44,496 bases of DNA, taken from NCBI GenBank assembly GCA_030605085.1, contig JAUWBH010000026.1:1-44496 (forward strand). The letters run 5' to 3'. Source of the DNA: Promethearchaeota archaeon. Its GTDB lineage: Archaea > Asgardarchaeota > Lokiarchaeia > Sigynarchaeales > SOKP01. The notes under the pieces were generated by a model. It did no database searches. It had not been told where the DNA came from and saw nothing but the letters and a program-made list of their open reading frames with translations. The position numbers were made by a program, and so were the translations under genes. This document shows positions 1 to 44,496 of this stretch, one piece after another. Position 1 is the stretch's first letter. Each line of letters starts with the position of its first letter.

Positions 1-1
1 T

Positions 2-682
2 ATCTTGATTAAGCAATTAAATGGAAAAATAATTGGATATACCATTAAAGAGGGTTATTTCTGGAGCGATATTGGCTTACCTTGGCAATTTCTAGACGCC
101 AATAGTTATCTTTTAGATAAAATTGAAAGAAATATATTAGGAAATATCGAAAAAAACGCTCAAATTAGTGGTAATGTTTATATTGGAAAAGGTACAACCA
201 TTAGATCTGGATCTTACATTCAAAGTCCTTGTTATATAGGAGAAAATTCGATAATTGGACCAAATTCGTTCATAAGACCCTACACATTTGTAGGTGATAA
301 TTGTCATATTGGTATCTCAGAGGTCAAAAATTCCATAATTTTAGAAAATTCAAATGTGCCTCATTTTAATTATGTTGGAAATAGTATTATATGCGAAAAT
401 GTCAATTTAGGTGCGGGAACAAAGGTTGCAAATTTAAGATTTGACGAAAAAAATGTAAAAGTGTTAATTAAAGGAGCGTTGGTGGATTCAAAACGTAAAA
501 AACTCGGGACAATAATTGGTCCAAATGTGAAAACTGGCATTAATGTGAGTATTATGACGGGAAAAGTCATTCACGAAAATTCGAGAATCGGAGCACATAC
601 TTTGGTTATCGAAGATGTCCCTCCAAACACCTTGTTTTACCAAGATCCGAATAAAGGTATCATTAAAAAGAAATTGAATTAA
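2..682 (+). CDS. Sugar-1-phosphate nucleotidylyltransferase/acetyltransferase, GlmU-like (5' partial)
   Basis: This is the C-terminal part of an archaeal GlmU-like enzyme; the reading frame is open at the window edge, so the true start lies upstream (the TTG at 5 is not a start). Residues GYFWSDIGLPWQFLDANSYLL match the end of a nucleotidylyltransferase domain (GYWxDIGTPxDLLxAN). The rest is a left-handed beta-helix of hexapeptide repeats, with a GAGTKVANL-type loop like that of the archaeal acetyltransferase domain. Known family members convert GlcN-1-P to GlcNAc-1-P and then UDP-GlcNAc. With glmS and glmM nearby this fits the last steps of UDP-GlcNAc synthesis. A plain glucose-1-phosphate thymidylyltransferase with a hexapeptide tail is the alternative. 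Confidence 0.85.
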   Translation: MLIKQLNGKIIGYTIKEGYFWSDIGLPWQFLDANSYLLDKIERNILGNIEKNAQISGNVYIGKGTTIRSGSYIQSPCYIGENSIIGPNSFIRPYTFVGDNCHIGISEVKNSIILENSNVPHFNYVGNSIICENVNLGAGTKVANLRFDEKNVKVLIKGALVDSKRKKLGTIIGPNVKTGINVSIMTGKVIHENSRIGAHTLVIEDVPPNTLFYQDPNKGIIKKKLN

Positions 683-893
683 TTCTAATTTTAGCGATTT
701 TTTATAAGTTATTAATAAAATCCATTTCTAAATTTTTCCTAAAATAAATTATTTAGTGTATAGATATTATTTTTACCAAGTTTTTAGATTGATCAGGATT
801 AGAATACTAATAGGCTAAAAGTTGAAGTTTTATTAATTGTTAGGAATTTTTTTTACTAAAGAAAAAAAGAAATATTAGGAATATGATGGAAAT

Positions 894-2156
894 ATGTTAT
901 ATAATAAAAGCTCATTAGTTACTGCTTTAATTGAAAAAGGAGTCAAAATACCGAATCCTTCATCTGTTGAGATAGGCGAGGAAGTCGATATTAAGCTGAT
1001 ATCCTCTGAGGGTGTTACGATATACTCGGGTTGCAAAATTTTTGGCAAAAAGACGCTTATTATGCCGGGAGTTAAGCTGGGTAGAAGATCTCCGATTACT
1101 ATTAAAAATTGTCAATTAGGGAGAAATGTTGAATTAAAAGGGGGTTATTGTGAAGAATCAACATTTCTGGATTCCACTTCCATGGGTGATGGTGCTGAAG
1201 TAAGGAAAGGATGTCTTTTAGAGGAGGAAGCAAACGGTGCCCATACAGTAGGTCTTAAACAAACGATACTTTTTCCTTTTGTTACATTGGGAAGCCTTAT
1301 TAATTTTTGTGACATTTTAATGGCAGGCGGGACGAGCAGAACAAATCATAGTGAGGTGGGTAGTTCGTATATTCATTTTAATTACACATCTAATCAAGAT
1401 AAAGCAACTGCATCTTTAATTGGAGATGTAGCTCATGGTGTTATGCTCAATCAACCTCCTATCTTTTTAGGGGGTCAAGGCGGAATCGTAGGTCCAAGTC
1501 GGATAGGATATAGTACAGTAATTGCAGCAGGAGTTATTTACCGCGGAGATTGTCCTCAAGGTCATAAGCTTTTAATGGGTAAAGAGCCTCAAAAAGATGA
1601 TATGGATTTCTATCCTGGACTATATTGGAGTGTTAAAAGAAGGGTTATAAACTGCATTGAATATATCGCTAATATAATAGCTCTTAGACAATGGTATTTA
1701 ATTGTACGTTCTAAGTTCTATAAAGGAAGTGATATGGAAAAATTGCTTTATGAGGGTGCAGTTGAAAAGCTTGAGATTATTTTCAATGAGCGAATTAAAA
1801 GATTCAAACAACTAGCTAATAAGATGGAAAAATCTATAGAATTATATAAATCGATTATGGGCAACAAAGCGTCAGAAGAGCTGAAAAATCAGAAAAAAGA
1901 GCTTTTTGAGAATATACAGAAAATAGAAAACAGTTTTAATGAATGTCTATCATATTCTGGGGAAGAGACAAAGAGAGATGAATTTTTAGAGAACATAGAT
2001 ATAATTATTAAAAAAATTGGTATTGATTATATCAAAGTAATACAAAATTTAGATGAACATAATTTAGACGTTGGAACTGCTTGGCTTCTTAGCATCGTTG
2101 AAAAAACACGAAATACTATATTGTCTTATCTTCCATCTTTTAGATCTCTTTCTTAG
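894..2156 (+). CDS. Left-handed beta-helix (hexapeptide) GlmU-C-like protein with helical tail
   Basis: A 420-residue protein. Residues about 20-240 are hexapeptide-repeat beta-helix, including the loop NHSEVGSSYIHFNYTSNQ and the segment IGPS/IGYSTVIAAGVIYRGD, as in GlmU-C-like acyltransferases that lack a pyrophosphorylase domain. Residues about 245-420 are helical and charged, probably a coiled-coil tail. There is no nucleotidyltransferase signature. The ATG at 894 is used because ATGs at 883 and 886 are out of frame. It lies 211 bp after the first GlmU-like gene on the same strand and runs tail-to-tail into glmS. A role in amino-sugar acetylation or UDP-sugar modification is inferred from context; substrate unknown. 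Confidence 0.75.
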   Translation: MLYNKSSLVTALIEKGVKIPNPSSVEIGEEVDIKLISSEGVTIYSGCKIFGKKTLIMPGVKLGRRSPITIKNCQLGRNVELKGGYCEESTFLDSTSMGDGAEVRKGCLLEEEANGAHTVGLKQTILFPFVTLGSLINFCDILMAGGTSRTNHSEVGSSYIHFNYTSNQDKATASLIGDVAHGVMLNQPPIFLGGQGGIVGPSRIGYSTVIAAGVIYRGDCPQGHKLLMGKEPQKDDMDFYPGLYWSVKRRVINCIEYIANIIALRQWYLIVRSKFYKGSDMEKLLYEGAVEKLEIIFNERIKRFKQLANKMEKSIELYKSIMGNKASEELKNQKKELFENIQKIENSFNECLSYSGEETKRDEFLENIDIIIKKIGIDYIKVIQNLDEHNLDVGTAWLLSIVEKTRNTILSYLPSFRSLS

Positions 2157-2161
2157 TAATA

Positions 2162-4012
2162 TTAATGTACGGTCACTGTTTTACTAAGGTTTAAAGGCTT
2201 GTCAGGGTCAAGGTTTGAACTTATTGAGGCATAATAGGCCATTAACTGGAGAGCAGGGGTAAATGTAATGGGACTAAATATATTATGGTATTTATCTCCT
2301 GGTTGAGGGATTCTAATTACCATATCGCTTAAATTAGCAATTGTCTCATCATTTTCAACAACGAGAGATATAATTTTGCCACCTCTCGCTTTAAATTCCA
2401 TAACATTTCCTATTAAACGCTGGTATGTCTCATCAGGGGGTGCTATAAATATTATAGGAAAACCCTCTCTTACCAATGATATCGGTCCATGTTTTGCATG
2501 AGCAGCAGAATAACCTTCAATAAAGCGACAGGCAATTTCTTTTAATTTAAGCCCTCCCTCCTTAGCAGTTGCAATAGATATACCTCTTGCCAAAAAAAAG
2601 AAATTTTGGCTCTTTTCTAAGTTTTGTACAATTTCTTTAATTATTTCAACTTTAGTATTAAGAAGTTCTTCTATGATTAGAGGTGTTGCATTTAATGCCT
2701 CAAAATATTTATCTATTTCTTTTGGTAATACTCTTTTTCTTAATTTTGCTATTTCTAGTGCAATTAAAGCAAGAGTTAATACTTGTGTACAATAAGTTTT
2801 TGTTGCTGCTACCCCAATTTCGGGTCCTGCTTGTGTGACAATCACATGATCTGAATATCTGGTAATAGATGATCCCACTATATTCGTAACTGATAAGACT
2901 TTTACACCTTTTTTAGCCTTTGCCCACCTAATTGCTTCAATTGTGTCGATAGTCTCTCCAGATTGAGAAAGAGCGATTATTACGGAATTTTCCCGTAAGG
3001 AATCGGCCAATTCATTCATAAATTCTGAACATTCAACGGCATGAATAAATTTTCCCAAAAATTTAGTTATAATGTACTTCCCTGCCAATGATGCGTAGTA
3101 TGATGTACCAGCAGCAGTAATATATATATTATTGGCACCCCATAGGATATTCGCAAATTTCCTTATTTTATCTTGTGGGATTTTCATAGTGCGCTTCAAT
3201 GCCGTCGGTTCTTCGTAAATCTCTTTTAACATGAAATGTTCGTATCCTCCCTTTTCAGCAGCATCGATACTCCAATTAATATATTTCTGTTTTTTTTCTA
3301 ATTTTTCATCATTTTTTATGTTAAAGAATTCTACTTCCCCAGCTCTTAATATAGCATATTCATTATCATCCATAATATAACATTTCCTCGTCATAGGTAA
3401 AAAAGCAGGGATGTCTGAAGCACAATATGCCGTATTTCCCTCCTCAATTCCAATGACTAAAGGAGATTCTTTTCGAGCAACAATGAAAAAATCAGGATTT
3501 TCCGAGCAACACATAGCTACACCATATGCTCCTTTGCATTGCTTTAATGCTTTTATTGCGGCAGTCCTAAAATCTAAGTCATCCATCATGTATTCCTCAA
3601 TTAAATGTGGAATAACCTCTGTATCTGTGTCAGATTTAAAAATATGCCCTCTCGAAGTAAGTACTTCTCTTAATTCAATAAAATTGTCAATAATTCCATT
3701 ATGGACAACAGCGATTTTTCCTGTACAGTCTAAATGAGGATGGCTATTTTCTTTTGTAGGTGCACCATGAGTGGCCCATCTGGTGTGAGCAAGAGCAAGC
3801 TTCGAGCCATTTGGAAACTCTGCTAAATTAATTTTCTTCTGAATTTCGTCAATCTTTCCAGAATCTTTTCTAACATAAATTTTAGAATTAGACTGTGCGA
3901 CTATTCCACAGGAATCATATCCTCGATATTCTAAACGTTTAATCCCTTCAAGTGCAATTTTTCCTATAGATATGTCATCTCGATTAGTAATGACACCAAA
4001 TATTCCACACAT
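2162..4012 (-). CDS. glmS: Glutamine--fructose-6-phosphate aminotransferase (isomerizing)
   Basis: A 616-residue protein of normal family length. It begins MCGIFGV, so Cys2 is the Ntn glutaminase nucleophile after Met removal, followed by RGYDSCG, HTRWATHG and HNGIIDN glutaminase motifs in residues 1-220. Two SIS domains follow (about 285-430 and 455-600), with SQSGETIDT for sugar-phosphate binding and the conserved C-terminal end PRNLSKTVTV-like (here PLNLSKTVTVH). It makes glucosamine-6-phosphate from fructose-6-phosphate and glutamine in the cytoplasm, the first committed step toward UDP-GlcNAc. It is divergent from the NagB-like gene, and a TATATATA at 4075-4082 on its upstream side is a likely promoter giving a leader of about 35 nt. 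Confidence 0.97.
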   Translation of the reverse strand: MCGIFGVITNRDDISIGKIALEGIKRLEYRGYDSCGIVAQSNSKIYVRKDSGKIDEIQKKINLAEFPNGSKLALAHTRWATHGAPTKENSHPHLDCTGKIAVVHNGIIDNFIELREVLTSRGHIFKSDTDTEVIPHLIEEYMMDDLDFRTAAIKALKQCKGAYGVAMCCSENPDFFIVARKESPLVIGIEEGNTAYCASDIPAFLPMTRKCYIMDDNEYAILRAGEVEFFNIKNDEKLEKKQKYINWSIDAAEKGGYEHFMLKEIYEEPTALKRTMKIPQDKIRKFANILWGANNIYITAAGTSYYASLAGKYIITKFLGKFIHAVECSEFMNELADSLRENSVIIALSQSGETIDTIEAIRWAKAKKGVKVLSVTNIVGSSITRYSDHVIVTQAGPEIGVAATKTYCTQVLTLALIALEIAKLRKRVLPKEIDKYFEALNATPLIIEELLNTKVEIIKEIVQNLEKSQNFFFLARGISIATAKEGGLKLKEIACRFIEGYSAAHAKHGPISLVREGFPIIFIAPPDETYQRLIGNVMEFKARGGKIISLVVENDETIANLSDMVIRIPQPGDKYHNIFSPITFTPALQLMAYYASISSNLDPDKPLNLSKTVTVH

Positions 4013-4180
4013 AACAGTGAGTAATTTTTCTCTTACAAAAATAAAAAGGAATCAAAGCTATATTAATGTTCGCGTATATATAGCAATATAATTGATATAA
4101 TTAATTATAATATAAGAAATCTGATTCATTTAATCAATCTAATCCATATAATTAAATTTTAATAAGAGAGTTCTTTTTTT

Positions 4181-4195
4181 AGGTTAAATTAACCT
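4181..4195. promoter_or_regulatory. Perfect 15-bp palindrome upstream of the NagB-like gene
   Basis: AGGTTAA-A-TTAACCT is a perfect 7-bp inverted repeat about a central A, ending 14 nt before the NagB-like ATG. It lies just downstream of a TATA-like ATTTTAATAAG (about 4155-4165), where the transcript would start. That position suits a repressor operator. The regulator is unknown, and the divergent glmS promoter is about 100 bp away. Confidence 0.45.
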
Positions 4196-4209
4196 TTAGT
4201 GAATTATTC

Positions 4210-5169
4210 ATGACAATAAAAGTATATATTACACGAGATTTTGACCACATGAGCGAAACAGCAGCAGGAATTGTTAAAGAAAATATCGTCCAAACATTAA
4301 AAGAAAAAGAAGAATTCGTTTTTGGTCTAGCAACGGGTAATTCACCCACTGGAATGTACAAAGAATTAGCTAAAATGGCCAACACAGGTGAATTGGATAG
4401 TAGCCGCATTCGTAGTTTCAATCTCGATGAATATGTAGGCTTACCCGGGGAAAACGCCCAACAAAGAGCATTACACCCAGAAAGTTATAGTTATTTTATG
4501 ATTCAAGAATTTTTTGGGCTTTTAAAGAAAAAATTCATTGAAACTTCTGTCCCTTGGGGGTGTTTAATTGATCAACAGAAACTTATAAAAGAACTTGAAG
4601 CAAATCCCGATGATTGGAATGAGTTAGGCGCTGATAAAGGCAAATCAATTGTTATTAAAGATAATGCAAAATCAGAGTACCTAGCTTGGATTCGCGATGA
4701 AATAATAAAATGTTATATTCAGAAAATTGAAAAAGCGGGTGGTATCGATTTGCATATCATTGGAGTAGGCGGAAAGGGACACATAGCATTCCATGAGGCG
4801 GGTATTCCATTTGAAGGTAGCGATGTTTTATTAGTTAAACTAGATGATAACACTGTTGAAAATGCAGTAACTGATGGTCATTTCGCAAAAAAGGAAGATT
4901 CTCCATGGTATGCCATTAGTATGGGAGCAGAATTAGTATATAAAGCCAAAACCATTGTCTTATTGGCAAATGGTGCTCGTAAGACAGGCCCTATAGCTGA
5001 ATCGCTATTAAATGATCCCACTTCTGATGTTCCAATTTCCTATGGTCAGATATACTCAGAAAGAGGCGGGAATTTGATCTATGTGATCGATAAAATTGCT
5101 GGTCGAGAACTTCTCGCTAACAAAGAAAAATTAGTTCAAAGGAGAATTGAAATTAATGTCTTGGAATAA
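4210..5169 (+). CDS. Glucosamine-6-phosphate deaminase/isomerase-like (NagB superfamily)
   Basis: A 319-residue NagB/6-phosphogluconolactonase-fold protein. The sugar-phosphate-binding loop reads FGLATGNSPTGMY and the family motif reads FNLDEYVGLP (Asp equivalent to E. coli D72). The active-site loop is GVGGKGHIAFHEAG, keeping the His and Glu (E. coli H143, E148) but with Lys at the position of D141. It is longer than E. coli NagB (266 aa) because of an insert of roughly 50 residues around positions 100-150. Family members interconvert GlcN-6-P and Fru-6-P plus ammonia. Lying divergent from glmS, it may oppose GlmS or run in the synthetic direction. The general family call is secure; the direction and exact substrate are not. 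Confidence 0.85.
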   Translation: MTIKVYITRDFDHMSETAAGIVKENIVQTLKEKEEFVFGLATGNSPTGMYKELAKMANTGELDSSRIRSFNLDEYVGLPGENAQQRALHPESYSYFMIQEFFGLLKKKFIETSVPWGCLIDQQKLIKELEANPDDWNELGADKGKSIVIKDNAKSEYLAWIRDEIIKCYIQKIEKAGGIDLHIIGVGGKGHIAFHEAGIPFEGSDVLLVKLDDNTVENAVTDGHFAKKEDSPWYAISMGAELVYKAKTIVLLANGARKTGPIAESLLNDPTSDVPISYGQIYSERGGNLIYVIDKIAGRELLANKEKLVQRRIEINVLE

Positions 5170-5294
5170 AAAAAATCAATCATTTTTTATTTTTTATTTT
5201 TAGAATCCTTTAATTATACTATTAAACATACTTTTTTAGTTCTAAAAATATTAATTTAATCTTAGAAAAGAAAAAAATTAGATTTTTAAAAAAA
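5170..5294. terminator. Convergent intergenic spacer with T-rich tracts
   Basis: This lies between the stop codons of the NagB-like gene (+) and the phosphohexomutase (-). The + strand just after the first stop is rich in T runs (about 5183-5203), and the minus strand has T runs too (plus-strand A runs near 5270-5292). Oligo-U tracts without strong hairpins are typical archaeal termination signals, so bidirectional termination is likely. Confidence 0.4.
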
Positions 5295-6722
5295 TTATAT
5301 AAGGTTTAATTTTCTCATTCTTTCTTCAGCTAATTCGTTCAATTCTTTTGAAGATTCCAAATTAACGCTTGATTCACCAGCTAATCTCAAATATGGGCTG
5401 GTTCCAGAACGTCTGATTAAAATCCATCCATCATTATAATCAAATCTTACTCCATCCATCTTATTGATGTTTTTCAATTTTTTTCCTTCAGAATCTAAAA
5501 CTTGTTTCATTTCCTCAATGATTTTTAGATTTATATCGTCAGTAAATGGGATATCTTTCTTTAATCTAAAATTTGTACTGTAATATGGATAATCTGGAAT
5601 ATCCTTTAATAACTCTCGTAAAGTCTTTCCGGATTCACTAATCATTCTTAAGACTTTTGCAATTGTAACGATCGAATCGGGGCCTAGATGCGTTCGAGGC
5701 CATATATATGTACCTGATGTCTCTCCACCTAAAATTCCTCCCTGCTCTTTTAATGCTTGTGCAACTTTGATATCACCTACTTCAGTATAAATAACTTCAC
5801 AGCCAAGAGGATTTAACACATCTTCCAGCAAACTTGAAGAATTTATGGCTGTAGTAACTTTCATATTCTCTTTAGGAATCTTGTCTTTGTATCTCTTTAA
5901 ATAATCAATAGCCATTAAAGCTAAGAGACGGATTGGATCCAAAATTTCTCCATCTTCATCTAAAAAGATTACTCTATCGGCATCACCATCAAGAGCAATT
6001 CCAATATCATCTTGATCCGAAGTTTTGAGAAATTTAGAAAGTTGTATTAAATTTTCTTTACTTGGCTCGGAATGACGACCGGGGAATTTACCATCCATCT
6101 GTGCGTTAATAGTCATAATTTTTACATTATAGGTGCTTAACAATTTTGGCACGATATCGCAGCCAGAACCGTTTCCAGGATCAACAATAACATGTAAATT
6201 AGTTCCTTCAAACATAATGCGGCTATAAATATCCTTTATATGTATATCGTTTATGTCGTCGATATATGTAACTTTACCTACTCCATCCCATTCAATGCTT
6301 AAAAAAGCCTTATCATTATAAATCCTCTCAACTTCTTCTTCTTGTTTAGGAATATACCCCATTCCAGAAGGATTCCAGAACTTTAATCCAATATATTCAG
6401 GAGTATTATGAGAAGCGGTAATCATGACTCCAGTATCAGCGTTTAAAAATCGCAGAGACATTGCTAAAGTAGGGGTGGTAACAATTCCTACAGTTTTTAC
6501 ATTACATCCTGTACTAACAAGCCCGGAAATTAATGCATATTCAATAGGTAGGGCGGAAGTCCGAATGTCTTTTGCTACGACTACACTAGCATGCCCTCCT
6601 AGATATGTTCCTAACGCTAGACCAACATCTAAAGCCATTTGAGGTGTTAGCTCGACATCTGTTTCACTATAATTCATAAAAACTCGTCGTATTCCGCTGG
6701 TTCCAAAAATCGATTGCTCCAT
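5295..6722 (-). CDS. Phosphoglucosamine mutase / phosphomannomutase family
   Basis: A 475-residue alpha-D-phosphohexomutase. Motifs in order: MITASHNTPEYIGLKFWN with the phosphoserine, DGDADRVIFLDEDG for metal binding, GGETSGTY for the sugar-binding loop, and RRSGTSPYLRL as the C-terminal phosphate-binding loop. The archaeal family includes GlmM (GlcN-6-P to GlcN-1-P) and PMM/PGM activities, which cannot be told apart by eye. Its place beside glmS and GlmU-like genes argues for GlmM. The gene is convergent with the NagB-like gene. The start is ATG at 6722 in MEQSIFGTSGIRR, the usual N-terminal motif. Confidence 0.92.
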   Translation of the reverse strand: MEQSIFGTSGIRRVFMNYSETDVELTPQMALDVGLALGTYLGGHASVVVAKDIRTSALPIEYALISGLVSTGCNVKTVGIVTTPTLAMSLRFLNADTGVMITASHNTPEYIGLKFWNPSGMGYIPKQEEEVERIYNDKAFLSIEWDGVGKVTYIDDINDIHIKDIYSRIMFEGTNLHVIVDPGNGSGCDIVPKLLSTYNVKIMTINAQMDGKFPGRHSEPSKENLIQLSKFLKTSDQDDIGIALDGDADRVIFLDEDGEILDPIRLLALMAIDYLKRYKDKIPKENMKVTTAINSSSLLEDVLNPLGCEVIYTEVGDIKVAQALKEQGGILGGETSGTYIWPRTHLGPDSIVTIAKVLRMISESGKTLRELLKDIPDYPYYSTNFRLKKDIPFTDDINLKIIEEMKQVLDSEGKKLKNINKMDGVRFDYNDGWILIRRSGTSPYLRLAGESSVNLESSKELNELAEERMRKLNLI

Positions 6723-7234
6723 TTTAATCCTTTAATCTCCTTGTTTAAATAATTATTTGAAATAATCAACATATTTTTTAATTAAGATAACTAAGATTTT
6801 TTTGTTTTTATATTTATTCTCTGAAAAATATTCAGTATAATTGTTAATTCCTTAACTTATATAATCAATATACTGAGTATAACTGAAAAAATACATTATT
6901 TTACGGAAACATTGATTCTCCCGTCGAAACAAGAAAAAATCAAGCTAGGGGAGATGATAAAAGACTTGTTGATATTCTTAGATTTTAATTCAAGTATTTT
7001 TCGAGGAATTAGGAATCCATTTGCTTTATCAATTGGTAAATCAAGAAATAAACCCATTTATTTAATTTGGACAAACTATAATGATTTTTACATTGTATTA
7101 TAACAGAAAATAGTAAATTATAAAACTATGAAATTACTATTTCATATAACGTAAGGAAACGGGAAACACATTCATTTTATTATTTCATTTTATTTTCACG
7201 ATAAAATTAATTTTCTTCAAGAAAACTTTTCAAA
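6723..7234. other. Gene-poor spacer with a promoter-like palindrome
   Basis: No convincing gene. At 6869-6881 the sequence TATACT-G-AGTATA is a palindrome, with related half-sites (TTCAGTATA near 6829 and AGTATAACTGAA near 6877), so it could be an operator or a decayed promoter. A short open frame at about 6952-7103 (50 codons from an ATG behind GGGGAG) has no recognisable motif and may be a gene remnant. The stretch 7106-7190 resembles 9143-9220 upstream of the next unknown gene (see the repeat entries). Confidence 0.4.
7106..7190 (+). repeat. Diverged intergenic repeat, copy A
   Basis: It shares AGTAAATTATAAA, then CTAyGAAAT and CAyATAA blocks in the same order and spacing with 9143-9220, at roughly two-thirds identity by eye. 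Copy B lies directly upstream of a gene, so copy A may be the upstream region of a lost paralogue. Confidence 0.35.
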
Positions 7235-7432
7235 TTAACTTTTAAATTTTCCTAATTTTCTTAAGTAATTGTACCAATAATAAAACTCCTCGTAATACTG
7301 ACAAGATTTTCCACGATTGTGAATCAATCGCCTAATGCTGAGGTAGAATTTTCTACTCTTTCGTTTAATTCCATAATGTTTAATAAATCTAACTATTGTC
7401 TTATTATCTACACCTACACTAAAATTTAAAAA
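7235..7432 (-). pseudogene. Decayed fragment with helix-turn-helix-like segment
   Basis: The minus-strand frame between stops encodes about 65 residues with a protein-like composition and no ATG, GTG or TTG start. The segment VGVDNKTIVRFIKHYGIKRKS looks like the recognition helix region of an HTH protein (GVSxxTVxRxLKKxGIKxRS), followed by an aromatic- and Arg-rich stretch. This is the style of homing-endonuclease, resolvase or transposase HTH tails. An upstream minus-strand ORF (7463-7657) could be part of the same dead gene in another frame. Best read as a remnant of a mobile or DNA-binding gene; identity uncertain. Confidence 0.35.
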
Positions 7433-7730
7433 TCATTAATTTAAAGCCGACAATAATCGTGGCTATATCGATTCTTTTAACGTCGGAAGCGATGGAGTGA
7501 TACTTTTGGAATGAAAATCGCTTTTTTGTCCATTTTCGACGAAAGAATTGCTATTTTTGACCATTTTAGCAAATTCTTTACATTCCGACAAATTTCGAGG
7601 TGATATAGATAGAATTTTTGTCGTTATCATTTGAAATATTTTTAATTTTTGATTCATTATTTAAACTTTAAAATACACTCAATTTTTTAAATTTATTACT
7701 AAAAATGAAAAAGGATTACAAAGAATTTAT

Positions 7731-8999
7731 ATGATTAATATAAATCGCATAAGAAATAATATAGAAACTTTTTCGTTTCCTAGGTTATCAGGAACGAATA
7801 AAGAGAAATTTGCTTTTGAAATATTAAAAAAGAAGATTGAGGATCTGAATCTCAATTCAAACATTCAAGATTTTTCTTTTAGTACCTTTTATTCGAGAAT
7901 TTATCCAAAGATAGCAACATTGATTACATTTTGGTTATTATTAATATTTTATTTATTTGTTAATTGGATATTTTTTGTAATAAATATCATATTTTCTTTT
8001 ATTATTTTGTTAATTTTATTTTTCTTAACACGAAAACCTGAAAATCCAACTTTGGGGAAAAAATTAAAATCTCAGAATATATATATAAAAATTCCTTCAA
8101 ATTTGGAGAAAAAGTATTATAAAAATAATCAAATTACAAATAATTATGTTAACCATAAGAAAAATATTTTTCTCTTTTCACATATAGATTCAAAAGGACA
8201 AAGTCTTCCTATTAAAATTCGTAGTATTGTACTTAAAATATGGATATTATCTCTTGTATGTGTGTCAATTATTATAATTATTAAATTTATTACATTTTCA
8301 TTATTGTATTTTCCAATAATGCGCTACTTTCTCATCCTTAGATATGGTGGGATCCGGAATTTTAGAGATCATTGTAATTTGTTATTTCGAATTATAGGAT
8401 TCTTTCCATTGATAATTAACTTCATTACAACCTTTATAATATTGCTAAACTTTACCAACAACAAATCTCCCGGTGCTCTGGATAATGCTTCAGGAATATC
8501 GTGTGTATTAGAGATCTTAAATTTCTATTCTGTTCCAGAGAGAAGGTTAAAGAATCATAATTTATGGTTTGTTTTTACGGGGGCAGAAGAATGCGGTACA
8601 CAAGGCATAAGAAATTTTTATCAAATTATTAAGAACATTGATCGAAATAATTCTATCATGTTAAATTTTGATATTATTGGAACTTATCCCATTATTTTTA
8701 GCTCAATTTCAGAAAAATTTATTTTAGAAAACTTTAAAGACATTTTTAAAAATTGTAAGATTCCTGTAAAATATTATAAAAAACAACCTCTTGTAGCTAC
8801 AATGCATTCTGATGGTTATTTTTTATATAAAAAAGGATTCTTAGGATTAGAATTTGGAGATATTTGTTCATTTAAACATATACACACAAAAAACGACACT
8901 ATTGACAAAGTCAGGCCTCAAATACTAGAAAAACTATGCATTTTTATAACAAATCTTTTAAAAGAGATAGATAACAAGATTAAATTAGAAAATTCTTAA
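7731..8999 (+). CDS. Membrane-embedded M28-family zinc metallopeptidase
   Basis: A 422-residue protein with the M28 di-zinc peptidase signature split around membrane segments. His151 is in FSHIDSKGQ, Asp251 in GALDNASG, Glu286/287 in FTGAEECGT, Asp314 in LNFDIIGT, and a His in KHIHTKNDT, so all five metal ligands and the catalytic Glu are visible. Hydrophobic segments near 61-100 (two helices), 166-205 (about two) and 221-243 make it polytopic, with the catalytic domain likely built from parts on one membrane face. M28 enzymes are aminopeptidases or carboxypeptidases; the substrate here is unknown. It is monocistronic, with AT-rich flanks on both sides. Confidence 0.85.
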   Translation: MININRIRNNIETFSFPRLSGTNKEKFAFEILKKKIEDLNLNSNIQDFSFSTFYSRIYPKIATLITFWLLLIFYLFVNWIFFVINIIFSFIILLILFFLTRKPENPTLGKKLKSQNIYIKIPSNLEKKYYKNNQITNNYVNHKKNIFLFSHIDSKGQSLPIKIRSIVLKIWILSLVCVSIIIIIKFITFSLLYFPIMRYFLILRYGGIRNFRDHCNLLFRIIGFFPLIINFITTFIILLNFTNNKSPGALDNASGISCVLEILNFYSVPERRLKNHNLWFVFTGAEECGTQGIRNFYQIIKNIDRNNSIMLNFDIIGTYPIIFSSISEKFILENFKDIFKNCKIPVKYYKKQPLVATMHSDGYFLYKKGFLGLEFGDICSFKHIHTKNDTIDKVRPQILEKLCIFITNLLKEIDNKIKLENS

Positions 9000-9142
9000 A
9001 GTCTTTCCTTTTTTAAATTCTCATTAATATAATAATAAAAAACGATTTAATTGTTAACTTGATTTTAAATTTTTGCACAATAGATCCATTTATTAAAATA
9101 AAAAAACAAATATCTTGGACAAAATCAGTTATAATATAAAAG

Positions 9143-9220
9143 AGTAAATTATAAATCTACGAAATAATTAATTCACATAATGGAAAAATACAGATAACCC
9201 ATGAAATTCTATTTATTTTA
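9143..9220 (+). repeat. Diverged intergenic repeat, copy B
   Basis: This is the partner of 7106-7190 (shared AGTAAATTATAAA and following blocks). It ends a few bases before the ATG at 9227, so it probably includes that gene's promoter (TAAATTATAAA as TATA element). Confidence 0.35.
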
Positions 9221-9226
9221 TCTAAA

Positions 9227-10747
9227 ATGATTTTCCAAGGAATCTTTAATATTTTAGATCTTTACTCAAACGAGATCGACGATTTTTATAACAATATTGA
9301 TAAATATTTTCACCAGAAAATTGATAATCTTTGTGAAAAAAAAACATTTAAAGAATGTAGTTTAAAAAAAGAATTTAAAGAAATGCAATCGTTTCTTACA
9401 AAGGAACTTATCGAATTAGGGTTTGAAAGAGAGGAAATTGAATATAACTTTTCAGATGAATCTTTAAAAATTAGAAAGGATGAGATTGGAACATTAAAGA
9501 CACCAATAGAGCGTTACGAAAAAAAATTTGCACCGATAATTTATGAAATCTTCTTAGAAAAAATTGTTGATTACCTCGCAGAGTTTAATAACACTGAATC
9601 AATGATGCTAAATTTGAAATCTAAGGGATTTCTTCCAATCGAATTAATTATGGAAATAAGAAATTTAAAAAATTTATTTAAAAAATTTCCTGAAAAATTA
9701 GAAAATTTGAGAAAGTATATTCGAGTTCGCGAGAATATTATTCATAAATTTAGTGAAAATAAAATCAAAATAGAACATTTAGAGGATTTGGAAAATCTTC
9801 AAGAAAAACTTCAGTTAATATATTTATTTTATAAGATAATAGATTTTTTTCATATTAGCAGATTTTTCGATTTTTCTCATATTAAAACATATCTCAAAAA
9901 TAATTTGAATGAATGGCTCGTTTCTATTCCATTAATTACTTTAAAAAATCCTGATCTTTATTTTTGTGGCATTTATCTGCTAAATCATTTACTATATCGA
10001 GATGAGGATATTCAAAAAATAGAAAAGATTAAAAAATTTTTAATGGATTTATATGAAGATAATATTGACGAGTTCGAAGCCCCAATCATCGAAGCTACAG
10101 ATAGATTATATTATTACATAAAATCAACAAAAACAGCTAAATTATGGTTAAGTGAAGAACAAATTAATAAATTAGCAAATTTTGACTTAACAACAGGACA
10201 AGTGAAATTTTTCGAAAGAAGTTTTTTAAAAAATTTAGAAACATCCCAATTAGTAGTTATTTTAAAAATTTATCATCTTCTTGGAATATATAAGAAAATT
10301 GAAGATCAGAAGATTAAAGCAATTATTGAAGAGATTGAGCAAAGGATTACGCCAGAAGGGGCAAGACAATATCGTGATGGATTCGTTATATCGGAATCGA
10401 CGTATTATGTACTGTATTTAAATTATCTGCAGAATACCCTTGATAAGTTAAAAGATCAAGATCTTATAGCTAGCGTTGTTTCAAGAATTTACAGAAATTT
10501 AGAAATTCTTGACTTTTCTGAAGAGACAAATAATGACTTGGTAAGCGATTTATTTTATTCTTGCGAGTGCCTTAAATTGCTCAATTGTATAGAAACTAAG
10601 GAAATGATAATTCATCTTGCGAAGTATCTTTTTCCAGATGAAATTATTGAAAAAATATTAAAGAGCGAAGATATTAGAAGAGATCAAACAACAGCAAGAT
10701 TTAGACATCTAAAAGTAAATAGGATTACTGGTGAAACAATATACTAA
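9227..10747 (+). CDS. Hypothetical all-helical protein
   Basis: A 506-residue protein of no family I recognise. It is rich in Lys, Glu, Ile and Leu, predicted almost wholly alpha-helical, with no signal peptide or membrane segment. The N-terminal 120 residues are charged. The region about 370-440 (TPEGARQYRDGFVISESTYYVLYLNYL) slightly recalls alpha/alpha-toroid repeats of prenyltransferases and terpene cyclases (xxxESTYYxLYL), but no DxDD or zinc-ligand motif is present, so this is only a structural hint. It precedes the FAD oxidase gene by 122 bp on the same strand, with no sign of co-transcription. The coding frame is clear from its length and composition. Confidence 0.6.
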   Translation: MIFQGIFNILDLYSNEIDDFYNNIDKYFHQKIDNLCEKKTFKECSLKKEFKEMQSFLTKELIELGFEREEIEYNFSDESLKIRKDEIGTLKTPIERYEKKFAPIIYEIFLEKIVDYLAEFNNTESMMLNLKSKGFLPIELIMEIRNLKNLFKKFPEKLENLRKYIRVRENIIHKFSENKIKIEHLEDLENLQEKLQLIYLFYKIIDFFHISRFFDFSHIKTYLKNNLNEWLVSIPLITLKNPDLYFCGIYLLNHLLYRDEDIQKIEKIKKFLMDLYEDNIDEFEAPIIEATDRLYYYIKSTKTAKLWLSEEQINKLANFDLTTGQVKFFERSFLKNLETSQLVVILKIYHLLGIYKKIEDQKIKAIIEEIEQRITPEGARQYRDGFVISESTYYVLYLNYLQNTLDKLKDQDLIASVVSRIYRNLEILDFSEETNNDLVSDLFYSCECLKLLNCIETKEMIIHLAKYLFPDEIIEKILKSEDIRRDQTTARFRHLKVNRITGETIY

Positions 10748-10869
10748 GTATTTATAATTAGAGGAACAATTTAACGCATTTTAACATTCTATTTCTTCAA
10801 ATCAAAATTTTAATTTAATCTTTAACATAATATTAAGATAATAAATTAAAAACTAAGCTGAATTTTTTT

Positions 10870-12354
10870 ATGAATCTAAAGGAAGATTTTGAGTTAATTT
10901 ATAAAGAGAATCGGTGTGTTATTAAAGATAAGCAAAATCTCAAATCAAAACTAATCGAAATCCTAGGGAAGGAAAACGTATCAGATGCAGATTTAGATAT
11001 ACTGGCATATACTAAAGACACTACTCTTTTGGCATTTAATTGGACACTCGAAGGAAAAATTGCTGGTTTACCTGATTTTATTGTATGGCCAGAAACTCCG
11101 GAGCAAATTTCTTCTATTTTAAAATTAGCCAATAACGAAAAGATTCCTGTGATTCCATTTTCAGAGGGTTCAGGAGTTGTTGGAGGGGCAATACCTATTT
11201 ATGGAGGAATTATTCTTGATATGAAGAAATTTAATAAAATCATAGAAATTAACGATAATGATTTAACTGTTACAGTCGAGGCAGGTATAAATGGGATGAA
11301 TTTAGAGCGATATTTGAACGCTAAAGGATATACGGGAGGACATATTCCTCAATCTCTTTATACTTCCTCTGTTGGAGGATGGATTGCACATAGAGCTGCG
11401 GGACAATTTTCTTCGAAATATGGGAAAATCGAGGACATGGTAATGGGTATGGAATTAGTTTTACCGCAAGGAGACATTATAAAATTCAAGACTATTGCCA
11501 GAGCATCAACTGGTCCTCAACTTGACAAATTATTTGTGGGTGGAGAAGGCACATTAGGAATAGTAACAAAAGCCACACTAAAAATTTGGCCTTATCCTGA
11601 AAAGAGAGCATTGGTTTCATACGCATTCCCCACTTTTGAAGATTCTTTAGAAGCAACAAGACAAATATTAAGACAACAAATATATCCCGCTGTTATTCGA
11701 ATTTACGATGCGGATGAAACATATAGACATTTTGGTCATATAGAAAAAGCTAAGGATAAAGTCATGGTTGTATTTGTCTGTGAAGGAATAGAAAGACTGG
11801 TCGATCTTGAAGCGACAATTACTAGAGAGACATGTGAAAAAAATAATGGAATTGATTGCGGGGAAGAACCTGTAGATCACTGGTTTGAAACAAGATTCAG
11901 AGTAACAGACACATCTTCAACGCCAACATTTAAAATAGTTTTTGATACAATTGAAATTGGATTTCTATGGGATAAAGCGGCAGATATGTATCATTCTGTT
12001 GTAGAAGCTGCGAAAAAAATAAAAGGCCTCATGTTTATAACTGCTCATGTTTCTCATTTTTATCCAAATGGGGTGGGCTTTTATTTTACTTTTGCTGGAA
12101 TACCTCCAAAAGAAAAAACTGATTTAGAGTTTTATCAAGAGGTTTGGAATACGGTTGTTAAAACTGTGGAAGATGCGGGTGGATCGTTTGGTCATCATCA
12201 TGGAGTGGGAATCACCAGGTCTAAATGGATGCCTATAGAATGGGGAAAAGCTTTTGAAACTATAAAGGGCATAAAGAAACTTCTTGACCCTAATAATATT
12301 TTAAATCCAGGAAAGATTTATGAAAGCCCCTGGAAAGAAGGAGGTGAGATTTAA
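10870..12354 (+). CDS. FAD-linked oxidase, GlcD/alkyldihydroxyacetonephosphate synthase-like
   Basis: A 494-residue VAO/PCMH-type flavoprotein. The N-terminal FAD-binding domain has PVIPFSEGSGVVGG (about 93-106), TSSVGGWIAHRAAGQFSSKYG and GGEGTLGIVTKATLKIWP. The C-terminal cap domain carries HHHGVG at 442-447, the motif typical of alkylglycerone-phosphate synthase, where these histidines line the active site; the end LLDPNNILNPGKI is general to GlcD-type enzymes. The next gene starts on the base after this stop codon and encodes a CCG-type Fe-S subunit, so the pair probably passes electrons from a 2-hydroxyacid or similar substrate to an Fe-S/quinone or HDR-like partner. Lactate/glycolate dehydrogenase is the safer functional guess; ether-lipid synthase chemistry is possible. 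Confidence 0.85.
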   Translation: MNLKEDFELIYKENRCVIKDKQNLKSKLIEILGKENVSDADLDILAYTKDTTLLAFNWTLEGKIAGLPDFIVWPETPEQISSILKLANNEKIPVIPFSEGSGVVGGAIPIYGGIILDMKKFNKIIEINDNDLTVTVEAGINGMNLERYLNAKGYTGGHIPQSLYTSSVGGWIAHRAAGQFSSKYGKIEDMVMGMELVLPQGDIIKFKTIARASTGPQLDKLFVGGEGTLGIVTKATLKIWPYPEKRALVSYAFPTFEDSLEATRQILRQQIYPAVIRIYDADETYRHFGHIEKAKDKVMVVFVCEGIERLVDLEATITRETCEKNNGIDCGEEPVDHWFETRFRVTDTSSTPTFKIVFDTIEIGFLWDKAADMYHSVVEAAKKIKGLMFITAHVSHFYPNGVGFYFTFAGIPPKEKTDLEFYQEVWNTVVKTVEDAGGSFGHHHGVGITRSKWMPIEWGKAFETIKGIKKLLDPNNILNPGKIYESPWKEGGEI

Positions 12355-13623
12355 ATGAGTGATATTTTAAAGAAGTATAAATGGATGGGACCGATCATTG
12401 AAAAAATGGATCGCGACATTAAAAGAATATTTATGAAAAACTTTCGAATGCGGGATAGTAATTTTTTCCCCGAAGGAGATTACAAAGCTGATGTAAAGAA
12501 CTTAGTAAATTGTATGCTTTGCCCAAATATGTGTCGCTTTGACTGTGGAACTCTTCAAGCAACGCAAAAAGAAACTATGAGTCCTGCTTACAAAGCAAGA
12601 ATCGGATATTATCTCACGATGGGGAAAATTGATCCTACAAAAGAAGAAAATAAAGCATTTATAGATTTAATGTACAAATGCTCAAATGAGGAATCCTGTA
12701 AAGTATGGTGTCCTTTTGAGTTCTCAGTTGTTTCGTTGCTCGAGACAGTTCGAGATGATCTTAACACTAAAGGCTTGATGCCTGAATTTTGTAAAGAGCG
12801 AATTGAAAAACTTAAAACTTCAAACACAATAGAAGGATACAATATTTTTGAGACATATAAAGAAAAGGAAATTGAAAATATTGAAACCGATGGAAATGAC
12901 GATGTTTTTTATTATATTGGGTGTGAATCTATGAAATTCCCGGAAGTTATTAAAGCTAACATTGGAATATTGAAAAAGGCAGGAATTAAATTCTCTACTA
13001 ATTTGGAAAAGAAAGCTTGTTGTGGTGGACCTGCGTTTAACATTAGAGATTTAAAAACTGGAAAGGAATTTGCGAATAAAAACATCGATTTAATTAAGAG
13101 TACGGGTGCTAAAATAGTTATTTCAGATTGTCCTGGCTGTATAGAAACCTTAAGCAATCGATATCGAAATGCTGGAATTGAAATTGATATAAAATTTGTT
13201 CATATAGTCCAATATATTAAAGAACTTATCGATAATGGAAAAATAAAATTTGAAAAAGAAATCCCTGATGAATATAAAAAAATAACTATTCACGATCCTT
13301 GTTTACTTGCCAGAAATTTGAATGATACTGATTCAATTAGAGCGATATTAAAAAAATTGTCGGGTATTGAAATTATTGAACCTATTTATAATAAAAAATA
13401 TACTCATTGTTGTGGGTGGAGTGGTACAGCTCATTGGGCAGATAAAAATATTGCAATCAAAGAAGCTACAAATAGAATTAATGAATTAAAAGAGACTGGA
13501 GTAAATATTTTCATTTCAGCATGTCCTGAATGTGAATTAGGTTTAGCGTATGGAATCAGTGAAGACGATAATGGAAAGATTAAAATAATAGATATATCTG
13601 AATTATTAATTAAAGCATTATAA
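12355..13623 (+). CDS. Fe-S oxidoreductase with two CCG domains (GlcF/HdrD-like)
   Basis: A 422-residue protein. An N-terminal ferredoxin-like region has CMLCPNMCRFDCG and a degenerate second set CSNEESCKVWCPF, the latter with altered Cys spacing. Two CCG (cysteine-rich) domains follow: IGCE...CCGGPA...CPGC and HDPCLLAR...CCGWSG...CPEC, which in HdrB/D proteins bind a non-cubane 4Fe-4S cluster. ATG follows immediately on the FAD oxidase stop, so the two genes are translationally coupled and likely form one membrane-peripheral complex. No transmembrane segment is seen. The electron acceptor is unknown. Confidence 0.88.
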   Translation: MSDILKKYKWMGPIIEKMDRDIKRIFMKNFRMRDSNFFPEGDYKADVKNLVNCMLCPNMCRFDCGTLQATQKETMSPAYKARIGYYLTMGKIDPTKEENKAFIDLMYKCSNEESCKVWCPFEFSVVSLLETVRDDLNTKGLMPEFCKERIEKLKTSNTIEGYNIFETYKEKEIENIETDGNDDVFYYIGCESMKFPEVIKANIGILKKAGIKFSTNLEKKACCGGPAFNIRDLKTGKEFANKNIDLIKSTGAKIVISDCPGCIETLSNRYRNAGIEIDIKFVHIVQYIKELIDNGKIKFEKEIPDEYKKITIHDPCLLARNLNDTDSIRAILKKLSGIEIIEPIYNKKYTHCCGWSGTAHWADKNIAIKEATNRINELKETGVNIFISACPECELGLAYGISEDDNGKIKIIDISELLIKAL

Positions 13624-13911
13624 TTTAAAAAAAGAAATAAAACTAAAATTATATCGTTCTTAAGTGAATAATATGAGTGAACTCTTATGTGTATTTGATG
13701 TAGGATTATGTTCTTATCATTCTTTTTTTTCAATTCTGCTAAAATTTGTATTAATACTTCTTCCGACATTTTTGAACCATTTTTCCCTAATAAATTATTG
13801 ATTATGTTTAGATTTAATAATTGGATATTTAACATTTTTGTTAAACTTAAGAAAAGATTATATTAAAACTTTCAATATTTTTATATATTAAAGTAAAAAG
13901 TGATCCATTAC
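13624..13911. other. Intergenic region with leaderless promoter of the STAND gene
   Basis: No supported gene. A minus-strand open frame here overlaps the preceding gene's 3' end and has no family features. The end holds TTTTTATATATTAAAG (about 13879-13893), a good TATA element centred about 26 bp before the ATG at 13912, which predicts a leaderless mRNA. Confidence 0.45.
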
Positions 13912-16900
13912 ATGCTGAAAATATTTTTAAGTTCTACTTTTCGAGATTTAAAAGATACTCGGAGTGAAATCCTAAATAAATTAAATTCCGTATTTGAAGG
14001 CGTAGGCATGGAAAAGTTCATTCCAGACGGTGAGACATCTCATAAAAACTGTATTGATGATTTGAAAGAAAGTAAAATTGTAGTTTTCTTAATTTCTCCG
14101 TATTATGGCTCTCTCATAGATGTTTGTGAACTGAAAGAGGATTGTAAAGCAGATTGTCCAATGAAAACAGGCAAAGGGCAAATTTCATATACTCATTGTG
14201 AGTATAAAACTACATTAGCAGAAGGAATTTTACACCAAACCTATAAGGTGTTAGAAGGGTGGGATGCTCCAGATGTACAAAAAGATCCATTAAAAATGAA
14301 ATTTGAACAAGAAATCGGGAAGAAAATGTGGACTCCTATTCAAGATATTGAGGATCCTCAAGTAGTGAAAATGATTGGCGAACATTTAGCGGGAAATATT
14401 ATTAAATGGTATTTAAAGAAAAAATTAACCTTTGAAAAATTTTGCGACAGAATAGAAGATTTCGATGAGTTAATAAAAAGCATCGACGGAAAGGTAGAAG
14501 TGTATGGAGTTGGGGGAGTAGGAAAGACCTCACTAATTCAAGTGGCACTACTCATTCAAAAATTAAAGGGAAAAAAGATAGTAACTATTGGTACACCTAA
14601 AGCTTATGCTAGTGGGTCTGGTTTTGAAGATTTCAGAACTAAATGTAAAGATGATCAATATGAAGCAGAGTCTAGGAATGAGATTACGATATATGATATT
14701 GTAAATGCCTTGGTTAAGGTTGAGTTATTATCCAATGCTGAAGAGATATTAAAAATGCCAAAGAATGAGATTATAGAATTTTTATCAAATTTCATCAAAA
14801 AAGAAGAAAATCTCACTCTTTTCATTGATGATTTCCATTTGGCAAATAAAGATGTAGTGCTACTAGTAAAATCAGTGGAAAACATAATTTTTTCCTCACG
14901 AAAGAATACATATATTGCTAAAACAGAAATTTGCATAACCGGTATTGATAAAGAAGACAGAGAAGATCTTATAAATCTATTTTCAGCCGAAGAACTTCCT
15001 GAGAAAGCAAAGGAATTAATTGAACAAATTGCTGAGGGGCATCCTGTATCAACTGAATTACTTGTAAAAAATTATCAAAATATTGACTTTGATAACATTA
15101 AAGATTTTGATCTTGAAGATCCTGATGATGAGCAAGTAATGGATTTTTATAAGCGTGTGATTGAAGAAGTTTTCTCTAATAATTCACAAGCATTGGTTTT
15201 ACTTAAGGATCTTGCTATATTGAACACTGATTTACCTACTAATATTAATAGAGAGAGTGTGCTAAAATCTTACGATATTAAAAATATAAGAAAAGTTTTT
15301 AAAAATCTAGTAGATACAGGGATGTTAAAAAAAAGAGAAGGTCAAGAAGGAACTTATGAATTCTATTTCAAGCACATCCAAGATGCATTAGAAAATATTG
15401 CAGATAAGGAAAGCCAAGAAAAAGCCATAGAATACTACGAGAAAAAAGAAGAAATAATTGGAGAAAGTATTGATGATGCTGTAGAAATTCTATACCATAA
15501 AGTTAAATTTAATCCGAGTGAAGAGTTATTTGATGACTTTACTTTAACTATGAGGAACGTTGAACCCTTTCATTATGGTTACAGAAAATTAATAGATATT
15601 GGGAGAGCTTTAGAATCCTCACTTAAGTCCGAAGATAAAGCAAGTATTCTTAGTCAACTTGCAGCTCTTTATAGAGAATCTTTTAGGTTAGAGGATGCTG
15701 AAAATTTATTTCTCAAATCTTTAATAATCTATGAAGAATTAGCTAAAAAGGAAGATTTTTTGCCCAAAAATCTTGCTACAACTCAAAATGATTTAGGTCT
15801 TCTGTATTTAGATTTAAAGAAATATGAAAAAGCCGAAGAATTTTTGCTTAAATCTTTAAACTATAGAGAAAATTTGGTAGAAAAATTTCCTGAAGATTAT
15901 CTAACTGAATCAGTTATTCAAATGATTTTTTCTGATGTTGCTGATTCTTACTTAAATCTTGGAAATTTGTTTTTTTATTTAAATAATTTTAAAGAAGCTG
16001 AAGGCTATTATCTTAACGCTTTAAAAAAATATGCTAAATTGGCTGATTTAAATCCAGAATATTTACTACAGGTTGTTAAAGCTCAATCTAATTTAGGTGT
16101 TATTTATACGGATTTAAACAGATATAGTGAAGCTGAGGAAATGCTCATAAATGCTTTAGACTTTTACAATACTAATTCTGAATTATATTTACCAGATATC
16201 GCAAGAACTAAACAAGGACTCGGTATTTTATATAGAAAAATGAAAAAATATAAGGATTCTGAAAAAGCTTACCTTGAAGCTTTAAAAATAATGTCGGTTT
16301 TAAAGAAAAAAAATCCTGTAGTATATTTACCAAAAGATGCTATGCTTCAAATAAATCTTGGAATTTTATACGGTGCTTTAGAACGGGAGGAGGAACAACA
16401 AAAGTGTTATAAAAATGCTTTAGAGATTTATGAAAATTTAGCAAGAGAAAATCCCGACGTTTATTTACCAACTTTAGCGACCACCCAACATAACATAAGC
16501 GTTTCATATTTTAGATTAGAAAAGTACGAAGAAGCTGAAAATATGGCCCTTAAAGCTTTAAAAGTGAGGAAAAAATTTGCTGCGGTAAGCCCAGAAGCCT
16601 TTCTCCCCCATGTTATTCAAACTCTGAATGGTCTTGGAGTAATTTATGCTGGATCTAAACGATTTGACGAGGCTGAAAAAATTTTTTTAGAAGGCATAAA
16701 GATCTTTAAAGGATTAGATAAAGAAATATCAGAAAATACCTTATCAGAGGTTGCTAATATTTATTATAATCTTGGTAAACAATACGTTGATTTAAAAGAA
16801 TATTATAAAGCTGAAGAAACTCTTTTCGAAACCTTAAATAAATACAAAGAATTAGCAAAAAAGAATCCAGAAATTTTTCAATCAGAGCTAATAAAGACTC

Positions 16901-17586
16901 AAACTAGTCTTAGAGAGTTATATAGAGAGATAATTCAGATTGAAGACTCTGAAAATATTTATTTAAGAGCTCTAGAAAACTATACAGAATTAGCCAATAG
17001 CGATCCTGATATTTATCAAGTTATTCTTGCTGAAATTCATAAGGATCTCGGTTTATTATATAATTATTCAAATAAAATGGAGGATGCTAAGATATCCCTC
17101 AACAAAGCTTTAGAGCTTTTTAAAGAGTTAATGATGGAAAATTCTCAAGTATATCGAATTGACGTAGTTCAGATTTTTTCAGCACTAGCAGAAATCTCTT
17201 TGAATCTGAATGAATTAAGAGAAGCAGAAAAATATTACCTTGACTCACTAGAAATTGTCAAAGAACTTTCAAAGGAAAATCCTGAAACTTATTTACCGCT
17301 TGAAATTGAACATTACAGCACTCTTGGATCAAATTATATAATGCTAAAGGATTTAGAAAATGCATTAAAATATATTAACCAAGCATTAGAGATTGACCCT
17401 GCATATGCAAATGCGCTGTATAATAAAGCATGTGTTGAATCGATAATGAATAATAATGTAGAGTCTTTAGACTCCCTGCGAAAAGCAATTGAACTAGATA
17501 AAAGTCTTGCAGATTCGGCAAAAAGCGACGATGATTTTGATAACTTAAGAAACTTAAAAGAATTTAAAGAATTAATTGGTGAATAA
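13912..17586 (+). CDS. DUF4062 - STAND NTPase - TPR protein (probable defence sensor)
   Basis: About 1224 residues. The N-terminus (MLKIFLSSTFRDLKDTRSEI) is a DUF4062 domain, with FLISPYYGSL further on. A P-loop GVGGVGKTS (about 200-207) and a Walker B LTLFIDDFH (about 301-309) mark a NACHT/NB-ARC-like STAND ATPase, followed by a winged-helix-like region. From about residue 530 to the end there are many TPR repeats of the 42-residue kinesin-light-chain/TPR_10 style (LGxLYxxxxxYxxAExxxxxAL...). DUF4062 with STAND and TPR is an architecture seen among prokaryotic antiviral or NLR-like proteins: TPRs sense, the NTPase oligomerises, the N-terminal domain acts. A GTG at 13900 is an alternative start; the ATG at 13912 is preferred by TATA spacing and because it gives the usual DUF4062 N-terminus. 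Confidence 0.85.
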   Translation: MLKIFLSSTFRDLKDTRSEILNKLNSVFEGVGMEKFIPDGETSHKNCIDDLKESKIVVFLISPYYGSLIDVCELKEDCKADCPMKTGKGQISYTHCEYKTTLAEGILHQTYKVLEGWDAPDVQKDPLKMKFEQEIGKKMWTPIQDIEDPQVVKMIGEHLAGNIIKWYLKKKLTFEKFCDRIEDFDELIKSIDGKVEVYGVGGVGKTSLIQVALLIQKLKGKKIVTIGTPKAYASGSGFEDFRTKCKDDQYEAESRNEITIYDIVNALVKVELLSNAEEILKMPKNEIIEFLSNFIKKEENLTLFIDDFHLANKDVVLLVKSVENIIFSSRKNTYIAKTEICITGIDKEDREDLINLFSAEELPEKAKELIEQIAEGHPVSTELLVKNYQNIDFDNIKDFDLEDPDDEQVMDFYKRVIEEVFSNNSQALVLLKDLAILNTDLPTNINRESVLKSYDIKNIRKVFKNLVDTGMLKKREGQEGTYEFYFKHIQDALENIADKESQEKAIEYYEKKEEIIGESIDDAVEILYHKVKFNPSEELFDDFTLTMRNVEPFHYGYRKLIDIGRALESSLKSEDKASILSQLAALYRESFRLEDAENLFLKSLIIYEELAKKEDFLPKNLATTQNDLGLLYLDLKKYEKAEEFLLKSLNYRENLVEKFPEDYLTESVIQMIFSDVADSYLNLGNLFFYLNNFKEAEGYYLNALKKYAKLADLNPEYLLQVVKAQSNLGVIYTDLNRYSEAEEMLINALDFYNTNSELYLPDIARTKQGLGILYRKMKKYKDSEKAYLEALKIMSVLKKKNPVVYLPKDAMLQINLGILYGALEREEEQQKCYKNALEIYENLARENPDVYLPTLATTQHNISVSYFRLEKYEEAENMALKALKVRKKFAAVSPEAFLPHVIQTLNGLGVIYAGSKRFDEAEKIFLEGIKIFKGLDKEISENTLSEVANIYYNLGKQYVDLKEYYKAEETLFETLNKYKELAKKNPEIFQSELIKTQTSLRELYREIIQIEDSENIYLRALENYTELANSDPDIYQVILAEIHKDLGLLYNYSNKMEDAKISLNKALELFKELMMENSQVYRIDVVQIFSALAEISLNLNELREAEKYYLDSLEIVKELSKENPETYLPLEIEHYSTLGSNYIMLKDLENALKYINQALEIDPAYANALYNKACVESIMNNNVESLDSLRKAIELDKSLADSAKSDDDFDNLRNLKEFKELIGE

Positions 17587-17649
17587 AGGTTAATATATCT
17601 TCAAAAGTTTGAGAACGAGGAAGATCATAAAATTGATTAGAAAAGTTAG

Positions 17650-17751
17650 TATAAAAGTGGTAAGTTAAAATTTAAATCTTACTACGACAGAAAAGACCAA
17701 ACTTATTTTTTAACAAAGGCAGGTATAAAAAACCAATTTTGCCCCATTTAA
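17650..17751 (+). pseudogene. Decayed fragment, winged-helix-tail-like
   Basis: An open stretch without a start codon encodes KSGKLKFKSYYDRKDQTYFL-TKAGIKN, resembling the beta-wing and last helix of archaeal winged-helix regulators (YxLTxxGxK). It lies between the STAND gene and a similar fragment at 17902-18084. Too short to assign; probably a gene remnant. Confidence 0.25.
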
Positions 17752-17901
17752 CCAAAATACAAGAACGATTATTTTCAAAATTAAATTTAGAGCAATATTT
17801 TTTATAATTTTTTTCATGTAGGTAGAATTTGATCTATTTTTTAAAATTCTTTTTAAATAAGTTACGACAAAAAAAGGTTTAAACTGAATTAAGAATTATA
17901 A

Positions 17902-18084
17902 CTTGTAAAGTCAAGTAATATAAATAAATTTTTTAACGCAAGAAAGAAACTTTTGGAGAAATATGGCAAATTAATTTTTGGAAGAACTTATTCCCCGACT
18001 AAATATTATTTGAATGATGAAGGTAAAAGAATTGTGCGTATAATGTATTATTTCAGAGACTATTATAGAAATTATCGAAGATAA
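17902..18084 (+). pseudogene. Small winged-helix-like ORF or remnant
   Basis: The open frame encodes about 60 residues, ending KYYLNDEGKRIVRIMYYF-RDYYRNYRR. The part YYLNDEGKRIVRI is typical of the wing and C-terminal helix of MarR/ArsR-like archaeal regulators. No ATG; the only canonical start is a TTG at 17953, giving 43 residues. Upstream stops cut off the expected HTH core. It is either a truncated regulator or the dead 3' part of one. It shares style with the fragment at 17650-17751, as if two related genes decayed here. Confidence 0.35.
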
Positions 18085-18183
18085 TTGTTGAAGATCATTT
18101 CTTTTAGTTGGAAATATAAATTTTTTTTTTAATAAAATAAAAAACCAAAGTTCTCTTTTTTTATTTAAAGAAATTAAGTTTTT

Positions 18184-18198
18184 AAGGTAATTAAAATA
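18184..18198 (+). promoter_or_regulatory. Shine-Dalgarno and AUA start of the FGGY kinase
   Basis: AAGGT at 18184-18188 is followed by 7 nt and then ATA at 18196, whose frame reads (M)GKDLILVFDVG, the expected FGGY N-terminus. An in-frame stop at 18175 and the absence of ATG leave ATA (or the too-short GTG at 18217) as start. Confidence 0.45.
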
Positions 18199-19689
18199 GG
18201 AAAGGATTTAATTTTAGTGTTCGATGTTGGAAAACTACTGCGGCTACCGAAGTAGTCTAGAACCACAGGGGCACGAACCATTATTTTTGACATTAACGGG
18301 AAAGAAATTTCAAGGTCTTATGAGGAATATCCGATTGTAAAGCAACCAGTTGGTATTTCTGAACAAGATCCATTAATTTGGTGGAACGCTGTTAAGAATA
18401 CTTGTAATATAGCAGTAAAAAAAGTAAATCCAGACGATATTATTGGAATATCTGCTTCTTTCCAACGAGCAACTGCAGGTCTTATTGATAAGAATGGAGA
18501 AGTTTTGCATCCCGCATTAACATGGATGGACGAGAGAGAAGTAGTTGATGCCTCAACAGTTCATGAAGAATTAAGAAGAACTGTTCCTAAGATATTATGG
18601 CTCAAAAACAATAAACCTGACTTGTTTAATCAAGCTTCTAAAATCATCTTCCCTGATACTTATATATACATGAATTTGTGTGGGAAAGAGATATGTGTTA
18701 CCGATCCTACAAATGGGATTTGGGGAATTATGAGTATGGAAACTTTAGATTGGGATGAAAAACTTGCTGAATCGTATGGTTTGCCCGTCGCTTTATGGCC
18801 TGAACTTCATACACCCGGAGAAATTATTGGAGAACTATCTAACGAAGCTGCGGGAAATTTAGGTCTTAAGAGTAATATTCCTGTAGTTTTAGGTGGAGGT
18901 GACCAACAATGCGCTGCTTTAGGTTTGGGGATTGTCAATAAAGGACAAGCAAAAGTAACCACAGGAACAGGAACATTTGTTGATTATGTTACAGGTGATG
19001 CACCAGCAAAACCCGCAGGTAATGTTCCCATATTTCCGTTGCCGCATGTCATTAAAGGAAAATGGATTATTGAAGGTACAATGCCTGGTACTGGAACTGC
19101 ATTAAAATGGTTTAAGGACAATTTTTCTCAATTACAAGCAAAGGAATGCGAAGAAAAAGATCTCGATGTATATGATGCGTTAACTAAAGAAGCAGAACAA
19201 ATCTCTCCCGGAAGTGAGGGATTATTGTTTGTTCCATTATATGTATTTAGAAAAGGAACGATTCATGGTATAGGGTGGAATCATACCAGAGCTCATATGA
19301 TTCGTGCTATTATGGAATCAGCTGCATTAAGTGCTCAAATGTATATGGGAATGTTAGAAGCTATTGGTGGTGCTAAAGTTACTGAGTTAAAGTCGGACGG
19401 AGGAGCAATGAATAGCGATTTATGGGCACAGATTTATGCTGATATAATGTCTAGGAAAATAATTGTTCCAGAGAACAAAGATGGTGCGGCATTAGGCGCC
19501 GCTATTTTAGGATTTTACGGCTGCAAGAAATATAATAGTATTGATAATGCGATAGAAAAAATGGTTAGATTTGAAAAAGAATTCAATCCCATTAAAGCAA
19601 ATACAAAGGTTTACAAGAAACTCAATAGGTTATTTATGCCCACAGTATTAGATATTTTTGATAAAAAGCGTGTAACTAAAGACCTTTAA
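18196..19689 (+). CDS. FGGY-family carbohydrate kinase, interrupted by a 30-nt intron-like insert
   Basis: After removal of 18233-18262 the frame encodes about 487 residues, full FGGY kinase length. N-terminal domain: ILVFDVGTTGART (ATP-binding DxGTTxxR motif, restored only on removal), then ISASFQRATAG and PALTWMDEREV for substrate and hinge. C-terminal domain: GGGDQQCAALGLG, TTGTGTFVDY, and SDGGAMNSDLWAQIYADIM...AALGAAILG (FGGY signature 2). Such enzymes phosphorylate xylulose, glycerol or other polyols; the substrate is unknown. Unspliced, a TAG at 18253 stops translation after 19 codons, and a canonical downstream start (TTG 18505) would lose the ATP site. The apparent start is ATA at 18196. 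Apart from these two oddities nothing suggests decay. Confidence 0.8.
18233..18262 (+). other. Candidate BHB (archaeal splicing endonuclease) mini-intron
   Basis: The 30-nt insert folds as a stem ACTACT/AGTAGT (18234-18239 with 18251-18256), extended past a G-A mismatch by CGG/CCG with a CTA loop. Outside it lie 3-nt bulges AAA (18231-18233) and AAC (18261-18263). Between the bulges is a 4-bp helix TTGG (18227-18230) with CTAG (18257-18260), two pairs being G-U, and beyond that a 2-bp outer helix TG/CA. This is the hBHBh' form. Cutting after the second base of each bulge gives GTTGGAA+CCACAGGG, which restores DVGTTGAR exactly. Confidence 0.7.
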
Positions 19690-19836
19690 ATTTTTTTTTT
19701 TATTATATAAATATTGGTCGTTTCAGACATTATTTCGGTTTATATTTGGTGCTTTATTAAATTTTTTCATTTAGAAAAGTATTTTTTGATTACACAATTT
19801 CAAAAATTATAGGTCAAACTATCAAATCCGAATATC

Positions 19837-20670
19837 ATGCCCTATTTTAAGAATCAAGAAGGTTATAATCTTTATTACGAAGATATTAATCCCGATTCTA
19901 AAAATTGCACAATAATTTTGCTTCATGGGTTTGCATCATCAGCCTCATTTTTCAAATATCAAATTAAGGTATTAAGAGATTACGATTATAGAATACTTGC
20001 ATTTGACGCACTAGGACATGGGAGAAGTGAGCATCTTAAAGACTTGGATCTTGACTTTACTAAAAATCTAAGACATGATATAATAAGAGATTTGGAGGAC
20101 CTTCTAAAATTTTTAAATATAAAAGATAAAATTGGGATTATAGGGCACTCTCTTGTAGGGGGAATGATTGCTCAGTTAATCTGTATGAAACACCCCGAAG
20201 ATATTAAATTTCTTATTCTATTAAATTCAGGCTATATAATGATTGATAATGTAATTCGAAATATGTTTTACAATTTGTTACCTTATAATATTCGCATGAA
20301 TTTCTTAGATGTGGTCGCAAATTCAGTTGACGAGATCTTGGACAAAACCATCCCGTATATAATAACAGCCTTGTCAAATTCAATTTATAATACACAATTA
20401 TCCAAAGAAGATTTGCAAATGCAAATAGAGGACCAAATATTCAAAATGATTAATGAAATAAAAGAGTATGATCCTCGTATTAATTGTCCAACTTTAATTA
20501 TTGGAGGAAGGCTCGATAATTTCGCACCTGAACAAATGTCAGAAGAATTACATAAAAAAATAAAAAACTCAAAGTTAGTTATCCTTGATATGGCTTCACA
20601 CTTCGCTCCTGCCCATAGAAAAGATGTAATTAACGATTTAATATGTACTTTTATTAATAGCCTAAAATGA
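19837..20670 (+). CDS. Alpha/beta-hydrolase
   Basis: A 277-residue single-domain alpha/beta hydrolase. The oxyanion region is LLHGFASSASFF (29-40), the nucleophile elbow GHSLVGG has Ser105, the acid is Asp at about 227 in GGRLDNFAP, and the catalytic His is at about 255 in ASHFAPAHR. The complete triad and the DALGHGRS strand support an active esterase, lipase or C-C hydrolase; the substrate is not evident. The next gene follows after 45 bp on the same strand, so the two may be co-transcribed. Confidence 0.88.
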   Translation: MPYFKNQEGYNLYYEDINPDSKNCTIILLHGFASSASFFKYQIKVLRDYDYRILAFDALGHGRSEHLKDLDLDFTKNLRHDIIRDLEDLLKFLNIKDKIGIIGHSLVGGMIAQLICMKHPEDIKFLILLNSGYIMIDNVIRNMFYNLLPYNIRMNFLDVVANSVDEILDKTIPYIITALSNSIYNTQLSKEDLQMQIEDQIFKMINEIKEYDPRINCPTLIIGGRLDNFAPEQMSEELHKKIKNSKLVILDMASHFAPAHRKDVINDLICTFINSLK

Positions 20671-20715
20671 ATATTATATATTCTTTCGGATAATCAAAAA
20701 CAATGTAAATTTAAC

Positions 20716-21090
20716 ATGAATAGTATTTCTAAAAACAGTGATCTAAATACTCCAGTTTCATATTTTAAAAAAAAAGTTAAAGAATTTGTAGAGTCTCGTA
20801 ATTGGACAAAATATCACACCCCAAAAAATTTAATTCAAGCATTGGGCATAGAAGTAGCAGAATTATCAGAATTGTTCTTATTTAAAGAAAGGGAAGTAGA
20901 AGAGATCTTGAAAGACGAATCTCTTCTTTTTAATATTGAAAATGAAGTAGCTGATATTTTTATTTATTTACTCAGCTTTATTAATATTTTAGGACTAGAT
21001 CTAACTCATGCTTTTATTAAAAAGATGGAAAAAAATAAAAGAAAATACTCAACTGAAGAATTTAATAATGGAGATTACTATAAAAAGTGA
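20716..21090 (+). CDS. MazG-like nucleotide pyrophosphohydrolase
   Basis: A 124-residue protein of the all-alpha NTP-PPase superfamily (MazG/dCTPase). Visible metal-binding motifs are GIEVAELSELFLF (ExxxE) and ENEVADIFIYLLSF (ExxD), in the right order and spacing, with WTKYHTPKNLI as the common N-terminal helix (compare WxxFHTPKNLAxAL of RS21-C6-like dCTPases). Likely a house-cleaning enzyme hydrolysing (d)NTPs to NMP and pyrophosphate. It follows the alpha/beta hydrolase after 45 bp. Confidence 0.88.
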   Translation: MNSISKNSDLNTPVSYFKKKVKEFVESRNWTKYHTPKNLIQALGIEVAELSELFLFKEREVEEILKDESLLFNIENEVADIFIYLLSFINILGLDLTHAFIKKMEKNKRKYSTEEFNNGDYYKK

Positions 21091-21139
21091 AATTTTTTCG
21101 ATATTACCGAATAACAATTGTTTTAATAATTATTTTTCA

Positions 21140-22363
21140 TTACATATCTTCAACAAAATATCGTCCTCTTGATAAATAAGCCCGTGTTGCTTTCCCGATA
21201 AGAGCTTTGATTATTAATTTCCCTCGTTTTTTTGATTTATTTGAAGGTAATTCACCGATAACCATCCCTATGATTTCAATTAAGGTATAAATAGGTTGTT
21301 TGGTTTTTTTTCTAAGGGAGAATGTGTTAGCTACTAAAAAAATCCAATTACAACCACCACAATAATTAACGATTACATCTGCTTTAGACTTTTTAAACTC
21401 TTTCAATCTTATTTTAGCATGTTTGAGAAGTGAAAAAATGCTATAATTAGCGCAAGCGGCAGAAAGTCCACAACATAACGCATCCTCACGATTGTGTTCC
21501 AATTCAATAATTTGAACGCCACATAATTTAAGAAGATCACGAACCTTATTGAAGAAATAGTTTCCACTTGCTTTAGGCCAACAATTGTCGTGAACGGCAG
21601 CTGTGATGTTAAGAGGAGTAATTTTGAATTTACCAGATTTAAGCTCGTCCCATAACCAATCGATCATTGAAATTACTTCAAAATTCATATTTACACCATA
21701 ATTCTTCTTGTATACATATTTGAACATGTGATAACCGGCTAAACAGGGCATTATCAATCTTTTAAACCCCATCTGTTCAAATCTTCTTTTAAGAGTACGA
21801 GCAACTAGTTCATGACCTTTAAAACATCCCGACCGATAAAGTGGTTCGCCACAACAAAGTTTTGTTGAACCAAATATCGTCTGATCCATAAATAATTTAG
21901 ATTGCAATATATATGGTTGAATAAGAAGGTTACAGCCTGCATAAATCATAGTTTCTTTCCGTTCAGGATTTTTTATATTTTTTTCCCATTCGTTTATCCA
22001 TCCTAATTCTTCTTTAGGAAGTTTCTGAATTATAAACGAATGAATATATGGCTTTTTATAAGGCAATGTTAGAATTAATTTAGCTCGACTGGGAAGCCCA
22101 TTTTTATGATATTTATCGTTCCATTTTTTAATAATCAATGCATATGGGGCACAATTATTTGGACAATAATGGTTGCAGGACATGCATCCAACACAATTCT
22201 TTAATACTCTTTTAGATACTCCTTTTTTAACAATAGATTCAATTTCTTTTTTTGCTGCTTCAAGTTGTAGATTCATTACAGGACATTTGTGAAAGCATAA
22301 TCCACAATAATTACAAGCACTCTCGTTAAATTCCATAAAAGTTTCAAACTTTTTAAGTCCCAA
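21140..22363 (-). CDS. 4Fe-4S / CCG-domain oxidoreductase (HdrD/GlpC-like)
   Basis: A 407-residue protein. Two N-terminal ferredoxin motifs are complete: CNYCGLCFHKCP and CVGCMSCNHYCP. Two CCG domains follow: AGCNLL...LCCGEPL...PCLAGYH and HDNCWPKASG...LCCGLSA...YCGGCN. The second ligand of the first C-terminal motif (CLAG in place of CxxC) is altered, so the first CCG site may be degenerate. The architecture is that of heterodisulfide reductase D and glycolate/glycerol-3-phosphate dehydrogenase Fe-S subunits. No flavoprotein gene lies next to it, so its partner must be elsewhere. It is divergent from purC, sharing an AT-rich 93-bp promoter region. Confidence 0.88.
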   Translation of the reverse strand: MGLKKFETFMEFNESACNYCGLCFHKCPVMNLQLEAAKKEIESIVKKGVSKRVLKNCVGCMSCNHYCPNNCAPYALIIKKWNDKYHKNGLPSRAKLILTLPYKKPYIHSFIIQKLPKEELGWINEWEKNIKNPERKETMIYAGCNLLIQPYILQSKLFMDQTIFGSTKLCCGEPLYRSGCFKGHELVARTLKRRFEQMGFKRLIMPCLAGYHMFKYVYKKNYGVNMNFEVISMIDWLWDELKSGKFKITPLNITAAVHDNCWPKASGNYFFNKVRDLLKLCGVQIIELEHNREDALCCGLSAACANYSIFSLLKHAKIRLKEFKKSKADVIVNYCGGCNWIFLVANTFSLRKKTKQPIYTLIEIIGMVIGELPSNKSKKRGKLIIKALIGKATRAYLSRGRYFVEDM

Positions 22364-22424
22364 TTAAAATCATTTTTCTCATTTAAGCCAGTTACTATAA
22401 TTATTTTATTATTAATAAAAAGAA

Positions 22425-22456
22425 TTTTATATATTTTTGAACTAATTTAAATAATT
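22425..22456 (+). promoter_or_regulatory. purC promoter (TATA box)
   Basis: TTTTATATATTTTT (22425-22438) lies about 26 bp before the ATG at 22457, predicting a nearly leaderless purC transcript. Confidence 0.45.
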
Positions 22457-23434
22457 ATGGTCCCCGAGAATATTGAAGATATTATTAAAAAACAACTTAA
22501 TAAAACTTTGGCAGAAACAGATTTTTCAACTTTAGGAGAATTATATAGAGGAAAAGTTCGTGATAATTATATAAAAGAAGATATTAGGGTTATCATCTCA
22601 ACGGACAGAATATCGTCTTTTGATAGGGTAATTACAACAATTCCTTTTAAAGGTCAAATATTAAACCAAATTTCAACTTTTTGGTTTGAAAAAACAAATC
22701 ATCTAGTTAAAAATCATATTATTGATGTTCCTGATCCAAATGTGGCGGTTGTGCATCAATGTGAAACAATCCCTGTTGAATTTATTGTAAGAGCATATAT
22801 AACAGGAACCATGTGGCGTAATTATTTGAAAGGGGAAGCAATTTCGGGGATTGTGCTTCCTCAAGGAATAAAAAAAAATCAACAACTAGACGAGATTATA
22901 GTAACTCCATCAACAAAAGCAGAAACAGGTCATGACATCTATCTCTCAAAAAAAAAAATTATTGAAGAAAATATGGTAGATAAAGAAATTTTCGAACAGA
23001 TGGAAGAAGCTTCGTTAAAATTGTTTAAGTTTGGGCAAGATTATTGTAGTAAAAAAGGGTTCATCTTAGTTGATACGAAATACGAATTTGGCTTGAAAGA
23101 CGACGAGCTTATTGTTATTGATGAAATTCATACCCAAGATTCTTCAAGATTTTGGATTTTGGATACTTACGAAGAGAAATTTACTAAAGGTAAAGATCCA
23201 GAAATATTAGATAAAGAGATATTTAGAGGTTGGCTAATGAATACTTATCCCGACATATTTCCGGATATTAACCCTGAACAAGAAATACCCCCAATTTCAG
23301 ATGACATTAAAATCGAACTAGCAAAAAGATATATGAAAAGTTACGAGAAAATTACTGGATTAGAATTCAAACTTGAGATTTCAGATGTTAACAAAAGAAT
23401 CCAATTAAACTTAAAAAAAGCAAATTATTTATAA
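22457..23434 (+). CDS. purC: Phosphoribosylaminoimidazole-succinocarboxamide (SAICAR) synthase
   Basis: A 325-residue SAICAR synthetase of the longer (yeast Ade1-like) form. Motifs: LYRGKVRDNY (ATP loop), STDRISSFDRVITTIPFKGQILNQIS (signature 1), PVEFIVRAYITGTMWRNYLKG, TPSTKAETGHD (signature), and LVDTKYEFGL...VIDEIHTQDSSRFW, holding the metal and ATP ligands. It joins CAIR and aspartate with ATP in purine synthesis. A small membrane protein and purSQL lie downstream on the same strand, so this is a purine-biosynthesis block, although spacing (432 bp to purS) suggests separate promoters. Confidence 0.97.
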   Translation: MVPENIEDIIKKQLNKTLAETDFSTLGELYRGKVRDNYIKEDIRVIISTDRISSFDRVITTIPFKGQILNQISTFWFEKTNHLVKNHIIDVPDPNVAVVHQCETIPVEFIVRAYITGTMWRNYLKGEAISGIVLPQGIKKNQQLDEIIVTPSTKAETGHDIYLSKKKIIEENMVDKEIFEQMEEASLKLFKFGQDYCSKKGFILVDTKYEFGLKDDELIVIDEIHTQDSSRFWILDTYEEKFTKGKDPEILDKEIFRGWLMNTYPDIFPDINPEQEIPPISDDIKIELAKRYMKSYEKITGLEFKLEISDVNKRIQLNLKKANYL

Positions 23435-23484
23435 ATCTAATGAGGAAAAGGTTTAAATAATAAATTGTTGAATTCTTCTTTATA

Positions 23485-23685
23485 ATGATAGTTTTAATTT
23501 TATTATTTATCAGTTTTGGATTTATCACTCTTGCTTTCCTATTAATTATAGGTGCTACTCTAAAAACAAAAAAAAAGAAAGGCTCAGGCGAAGAAAGTTT
23601 ACCTAAATTAAGTAAATACGGTTATGGTTTTGGTCTTTTAGCTTTAATAACACTGGTATTTGTTGCTTTATTTACTCTAATGTAA
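23485..23685 (+). CDS. Small two-helix membrane protein
   Basis: 66 residues: a first hydrophobic helix (about 1-27), a basic and Gly/Ser-rich loop (KTKKKKGSGEES), and a second helix (about 45-66). A good TATA element TTTAAATAA (23452-23460) stands about 27 bp before the ATG, predicting a leaderless mRNA and supporting reality. Topology would place the basic loop in the cytoplasm. The length and two-helix form recall SecG, but no conserved residue proves that. Function unknown; it sits between purC and purS. Confidence 0.55.
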   Translation: MIVLILLFISFGFITLAFLLIIGATLKTKKKKGSGEESLPKLSKYGYGFGLLALITLVFVALFTLM

Positions 23686-23866
23686 ATTCGTTAAGATTAC
23701 ATGTTTAGCCACATCATTTAATACATTTAAAATTATTTTTTTAAATATGTTAAATACAATCTTATTAACATATAGATTATTTTTGTCGTATTTGTCTGTA
23801 CTAATTTGGAATTATTTTTATTTTAATAATCATTATTTAATAATATACAGAACTTCTTTTTCATAA

Positions 23867-24139
23867 ATGGATTTGCAAGATTTTATAGTAGAGATCATTT
23901 TAGAGAACAAACGAGCAGCACGCGATCCCGTCGGCGAGACTATAAAAAGGGATTTACTTGTTAAAAAAGGATATGATATGATCTCAAATGTTCGCTCAGG
24001 ACAATACCTTAGAATATTTATCCGTGCTGAAGCGGAGGAGTCAGCAAAAAATATTATAGAGAAAATGTGCAATGAATTGAGGATTTTTAACCCCGTGACA
24101 CAAAATTTAACAATTTTAAGAGTAACTAAAAAAGATTAG
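23867..24139 (+). CDS. purS: Phosphoribosylformylglycinamidine synthase subunit PurS
   Basis: A 90-residue PurS with the family features: VEIILENKRAARDPVGETIKRDLL near the N-terminus (usual VxVxLKxGVLDPEGxTIxRAL) and NVRSGQYLRIFI (usual VRxGKxxEL). PurS dimers bridge PurQ and small PurL in the FGAM synthase complex. PurQ follows after 6 bp and PurL overlaps PurQ, forming a tight purSQL operon. Confidence 0.95.
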   Translation: MDLQDFIVEIILENKRAARDPVGETIKRDLLVKKGYDMISNVRSGQYLRIFIRAEAEESAKNIIEKMCNELRIFNPVTQNLTILRVTKKD

Positions 24140-24145
24140 AATTAT

Positions 24146-24856
24146 ATGAGTATTAAAATAGCAGTTATTCAATTTCCTGGGGCTAATTGTGATCTAGACA
24201 CAGTACATGTTTTAAATAATGTAATTGGTGTTGAAACTATTTTAATTTGGCATAATTATTTTAAAGAATCTAAATTCCATGGAGTGGTTTTGCCTGGTGG
24301 TTTTGCGTTTGGAGATTATTTGAGAGCGGGTATTATTGCCGCACATAGCCCCGCTTTAGATGAGGCAAGGGTAATGTTAAAAGATGGCAGACCTATTATT
24401 GGCATTTGTAATGGGTTTCAAATTTTAACTGAGGCAGAATTTCTTCCAGGTGCTTTATTACAAAATGAATCTCTCAAATTTATATGTAAATGGGTAAATA
24501 TAAAAGTTGAAAACAAAGATACCGCTTTTACAAATAAAATGAATGTAGGAGAAGTACTTAATATCCCCATTGCGCACGGAGAAGGACGATATTTCAGTGA
24601 CAATTTAAAGGAATTGAAAGAAAATAATCAAATTGTTTTTAAATATACAACAGAGAAAGGAGAAATTACAAAAGAAGCAAATCCAAATGGTTCTTTAGAA
24701 AGCATTGCGGGTGTTTGCAATTTAGAACAAAATTGTTTAGGATTAATGCCACATCCAGAAAGAGCATCTGAATCTATATTAAGTCCAAAAGGCACCACAC
24801 ATGGAAAAATGTTTTTTGAGTCAATGATTGAATTTATAAAAGGGAGAGTTTCTTAG
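24146..24856 (+). CDS. purQ: Phosphoribosylformylglycinamidine synthase glutaminase subunit PurQ
   Basis: A 236-residue class I glutamine amidotransferase. VIQFPGANCDLD at the N-terminus, nucleophile Cys88 in GICNGFQ, IAHGEGRYF, and the His-Glu pair in LMPHPERASE near the C-terminus complete the triad. It supplies ammonia to PurL for making FGAM. Its TAG stop overlaps the GTG start of purL by one base (TAGTG), so translation is coupled. Confidence 0.97.
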   Translation: MSIKIAVIQFPGANCDLDTVHVLNNVIGVETILIWHNYFKESKFHGVVLPGGFAFGDYLRAGIIAAHSPALDEARVMLKDGRPIIGICNGFQILTEAEFLPGALLQNESLKFICKWVNIKVENKDTAFTNKMNVGEVLNIPIAHGEGRYFSDNLKELKENNQIVFKYTTEKGEITKEANPNGSLESIAGVCNLEQNCLGLMPHPERASESILSPKGTTHGKMFFESMIEFIKGRVS

Positions 24857-27102
24857 TGCCGAAAGTAAAGAATAATGGGGATGAATTAGAAGTTGATTTA
24901 ACGGAGCCAGAAATCGAACAGATTAAGGACTTATTAAAGAGAGATCCTACTATTACAGAATGGGGTATGTTCGATGTAATGCATTCAGAACATTGCTCAT
25001 ATAAATCTTCTAGACCAAAATTAAAATTATTTGAAAATGCCGAAGAGAATTACGATTATGTACTTGCGGGACCTGGTCAAGACGCGGGAGTTATTGACAT
25101 TGGTGACGGATATGCCTTAGCATTTAGAATTGAATCCCATAATCATCCCTCGGCCATTGAACCGTATCACGGTGCTGCTACAGGGATTGGAGGGATTATA
25201 AGAGATATATTGTGTATGGGTGTTAGACCAATTGCGCTAATGGATCCTTTAAGATTTGGCCCGTTAAAGGGAAATTCCCGTTCTCAATGGCTATTTAAAC
25301 ATGTAGTAAAAGGTATAGCCGACTATGGGAACTGTACTGGTATACCGACCATTGGTGGAGAAGTTAAATTTGATAAAAGTTTCGAAAGCAATTGTCTCGT
25401 TAATGTAGCATGTATCGGATTAGGAACGATAGAGGATTTCAAACACGCTCCAAGTAAAGCATATAATCCAGGAGATTATGTTATTCTTATGGGAGGGTCA
25501 ACCGGAAGAGATGGAATTCATGGAGTAACATTTGCTTCAAGAACTCTTACTGAAATGTCAGAAGCGGATAGACCTGCAGTTCAAATTGATGATCCCTTTA
25601 CAAAAAAAATGATGATAGAGGCAACTCTAGAAGCTGTAAAAACTGGTTACGTTAGAGGGCTGAAGGATCTCGGCGGCGGAGGTTTATCATGTGCTTTAAG
25701 TGAACTCACTGGAGATGGCGGTACTGGGGGTAATATTGATATGTCAAAAATTTTTACTCGAGAACCCGGAATGAATTCTTTTGAAATAATGCTCTCAGAG
25801 TCTCAGGAGCGAATGGCATTCATAGTTAAGCCGGAAGGATTAGAAGTAGTTTTAGATGTGTTTAGAAAATTTGAGATGGCACATGCTGTCATAGGAAGAA
25901 CTGACGACTCAAAAGTCTTGAAAGTATATGACGGCAATAGTCCTGTAGTAAGCTTGCCCGCAACAGCTCTTTCAGATGCGCCCACTATTCCTCGTGAAGA
26001 AAAGCGTCCAGATTACCTCGATGCCTTAGTCGCTCAAAAAACTCCAGAACAATCCAAGGATCTTGAAGAAATTTGTTATGAATTAATTGCGTCTGAAAAT
26101 ATTTGTAGTAAAGAATGGGTATACAGACAATACGATCACGAAGTTGGAGTCAGATCGGTTGTAAAATGCGGCGAAGGAGATTCGGGCGTACTTAGGATAA
26201 TTGGTACAAATAAGTTCATAGCTGCGAGCGTGGGAGTTAATTCAAAACATTGTTTTCTTGATCCCTACGAGGGCGCTAAAGGAGGATTAGTAGAGGTATG
26301 TGGCAATGTTATTTCAAATGGAGCAAAACCCATGGCAATGGTAAATTGCTGTAATTTTGGAAATCCAGAAAAACCAGAATCGTTTTGGTATTTTTCTAAA
26401 GCAGTTGAAGGAATGAATGACTTTTGTAGAACCTTAAGAATCCCAATAGTCGGAGGAAATGTGTCGTTTTATAACGAAGATGAGGTTTCTGGGACGGCTA
26501 TAAAAGCAACTCCTGAGATAATGATAGTAGGTATTATTGATGGTAAAGAGAACATTGTGACATTACCGTTTAAAAATTTACACAATGACATTTTACTTAT
26601 CGGAGATACAAAAGCAGAATTAGGGGGATCTGAATATCATTCAGTTATTTACGACCTCGAAGGGGGAAAACCACCTAAAGTTAACGAAAAGAATATAAAA
26701 GCAACTTGGGATTTCTTATTTGAATTATATAAAAGGCACTTGGTAAAAGCGAATCACGACGTAAACAAAGGTGGACTGATTATAACAATTGCTGAAATGT
26801 GTTTTAAAAACGAAATAGGAGCTAATTTGGATTTTACGGTTTTTAACGACGAAAATTTGCGAGACGACGAATTTTTATTTAGCGAATCAGTAGGAAGATT
26901 TGTAATTGAAACAGATCCTTCAGATTACGAGTCAATTATGAACATTGCTAAAAAATTTCAAGTTACCGTAAAAAATGTAGGTGTTTTAATTTCTAATCCA
27001 GAAATTATAATTAAGGGTTTAAAGCCTAAAACCTTTAAACTTGATATTACTAAAATGAAAAAACTCTACGATTCTACAATACCAAATCTTATGGAAATTT
27101 AG
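24856..27102 (+). CDS. purL: Phosphoribosylformylglycinamidine synthase subunit PurL (small form)
   Basis: 748 residues, the small PurL length used with PurS and PurQ. Motifs: FDVMHSEHCSYKSSRP with the catalytic His region, VLAGPGQDAGVIDIGDG, RIESHNHPSAIEPYHGAATGIGGIIRDI (ATP binding), MGGSTGRDGIHG and DLGGGGLSCALSEL, with a second AIRS-like half including VNCCNFGNPEKPE and IVGGNVSFYNE. Start is GTG at 24856, supported by overlap with purQ. It catalyses ATP-dependent conversion of FGAR to FGAM. Confidence 0.97.
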   Translation: MPKVKNNGDELEVDLTEPEIEQIKDLLKRDPTITEWGMFDVMHSEHCSYKSSRPKLKLFENAEENYDYVLAGPGQDAGVIDIGDGYALAFRIESHNHPSAIEPYHGAATGIGGIIRDILCMGVRPIALMDPLRFGPLKGNSRSQWLFKHVVKGIADYGNCTGIPTIGGEVKFDKSFESNCLVNVACIGLGTIEDFKHAPSKAYNPGDYVILMGGSTGRDGIHGVTFASRTLTEMSEADRPAVQIDDPFTKKMMIEATLEAVKTGYVRGLKDLGGGGLSCALSELTGDGGTGGNIDMSKIFTREPGMNSFEIMLSESQERMAFIVKPEGLEVVLDVFRKFEMAHAVIGRTDDSKVLKVYDGNSPVVSLPATALSDAPTIPREEKRPDYLDALVAQKTPEQSKDLEEICYELIASENICSKEWVYRQYDHEVGVRSVVKCGEGDSGVLRIIGTNKFIAASVGVNSKHCFLDPYEGAKGGLVEVCGNVISNGAKPMAMVNCCNFGNPEKPESFWYFSKAVEGMNDFCRTLRIPIVGGNVSFYNEDEVSGTAIKATPEIMIVGIIDGKENIVTLPFKNLHNDILLIGDTKAELGGSEYHSVIYDLEGGKPPKVNEKNIKATWDFLFELYKRHLVKANHDVNKGGLIITIAEMCFKNEIGANLDFTVFNDENLRDDEFLFSESVGRFVIETDPSDYESIMNIAKKFQVTVKNVGVLISNPEIIIKGLKPKTFKLDITKMKKLYDSTIPNLMEI

Positions 27103-27168
27103 TAGATTTTTATAAAAAAGACTAAACTTTCCTTATTTTATTCCATTTTAAAAAGTTCTTTTAAAAGA

Positions 27169-27177
27169 TTTATAAAT
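27169..27177 (+). promoter_or_regulatory. TATA box of the 59-aa protein gene
   Basis: TTTATAAAT preceded by purine-rich AAAAGA (BRE-like) about 70 bp before the GTG start at 27243; transcription would begin near 27198. A strong Shine-Dalgarno GAGGTG then lies at 27230-27235. Confidence 0.45.
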
Positions 27178-27242
27178 GTAAAAAAAGAATTATTATTATC
27201 AAAAATTAATATAAATCACAATTCATTTTGAGGTGAAAATAG

Positions 27243-27422
27243 GTGCGAGCAAGAGCGTGCATTAAATGTAAACAATATGTTGAGGTTCATCCATCTGATC
27301 CTGTTAATCAAAATTTAATCAAAACTTTCGAGGGCCAACATAGAGGACATACCTTAATCACTCTTGATATTGATGAAGTAAAGAGTAGATACGAGAAATA
27401 CACAGAAGACGAAGAATCTTAA
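27243..27422 (+). CDS. 59-aa CxxC/HxxH zinc-ribbon-like protein
   Basis: A short gene starting with GTG behind GAGGTG (7-nt spacing). The product has Cys6 and Cys9 (ACIKCKQY) and His33 and His36 (GQHRGH), a plausible C2H2 zinc site, then an acidic C-terminal helix (DEVKSRYEKYTEDEES). Regular coding composition, a good ribosome binding site and its own TATA box support a real gene. The zinc-ribbon-like start MRARACIKCKQYVEVHP suggests a small conserved archaeal protein, function unknown. Confidence 0.7.
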   Translation: MRARACIKCKQYVEVHPSDPVNQNLIKTFEGQHRGHTLITLDIDEVKSRYEKYTEDEES

Positions 27423-27557
27423 GATAATCTTTTTTTTTCAATTTTCTTTTTTTTTTAATTTCATCAAAAATTGGACGAGAGATATCCTTCAACATCTAAG
27501 ATCTTATAATTTCAATCTTTTATGTGTATATACTTTTATTCCAATAAGTTAGGCAAA

Positions 27558-27618
27558 TTCGATACATTTAAATATGTGTTCGATTTTAGATATATTATGA
27601 TCGAACAAAGAAATCGAA
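27558..27618. promoter_or_regulatory. Operator-like array upstream of the PadR gene
   Basis: Two TTCGAT motifs (27558-27563, 27579-27584) face two ATCGAA motifs (27600-27605, 27613-27618), an overall palindromic array. The first three are 21 bp apart, two helical turns. Between the first pair lies ACATTTAAATATGT, a near-palindrome that doubles as a TATA-like element and carries the ACAT/ATGT halves known from PadR operators. This suggests autoregulation by the downstream PadR protein. Confidence 0.5.
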
Positions 27619-27639
27619 TAATAGATCGGTGTTTATAAA

Positions 27640-28293
27640 ATGTTCTTTGGAAAAAAATTTAGTGGCTATCATAAGAAGTCATTATCTGGATTAGAAATCT
27701 TAGTATTATCAATTATTACAAATAGAAACGGAATTACTGGCTACGAATTAATTCAAGATATTAATGAGAAATTTAAAGATTTATGGCAAGCCTCTGCTGG
27801 TACAATATATCCATTATTAAAGCGACTTTCAAACAAGTTATTAGTGGAAATGAAAGAAGTAATTGATGAGAATAATCGCCAAAAAAAGGTTTATAGGATA
27901 ACAGAAACGGGTATGGAAGAATTAAAAAAAGCGTTGGAGGATAATCTCGAGCCAAGTATTACAACTCTTGGTGACTACATAAAAACGATTATTAAAGCGT
28001 CAATGCCGAGCGAAGTGATGATGGAGAAAATAATGGGTTGTTTTCCATTTCCAGATTTCCCTTTTGACTATGAGGTTGATGATACAGATTATTCTTTAAG
28101 AAATATTAAAAATTTAGAGAATATCATAAGGCATTTAAAGCGAGGGAAACATAGATTAGAGACGAGATTAAATGGACTAGAGAAAAAAATTAAGGGATAC
28201 ACAAAGATTCTTGAAATGATTAAAACGGAACGAAATAAAAACACTAAAATCATCGAAATTGTAGATGATGACGAAGAATTTGAAAATTTTTAG
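27640..28293 (+). CDS. PadR-family transcriptional regulator
   Basis: 217 residues. The N-terminal winged helix (about 13-95) has the PadR signature: LEILVLSIITNRNGITGYELIQDINEKF, SAGTIYPLLKRLSNKLLV and KKVYRITETGMEELKKAL. A linker of about 60 residues and a C-terminal coiled coil (about 160-205: NLENIIRHLKRG...GLEKKIKGYTKILEMI) would mediate dimerisation. The next gene, Hsp20, is 81 bp downstream and the operator-like array lies upstream, so it probably controls itself and hsp20, as PadR-type regulators beside heat-shock genes are thought to do. Confidence 0.9.
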   Translation: MFFGKKFSGYHKKSLSGLEILVLSIITNRNGITGYELIQDINEKFKDLWQASAGTIYPLLKRLSNKLLVEMKEVIDENNRQKKVYRITETGMEELKKALEDNLEPSITTLGDYIKTIIKASMPSEVMMEKIMGCFPFPDFPFDYEVDDTDYSLRNIKNLENIIRHLKRGKHRLETRLNGLEKKIKGYTKILEMIKTERNKNTKIIEIVDDDEEFENF

Positions 28294-28374
28294 AAATATA
28301 ATCAAATAATGAATTATTCAAGTAAAAAAATTAAAAAACAAAAATATAAATTTAAAAAAAGGAGGTAAAAAAAA

Positions 28375-28845
28375 ATGTGTCATGTAAAAGGAGCTAGACA
28401 TCAACATTGGTGTGGGCCTTTTCCCTTTGGTCAAGGTTTTCCCCATTTTATGAGGAAAATTGCTAGACATGTAGATGAGTGTATGGGCAAGTTTGGTTCA
28501 TTTGTTCCATACAATATAAAAGATCGTGAAGACGGCTATTTAATTACGGTTCCATTACCAGGTCGTGCAAAAGAGGATGTAACTGTCTCTTTAATAGGTA
28601 ATTGTCTAAATATTAAAGCATCAAAGCCTAAGACGGAAGGAGAATCCAAGGATGAATCGGGACAACTAAAACATCCGTTTTTGAGATTCTTTTTCACTTT
28701 CATTGATGTAGATATGGACATTCCCTTACCTGCGAATGCAGACCTGGATTCTATAAAATCAGTAATGGCAAATGGACTTTTAAAAGTGAAAGTAGGGAAA
28801 AAGCCTTCAAAGAAAATAGATATTAATGATGCAGGAAACAATTAA
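28375..28845 (+). CDS. Hsp20/alpha-crystallin small heat-shock protein
   Basis: 156 residues with an alpha-crystallin domain (about 42-150): YNIKDREDGYLITVPLPGRAKEDVTVSLIGNCLNIKA and the signature ANGLLKVKVGKK. The start ATG follows a strong GGAGGT (28361-28366). The N-terminal extension is odd: MCHVKGARHQHWCGPF holds Cys2, His3, His9, His11 and Cys13, which could bind a metal or act as a redox switch. The IxI C-terminal motif is represented by KKIDI. An ATP-independent holdase, cytoplasmic. It follows the PadR gene and is followed by a structured RNA candidate. Confidence 0.93.
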   Translation: MCHVKGARHQHWCGPFPFGQGFPHFMRKIARHVDECMGKFGSFVPYNIKDREDGYLITVPLPGRAKEDVTVSLIGNCLNIKASKPKTEGESKDESGQLKHPFLRFFFTFIDVDMDIPLPANADLDSIKSVMANGLLKVKVGKKPSKKIDINDAGNN

Positions 28846-28857
28846 ATAAAATTTTAA

Positions 28858-28949
28858 AATATTGGGGGCACACGCTTTGAAATATGAAATCAATGTTTTA
28901 AATTGGGAGTAAACTGAAAAAGTTCAATTCCAAAGCGCAACCCAATATT
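28858..28949 (+). ncRNA. Structured RNA candidate downstream of hsp20
   Basis: A 92-nt element closed by a perfect 9-bp stem AATATTGGG/CCCAATATT (28858-28866 with 28941-28949). After an internal loop comes a 7-bp stem CGCTTTG/CAAAGCG (28873-28879 with 28931-28937). Inside is a third stem AATTG/CAATT (28901-28905, 28925-28929) topped by AACT/AGTT around GAAAA (28916-28920) with a 6-nt bulge. A T-rich run follows at about 28950-28975. It could be an independent sRNA with terminator or a folded 3' UTR of hsp20. No box C/D or H/ACA fit and no family recognised; the strand is inferred from the T-run. Confidence 0.55.
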
Positions 28950-29128
28950 ATTATTTTTTTTTCTTTTTTATATTTTATTTTTGAAAGTAATAATTTCGAA
29001 TTTAATTTTCTTTTTTTTTGTGTGTGTGTGAGATAGAGAATGTTATCGGTATAATATATTGATATTTATCCCAATTTTCTCATTTTAATCTTAATATACA
29101 ACTTCAAAAAACTAAAAAGGTGATAATA

Positions 29129-29290
29129 ATTAAATTAATAACTTGTCATTTGCCTGAGGCATATTTGGCAGGCATCGAAGAGTTAGTTGGGATGAATGTA
29201 TATCCAAATCGTTCTGAGGTAATTCGAGTCGCAGTACGCGACTTACTTAAAAGTGAGCTCACTACTATTGTTCGAAGACCACAAGAATGA
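29129..29290 (+). CDS. Ribbon-helix-helix (CopG-like) regulator
   Basis: About 53 residues: (M)KLITCHLPEAYLAGIEELV...YPNRSEVIRVAVRDLLKSEL, the classic RHH fold with beta-strand LITCHLP and helices AYLAGIEELV and NRSEVIRVAVRDLL, as in the short archaeal RHH DNA-binding proteins that form dimers. No ATG is in frame. A GTG at 29120 overlaps the Shine-Dalgarno GGTGAT (29119-29124), so ATT at 29129, 4 nt after it, is the more natural start and gives the usual family N-terminus; GTG 29120 is the alternative. Target genes unknown. Confidence 0.75.
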   Translation: MKLITCHLPEAYLAGIEELVGMNVYPNRSEVIRVAVRDLLKSELTTIVRRPQE

Positions 29291-29438
29291 ATTAAAATCT
29301 TTATATTTTATTCTAATTTTCTTTTTCTATTTCTATTTAATAAAATACTACATAATTTTCTTACAACGATATTTTCTTTAATAATGCCAGACGATTATTT
29401 AATATTAGCTTAAAATAAAAATCTAAAAGAGGAAAATT

Positions 29439-30248
29439 ATGGATTATAAATATATTATTTACGAAAAAGAGAAACACATTGTAACCATTACGATTAATCG
29501 ACCTGAAGTTCGGAATTGCATAAACAACGAAACTAATCTGGAATTACAAGAAGCCTGGAAGGCGTTCCGCGACGATGACGATGCATTTGTAGCAATATAC
29601 ACGGGAGCGGGTGATATTGCATTTTCTGCAGGATGGGACCTTAAGGATGCTGCCGCCCTTGAGTCGATTGAGAGTTATGATCAATTTCGTGTAGCTTGTC
29701 ATAGTATTGATGGCTTTTGTGGTTATACAAAGAAATTTGATATTTTTAAACCAATAATTTGTGCTGTGAATGGATTTGCGCTCGCCGCTGGTCTTGAAAA
29801 CTGTCTTATCGCAGATATACGCATCGCTTCTGAAGATGCTAAATTTGGTGCGACAGAAAGGAGATGGAACATTGTAGCAGGGGATGGTCTATGTATGCGC
29901 TTGCCTATTGTTATTGGATACGCTAGGGCAATGGAGCTTATCATAACTGGGCGCGTTATAGATGCGCAAGAAGCTTATAGGATTGGTTTAGTAAACGAAA
30001 TAGTTCCGAAAGACAAATTGATGGAAAGAGCGAAAGAATTGGCACGATCAATTTGTAAATTGCCTCAAGGCGCAATTAGGACTGATAAGGAAACTGTCGT
30101 TAGGGGCGTTGGTCGAACAGTTGAAGAAAGAACTTTTATTGAAACAGAGCAGGTTCTTTCAATGTTTCTCCGAGGTGATAAGCACACAGAAGGTGCTAGA
30201 GCTTTTCTCCAAAAGCGTAAGCCGTCATGGAAAGACCATGGAATCTAG
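29439..30248 (+). CDS. Enoyl-CoA hydratase/isomerase (crotonase) family
   Basis: A 269-residue crotonase-fold protein. The oxyanion-hole strands are AFSAGWDLKD (about 61-70) and NGFALAAGLENCLIADIRIAS (about 111-131). Both catalytic glutamates of enoyl-CoA hydratase are in place: Glu120 (AAGLE) and Glu140 (FGATERRWN). The C-terminal helical region has IDAQEAYRIGLVNEIV as usual. Cytoplasmic hydration or isomerisation of an acyl-CoA is expected; the substrate is unknown. The gene is somewhat richer in GC than neighbours, which could mean transfer from bacteria. It stands alone. Confidence 0.9.
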   Translation: MDYKYIIYEKEKHIVTITINRPEVRNCINNETNLELQEAWKAFRDDDDAFVAIYTGAGDIAFSAGWDLKDAAALESIESYDQFRVACHSIDGFCGYTKKFDIFKPIICAVNGFALAAGLENCLIADIRIASEDAKFGATERRWNIVAGDGLCMRLPIVIGYARAMELIITGRVIDAQEAYRIGLVNEIVPKDKLMERAKELARSICKLPQGAIRTDKETVVRGVGRTVEERTFIETEQVLSMFLRGDKHTEGARAFLQKRKPSWKDHGI

Positions 30249-30474
30249 TTGCGACACTTCAGCAGAGCGGAATTAGAACCATAGCTTTACCGAAGGATTC
30301 ATATCCAAGCGTGGTTTTTTAATCTAAAATCTCTTATTTAGTTTTTAACTGCGCTTTTAACAGTTCGATGTCTTTCTCTTCTTATTTCTTGTAGTTATTA
30401 GAACAAAAAAAAAAAAAAAATAATAATTGTGTACTATTTAAAATAATAAAAACCTTCAAAAGTAGAAAATTTGT

Positions 30475-30972
30475 ATGAGAAAAGTAAATTTAGAAGACAA
30501 AATATTTTATTATGAGCGAAATTGGTTTACGCTAGACGGACTCTGGTTTCTAAAAGCTGAAGAAGAAGTTGGGTGGGATACCGCATTAAAAATAGATTTA
30601 GCGGTTTGGAAACATTTGTTAAAAATAGTAATCCGCAGAATTCAAGACTATCTGAAATTAAAAACAAATTCTCTAAAAAGTTTAGTTGAGAGCCTCATTT
30701 TTAGGTGGAGTTGTGAATTATGGAATTACGACATTGTAAAAAATGAAGAAAATGAAGCTCTTATCGAAATTACAAAATGTCCATACAAATCTATGCTGGA
30801 TCGAAATCCAGAGCGCCGCGATAAAATTCCCTCAATCTGCAAAAAAATGTGTAATCCTTTTTATGGGGCGGTTATTGAAGAATTAAATCCTAAAATAAAA
30901 CTCGAAAGAAGCAGATTTATGGGATTAGGAGATAAAAGCTGCGATTTTCATTTTAGACTAAATGAAAGTTGA
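30475..30972 (+). CDS. DUF6125-like protein
   Basis: 165 residues. ERNWFTLDGLWFLKAEEEVGWDTALKIDLAVWKHL at the N-terminus and CPYKSMLDRN...CKKMCNPFYGAVIEELNPKIKLERSRFMGLGDKSCDFHFRL at the C-terminus resemble the DUF6125/L-2-amino-thiazoline-4-carboxylate-hydrolase-like family, in which conserved Cys and CDF(H) residues lie near the C-terminus. The enzymatic role is unproved. Its TGA overlaps the ATG of the VanZ-like gene (TGATG), so the two are co-translated. Confidence 0.65.
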   Translation: MRKVNLEDKIFYYERNWFTLDGLWFLKAEEEVGWDTALKIDLAVWKHLLKIVIRRIQDYLKLKTNSLKSLVESLIFRWSCELWNYDIVKNEENEALIEITKCPYKSMLDRNPERRDKIPSICKKMCNPFYGAVIEELNPKIKLERSRFMGLGDKSCDFHFRLNES

Positions 30973-31409
30973 TGAACCATATGGTTGACAATAAGTGGAA
31001 TATTTACGATTATCTTAGGACACTTCCAGCAATAATTTTTGCGGGAATTATTTTTTATGTTTCTTCTTTAAGTAATCCTTTTCCTTTAGGACCTCCCGGA
31101 CCACTTACCTTTTTAGAAATAAATATGAACAGTATATTACATATTTGTGTTTTTGGGATTTTATCTTTTTTAGTAGCCTATGGATTTGTTAATAAAGTAA
31201 AACACGCTTATTTAATAGCAATTACAATTCTATATTCATTTTTAGACGAAGTACACCAATATTTCGTTCCTAATCGTTATTTTGAGATTTTTGATTTCAT
31301 TTTTAACTCAATTGGGGTGATTTTAGGGTTTTTATCGTACTTATTGATAATAAAATTGAGAATTTATTTAACTAAAGAAGAGCTGAATAAGAATAAAGAT
31401 TTAACTTAA
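30972..31409 (+). CDS. VanZ-like membrane protein
   Basis: About 145 residues with four hydrophobic helices. VanZ-family signatures are FYVSSLSNPFP in the first loop, ILHICVFGILSFLVAYGF, and SFLDEVHQYFVPNRYFEIFDFIFNSIGVILGFL, with the conserved D/E-HQ motif and the late Asp-x-x-x-N. VanZ-like proteins are integral membrane proteins of unclear biochemical role. ATG at 30972 is chosen over the TTG at 30969 because it overlaps the preceding stop. Convergent with the methyltransferase gene, 4 bp between stops. Confidence 0.8.
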   Translation: MNHMVDNKWNIYDYLRTLPAIIFAGIIFYVSSLSNPFPLGPPGPLTFLEINMNSILHICVFGILSFLVAYGFVNKVKHAYLIAITILYSFLDEVHQYFVPNRYFEIFDFIFNSIGVILGFLSYLLIIKLRIYLTKEELNKNKDLT

Positions 31410-31413
31410 TAAG

Positions 31414-33306
31414 TTAATGGTAGATATTTTTGAAATGAGTAATTTGATTTTTTAACCTTGAAATTATAACTTTTCGTTCGGTTTCTGTGATTGAATAAAG
31501 ATTAAATATTTTTTCGTCAATGGTTCTCATTAATTTTATAATATAATCGTTTATCTTTCCTCTACTTTTTTCTAAAAGATTAATAATAAGATCTACTCTT
31601 GAAGCAATATAATTTTTCACTTCCTCATTAGGTTTAACAATAGGGAGGTGTCTTATCATGTATTGATTCAAATTAATAGTAGTGCCCTTTTGATTATTTA
31701 TTCCATAGGTGCAATAAAATTGAATTAAGATTGAATTAAGAACTGCGCATAAATATTTTAATTCGTCTCCATCGTCGTGAAGTAATGAATAAATTGAAGA
31801 TGTAAAACACATATTATTTTCAGTATAAATTGCCTCAGGCACTATATTATTATGTTTAATCAATAATTTCGGATTTTTATAATACTCGTAATTATCCCCT
31901 TTTAATACTTGAGCATTAATCTTTTCAATATTGAACGATTTATTTTTCTTTATGAAATAATATTTGAAATCTTCTTTTGCGTTCAAAAAAACACAGGTGC
32001 CTGTGGTATTATTACTAACTAATTTTCTAACCTCTTTCAAACCCTTATCTTCTTCACCCCGTATCATTTTTGGAAAATTTTTAACATTTAAATAATTCAA
32101 ATCACCAGTTTTTTCGATTTTAGCAATTAGTTTATACAAATAGTACGTAGGTTTAATTCGAATCCTGTTTAAATTGATTGTTTCTGAACCACAATAGGGA
32201 CATTTTTTGTTATAAGTGTAAGTATAGATCTTTTTTACCTTAACGCATAATGGACATTTCAAATTAAAGCATATTCTAAGAGAATCGACTTTTTGATTTT
32301 CGTAAGCAATAATCTTTTTATAAGGATAATCGTAAACTTTCAAATTTTTTTCATTATTACTATTCTTTTTTTCGTAAAGTATGATTTGAACCTCATTGGT
32401 AGCGTTCTTAAAGAGATTAGGGCCAATATCAAAAATTTTAAGTAAATTTGCTGTTGAAAGGAATTTATTTCTAAATCCAACATATCCTTGTCTAAGTAAA
32501 AAACTTTTTGGAACTAAAAAACCGATAATACCTTTACTCCAGTCCAATGCTTTTAGCAAAAAGGCGCAATAAATATCGTTATAAAAAATTCTCTCTTCTT
32601 TTAATTTCTTTTTATCCGTCTTACTTAAAATGTTTCCGTAAGGGGGATTACCAACAACTATATCAAAATTTAACCATTTTAACCAATTTGAATTAAAAAG
32701 ACTATTTTTTGATTTTAAATTCTCTTTTAAAATAGAAATTGCTTGAGAATAATCATTATTACTTTCTTCGTAAAACCAAGCAAGGAGTTTTAATTTACAT
32801 AACTGAATGCCCTTATCGTTAATGTCTGATCCATAAACATTTTTTAATATTTGAGATTTAATTTCTAAATTATTTACGCCGGTATCTAATTTTTTAATAA
32901 TATTGTAAATCAGTCTAACACAAGCTAATAGAAACACTCCAGAACCGCATGTCGGATCGCATACCTTAGTATTTAATAGAATTTCAAAAATCTTTTTTTT
33001 AAAAGAGGTGGTTAGTTTGTAAATATCTTTAATTCTTTTAAGTTTCACAGTGGGAGTAAAATAATCTTCCAATTTATTGTTAAGAAAAAGAGTTAACGCT
33101 TCAGATACGATAAATCTTGAGATTTTCTCGCTTGTATAATATACGCCTTCTTTTTTTTTCCTATAATAAGTCTTTAAAAATAAATCTTCGAATGAATGTA
33201 TTAGAGCAATATTTTCGTTTATTTCTTTAATATCATTTTTTTTTAAAACGTTATCTAAGAAATTAACGATTTCCTCGAAATTATCAAGGTTTTTTGGTTT
33301 TTCCAT
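31414..33306 (-). CDS. Eco57I/TaqI-class N6-adenine DNA methyltransferase with zinc ribbon
   Basis: About 630 residues. SAM-binding motif I VCDPTCGSGVFLLA, motif IV NPPYGN (FDIVVGNPPYG), and N-terminal helical region YYTSEKISRFIV typical of Eco57I-like type IIG/N6-MTases. In the middle a CPLC...CPYC pair separated by about 16 residues forms a zinc ribbon, then a TaqI-C-like target-recognition region with the segment LCAVLNSILIQFYC. No separate nuclease motif (PD-ExK) is apparent and no restriction gene is adjacent, so it may be a solitary methyltransferase or part of a defence system. The start is ATG at 33306; a TTG at 33324 would add 6 residues. Confidence 0.85.
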   Translation of the reverse strand: MEKPKNLDNFEEIVNFLDNVLKKNDIKEINENIALIHSFEDLFLKTYYRKKKEGVYYTSEKISRFIVSEALTLFLNNKLEDYFTPTVKLKRIKDIYKLTTSFKKKIFEILLNTKVCDPTCGSGVFLLACVRLIYNIIKKLDTGVNNLEIKSQILKNVYGSDINDKGIQLCKLKLLAWFYEESNNDYSQAISILKENLKSKNSLFNSNWLKWLNFDIVVGNPPYGNILSKTDKKKLKEERIFYNDIYCAFLLKALDWSKGIIGFLVPKSFLLRQGYVGFRNKFLSTANLLKIFDIGPNLFKNATNEVQIILYEKKNSNNEKNLKVYDYPYKKIIAYENQKVDSLRICFNLKCPLCVKVKKIYTYTYNKKCPYCGSETINLNRIRIKPTYYLYKLIAKIEKTGDLNYLNVKNFPKMIRGEEDKGLKEVRKLVSNNTTGTCVFLNAKEDFKYYFIKKNKSFNIEKINAQVLKGDNYEYYKNPKLLIKHNNIVPEAIYTENNMCFTSSIYSLLHDDGDELKYLCAVLNSILIQFYCTYGINNQKGTTINLNQYMIRHLPIVKPNEEVKNYIASRVDLIINLLEKSRGKINDYIIKLMRTIDEKIFNLYSITETERKVIISRLKNQITHFKNIYH

Positions 33307-33589
33307 TGTTATCAAATTATACAAAATATAAATTTTAGAGAAATTTTACAAATAATTCTTGTATCATCATTAGTTTTATTAAACTTATTAAAAATTGTTA
33401 AAGAATTTTATTAAAATTTGTTTATTTTGTGATTTAGTGTTCCCTTTACAGATTGACATTATGATAAATGAGCAGTCTCCTTTAGTTTAAAATTTACGAG
33501 TATCCTAATAGGATTAATAATGAAAAAAACGAACGGTGAGTAAAAAAAAAAAGTTCTGTAAAAAAATGCATCGGAATAATATTAGTATG
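33307..33589. other. Spacer upstream of the structured RNA
   Basis: No supported gene. A short open stretch entering the RNA region (about 33543-33652) ends EEFPHLWKNPLVSIAGEYG before a TGA; this could be the degraded C-terminus of a transposon protein running into the RNA, but that is a guess. Two A-rich runs lie near 33525-33565. Confidence 0.3.
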
Positions 33590-33780
33590 TTCTGAGGAGT
33601 TCCCTCACTTGTGGAAAAACCCTCTCGTATCGATAGCGGGAGAATATGGCTGAAAGCCCACGCCTAATAGGATGTGGATACCTTTCAGAAGACTAAAGTA
33701 GTCATCAATGGTTTAAACACCTACTCGATAGGGGCTACTGGTTTTAGCCCTCGTGAATAAGGCACTTGGATGCAACCTTC
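33590..33780 (+). ncRNA. Multi-hairpin GC-rich RNA, omega-RNA/IS605-end-like
   Basis: A GC island in an AT-rich spacer with consecutive short hairpins: TGAGG/CCTCA (33593/33603), CTCTCG/CGGGAG (33622/33637), GGC/GCC (33648/33656), CCAC/GTGG with inner CCT/AGG (33658/33674), GACTA/TAGTC (33691/33699), CCTA/TAGG (33720/33729) and GGCT/AGCC (33733/33746). It ends CCCTCG...GGATGCAAC (33768-33776). The AAGCCCACGCC segment recalls right ends of IS605-family tnpB elements, and the end recalls Cas12f repeats (GGAATGCAAC) and thus omega-RNA or tracrRNA. No tnpB or cas gene lies nearby. Not SRP RNA, RNase P RNA or tRNA by motif. Function inferred only. Confidence 0.5.
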
Positions 33781-33955
33781 ATGTAAACAATTTTTATTAA
33801 AGTATTTTAATATTATTTAATGTATTTAATAAAATTGATAACCTGCGTTCTAATTTCTACTAAATTTTAAGAAATATTAATATATATCAATAATTATTTG
33901 TAAGTTAATTTCTCTATATTTTTATAGTTTCATTTACTACATATTAATAGAAAAC

Positions 33956-34450
33956 ATGAAAGAAAAGGATAAAGAAAAAGAAGATTATCACGGAGTCGCC
34001 CCTATTTCTGAAATTGTAAAGAAAATGAAAAAGAAATATGATAAAGATCCGAAAGATTGGAGATTAATAGGTGCTTCGGACGAACACGGTAATTCTGATA
34101 CCTTTATCGAAAAAAAACCGAATACTTATTGGTTAAAATCAAAAATGCTTAGCCCTTATTCTGCTCTATCAATGGGCTCGATTGTAAGAGATTTAAATAA
34201 AGATATTGAAGACGATTATGGTAAAAAATTATCACCTAACGAAATGTTGCGATTGTTCGGAATGGTCGTTCCTATTCAAAAAGATAAGAACGTAATAGCT
34301 GCGGGGATTGAAAAATATTCCCAACAACACGGAGATTTTATAAAGAAAATTATTAGCGAAAGTAATCCTAATTTGGGATACAAATTAGCAAGACGCGTTG
34401 ATGAGGAGTTCAGAAAAAAACATCCTCAGAGAAGTGGATTATATATGTGA
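33956..34450 (+). CDS. Hypothetical charged protein
   Basis: A 164-residue soluble, strongly charged protein (MKEKDKEKEDYHG start). No recognised motif. The body has a predicted helix-rich region (SIVRDLNKDIEDDYGKKLSPNEMLRLF) and a C-terminal helical region rich in Lys and Arg. A start ATG after AAAAC is without a strong Shine-Dalgarno. It lies 175 bp after the structured RNA and before the small-gene fragment and the TFB-like/HNH-like gene, in an accessory part of the window. Confidence 0.6.
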   Translation: MKEKDKEKEDYHGVAPISEIVKKMKKKYDKDPKDWRLIGASDEHGNSDTFIEKKPNTYWLKSKMLSPYSALSMGSIVRDLNKDIEDDYGKKLSPNEMLRLFGMVVPIQKDKNVIAAGIEKYSQQHGDFIKKIISESNPNLGYKLARRVDEEFRKKHPQRSGLYM

Positions 34451-34461
34451 AAGAAAAAAAC

Positions 34462-34593
34462 TTATACCTTATCTTTTAAAGTTTGTAATCCGGCTTTATC
34501 TTTAACAATTGGAAGATTACTGGAATATTTTGAACTATTATTAATTAGCTCTGAGATCAGAGCGTTAATCTTTTCTGGACCGGATATAAAAAT
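34462..34593 (-). pseudogene. C-terminal fragment of the small duplicated gene family (copy D)
   Basis: The minus strand encodes PEKINALISELINNSSKY-SNLPIVKDK-LKDKV and a stop, clearly homologous to the end of the 37043-37468 product (PERINSLISELINNSNKY...LKNKL). The N-terminal part is missing: the open frame upstream on this strand is only antisense to the next gene. Confidence 0.75.
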
Positions 34594-34633
34594 ATTTAAG
34601 GAGATTTTAAGGGAAAATCTATATAAAAGTACA

Positions 34634-36940
34634 ATGGGAAGTATAAATGAAAAATCTAAATTAATAAAGATTATCCAAAATGAGCAACTTACAGAAGAAG
34701 ATAAAGAAGAATTAAGGCATATACTAAGCAAACTTCCTTCTGAAGAATTGAAATCGTTATTGGGTAAGATATATGAACTATTTATTAAAAATTACGTGAA
34801 TATTTTAGATTCTAGAGAATCTACAACAGAAATAGTAAATTCAGAGAATGAACAAAAAGTGATAAAAAAGACAGATACATCTTTTCCTCTCAATGTTCCC
34901 AACTTTAAGGAAAAAACGATGAACGAAATAAGAAGGTTAGTTCCCTTACTTGAAGCCACAGATAATCAAAAAGAACTTATATTAGAAAAAACTGAGAATA
35001 TACTAGACCAACATATTTCAAGAGCCATAAGAAATGAAATAACTATATCTAAAAATTCAAATCCATCAACAAATGCGGCTGCGATTATCTACGCCGTTTT
35101 AAAGTCACACAAAAATATGCCCAATATCAGCGGAGGTAAATTGTCAGAAATTACAGGAGTAACTCGGACCGTAATCCCTAGACTATATAACACTTGGTTT
35201 AGAGGTTTAGCACAAAAATTAGATTTTAATTTTGTAAATGCTCATTTAGGAATGGCTAGAAAGATTATATCACTTTATCTTTTTGAACTATTATTAAATG
35301 AAGAAATTAACACATCTAAAATCGTTTCGCGTCTAAGAGAGATTATTATTTCAGACATGTCTGGATCATTAACTCAAAAAGAAAGACAACACTTTAGGCA
35401 ATTAGCAGAGAAAGATGACAAATGGTTAAAAGACATGGCTAATAGTTATCCAGATATATTTACTAAGTATTTTTCCGATTTGGTCAATATTATAAGACTA
35501 TTGATAATATTGATTAAGTCTCACAAAATAATTGGTGCTGATCTTTCCGTTCCAGATTTTGCTAGATTTTTGATGTCTAGAAACATTAACCTATTTTCAA
35601 CTATTCGTTCTCTGGTTGAAGCAATTGGATATATTTTTGATTTCTTAAAAGACTCCAAATATCCTTATCTATTCCCTTCTCGAACTTATTCTCAAGAGAT
35701 TATCCAATCATACACTATGAGTAGCGATCGAGTGGCTGTGGTTCGTAGAGGAATTATTGGAGCAAGAATAAAACTTTACCTCATGAAGCATTTTCATAAT
35801 GGAGATCATTTTGATAAAAAAAGCGGGATAGCTATATGTCCAGAATGTAAAAGAGAAGGACTTACTGTAAATACATCTGCTCCAATAATAAAAGGTAAGG
35901 AATATCATCATAAAGGAACAAAGAAATTTTCATGTACAGCTGAAGGTCTTTTTAAATTATTTAGTAAAGATCGAGGTAATCCATATTTTCTGCCAGATTT
36001 AATTAACAAAGCAAATACAGAAGATGTTGAATTACTTTGTAGATGTCATCACAGTTTGCTTAAAGATTCCTACTTTAATTATTTTAAAAGACTTATTTGT
36101 TGGGAAAACATTCCTAGAGAATTTCCTCAAGACCTTTTTAACCTTCCAGCAGAGATCATTAATATGCTTATTTGGATTTGTGTAGATAACTCTTACTCTA
36201 CTAAGGAAATGATCATTAGCCAAAAAATTGATCTTAAAGATGCAGTTTCAAGATTTATTAAAAAAAAGTTTATAATAGATGTTATTTATAAAGGAAGGTG
36301 TCCAATTTGTAATGAATTTAATACGAAAGATCATCTCCTTGCATTTTCTTTTAACCATTTACATTTATTAAGAAAAGTAACATCAAAAGAGAGTGAAATG
36401 AGATTTAAGAATTTATATAAGCTTCCTTGTTCGGCAATAGTTAGAGAATTAGAAAGTCAAATCGGAGCATTTATTTGTGGTAATTGTCATATGTTTTTTC
36501 ATACTAATATATTAAGAGTTGATAAGATCTTTGATGATCCAAACATGGTTAAAATAGTTAAAGAAGGCATTGAGAGAGTTAATAAAAAATTTAGAGATAA
36601 TCTTATTCATAGCACAGAATTGATTAAAGATCCTTTGAAATTAGATTTTCAAATGAAAAAAGCATTTATAGATTACTTTTTTGCATTTTCTGATATTTTG
36701 AAAGAGAAGAAAGTGATTAATATAAATAATCTTATGAGTAAAATTGGAGTTTCAAGTAGTGCTATAAATAGTTTTTTTAATAAAAGAAAACATATTTTAG
36801 AAAGATACGGTAATATTATCAAAGGTAAAAGTCGATATCCGACAGAATATAACTTAAATGACTATGGTAAAACAATTTTACGGTTATTACAATATTTCAA
36901 AAATTATTATGAAAATTTAAAACAGACTAATAGTGACTAA
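34634..36940 (+). CDS. TFB-cyclin-like / double HNH-like zinc protein
   Basis: 768 residues with an unusual order. Residues about 95-195 resemble a TFB/TFIIB cyclin repeat: NPSTNAAAIIYAVLKSHK...SEITGVTRTVIPRLYNTW against archaeal TFB RxPxGxAAAAxYxAxxxxx...EVAGVTxVTIRNRYKEL. Two degenerate HNH-like zinc modules follow: CPECKREG (about 402-405), EYHHKG (422-423) and LLCRCHHSLLKD (467-472); then CPICNEF (556), NHLHLL (575) and CGNCHMFFH (615). The C-terminal about 75 residues (IGVSSSAINSFFNKRKH) look like a winged helix. A TATA-like CTATATAAAAG lies only 6-16 bp before the ATG. A DNA-binding or nuclease role with TFB-derived targeting is inference. Confidence 0.65.
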   Translation: MGSINEKSKLIKIIQNEQLTEEDKEELRHILSKLPSEELKSLLGKIYELFIKNYVNILDSRESTTEIVNSENEQKVIKKTDTSFPLNVPNFKEKTMNEIRRLVPLLEATDNQKELILEKTENILDQHISRAIRNEITISKNSNPSTNAAAIIYAVLKSHKNMPNISGGKLSEITGVTRTVIPRLYNTWFRGLAQKLDFNFVNAHLGMARKIISLYLFELLLNEEINTSKIVSRLREIIISDMSGSLTQKERQHFRQLAEKDDKWLKDMANSYPDIFTKYFSDLVNIIRLLIILIKSHKIIGADLSVPDFARFLMSRNINLFSTIRSLVEAIGYIFDFLKDSKYPYLFPSRTYSQEIIQSYTMSSDRVAVVRRGIIGARIKLYLMKHFHNGDHFDKKSGIAICPECKREGLTVNTSAPIIKGKEYHHKGTKKFSCTAEGLFKLFSKDRGNPYFLPDLINKANTEDVELLCRCHHSLLKDSYFNYFKRLICWENIPREFPQDLFNLPAEIINMLIWICVDNSYSTKEMIISQKIDLKDAVSRFIKKKFIIDVIYKGRCPICNEFNTKDHLLAFSFNHLHLLRKVTSKESEMRFKNLYKLPCSAIVRELESQIGAFICGNCHMFFHTNILRVDKIFDDPNMVKIVKEGIERVNKKFRDNLIHSTELIKDPLKLDFQMKKAFIDYFFAFSDILKEKKVININNLMSKIGVSSSAINSFFNKRKHILERYGNIIKGKSRYPTEYNLNDYGKTILRLLQYFKNYYENLKQTNSD

Positions 36941-36942
36941 TA

Positions 36943-37010
36943 ATCTTTCCTTTAATTTTTCTAGTTCTGCCTTTTTTTTGATTATAGGTAATTTCTTGAG
37001 TTATTCTTGA
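36943..37010 (-). pseudogene. C-terminal fragment of the small gene family (copy C)
   Basis: The minus strand reads NNSRNYL, then after a one-base shift PIIKKKAELEKLKERL, matching the end of the intact copy (NNSNKY...LPLIKNKDELEKLKNKL). The original stop is lost. It abuts the 3' end of the TFB/HNH-like gene. Confidence 0.6.
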
Positions 37011-37042
37011 CTCAAAACCTTATTTTAACAAAAAGATAAGAC

Positions 37043-37468
37043 TTATAATTTATTTTTTAATTTTTCTAACTCGTCTTTATTTTTAATAAGAGGTAAGTTT
37101 ATCGTGTATTTATTAGAATTATTAATTAATTCTGAGATCAGAGAGTTAATCCTCTCAGGGGCAAGTTTAGATTCGATTGTTTTAGCAAATTCCTTTAAAT
37201 TATTTACATGAAAATCTTCTATGTAATACGGGAGCCCTTTTTCCAACTCTTCGAAAAGGAATTGATAAGATAAATCCGCATTTCTTTCATTTTTTACAAG
37301 TGGATCATCGTCATCAAAAGTGTAAGAAACTTCTATCCAACGATTACCATCTGGATCTGAGGGAACCATACCATAAATATAGTCTTGAGTAAATATCCAG
37401 ATTCCTTTATCGAGGGATGACTCGATAATACTTAAGAATTCATTTTTACTCATAGTATTTTTACTCAT
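37043..37468 (-). CDS. Small acidic hypothetical protein, intact member of a local duplicated family
   Basis: 141 residues. N-terminal MSKNEFLSIIESSLDKGIWIFTQDYIYG, a central acidic region (SYTFDDDDPLVKNERNADL) and a C-terminal helical region PERINSLISELINNSNKY ending LEKLKNKL. No known domain recognised. The start may be Met6 (37453) rather than Met1 because SKNTM repeats as SKNEF. Fragments of the same family lie at 34462, 36943 and 37493, so it has undergone local duplication and decay beside the TFB/HNH-like gene. Immunity-type or mobile-element accessory function is possible but not shown. Confidence 0.65.
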   Translation of the reverse strand: MSKNTMSKNEFLSIIESSLDKGIWIFTQDYIYGMVPSDPDGNRWIEVSYTFDDDDPLVKNERNADLSYQFLFEELEKGLPYYIEDFHVNNLKEFAKTIESKLAPERINSLISELINNSNKYTINLPLIKNKDELEKLKNKL

Positions 37469-37492
37469 AGTATTTTATTTTATAGATTTTAT

Positions 37493-37579
37493 TTAATTGT
37501 TTACTTTATAATAATATAATAAAAAGAGCGTTCCGTTGTCGAATGAGGACTCAACAATATTTTTAAATTCTTCAGCCAT
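37493..37579 (-). pseudogene. N-terminal fragment of the small gene family (copy A)
   Basis: The minus strand encodes MAEEFKNIVESSFDNGTLF and then unrelated residues and a stop. It aligns with MSKNEFLSIIESSLDKGIWIF of the intact copy just downstream. Start ATG at 37579 preserved; the rest is lost. Confidence 0.65.
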
Positions 37580-37729
37580 AATATTGACCTATTTATAGAT
37601 TTTTATTAAACTTTGCTTTTTATAATATATAATGATAAGTATATAAAAAATTTTAAAAATTATCTCTCGGTTTTTATATACTCTTCGTTTTCAAAAATAT
37701 TTTTTAGAAAAAAAGGATTGAAAGTTAAT

Positions 37730-38485
37730 ATGCGCAAATTAGATTATGAAAAATTAACCAAGGAGATTCAAAACTGGATAAAAAGTTATATAATATCTGC
37801 AAATTTGAAAGGTATTGTTGTAGGACTTAGTGGTGGAATTGATTCTGCTGTCACATCGGGACTCTGTGTTAAGGCTGTTGGCAAAGAAAATGTGATAGGG
37901 ATTGGATTACCTTGTGAATCAATTTCCCAAGATTTAGAAGATGCCAAATTAATTGCTAATTTTTTAGGAATATCTTTCCTAATAGTTGACTTAACTTCAA
38001 CATATAGAGAATTAGTGAAAGCTTTACCACCTGATATTAAATCAAATAAAATGACATTGGCAAATATTAAGCCTCGATTAAGAATGACCACTCTGTACTC
38101 TATAGGGCAATCAATGGCATTTTTAGTTGGAGGAACAGGGAATAGGAGCGAGCTTGCAATTGGGTATTTTACCAAATTTGGCGACGGAGGCGTAGATATT
38201 GAGCCTCTTGGTGCGCTATATAAATGTGAAGTTAGAGAAATTGCAAGAACTTTGAAAATACCTGAAAGAATTATACAAAAACCACCTTCAGCAGGTTTAT
38301 GGGCAGGACAAACAGATGAAGGAGAGATTGGCATAACTTACGATGTACTTGACGAGATAATTTATAGATTAGACAATTCATTGAGTTTAGAAGGTTTAAA
38401 CAGCAAATTTATAGAAAAAATTAGAAAGATGATGAAATTGGCTGAACATAAAAATAGTATGCCGCCAACATTTAAAGTAACTTAA
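37730..38485 (+). CDS. nadE: Ammonia-dependent NAD+ synthetase
   Basis: 251 residues. The PP-loop VGLSGGIDSAVTSGLC (about 31-46) binds ATP; GIGLPCES, GTGNRSELAIGYFTKFGDGGVDIEPLGALYKCEVREIA and KPPSAGLWAGQTDEGEIGITY are NadE signatures for NaAD binding, adenylation and Mg. There is no N-terminal nitrilase-type glutaminase domain, so ammonia is the likely nitrogen source. It makes NAD+ from nicotinate adenine dinucleotide. A longer open frame reaches back to 37613, but residues before the Met at 37730 look like AT-rich translated spacer, so the internal ATG is used. Convergent with the coiled-coil gene. Confidence 0.95.
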   Translation: MRKLDYEKLTKEIQNWIKSYIISANLKGIVVGLSGGIDSAVTSGLCVKAVGKENVIGIGLPCESISQDLEDAKLIANFLGISFLIVDLTSTYRELVKALPPDIKSNKMTLANIKPRLRMTTLYSIGQSMAFLVGGTGNRSELAIGYFTKFGDGGVDIEPLGALYKCEVREIARTLKIPERIIQKPPSAGLWAGQTDEGEIGITYDVLDEIIYRLDNSLSLEGLNSKFIEKIRKMMKLAEHKNSMPPTFKVT

Positions 38486-38500
38486 AAGAAATTACGCAAT

Positions 38501-40189
38501 TTATAAGCTTGAAATTATTCTTCTTATTTCAGTTATGCGAGAACTTATTTCATCTAATTTTTGTTTAAGACCAAGACTTTGATCTTGGTATCCCCCATCG
38601 CTTAGTTTTCCTATTTTGTACTTCTTTTCTGTATCTTTAAAATTTTTCTCTAACGAGTATCTCTTTCCTTCAAGTGCGATTAGTTCTTGATATAATGTAT
38701 CTTTATCCATTGTAGATGGAATTTCTTCAATATCTTCCGTTGATGAAATCCTCTCTTCAGGATCACTCATTGGTAATGTATCAATATCACTTTTAGGCTC
38801 AGGAGCACCGAATCCCGAAAAAAGTGGAGTTTCAATCTCAATAGGACTAAAGCTATGTTTTTTCTTTTTATCGTTTTTATCTTTTTCAGCTTTCTTTTTC
38901 TCAGCTTTCTTTTTTTTACTTTTAGTAGAAATCGTTTCTTCGAGCTCAACAGATTCTATTGGTTGTTCAGCTGTTTTCTTATCCATAGAAGAAAATACAT
39001 TAAAAAGATCCGCGCCGCTTGGTCTAATTTCATCGGTGTCTATTTCTTCTACACTAATAGGGGATATATCAGGTTTTTCTTGGAAAATCGATGTTAATTT
39101 TAAATCTTCTGTAATCGTAGGAGCTTTTGTTGGCATTGGCGTCCAATCTTCTTTTTCTTTAGTTTCTAACGATAAATCTTTAGGTAATGAACCTAAATCT
39201 CGTTTTTCCTCAGTTTTCGAAGTTTTAAGCTCCTCAGTGGACGGAGTCATTAATTCAGCCTCAAGACGGGCTAACTCATCTTCTAGAGAAGGTTCTTGTG
39301 AGGATTTAAATGGAATTTCTGATAAACCATCCTTATTTGGACCTTCTGAAACTGTGGGAGATAATTTAGGGGCAGTTTGAGGTATTGATAGAAGTTCCCT
39401 TGGAGAATCTTGAATTAATTCTGATTCATCTGGAGTTTCTAAAGTGTACTCTGAATCTACTTCTTTTTCTCCAAATGAAATCGGCTCAATTTTTTTTTTA
39501 ATACTAATAAGTTCTATCTTTTCCTCAATACTAATTGGTTCTGTTTTTTCTTCTTTAAGTTTTATTAATTCTTTTGTCTCTTTAAATTTAGAATCGGTTT
39601 CAACTTTAATCTTTAAGGGTTTTTCTGGTTTTTTAATCGAAGGAATTTTGATTTTTGGGGGAGCAAGTTTGACTACTTTGGAAGGAGTTATTTTTTGTAC
39701 TTTGCGTTTAAGAGCTATTCCTTTAAGCTCTTTTTCTTTATTTTCTAATTCGCTCTGAAGTTGTTCAATTTGTTTCTTTAAACCACTAATTTCTCCTTCA
39801 AACTGTTCAGAAACTTTTGCAACAATTTGCGATAAATCAATTTGAGAAGATTCCGTTTTTAAACTTGCGTCTGTGGGCAATTCTTTAGTTTCAGTAAAAG
39901 GTGCGGCTTCTGTGACCTTTTCTTTCTTTTCAGTTGATTGTAAAAGTTTACCGATATTTTCTGGCAATTTTGTTTCGGAAAACCATAAATCTAAAGTTTC
40001 CCAATTCTCTAAGTCGTTAAGAATTGTCTCAATTAGTTCTTTTTCCAAAATAGAATTTAAATCCTTCAATATCTTGAATTTTCCAATTAATTTTTCCTTT
40101 GCTTCAATTTCGTCATCAGGCGTAGGTTCTTGCTCAGTTAAAAAATTAAAAATATGTTTAATTTCTCGAAGGGTTTCTTCTTCACTCAT
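38501..40189 (-). CDS. Large disordered, Lys/Glu/Ser/Pro-rich protein with coiled-coil ends
   Basis: 562 residues. N-terminal about 80 residues are helical (TLREIKHIFNFLTEQEPTPDDE). A coiled coil at about 135-165 (EGEISGLKKQIEQLQSELENKEKEL) is followed by a long low-complexity region of Lys, Glu, Ser, Pro and Thr (KTEEK, EEKIELISIKKK repeats and a KKKKAEKKKAEKDK run). The C-terminal 65 residues (YQELIALEGKRYSLEKNF...IGKLSDGGYQDQSLGLKQKL...RIIS) form a helical pair found at the end of several archaeal coiled-coil proteins. It may be a scaffold or adaptor; no enzymatic domain or membrane segment. The overlapping ORFs on the other strands are shadows of this skewed composition. Confidence 0.7.
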   Translation of the reverse strand: MSEEETLREIKHIFNFLTEQEPTPDDEIEAKEKLIGKFKILKDLNSILEKELIETILNDLENWETLDLWFSETKLPENIGKLLQSTEKKEKVTEAAPFTETKELPTDASLKTESSQIDLSQIVAKVSEQFEGEISGLKKQIEQLQSELENKEKELKGIALKRKVQKITPSKVVKLAPPKIKIPSIKKPEKPLKIKVETDSKFKETKELIKLKEEKTEPISIEEKIELISIKKKIEPISFGEKEVDSEYTLETPDESELIQDSPRELLSIPQTAPKLSPTVSEGPNKDGLSEIPFKSSQEPSLEDELARLEAELMTPSTEELKTSKTEEKRDLGSLPKDLSLETKEKEDWTPMPTKAPTITEDLKLTSIFQEKPDISPISVEEIDTDEIRPSGADLFNVFSSMDKKTAEQPIESVELEETISTKSKKKKAEKKKAEKDKNDKKKKHSFSPIEIETPLFSGFGAPEPKSDIDTLPMSDPEERISSTEDIEEIPSTMDKDTLYQELIALEGKRYSLEKNFKDTEKKYKIGKLSDGGYQDQSLGLKQKLDEISSRITEIRRIISSL

Positions 40190-40372
40190 AAAAATTCATT
40201 TAAAAATTTAATTTAAGTTCTTAGAATCAAAATCTCCTTAAGTATTAAAAACAAATTCACTAATTTATTTTTTATGTGATAAAGCAATTAATTTTTCAAA
40301 AAGTTCTTTAAATGTGGTAATTCAAATCTCTAAAAAAATTCCTTTGTTATAAAAAGAAGTAATATTTAGGTG

Positions 40373-40452
40373 TTATACTGAATTAAAATAAAGCATGTAA
40401 AATCATTTACGAGTATAACTAAGAGTTATTAAAATCAAAATATAATTTAAAT
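40373..40452 (+). repeat. 80-bp direct repeat, left copy
   Basis: It aligns over its whole length with 41339-41417 (TTATACT...AATTAAAATAAAG...ATTTACGAGTATAACT...ATTAAAAT...AATTTAAAT), with only a few mismatches and two short indels. Its last bases overlap the 3' end of the FRG pseudogene. It probably derives from the promoter region now kept before the HAD gene. Confidence 0.8.
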
Positions 40453-41245
40453 CTTCTTTGGACAATAATATCTTTGTAACCATCGACTTAATCCATCAAG
40501 TCCAGGAAATAAAACTCTTTCAGTAATATTTGATTAATCCAACTTGTCTCTAATTTCCCATTTTAAATTAGAAGGAATAATGACCTTTAAAAAAGAATCT
40601 TCTGATAACGATATTTTGTTAACGGAAATCATCTAATAATAGACTGGAACTTGACATAAGTGAAAACAAAGCCGACTGATTTACAATTCTATCGTCAATA
40701 GAAGGGGATTCAAAAAAGACGATAAATGGATCCTGCTTTAATGTGCTTAAATCATTTAAAGTTTTGACTGAATCAGCTAAAATTTCAACCGTAAAAAGGT
40801 TTGCACCTTCTTCTTTTAGTTTTCTCTTTAATAGTCCAGGCAATAATTGATGGAGATCATTGTAATTTAGTGCCCATATTACTCCATCCTTATCAAAACG
40901 ATCAACATTTGCTGTAGCAAAATGTAACGCCACATAAGGAGAAAATGTCCAATCTAGAAGTCTAGTTGGTAAGCCATGATGTTGAGCTAAAGCTAACCAA
41001 TGCCAAATAGAATCATATTCTACAAGATTTCTACTAGCGTATTTTCTGAAGTTTCGAAGTAAATGATGTTCTAACACCTCAAAATTTCCACCTAACCTAA
41101 TTAAACTATTTTTAAGCTTGTAATCCTTGTTTGATAGACCGCGGAACGCATAAGGCGAACGATATCGCTCAATTTCTTCGTTCCAAGATTTACTAAAGAG
41201 GATATTATGAATATCATCCCAACTATTAATCACAATTTCTTTCAT
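40447..41245 (-). pseudogene. FRG-domain protein, broken by a frameshift and a nonsense codon
   Basis: The first 208 codons (to 40619) give an FRG domain: YAFRGLSNKDYKLKNSLIR, then the core HWLALAQHHGLPTRLLDWTFSPYVALHFA (Arg and Asp of the PTRLLDWT motif intact), and the late segment IVNQSALFSLM. After that frame ends, a one-base shift near 40622 reopens FRG C-terminal sequence: LKVIIPSNLKWEIRDKLD, a TAA at 40534-40536 in place of a sense codon, then ITERVLFPGLDGLSRWLQRYY (compare the usual NERTLFPDLDGLARWLKxxY) and a stop at 40447. The intact product would be about 265 residues. FRG domains occur in toxin- and defence-like proteins. The truncated first part could still be made. Confidence 0.8.
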
Positions 41246-41338
41246 AATTAATTCTTTCTCTTGTAATAAATTTATGCTATAAAATTATAAGAAAAATTGT
41301 TAATTAAATGAATATGATAATAATGATTCTCTAAAGTC

Positions 41339-41417
41339 TTATACTAATTAAAATAAAGTATAAAAATTTATTTACGAGTATAACTGAGAAGTATTAAAAT
41401 TAAAATACAATTTAAAT
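41339..41417 (+). repeat. 80-bp direct repeat, right copy (contains HAD gene promoter)
   Basis: Partner of 40373-40452. Here the end TTTAAATATA (41411-41420) serves as the TATA box for the HAD gene starting at 41445, about 26-30 bp away. The pair brackets the FRG pseudogene. Confidence 0.8.
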
Positions 41418-41444
41418 ATAAATTAAAACCAAAAAAATTGAAGT

Positions 41445-42128
41445 ATGACTTATGAAGCAGTAATTTTTGACCTTTTTGGGACTCTCGTTGACAATTTTTC
41501 ATTTTTAGAGTATAAACAAGCGTTATCCCAAATAGCATCTATTCTTTCATTACCTTCTGAGATTTTTTCTCGTCTTTGGGTTGAGACTTCTAACCAGAGA
41601 GCTATAGGGTTTTTTAAAACAATAGATGAAAATATAAGATATGTCTATAAGACCCTCGATGTTATTGTAGATGATGATAGGATTAAAAAGGCCATTCAAA
41701 TAAGATTTGATTCTGCCAGAAAAGCTTTAAAACCAAAGCCAGATGCAATCGAAACATTATCTAAATTAAGAAAAAGAGGATTTAAAATTGGGTTAATTAG
41801 TAATTGTTCTGCTGAAATACCTGTTTTATGGGAAGAAATGTTGTTCGCACCAATTATAGATGTAGCTATATTCTCAAGCTCTGTTGGTTTGAAGAAACCC
41901 GACCCAAGAATTTACAGATTGGTTTGTGAAAAATTAAATGTTAAACCTCAAAATTGTATATATATAGGCGATGGAGATAGTCATGAATTAACCGGAGCAA
42001 ATGAAGTAGGGATGTGTCCTGTTTTGATTCGAGATCCAAACGAAAAGGATCCTTACTACATTGATGAAGATGATTGGAATGGTCCTAAAATTTCCACATT
42101 GAAAGAAGTCCTAAATTTGCTTGAATAG
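41445..42128 (+). CDS. HAD-superfamily hydrolase (subfamily IA)
   Basis: 227 residues. Motif I FDLFGTLVDN has nucleophile Asp9 but Phe11 where phosphatases have the second Asp, as in dehalogenase-like HADs. Motif II is LISNCSAEIP (Ser/Asn), motif III the Lys in GLKKPDPRIY, motif IV YIGDGDSHELTGANEVGM. The helical cap sits between about residues 17 and 90. Function could be 2-haloacid dehalogenase-type or phosphatase with altered acid; not assignable further. It begins behind the right direct repeat and is convergent with uS11. Confidence 0.88.
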   Translation: MTYEAVIFDLFGTLVDNFSFLEYKQALSQIASILSLPSEIFSRLWVETSNQRAIGFFKTIDENIRYVYKTLDVIVDDDRIKKAIQIRFDSARKALKPKPDAIETLSKLRKRGFKIGLISNCSAEIPVLWEEMLFAPIIDVAIFSSSVGLKKPDPRIYRLVCEKLNVKPQNCIYIGDGDSHELTGANEVGMCPVLIRDPNEKDPYYIDEDDWNGPKISTLKEVLNLLE

Positions 42129-42227
42129 AATATAATTATGCAATTTACGATCTTCGACGAAAATCTTTTTAAGAAACTAGAAAAGTAAGATAACTTAGGT
42201 ATTTGTAGATAGAAAAAAAAAAAGCGT

Positions 42228-42623
42228 TTACACTCGACGGCCACGATGACCACCTTTGCGTCGACAATGGTCATGGCTCTTTGGCGTAACTTCTTCGATT
42301 TGACCTATTTGGAGACCAGATCTAGCCAAGGCACGAATACAAGCTTGTGCTCCAGGTCCTGGTGTTTGTGACTTATTTCCTCCTGGTGCTCTTACTTTAA
42401 TATGAACCGCTGTAATTCCTTTATCTCGAAGCTCTGCGCTGACTCGGAAACCGCACTGCATGGCCGCATACGGATTCGATTCGTCTCTATCGGCTCTTAC
42501 AACCATTCCATCTGAGCATTTAGCAAATGTTTCAGCTCCTGATAAATCTGTTGCTGTCACGATAGTATTATTATACGAGCTGAATATATGTACTATAGCC
42601 CATTTTGGTTTTTCTTTACTAAT
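42228..42623 (-). CDS. rps11: 30S ribosomal protein uS11
   Basis: 131 residues including the start. Universal motifs: [52 protein letters not shown] and [39 protein letters not shown]..., ending [12 protein letters not shown]. The frame upstream of an internal GTG (42560) continues with clear S11 sequence back to SKEKPKW. There is no ATG, but ATT at 42621-42623 follows GGTGAT (42630-42635) with 6-nt spacing, giving the usual archaeal N-terminus MSKEKPKW. So AUU appears to be the start codon. Third gene of the uS13-uS4-uS11 cluster; rpoD, usual next in archaea, is absent here. Confidence 0.95.
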
Positions 42624-42675
42624 CTCTATATCACCATTTAATTTAACATACTAATATTAATTTTATAAGTTCAAT

Positions 42676-43167
42676 TTATTTTGTAGTAAAAGGACTACTT
42701 GGAGCAAAACTAATTAAGGCCTCTTCTTCCTTTTTTACAATATATGAGGGAGCATCAATTCTTTTATTCCCTACTTGAATATGTCCGTGAACAATATATT
42801 GTCTTGATTGATATACTGTACTGGCAAGACCTTTTTCGTAAACTAATGTTTGCAATCTTCTTTTTAATATGTCATCTACAGTTAATAGGAGCACATCTTC
42901 GAATTTTGCTTCACTCCCCAAAATACCTAAACGATTAAGTTTCTTAAGCAATGTTAGTTGTAGCTCTTGGGCTTTCTCCTTAGTTAGAGTCCTAGAATGG
43001 CGCGCTATCTGACGCCAATTACTAAGTTTACTGCGCATTTTCCAGAACTCTCTCTTGTTTCTAAGGCCATATTTTCCTAAATATTCAAGCTCTTCCAACA
43101 TTCTCTCTTTTTGGAAAGGATGAGCCGGTTTTTTAAACTTCTTTTTTAAACGCCTTGGATCTCCCAT
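42676..43167 (-). CDS. rps4: 30S ribosomal protein uS4
   Basis: 163 residues of archaeal/eukaryotic-type uS4: MGDPRRLKKKFKKPAHPFQKERMLEE N-terminus, an S4 RNA-binding domain (RRLQTLVYEKGLASTVYQSRQYIVHGHIQVGNKRIDAPSYIV). It binds 16S rRNA early in 30S assembly. It lies between uS13 (13-bp gap) and uS11 in one minus-strand operon. Confidence 0.97.
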   Translation of the reverse strand: MGDPRRLKKKFKKPAHPFQKERMLEELEYLGKYGLRNKREFWKMRSKLSNWRQIARHSRTLTKEKAQELQLTLLKKLNRLGILGSEAKFEDVLLLTVDDILKRRLQTLVYEKGLASTVYQSRQYIVHGHIQVGNKRIDAPSYIVKKEEEALISFAPSSPFTTK

Positions 43168-43180
43168 TATTTTTAACCCT

Positions 43181-43663
43181 TTACTTTTGTTCTCTTCTTA
43201 TTCTCCTTCGAATGACCCCTACAACTAAACCGTGTCGTCCAGTGCTTTTGGTTCTCTGTCCTCTAACTTTTAAGCGTAAGTGATGTCGGACACCCTTATA
43301 ACTTTTCATCCTTTTCATCCTATCGATGTCCCGTTTAACAGTAATTTCCAACTGGTTCCCTATTATGTGTAAATCTTCTCCTGTGCGTAGATCTTTACGT
43401 CTATTCAATAAATAAGAAGGCAGGTATTCTTTAGGATTTAAAATAATTTCCTCAATTTTATTAAGATCCTCTTTGGAAATTGCACCAATTCTTAAATCGG
43501 GATCAATCTTGGCGACCCTTACTATAGCTTGGGCGAATCTTCTACCGACCCCTCTAATTTGGGTTAATCCATACTCGACTTTAGCGTTCCCATCGATTTG
43601 AGACCTAAGTTTACGTAAAAATACCTTTTCACGAAAGTTTTTAGGTCTAATTGGAGTACTCAT
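43181..43663 (-). CDS. rps13: 30S ribosomal protein uS13
   Basis: 160 residues, archaeal-type uS13 with the helix-two-turns-helix (GLTQIRGVGRRFAQAIVRVAKID...IEEIILNPKEYLPSYLLNRRKD) and the conserved RNA-binding C-terminus KGVRHHLRLKVRGQRTKSTGRHG. It binds the 30S head and contacts the 50S subunit and P-site tRNA. First gene of the uS13-uS4-uS11 operon; the upstream region 43664-43765 holds its AT-rich promoter. Confidence 0.97.
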   Translation of the reverse strand: MSTPIRPKNFREKVFLRKLRSQIDGNAKVEYGLTQIRGVGRRFAQAIVRVAKIDPDLRIGAISKEDLNKIEEIILNPKEYLPSYLLNRRKDLRTGEDLHIIGNQLEITVKRDIDRMKRMKSYKGVRHHLRLKVRGQRTKSTGRHGLVVGVIRRRIRREQK

Positions 43664-43765
43664 AATAAATACTATTAAACTTATAATTAGGTTATTAAAA
43701 AAGAATTAGGGATAGAATTTTAATTTTTTGATTCAATTGTTTTGGAAAGTTTTTTTATTACTAAC

Positions 43766-44179
43766 TCATACAGCATTTTCTTTTATTGCAATCTTAATCT
43801 CACTTAAAACAGCATTTAAAAATTCCTTTTTCTTCTGTTCTGTCAGATATCTTTCTGAACTATCTATTGGTATCAATGATTCTAATCCCTTTGTCCATTT
43901 GAAATCTACATCTGCAAGTCTTTTTTTAGCATTGTTAATTGCCTTTTTTGACCATCCTTTCAAACTCTCAAGTAATTTAAAATCTAAATTATAAAAAGCT
44001 TTTTCAATTAATAATGAGTTATATTGGTTCTTATCTTTTATATGGGTTAATTCTTCAACATTATTATTCCTCTCATGACCAGAAATTACAGAATGAGTCA
44101 AGTATTCAATATCTTCTTTATTTTTATCATTTGGATTTTTAGTTGGTAAAAAACATAAGTTTTCTTCATAATAATTAAT
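43766..44179 (-). CDS. Hypothetical protein, N-terminus uncertain
   Basis: The ORF from the first TTG (44101) gives 111 residues, but coding-like sequence continues upstream in the same frame (NYYEENLCFLPTKNPNDKNK, then EDIEYLTHSVISGHERNNN) as far as a TGA at 44189-44191, without ATG or GTG. The start is therefore ATT (44177-44179, no clear Shine-Dalgarno), or the gene is 5'-truncated. The C-terminal part is helical and Lys-rich with GWSKKAINNAKKRLADVDFKW. No family recognised. It faces the partial gene at 44183. Confidence 0.45.
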   Translation of the reverse strand: MNYYEENLCFLPTKNPNDKNKEDIEYLTHSVISGHERNNNVEELTHIKDKNQYNSLLIEKAFYNLDFKLLESLKGWSKKAINNAKKRLADVDFKWTKGLESLIPIDSSERYLTEQKKKEFLNAVLSEIKIAIKENAV

Positions 44180-44182
44180 GAT

Positions 44183-44496
44183 ATTAAATCAAAACCAAAA
44201 TTTGACCGAATTATCATTATTCCAACTTTTAACGGTTATTATAACATAGAAGATTTATTTAGACAAATCAGATTAAAGATTACAGAGAAAATTTTTTCAC
44301 TTGATATCGAAGGAGATCGAACTCAATATCAAGAAAGATTAGATGAAATTCATATAAAATTCCAACATAAAATTGAGATTAGAGAAAATATAAATCAAAT
44401 TAGAGAAGAAATTGAGAATCTAAAAAGTTATTTAAATCAAAATAAAGATGAACCAGGATTAAAAATCGTTAATAAACTATCAAAAATGATCTCTTC
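44183..44496 (+). CDS. Coiled-coil protein, 3' partial
   Basis: The frame is open from about 44159 to the window end. From ATT at 44183 it reads KSKPKFDRIIIIPTFNGYY, then a long heptad-rich coiled coil (ERLDEIHIKFQHKIEIRENINQIREEIENLKSYL). No ATG, GTG or TTG start before 44340, so the start is either ATT or lost. Coding composition is convincing, family unknown. Its 5' end nearly touches the opposite-strand gene at 43766-44179, which suggests a rearrangement or a divergent pair with no spacer. Confidence 0.4.
   Translation, partial: MKSKPKFDRIIIIPTFNGYYNIEDLFRQIRLKITEKIFSLDIEGDRTQYQERLDEIHIKFQHKIEIRENINQIREEIENLKSYLNQNKDEPGLKIVNKLSKMIS

Follow-up and report, generated by a model that had tools for sequence, protein, structure and literature searches.

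A putative 30-nt bulge-helix-bulge intron in an FGGY kinase gene, and inserts of the same kind in other Lokiarchaeial protein genes

A 30-nt segment that interrupts an FGGY kinase gene is in all likelihood an archaeal bulge-helix-bulge (BHB) pre-mRNA intron, one of a class of about 30 nt in the protein genes of Lokiarchaeia, as judged from sequence comparison. The segment, AACTACTGCGGCTACCGAAGTAGTCTAGAA, lies on the plus strand at 18233..18262 of the window (the whole 44,496-nt stretch of DNA analysed here) and has an in-frame TAG at 18253-18255. Counted with the kinase insert, 12 stop-bearing inserts were found at seven sites in six genomes, including that of the window. The BHB-intron reading is strongly supported because other Asgard genes contain inserts that match this one in size and fold, with three sites common to two to four genomes and some covariation.

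In the transcript, TTGG of exon 1 would pair with CTAG in the 3' part of the intron, beside the hairpin formed by the intron itself. Cleavage by the splicing endonuclease would then fall between the second and third bases of each 3-nt bulge, and GGAA would be joined to CCA by an RNA ligase, presumably RtcB, restoring DVGTTGAR.

The kinase insert and the split gene around it

From position 18178 on, the window reads VFKVIKIGKDLILVFDVG, followed by ten codons, KLLRLPK*SR, and then by codons for TTGARTIIFD. Translation of the kinase frame as GKDLILVFDVG/KLLRLPK*SR/TTGARTIIFD (slashes mark the edges of an insert or a cut) confirmed the preliminary description of this DNA, which had reported 30 inserted nt, including an in-frame TAG, that separate DVG from TTGAR in an FGGY kinase. 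As that description had also held, removal of the insert restores the motif: without the 30 nt of 18233-18262, a single open kinase frame continues up to the stop codon at 19687-19689. The BHB fold drawn there can form as described. Two 3-nt bulges on opposite strands, A-A/A (18231-18233) and A-A/C (18261-18263), flank a central helix of TTGG (18227..18230) and CTAG (18257..18260), both on the plus strand, in which 4/4 positions are paired, two of them as G-U. The inner stem of ACTACT (18234-18239) and AGTAGT (18251-18256) is extended by CGG/CCG, which had gone unlisted, and the outer helix is 2 bp long. Among 400,000 shuffles of the insert, strict BHB geometry together with an inner stem of at least 6 and the same spliced product arose in a fraction of 8.25e-5; a looser score gave p = 0.0012 against shuffles. 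When the bar was set at no fewer than 9/10 Watson-Crick pairs, at least five of them G-C, with a loop of 3-8, the hairpin was unique in the window. The BHB lies above the minimum energy, at -7.5 kcal/mol (-9.3 without the 2-bp outer helix) versus -11.2 for the best fold, and the pair probabilities of the central helix are 0.07-0.18 at 37 C.

Alignment of homologues, which had been proposed as a check, bore out the expectation of an insert, in that relatives with the same kinase flanks, such as L001, L002 and L007, are missing it. The kinase was matched in 215 of 227 Asgard genomes, with an inner stop in none of the matches listed. A search of the 227 genomes with up to three mismatches allowed turned up no copy of a 24-base core of the insert; this weighs against the intron reading, and on the same result the palindrome was rejected as a repeat family. 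Read as decayed kinase codons, the 30 nt did no better than shuffles (p 0.26). Nothing in the window matched Rfam at the gathering score, and the insert, at 30 nt and with no Rfam match, does not have the catalytic RNA core of a self-splicing group I or II intron. An exact 18-mer of the hairpin occurs in an IMG/VR viral contig (L157:6163-6180), by our estimate at about chance level. Two kinase proteins, P0113 and P0022, have VGTTGAR or VFDCGTTG as their listed N-terminus, which puts their start at the intron site or immediately before it; they may be partial proteins or further intron-bearing copies.

The kinase gene of the window is also split by a segment of about 4.56 kb. Its original 5' end (MSELLCVFDVG, ATGAGTGAACTCTTATGTGTATTTGATGTAGGA) lies at 13673..13705 on the plus strand, where the letters from the ATG through codon 11 are GATGTAGGA, and is detached from the remaining gene; it was assigned by blastn synteny with L001, L002 and L007, which takes in the preceding ORF, the leader, the ATG and the first codons. 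In relatives (named Lokiarchaeota and Lokiarchaeia assemblies, whose best proteins are 90% identical) the kinase directly follows a CCG-domain ORF, found at 12355-13623 in the window. Codons 11 and 12 are contiguous in the kinase of L001, L002 and L007, and in the window the kinase resumes at codon 12 after the 4.56 kb. The inserted segment (13706..18261, strand not assigned, ends ambiguous by at most 2 nt) is not present in those three orthologues, and its contents include most of the intron together with a second kinase 5' end. On its plus strand it encodes an ORF of 1228 aa with DUF4062 and TPR repeats by Pfam (13900..17586) and a 60-codon open segment (17902..18081) resembling part of large Asgard proteins. 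The latter, matched in 15 of the 227 genomes at E <= 0.01 with the best three 47-50% identical, looks like a fragment. A search of two small-frame peptides of the segment against Pfam gave nothing convincing. A minus-strand frame of coding look spans the left junction, with weak relatives in 6 of 227 genomes (E 0.002-0.009). The AT-rich matches to 18117-18198 were rejected as low-complexity leaders beside unrelated sequence.

The second kinase 5' end forms exon 1 (18196..18232, plus strand), which translates as (ATA)GKDLILVFDVG and resembles the leaders and starts of L018, L090, L096 and L100. Ahead of GTG 18217 it has no in-frame ATG, GTG or TTG. In a comparison of 36 kinase 5' ends, ATG is present in 34, and 26 carry GTGA no more than 14 nt upstream; exon 1 has ATA at the place of the ATG and GTAA (GTAAT) at that of GTGA (GTGAT). 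The GTG could be usable as a start, by which the first strand of the kinase would be shortened. The remaining kinase, exon 2 (18263..19689, plus strand), is intact, with Pfam FGGY_N and FGGY_C on 18505-19686 and a dN/dS of about 0.10 against L001 and L002. Its body has no departures at columns at least 97% conserved among 118 proteins, and three departures precede the start of the body. In L003 (L164) there are four tandem FGGY kinases, versus one in L001 and in L002.

The breakpoint of the 4.56-kb segment falls within one base of the intron site, and this is also the codon boundary where the original 5' end breaks off. The split is a question apart from that of the intron, and the present exon 1 is a second kinase 5' end; the DNA palindrome could have promoted a break at the insertion site, which is our guess. 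Tested by hand as one giant BHB intron, the whole 4.56 kb offered no central helix at the standard distance in any of three registers. A site-specific element that brings a replacement 5' end was rejected as unsupported, the sole large ORF in the segment being the DUF4062/TPR one and the Pfam test of small frames covering two peptides. The split, the upstream original start and the second kinase 5' end are absent from the preliminary description.

Inserts in other protein genes and in tRNAs

Asgard DNA, mostly Lokiarchaeial, was screened for similar inserts with 1670 ORFs against 2.17 Mb and then with 2281 ORFs against 2.52 Mb; the larger set contains 0.96 Mb of G001, 0.56 Mb of G125 and 0.32 Mb of G117. 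G001 and G004 are named Lokiarchaeota assemblies, and G108, G117 and G125 are taken for Lokiarchaeia by similarity. The larger screen returned 22 rows of internal stop-bearing inserts with similar flanks, and their lengths peak at exactly 10 codons: nine rows, equal to eight loci since two rows are one place, with seven of the loci outside the window. The remaining 13 rows, of 4, 5, 7, 8, 13, 16, 18 and 31 codons, were dismissed by eye as weak matches or as alignments reaching beyond the start Met on its 5' side. Stop-free inserts showed no peak, with 17, 16 and 13 rows at 9, 10 and 11 codons. One frame-shifting insert of 32 nt was also found; a second frame-shift pair (37 nt, L350; 41-44% identity, stops within the alignment) was set aside as apparently spurious. 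Together, screen and follow-up yielded 11 further stop-bearing inserts, ten of 30 nt and one of 32 nt, in six other gene families and five other genomes. All 12 inserts have an in-frame stop, and open 10-codon inserts show no excess; since the screen picks stop-bearing inserts, selection for stops is only possible. A blind scan for BHB shapes that join ORFs gave 83 hits against 112 decoys and so is without power by itself. One of its hits, in GH57, became a lead via homology; there the strict cut shifts the frame, and a neighbouring register with 3/4 central pairs restores it.

Ribosomal protein uS11 has an insert at SPYAA(M)/QCGF in G001 (match C1:158632-159057, minus strand) and at the same site in G117 (C159:3822-4268). 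The protein was matched in 194 of 227 genomes, and among the matches listed a stop combined with more than two additional codons is confined to these two; there is no match in G002, and those in G124 and G125 are weak. Joining of the exons can restore Met (AT/G), the residue found at the site in 30/30 relatives' loci fetched (26 by pattern, four by eye). The GH57 insert lies at HG/(I)WPHG in G001 (C1:110392-112134, minus strand) and, at the same site, in G117 (C157:44724-46466). Ninety-one genomes match GH57, with a stop in G001 and G117 only among the matches listed, and 28/28 other loci checked read HG(V/I/N)WPHG without an insert. One genome missing the insert is G002 (L260), a close relative of G001, and therefore its gain or loss there was recent. 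The NAD synthetase gene (nadE) is interrupted at one site, FTKYGD/GGVD, in G004, G108, G117 and G125 and is free of the insert in G157, G107 and G139 (L387); this count takes in G117 from the screen, five further rows that were fetched and G139, and leaves out stop-bearing rows such as G120, G109 and G100-G104. In G117 and G125 the nadE introns have almost the same sequence and are therefore not independent. The other cases are the 32-nt insert, which changes the frame of a BcrAD_BadFG ATPase in G117, and one insert each in two proteins without a Pfam match, in G001 and G125.

In G001, G002 and G125, 24 of 75 tRNA matches span 101-107 nt. Nineteen of the long matches imply an insert of about 25-33 nt; the other five are tRNA-Ser by eye, with a long variable arm and a shorter insert. 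Removal of a BHB-shaped segment with at least 3/4 central pairs left a tRNA accepted by ARAGORN in 21 of the 24, some without a clear anticodon, in a search run without a null and restricted to products of 67-80 nt. For L187, L210 and L211, no such removal gave an accepted tRNA. Several tRNA inserts (for example L214, L184, L198 and L202) sit at apparently non-standard positions. The splicing-endonuclease domain PF01974 scored above the cut-off in 7/7 related genomes searched. An RtcB ligase is expected in the host. Endonuclease and RtcB together make up the archaeal splicing route (PMC7994747).

BHB scores, covariation and competing explanations

Nine introns were scored on central and inner pairs, with the kinase included and three later nadE copies left out. 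Any register with the same product and a 5' bulge of 3 or 4 nt was allowed, and for uS11 the junction that restores Met was used; both the score and the tolerance of a 4-nt bulge were chosen after the cases had been seen, and the shuffles had equal freedom. The scores sum to 98, against a null mean of 57.0 and a null maximum of 70 in 5000 shuffles, and single-intron p-values range from 0.0000 to 0.0186. At length 30, a score of at least 11 is reached at 34 of 44,416 arbitrary window positions versus 8/9 introns. By a stricter score with the uS11 junction giving Ile, the two uS11 inserts score 3 and 0, and GH57 of G117, the G125 gene and BcrAD score 5 each. All four central pairs form in 6/9 introns, three form in GH57 of G001 and the unnamed G001 gene, and two in GH57 of G117; both uS11 introns require a 4-nt 5' bulge. 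Thus, the kinase insert has the canonical BHB of a 4-bp central helix and two 3-nt bulges, and the class has it only in relaxed form.

Compensating changes between exon and intron are found in uS11, from A-U to U-A and also from G-U to G-C (GCAGC/GCTGC in the exon, GTTG/GCAG in the intron), and in GH57, where one U-A pair becomes C-G and another central pair is lost. Inner-stem pairs are compensated on both sides in uS11, GH57 and nadE, with a few broken, so some pairs in each of these three genes show compensation. Each exon-intron covariation is based on two sequences, and the kinase intron is a single copy. In the kinase, uS11, GH57 and nadE alike, homologues do not have the insert, and taking it out recovers the reading frame and conserved residues.

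Phage T4 gene 60 and the mitochondrial byps are bypass elements, and bypassing goes with matched take-off and landing codons. Translational bypassing here would have the ribosome stop at GGA, jump the 30-nt stop-bearing hairpin and land on a like codon. The likeness is seen in the kinase and GH57, where a short, stop-bearing hairpin gap comes after GGA: in the kinase and in both GH57 genes, GGA precedes the insert and AGA or GGA closes it, with hairpin and stop between, and in most cases the peptide would be identical to the splicing product. At uS11, however, the codons flanking the gap would give Ile in both genomes, at a position that is Met in every locus fetched, and splicing can restore that Met. 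Nor is GGA the codon ahead of the inserts in uS11, nadE, BcrAD and the two unnamed genes; the codons match as GGA/GGA in one GH57, read GGA/AGA in the kinase and the other GH57, and are unmatched at the other sites examined. Covariation between exon and intron is not expected of bypassing, and the BcrAD insert, at 32 nt, changes the frame. We favour splicing because of the restored uS11 Met and the sites without matched codons, and regard bypassing as improbable. A sequencing or assembly artefact is less probable still: the genomes are in part metagenome-assembled, but the inserts have one length, stops, a BHB fold and some compensating changes, and recur at the same sites in different assemblies.

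For the window alone, there is an appreciable, if lesser, chance that the kinase is a dead gene, in which the 30 nt either have ceased to be spliced or represent junction sequence of the 4.56-kb insertion with a chance BHB; this would be compatible with an intron origin. The gene is split 11 codons in, its original 5' end stopping at the very codon boundary of the intron site, and ATA for ATG and GTAAT where relatives have GTGAT fit decay of this copy. Against this, exon 2 is intact with a dN/dS like that of intact kinases, although a recent insertion would look alike. A BHB formed purely by chance is unlikely because the size and fold match those of introns in other genes. With its body intact and its start replaced, this copy either broke recently or is still produced from its second 5' end. 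The earlier claim that the insert must be removed for activity is likely to hold for a full-length kinase made from this frame, and expression of the copy, a split gene with no ATG, is putative. As for a "rare protein-gene intron", the BHB mini-intron is well supported, and "rare" is probably wrong, as the insert looks like one of a class.

Relation to known archaeal introns

The cbf5 pre-mRNA introns of Crenarchaeota are BHB-like, are cut between bulge bases 2 and 3 and include cases of 33, 36 and 39 bp; they disrupt a key codon, are patchy among relatives and have known spliced cDNAs (PMC2738675). The inserts described here are similar in their BHB-like fold, predicted cut position, shortness, disruption of a key codon and patchy presence. 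They differ in that cbf5 is one crenarchaeal gene with spliced cDNAs, whereas the present inserts fall in seven Asgard gene families, are known from sequence alone and measure 30 nt in 11/12 cases. The preliminary placing of the kinase insert among the shortest introns calls for caution, with cbf5 introns of 33-39 bp and archaeal tRNA introns from 11 nt already on record (PMC2738675). Introns in other archaeal protein genes are described as predicted and unconfirmed (PMC2738675), and 12-bp inserts in an archaeal virus (Peng et al., cited in PMC2738675) were proposed as introns and possibly are not spliced. These, too, are short inserts in protein genes, of 12 bp in the virus versus 30 nt here. 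Introns are found in 92-95% of the tRNA genes of Atabeyarchaeia and Freyarchaeia (PMC11291895); the BHB architecture is common to archaeal tRNA introns and to the inserts here, whose host genes are protein-coding. As of 2020, the one other BHB mRNA intron named was that of cbf5, besides the intron of the HVO_1309 leader in Haloferax, which lies in the 5'-UTR (PMC7714728). The HVO_1309 transcript is likewise an mRNA substrate of the splicing endonuclease, in an untranslated leader rather than, as here, in a coding frame. Among open-licence PubMed Central papers, searched by title and abstract opening, no report of introns in Lokiarchaeial protein genes was found, and the stop-bearing mini-intron class appears to be new for Asgard archaea.

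Taken together, the comparisons suggest that Lokiarchaeia probably splice mRNAs routinely. Many stop-bearing introns of about 30 nt, spliced by the endonuclease and akin to the tRNA introns of these organisms, would lie in ordinary and essential genes (uS11, NAD synthetase, GH57 and others), would be gained and lost between species, and would be missed by gene finders that have no model of them. The class spans several protein genes, one of them for a universal ribosomal protein. A gene finder halts at a stop codon, and intron-bearing genes are therefore truncated or missed, so gene prediction for Lokiarchaeial genomes would change if this is true. Gain and loss of archaeal mRNA introns would become testable by comparison, and pre-mRNA splicing by the tRNA endonuclease would be ordinary in relatives of eukaryotes.
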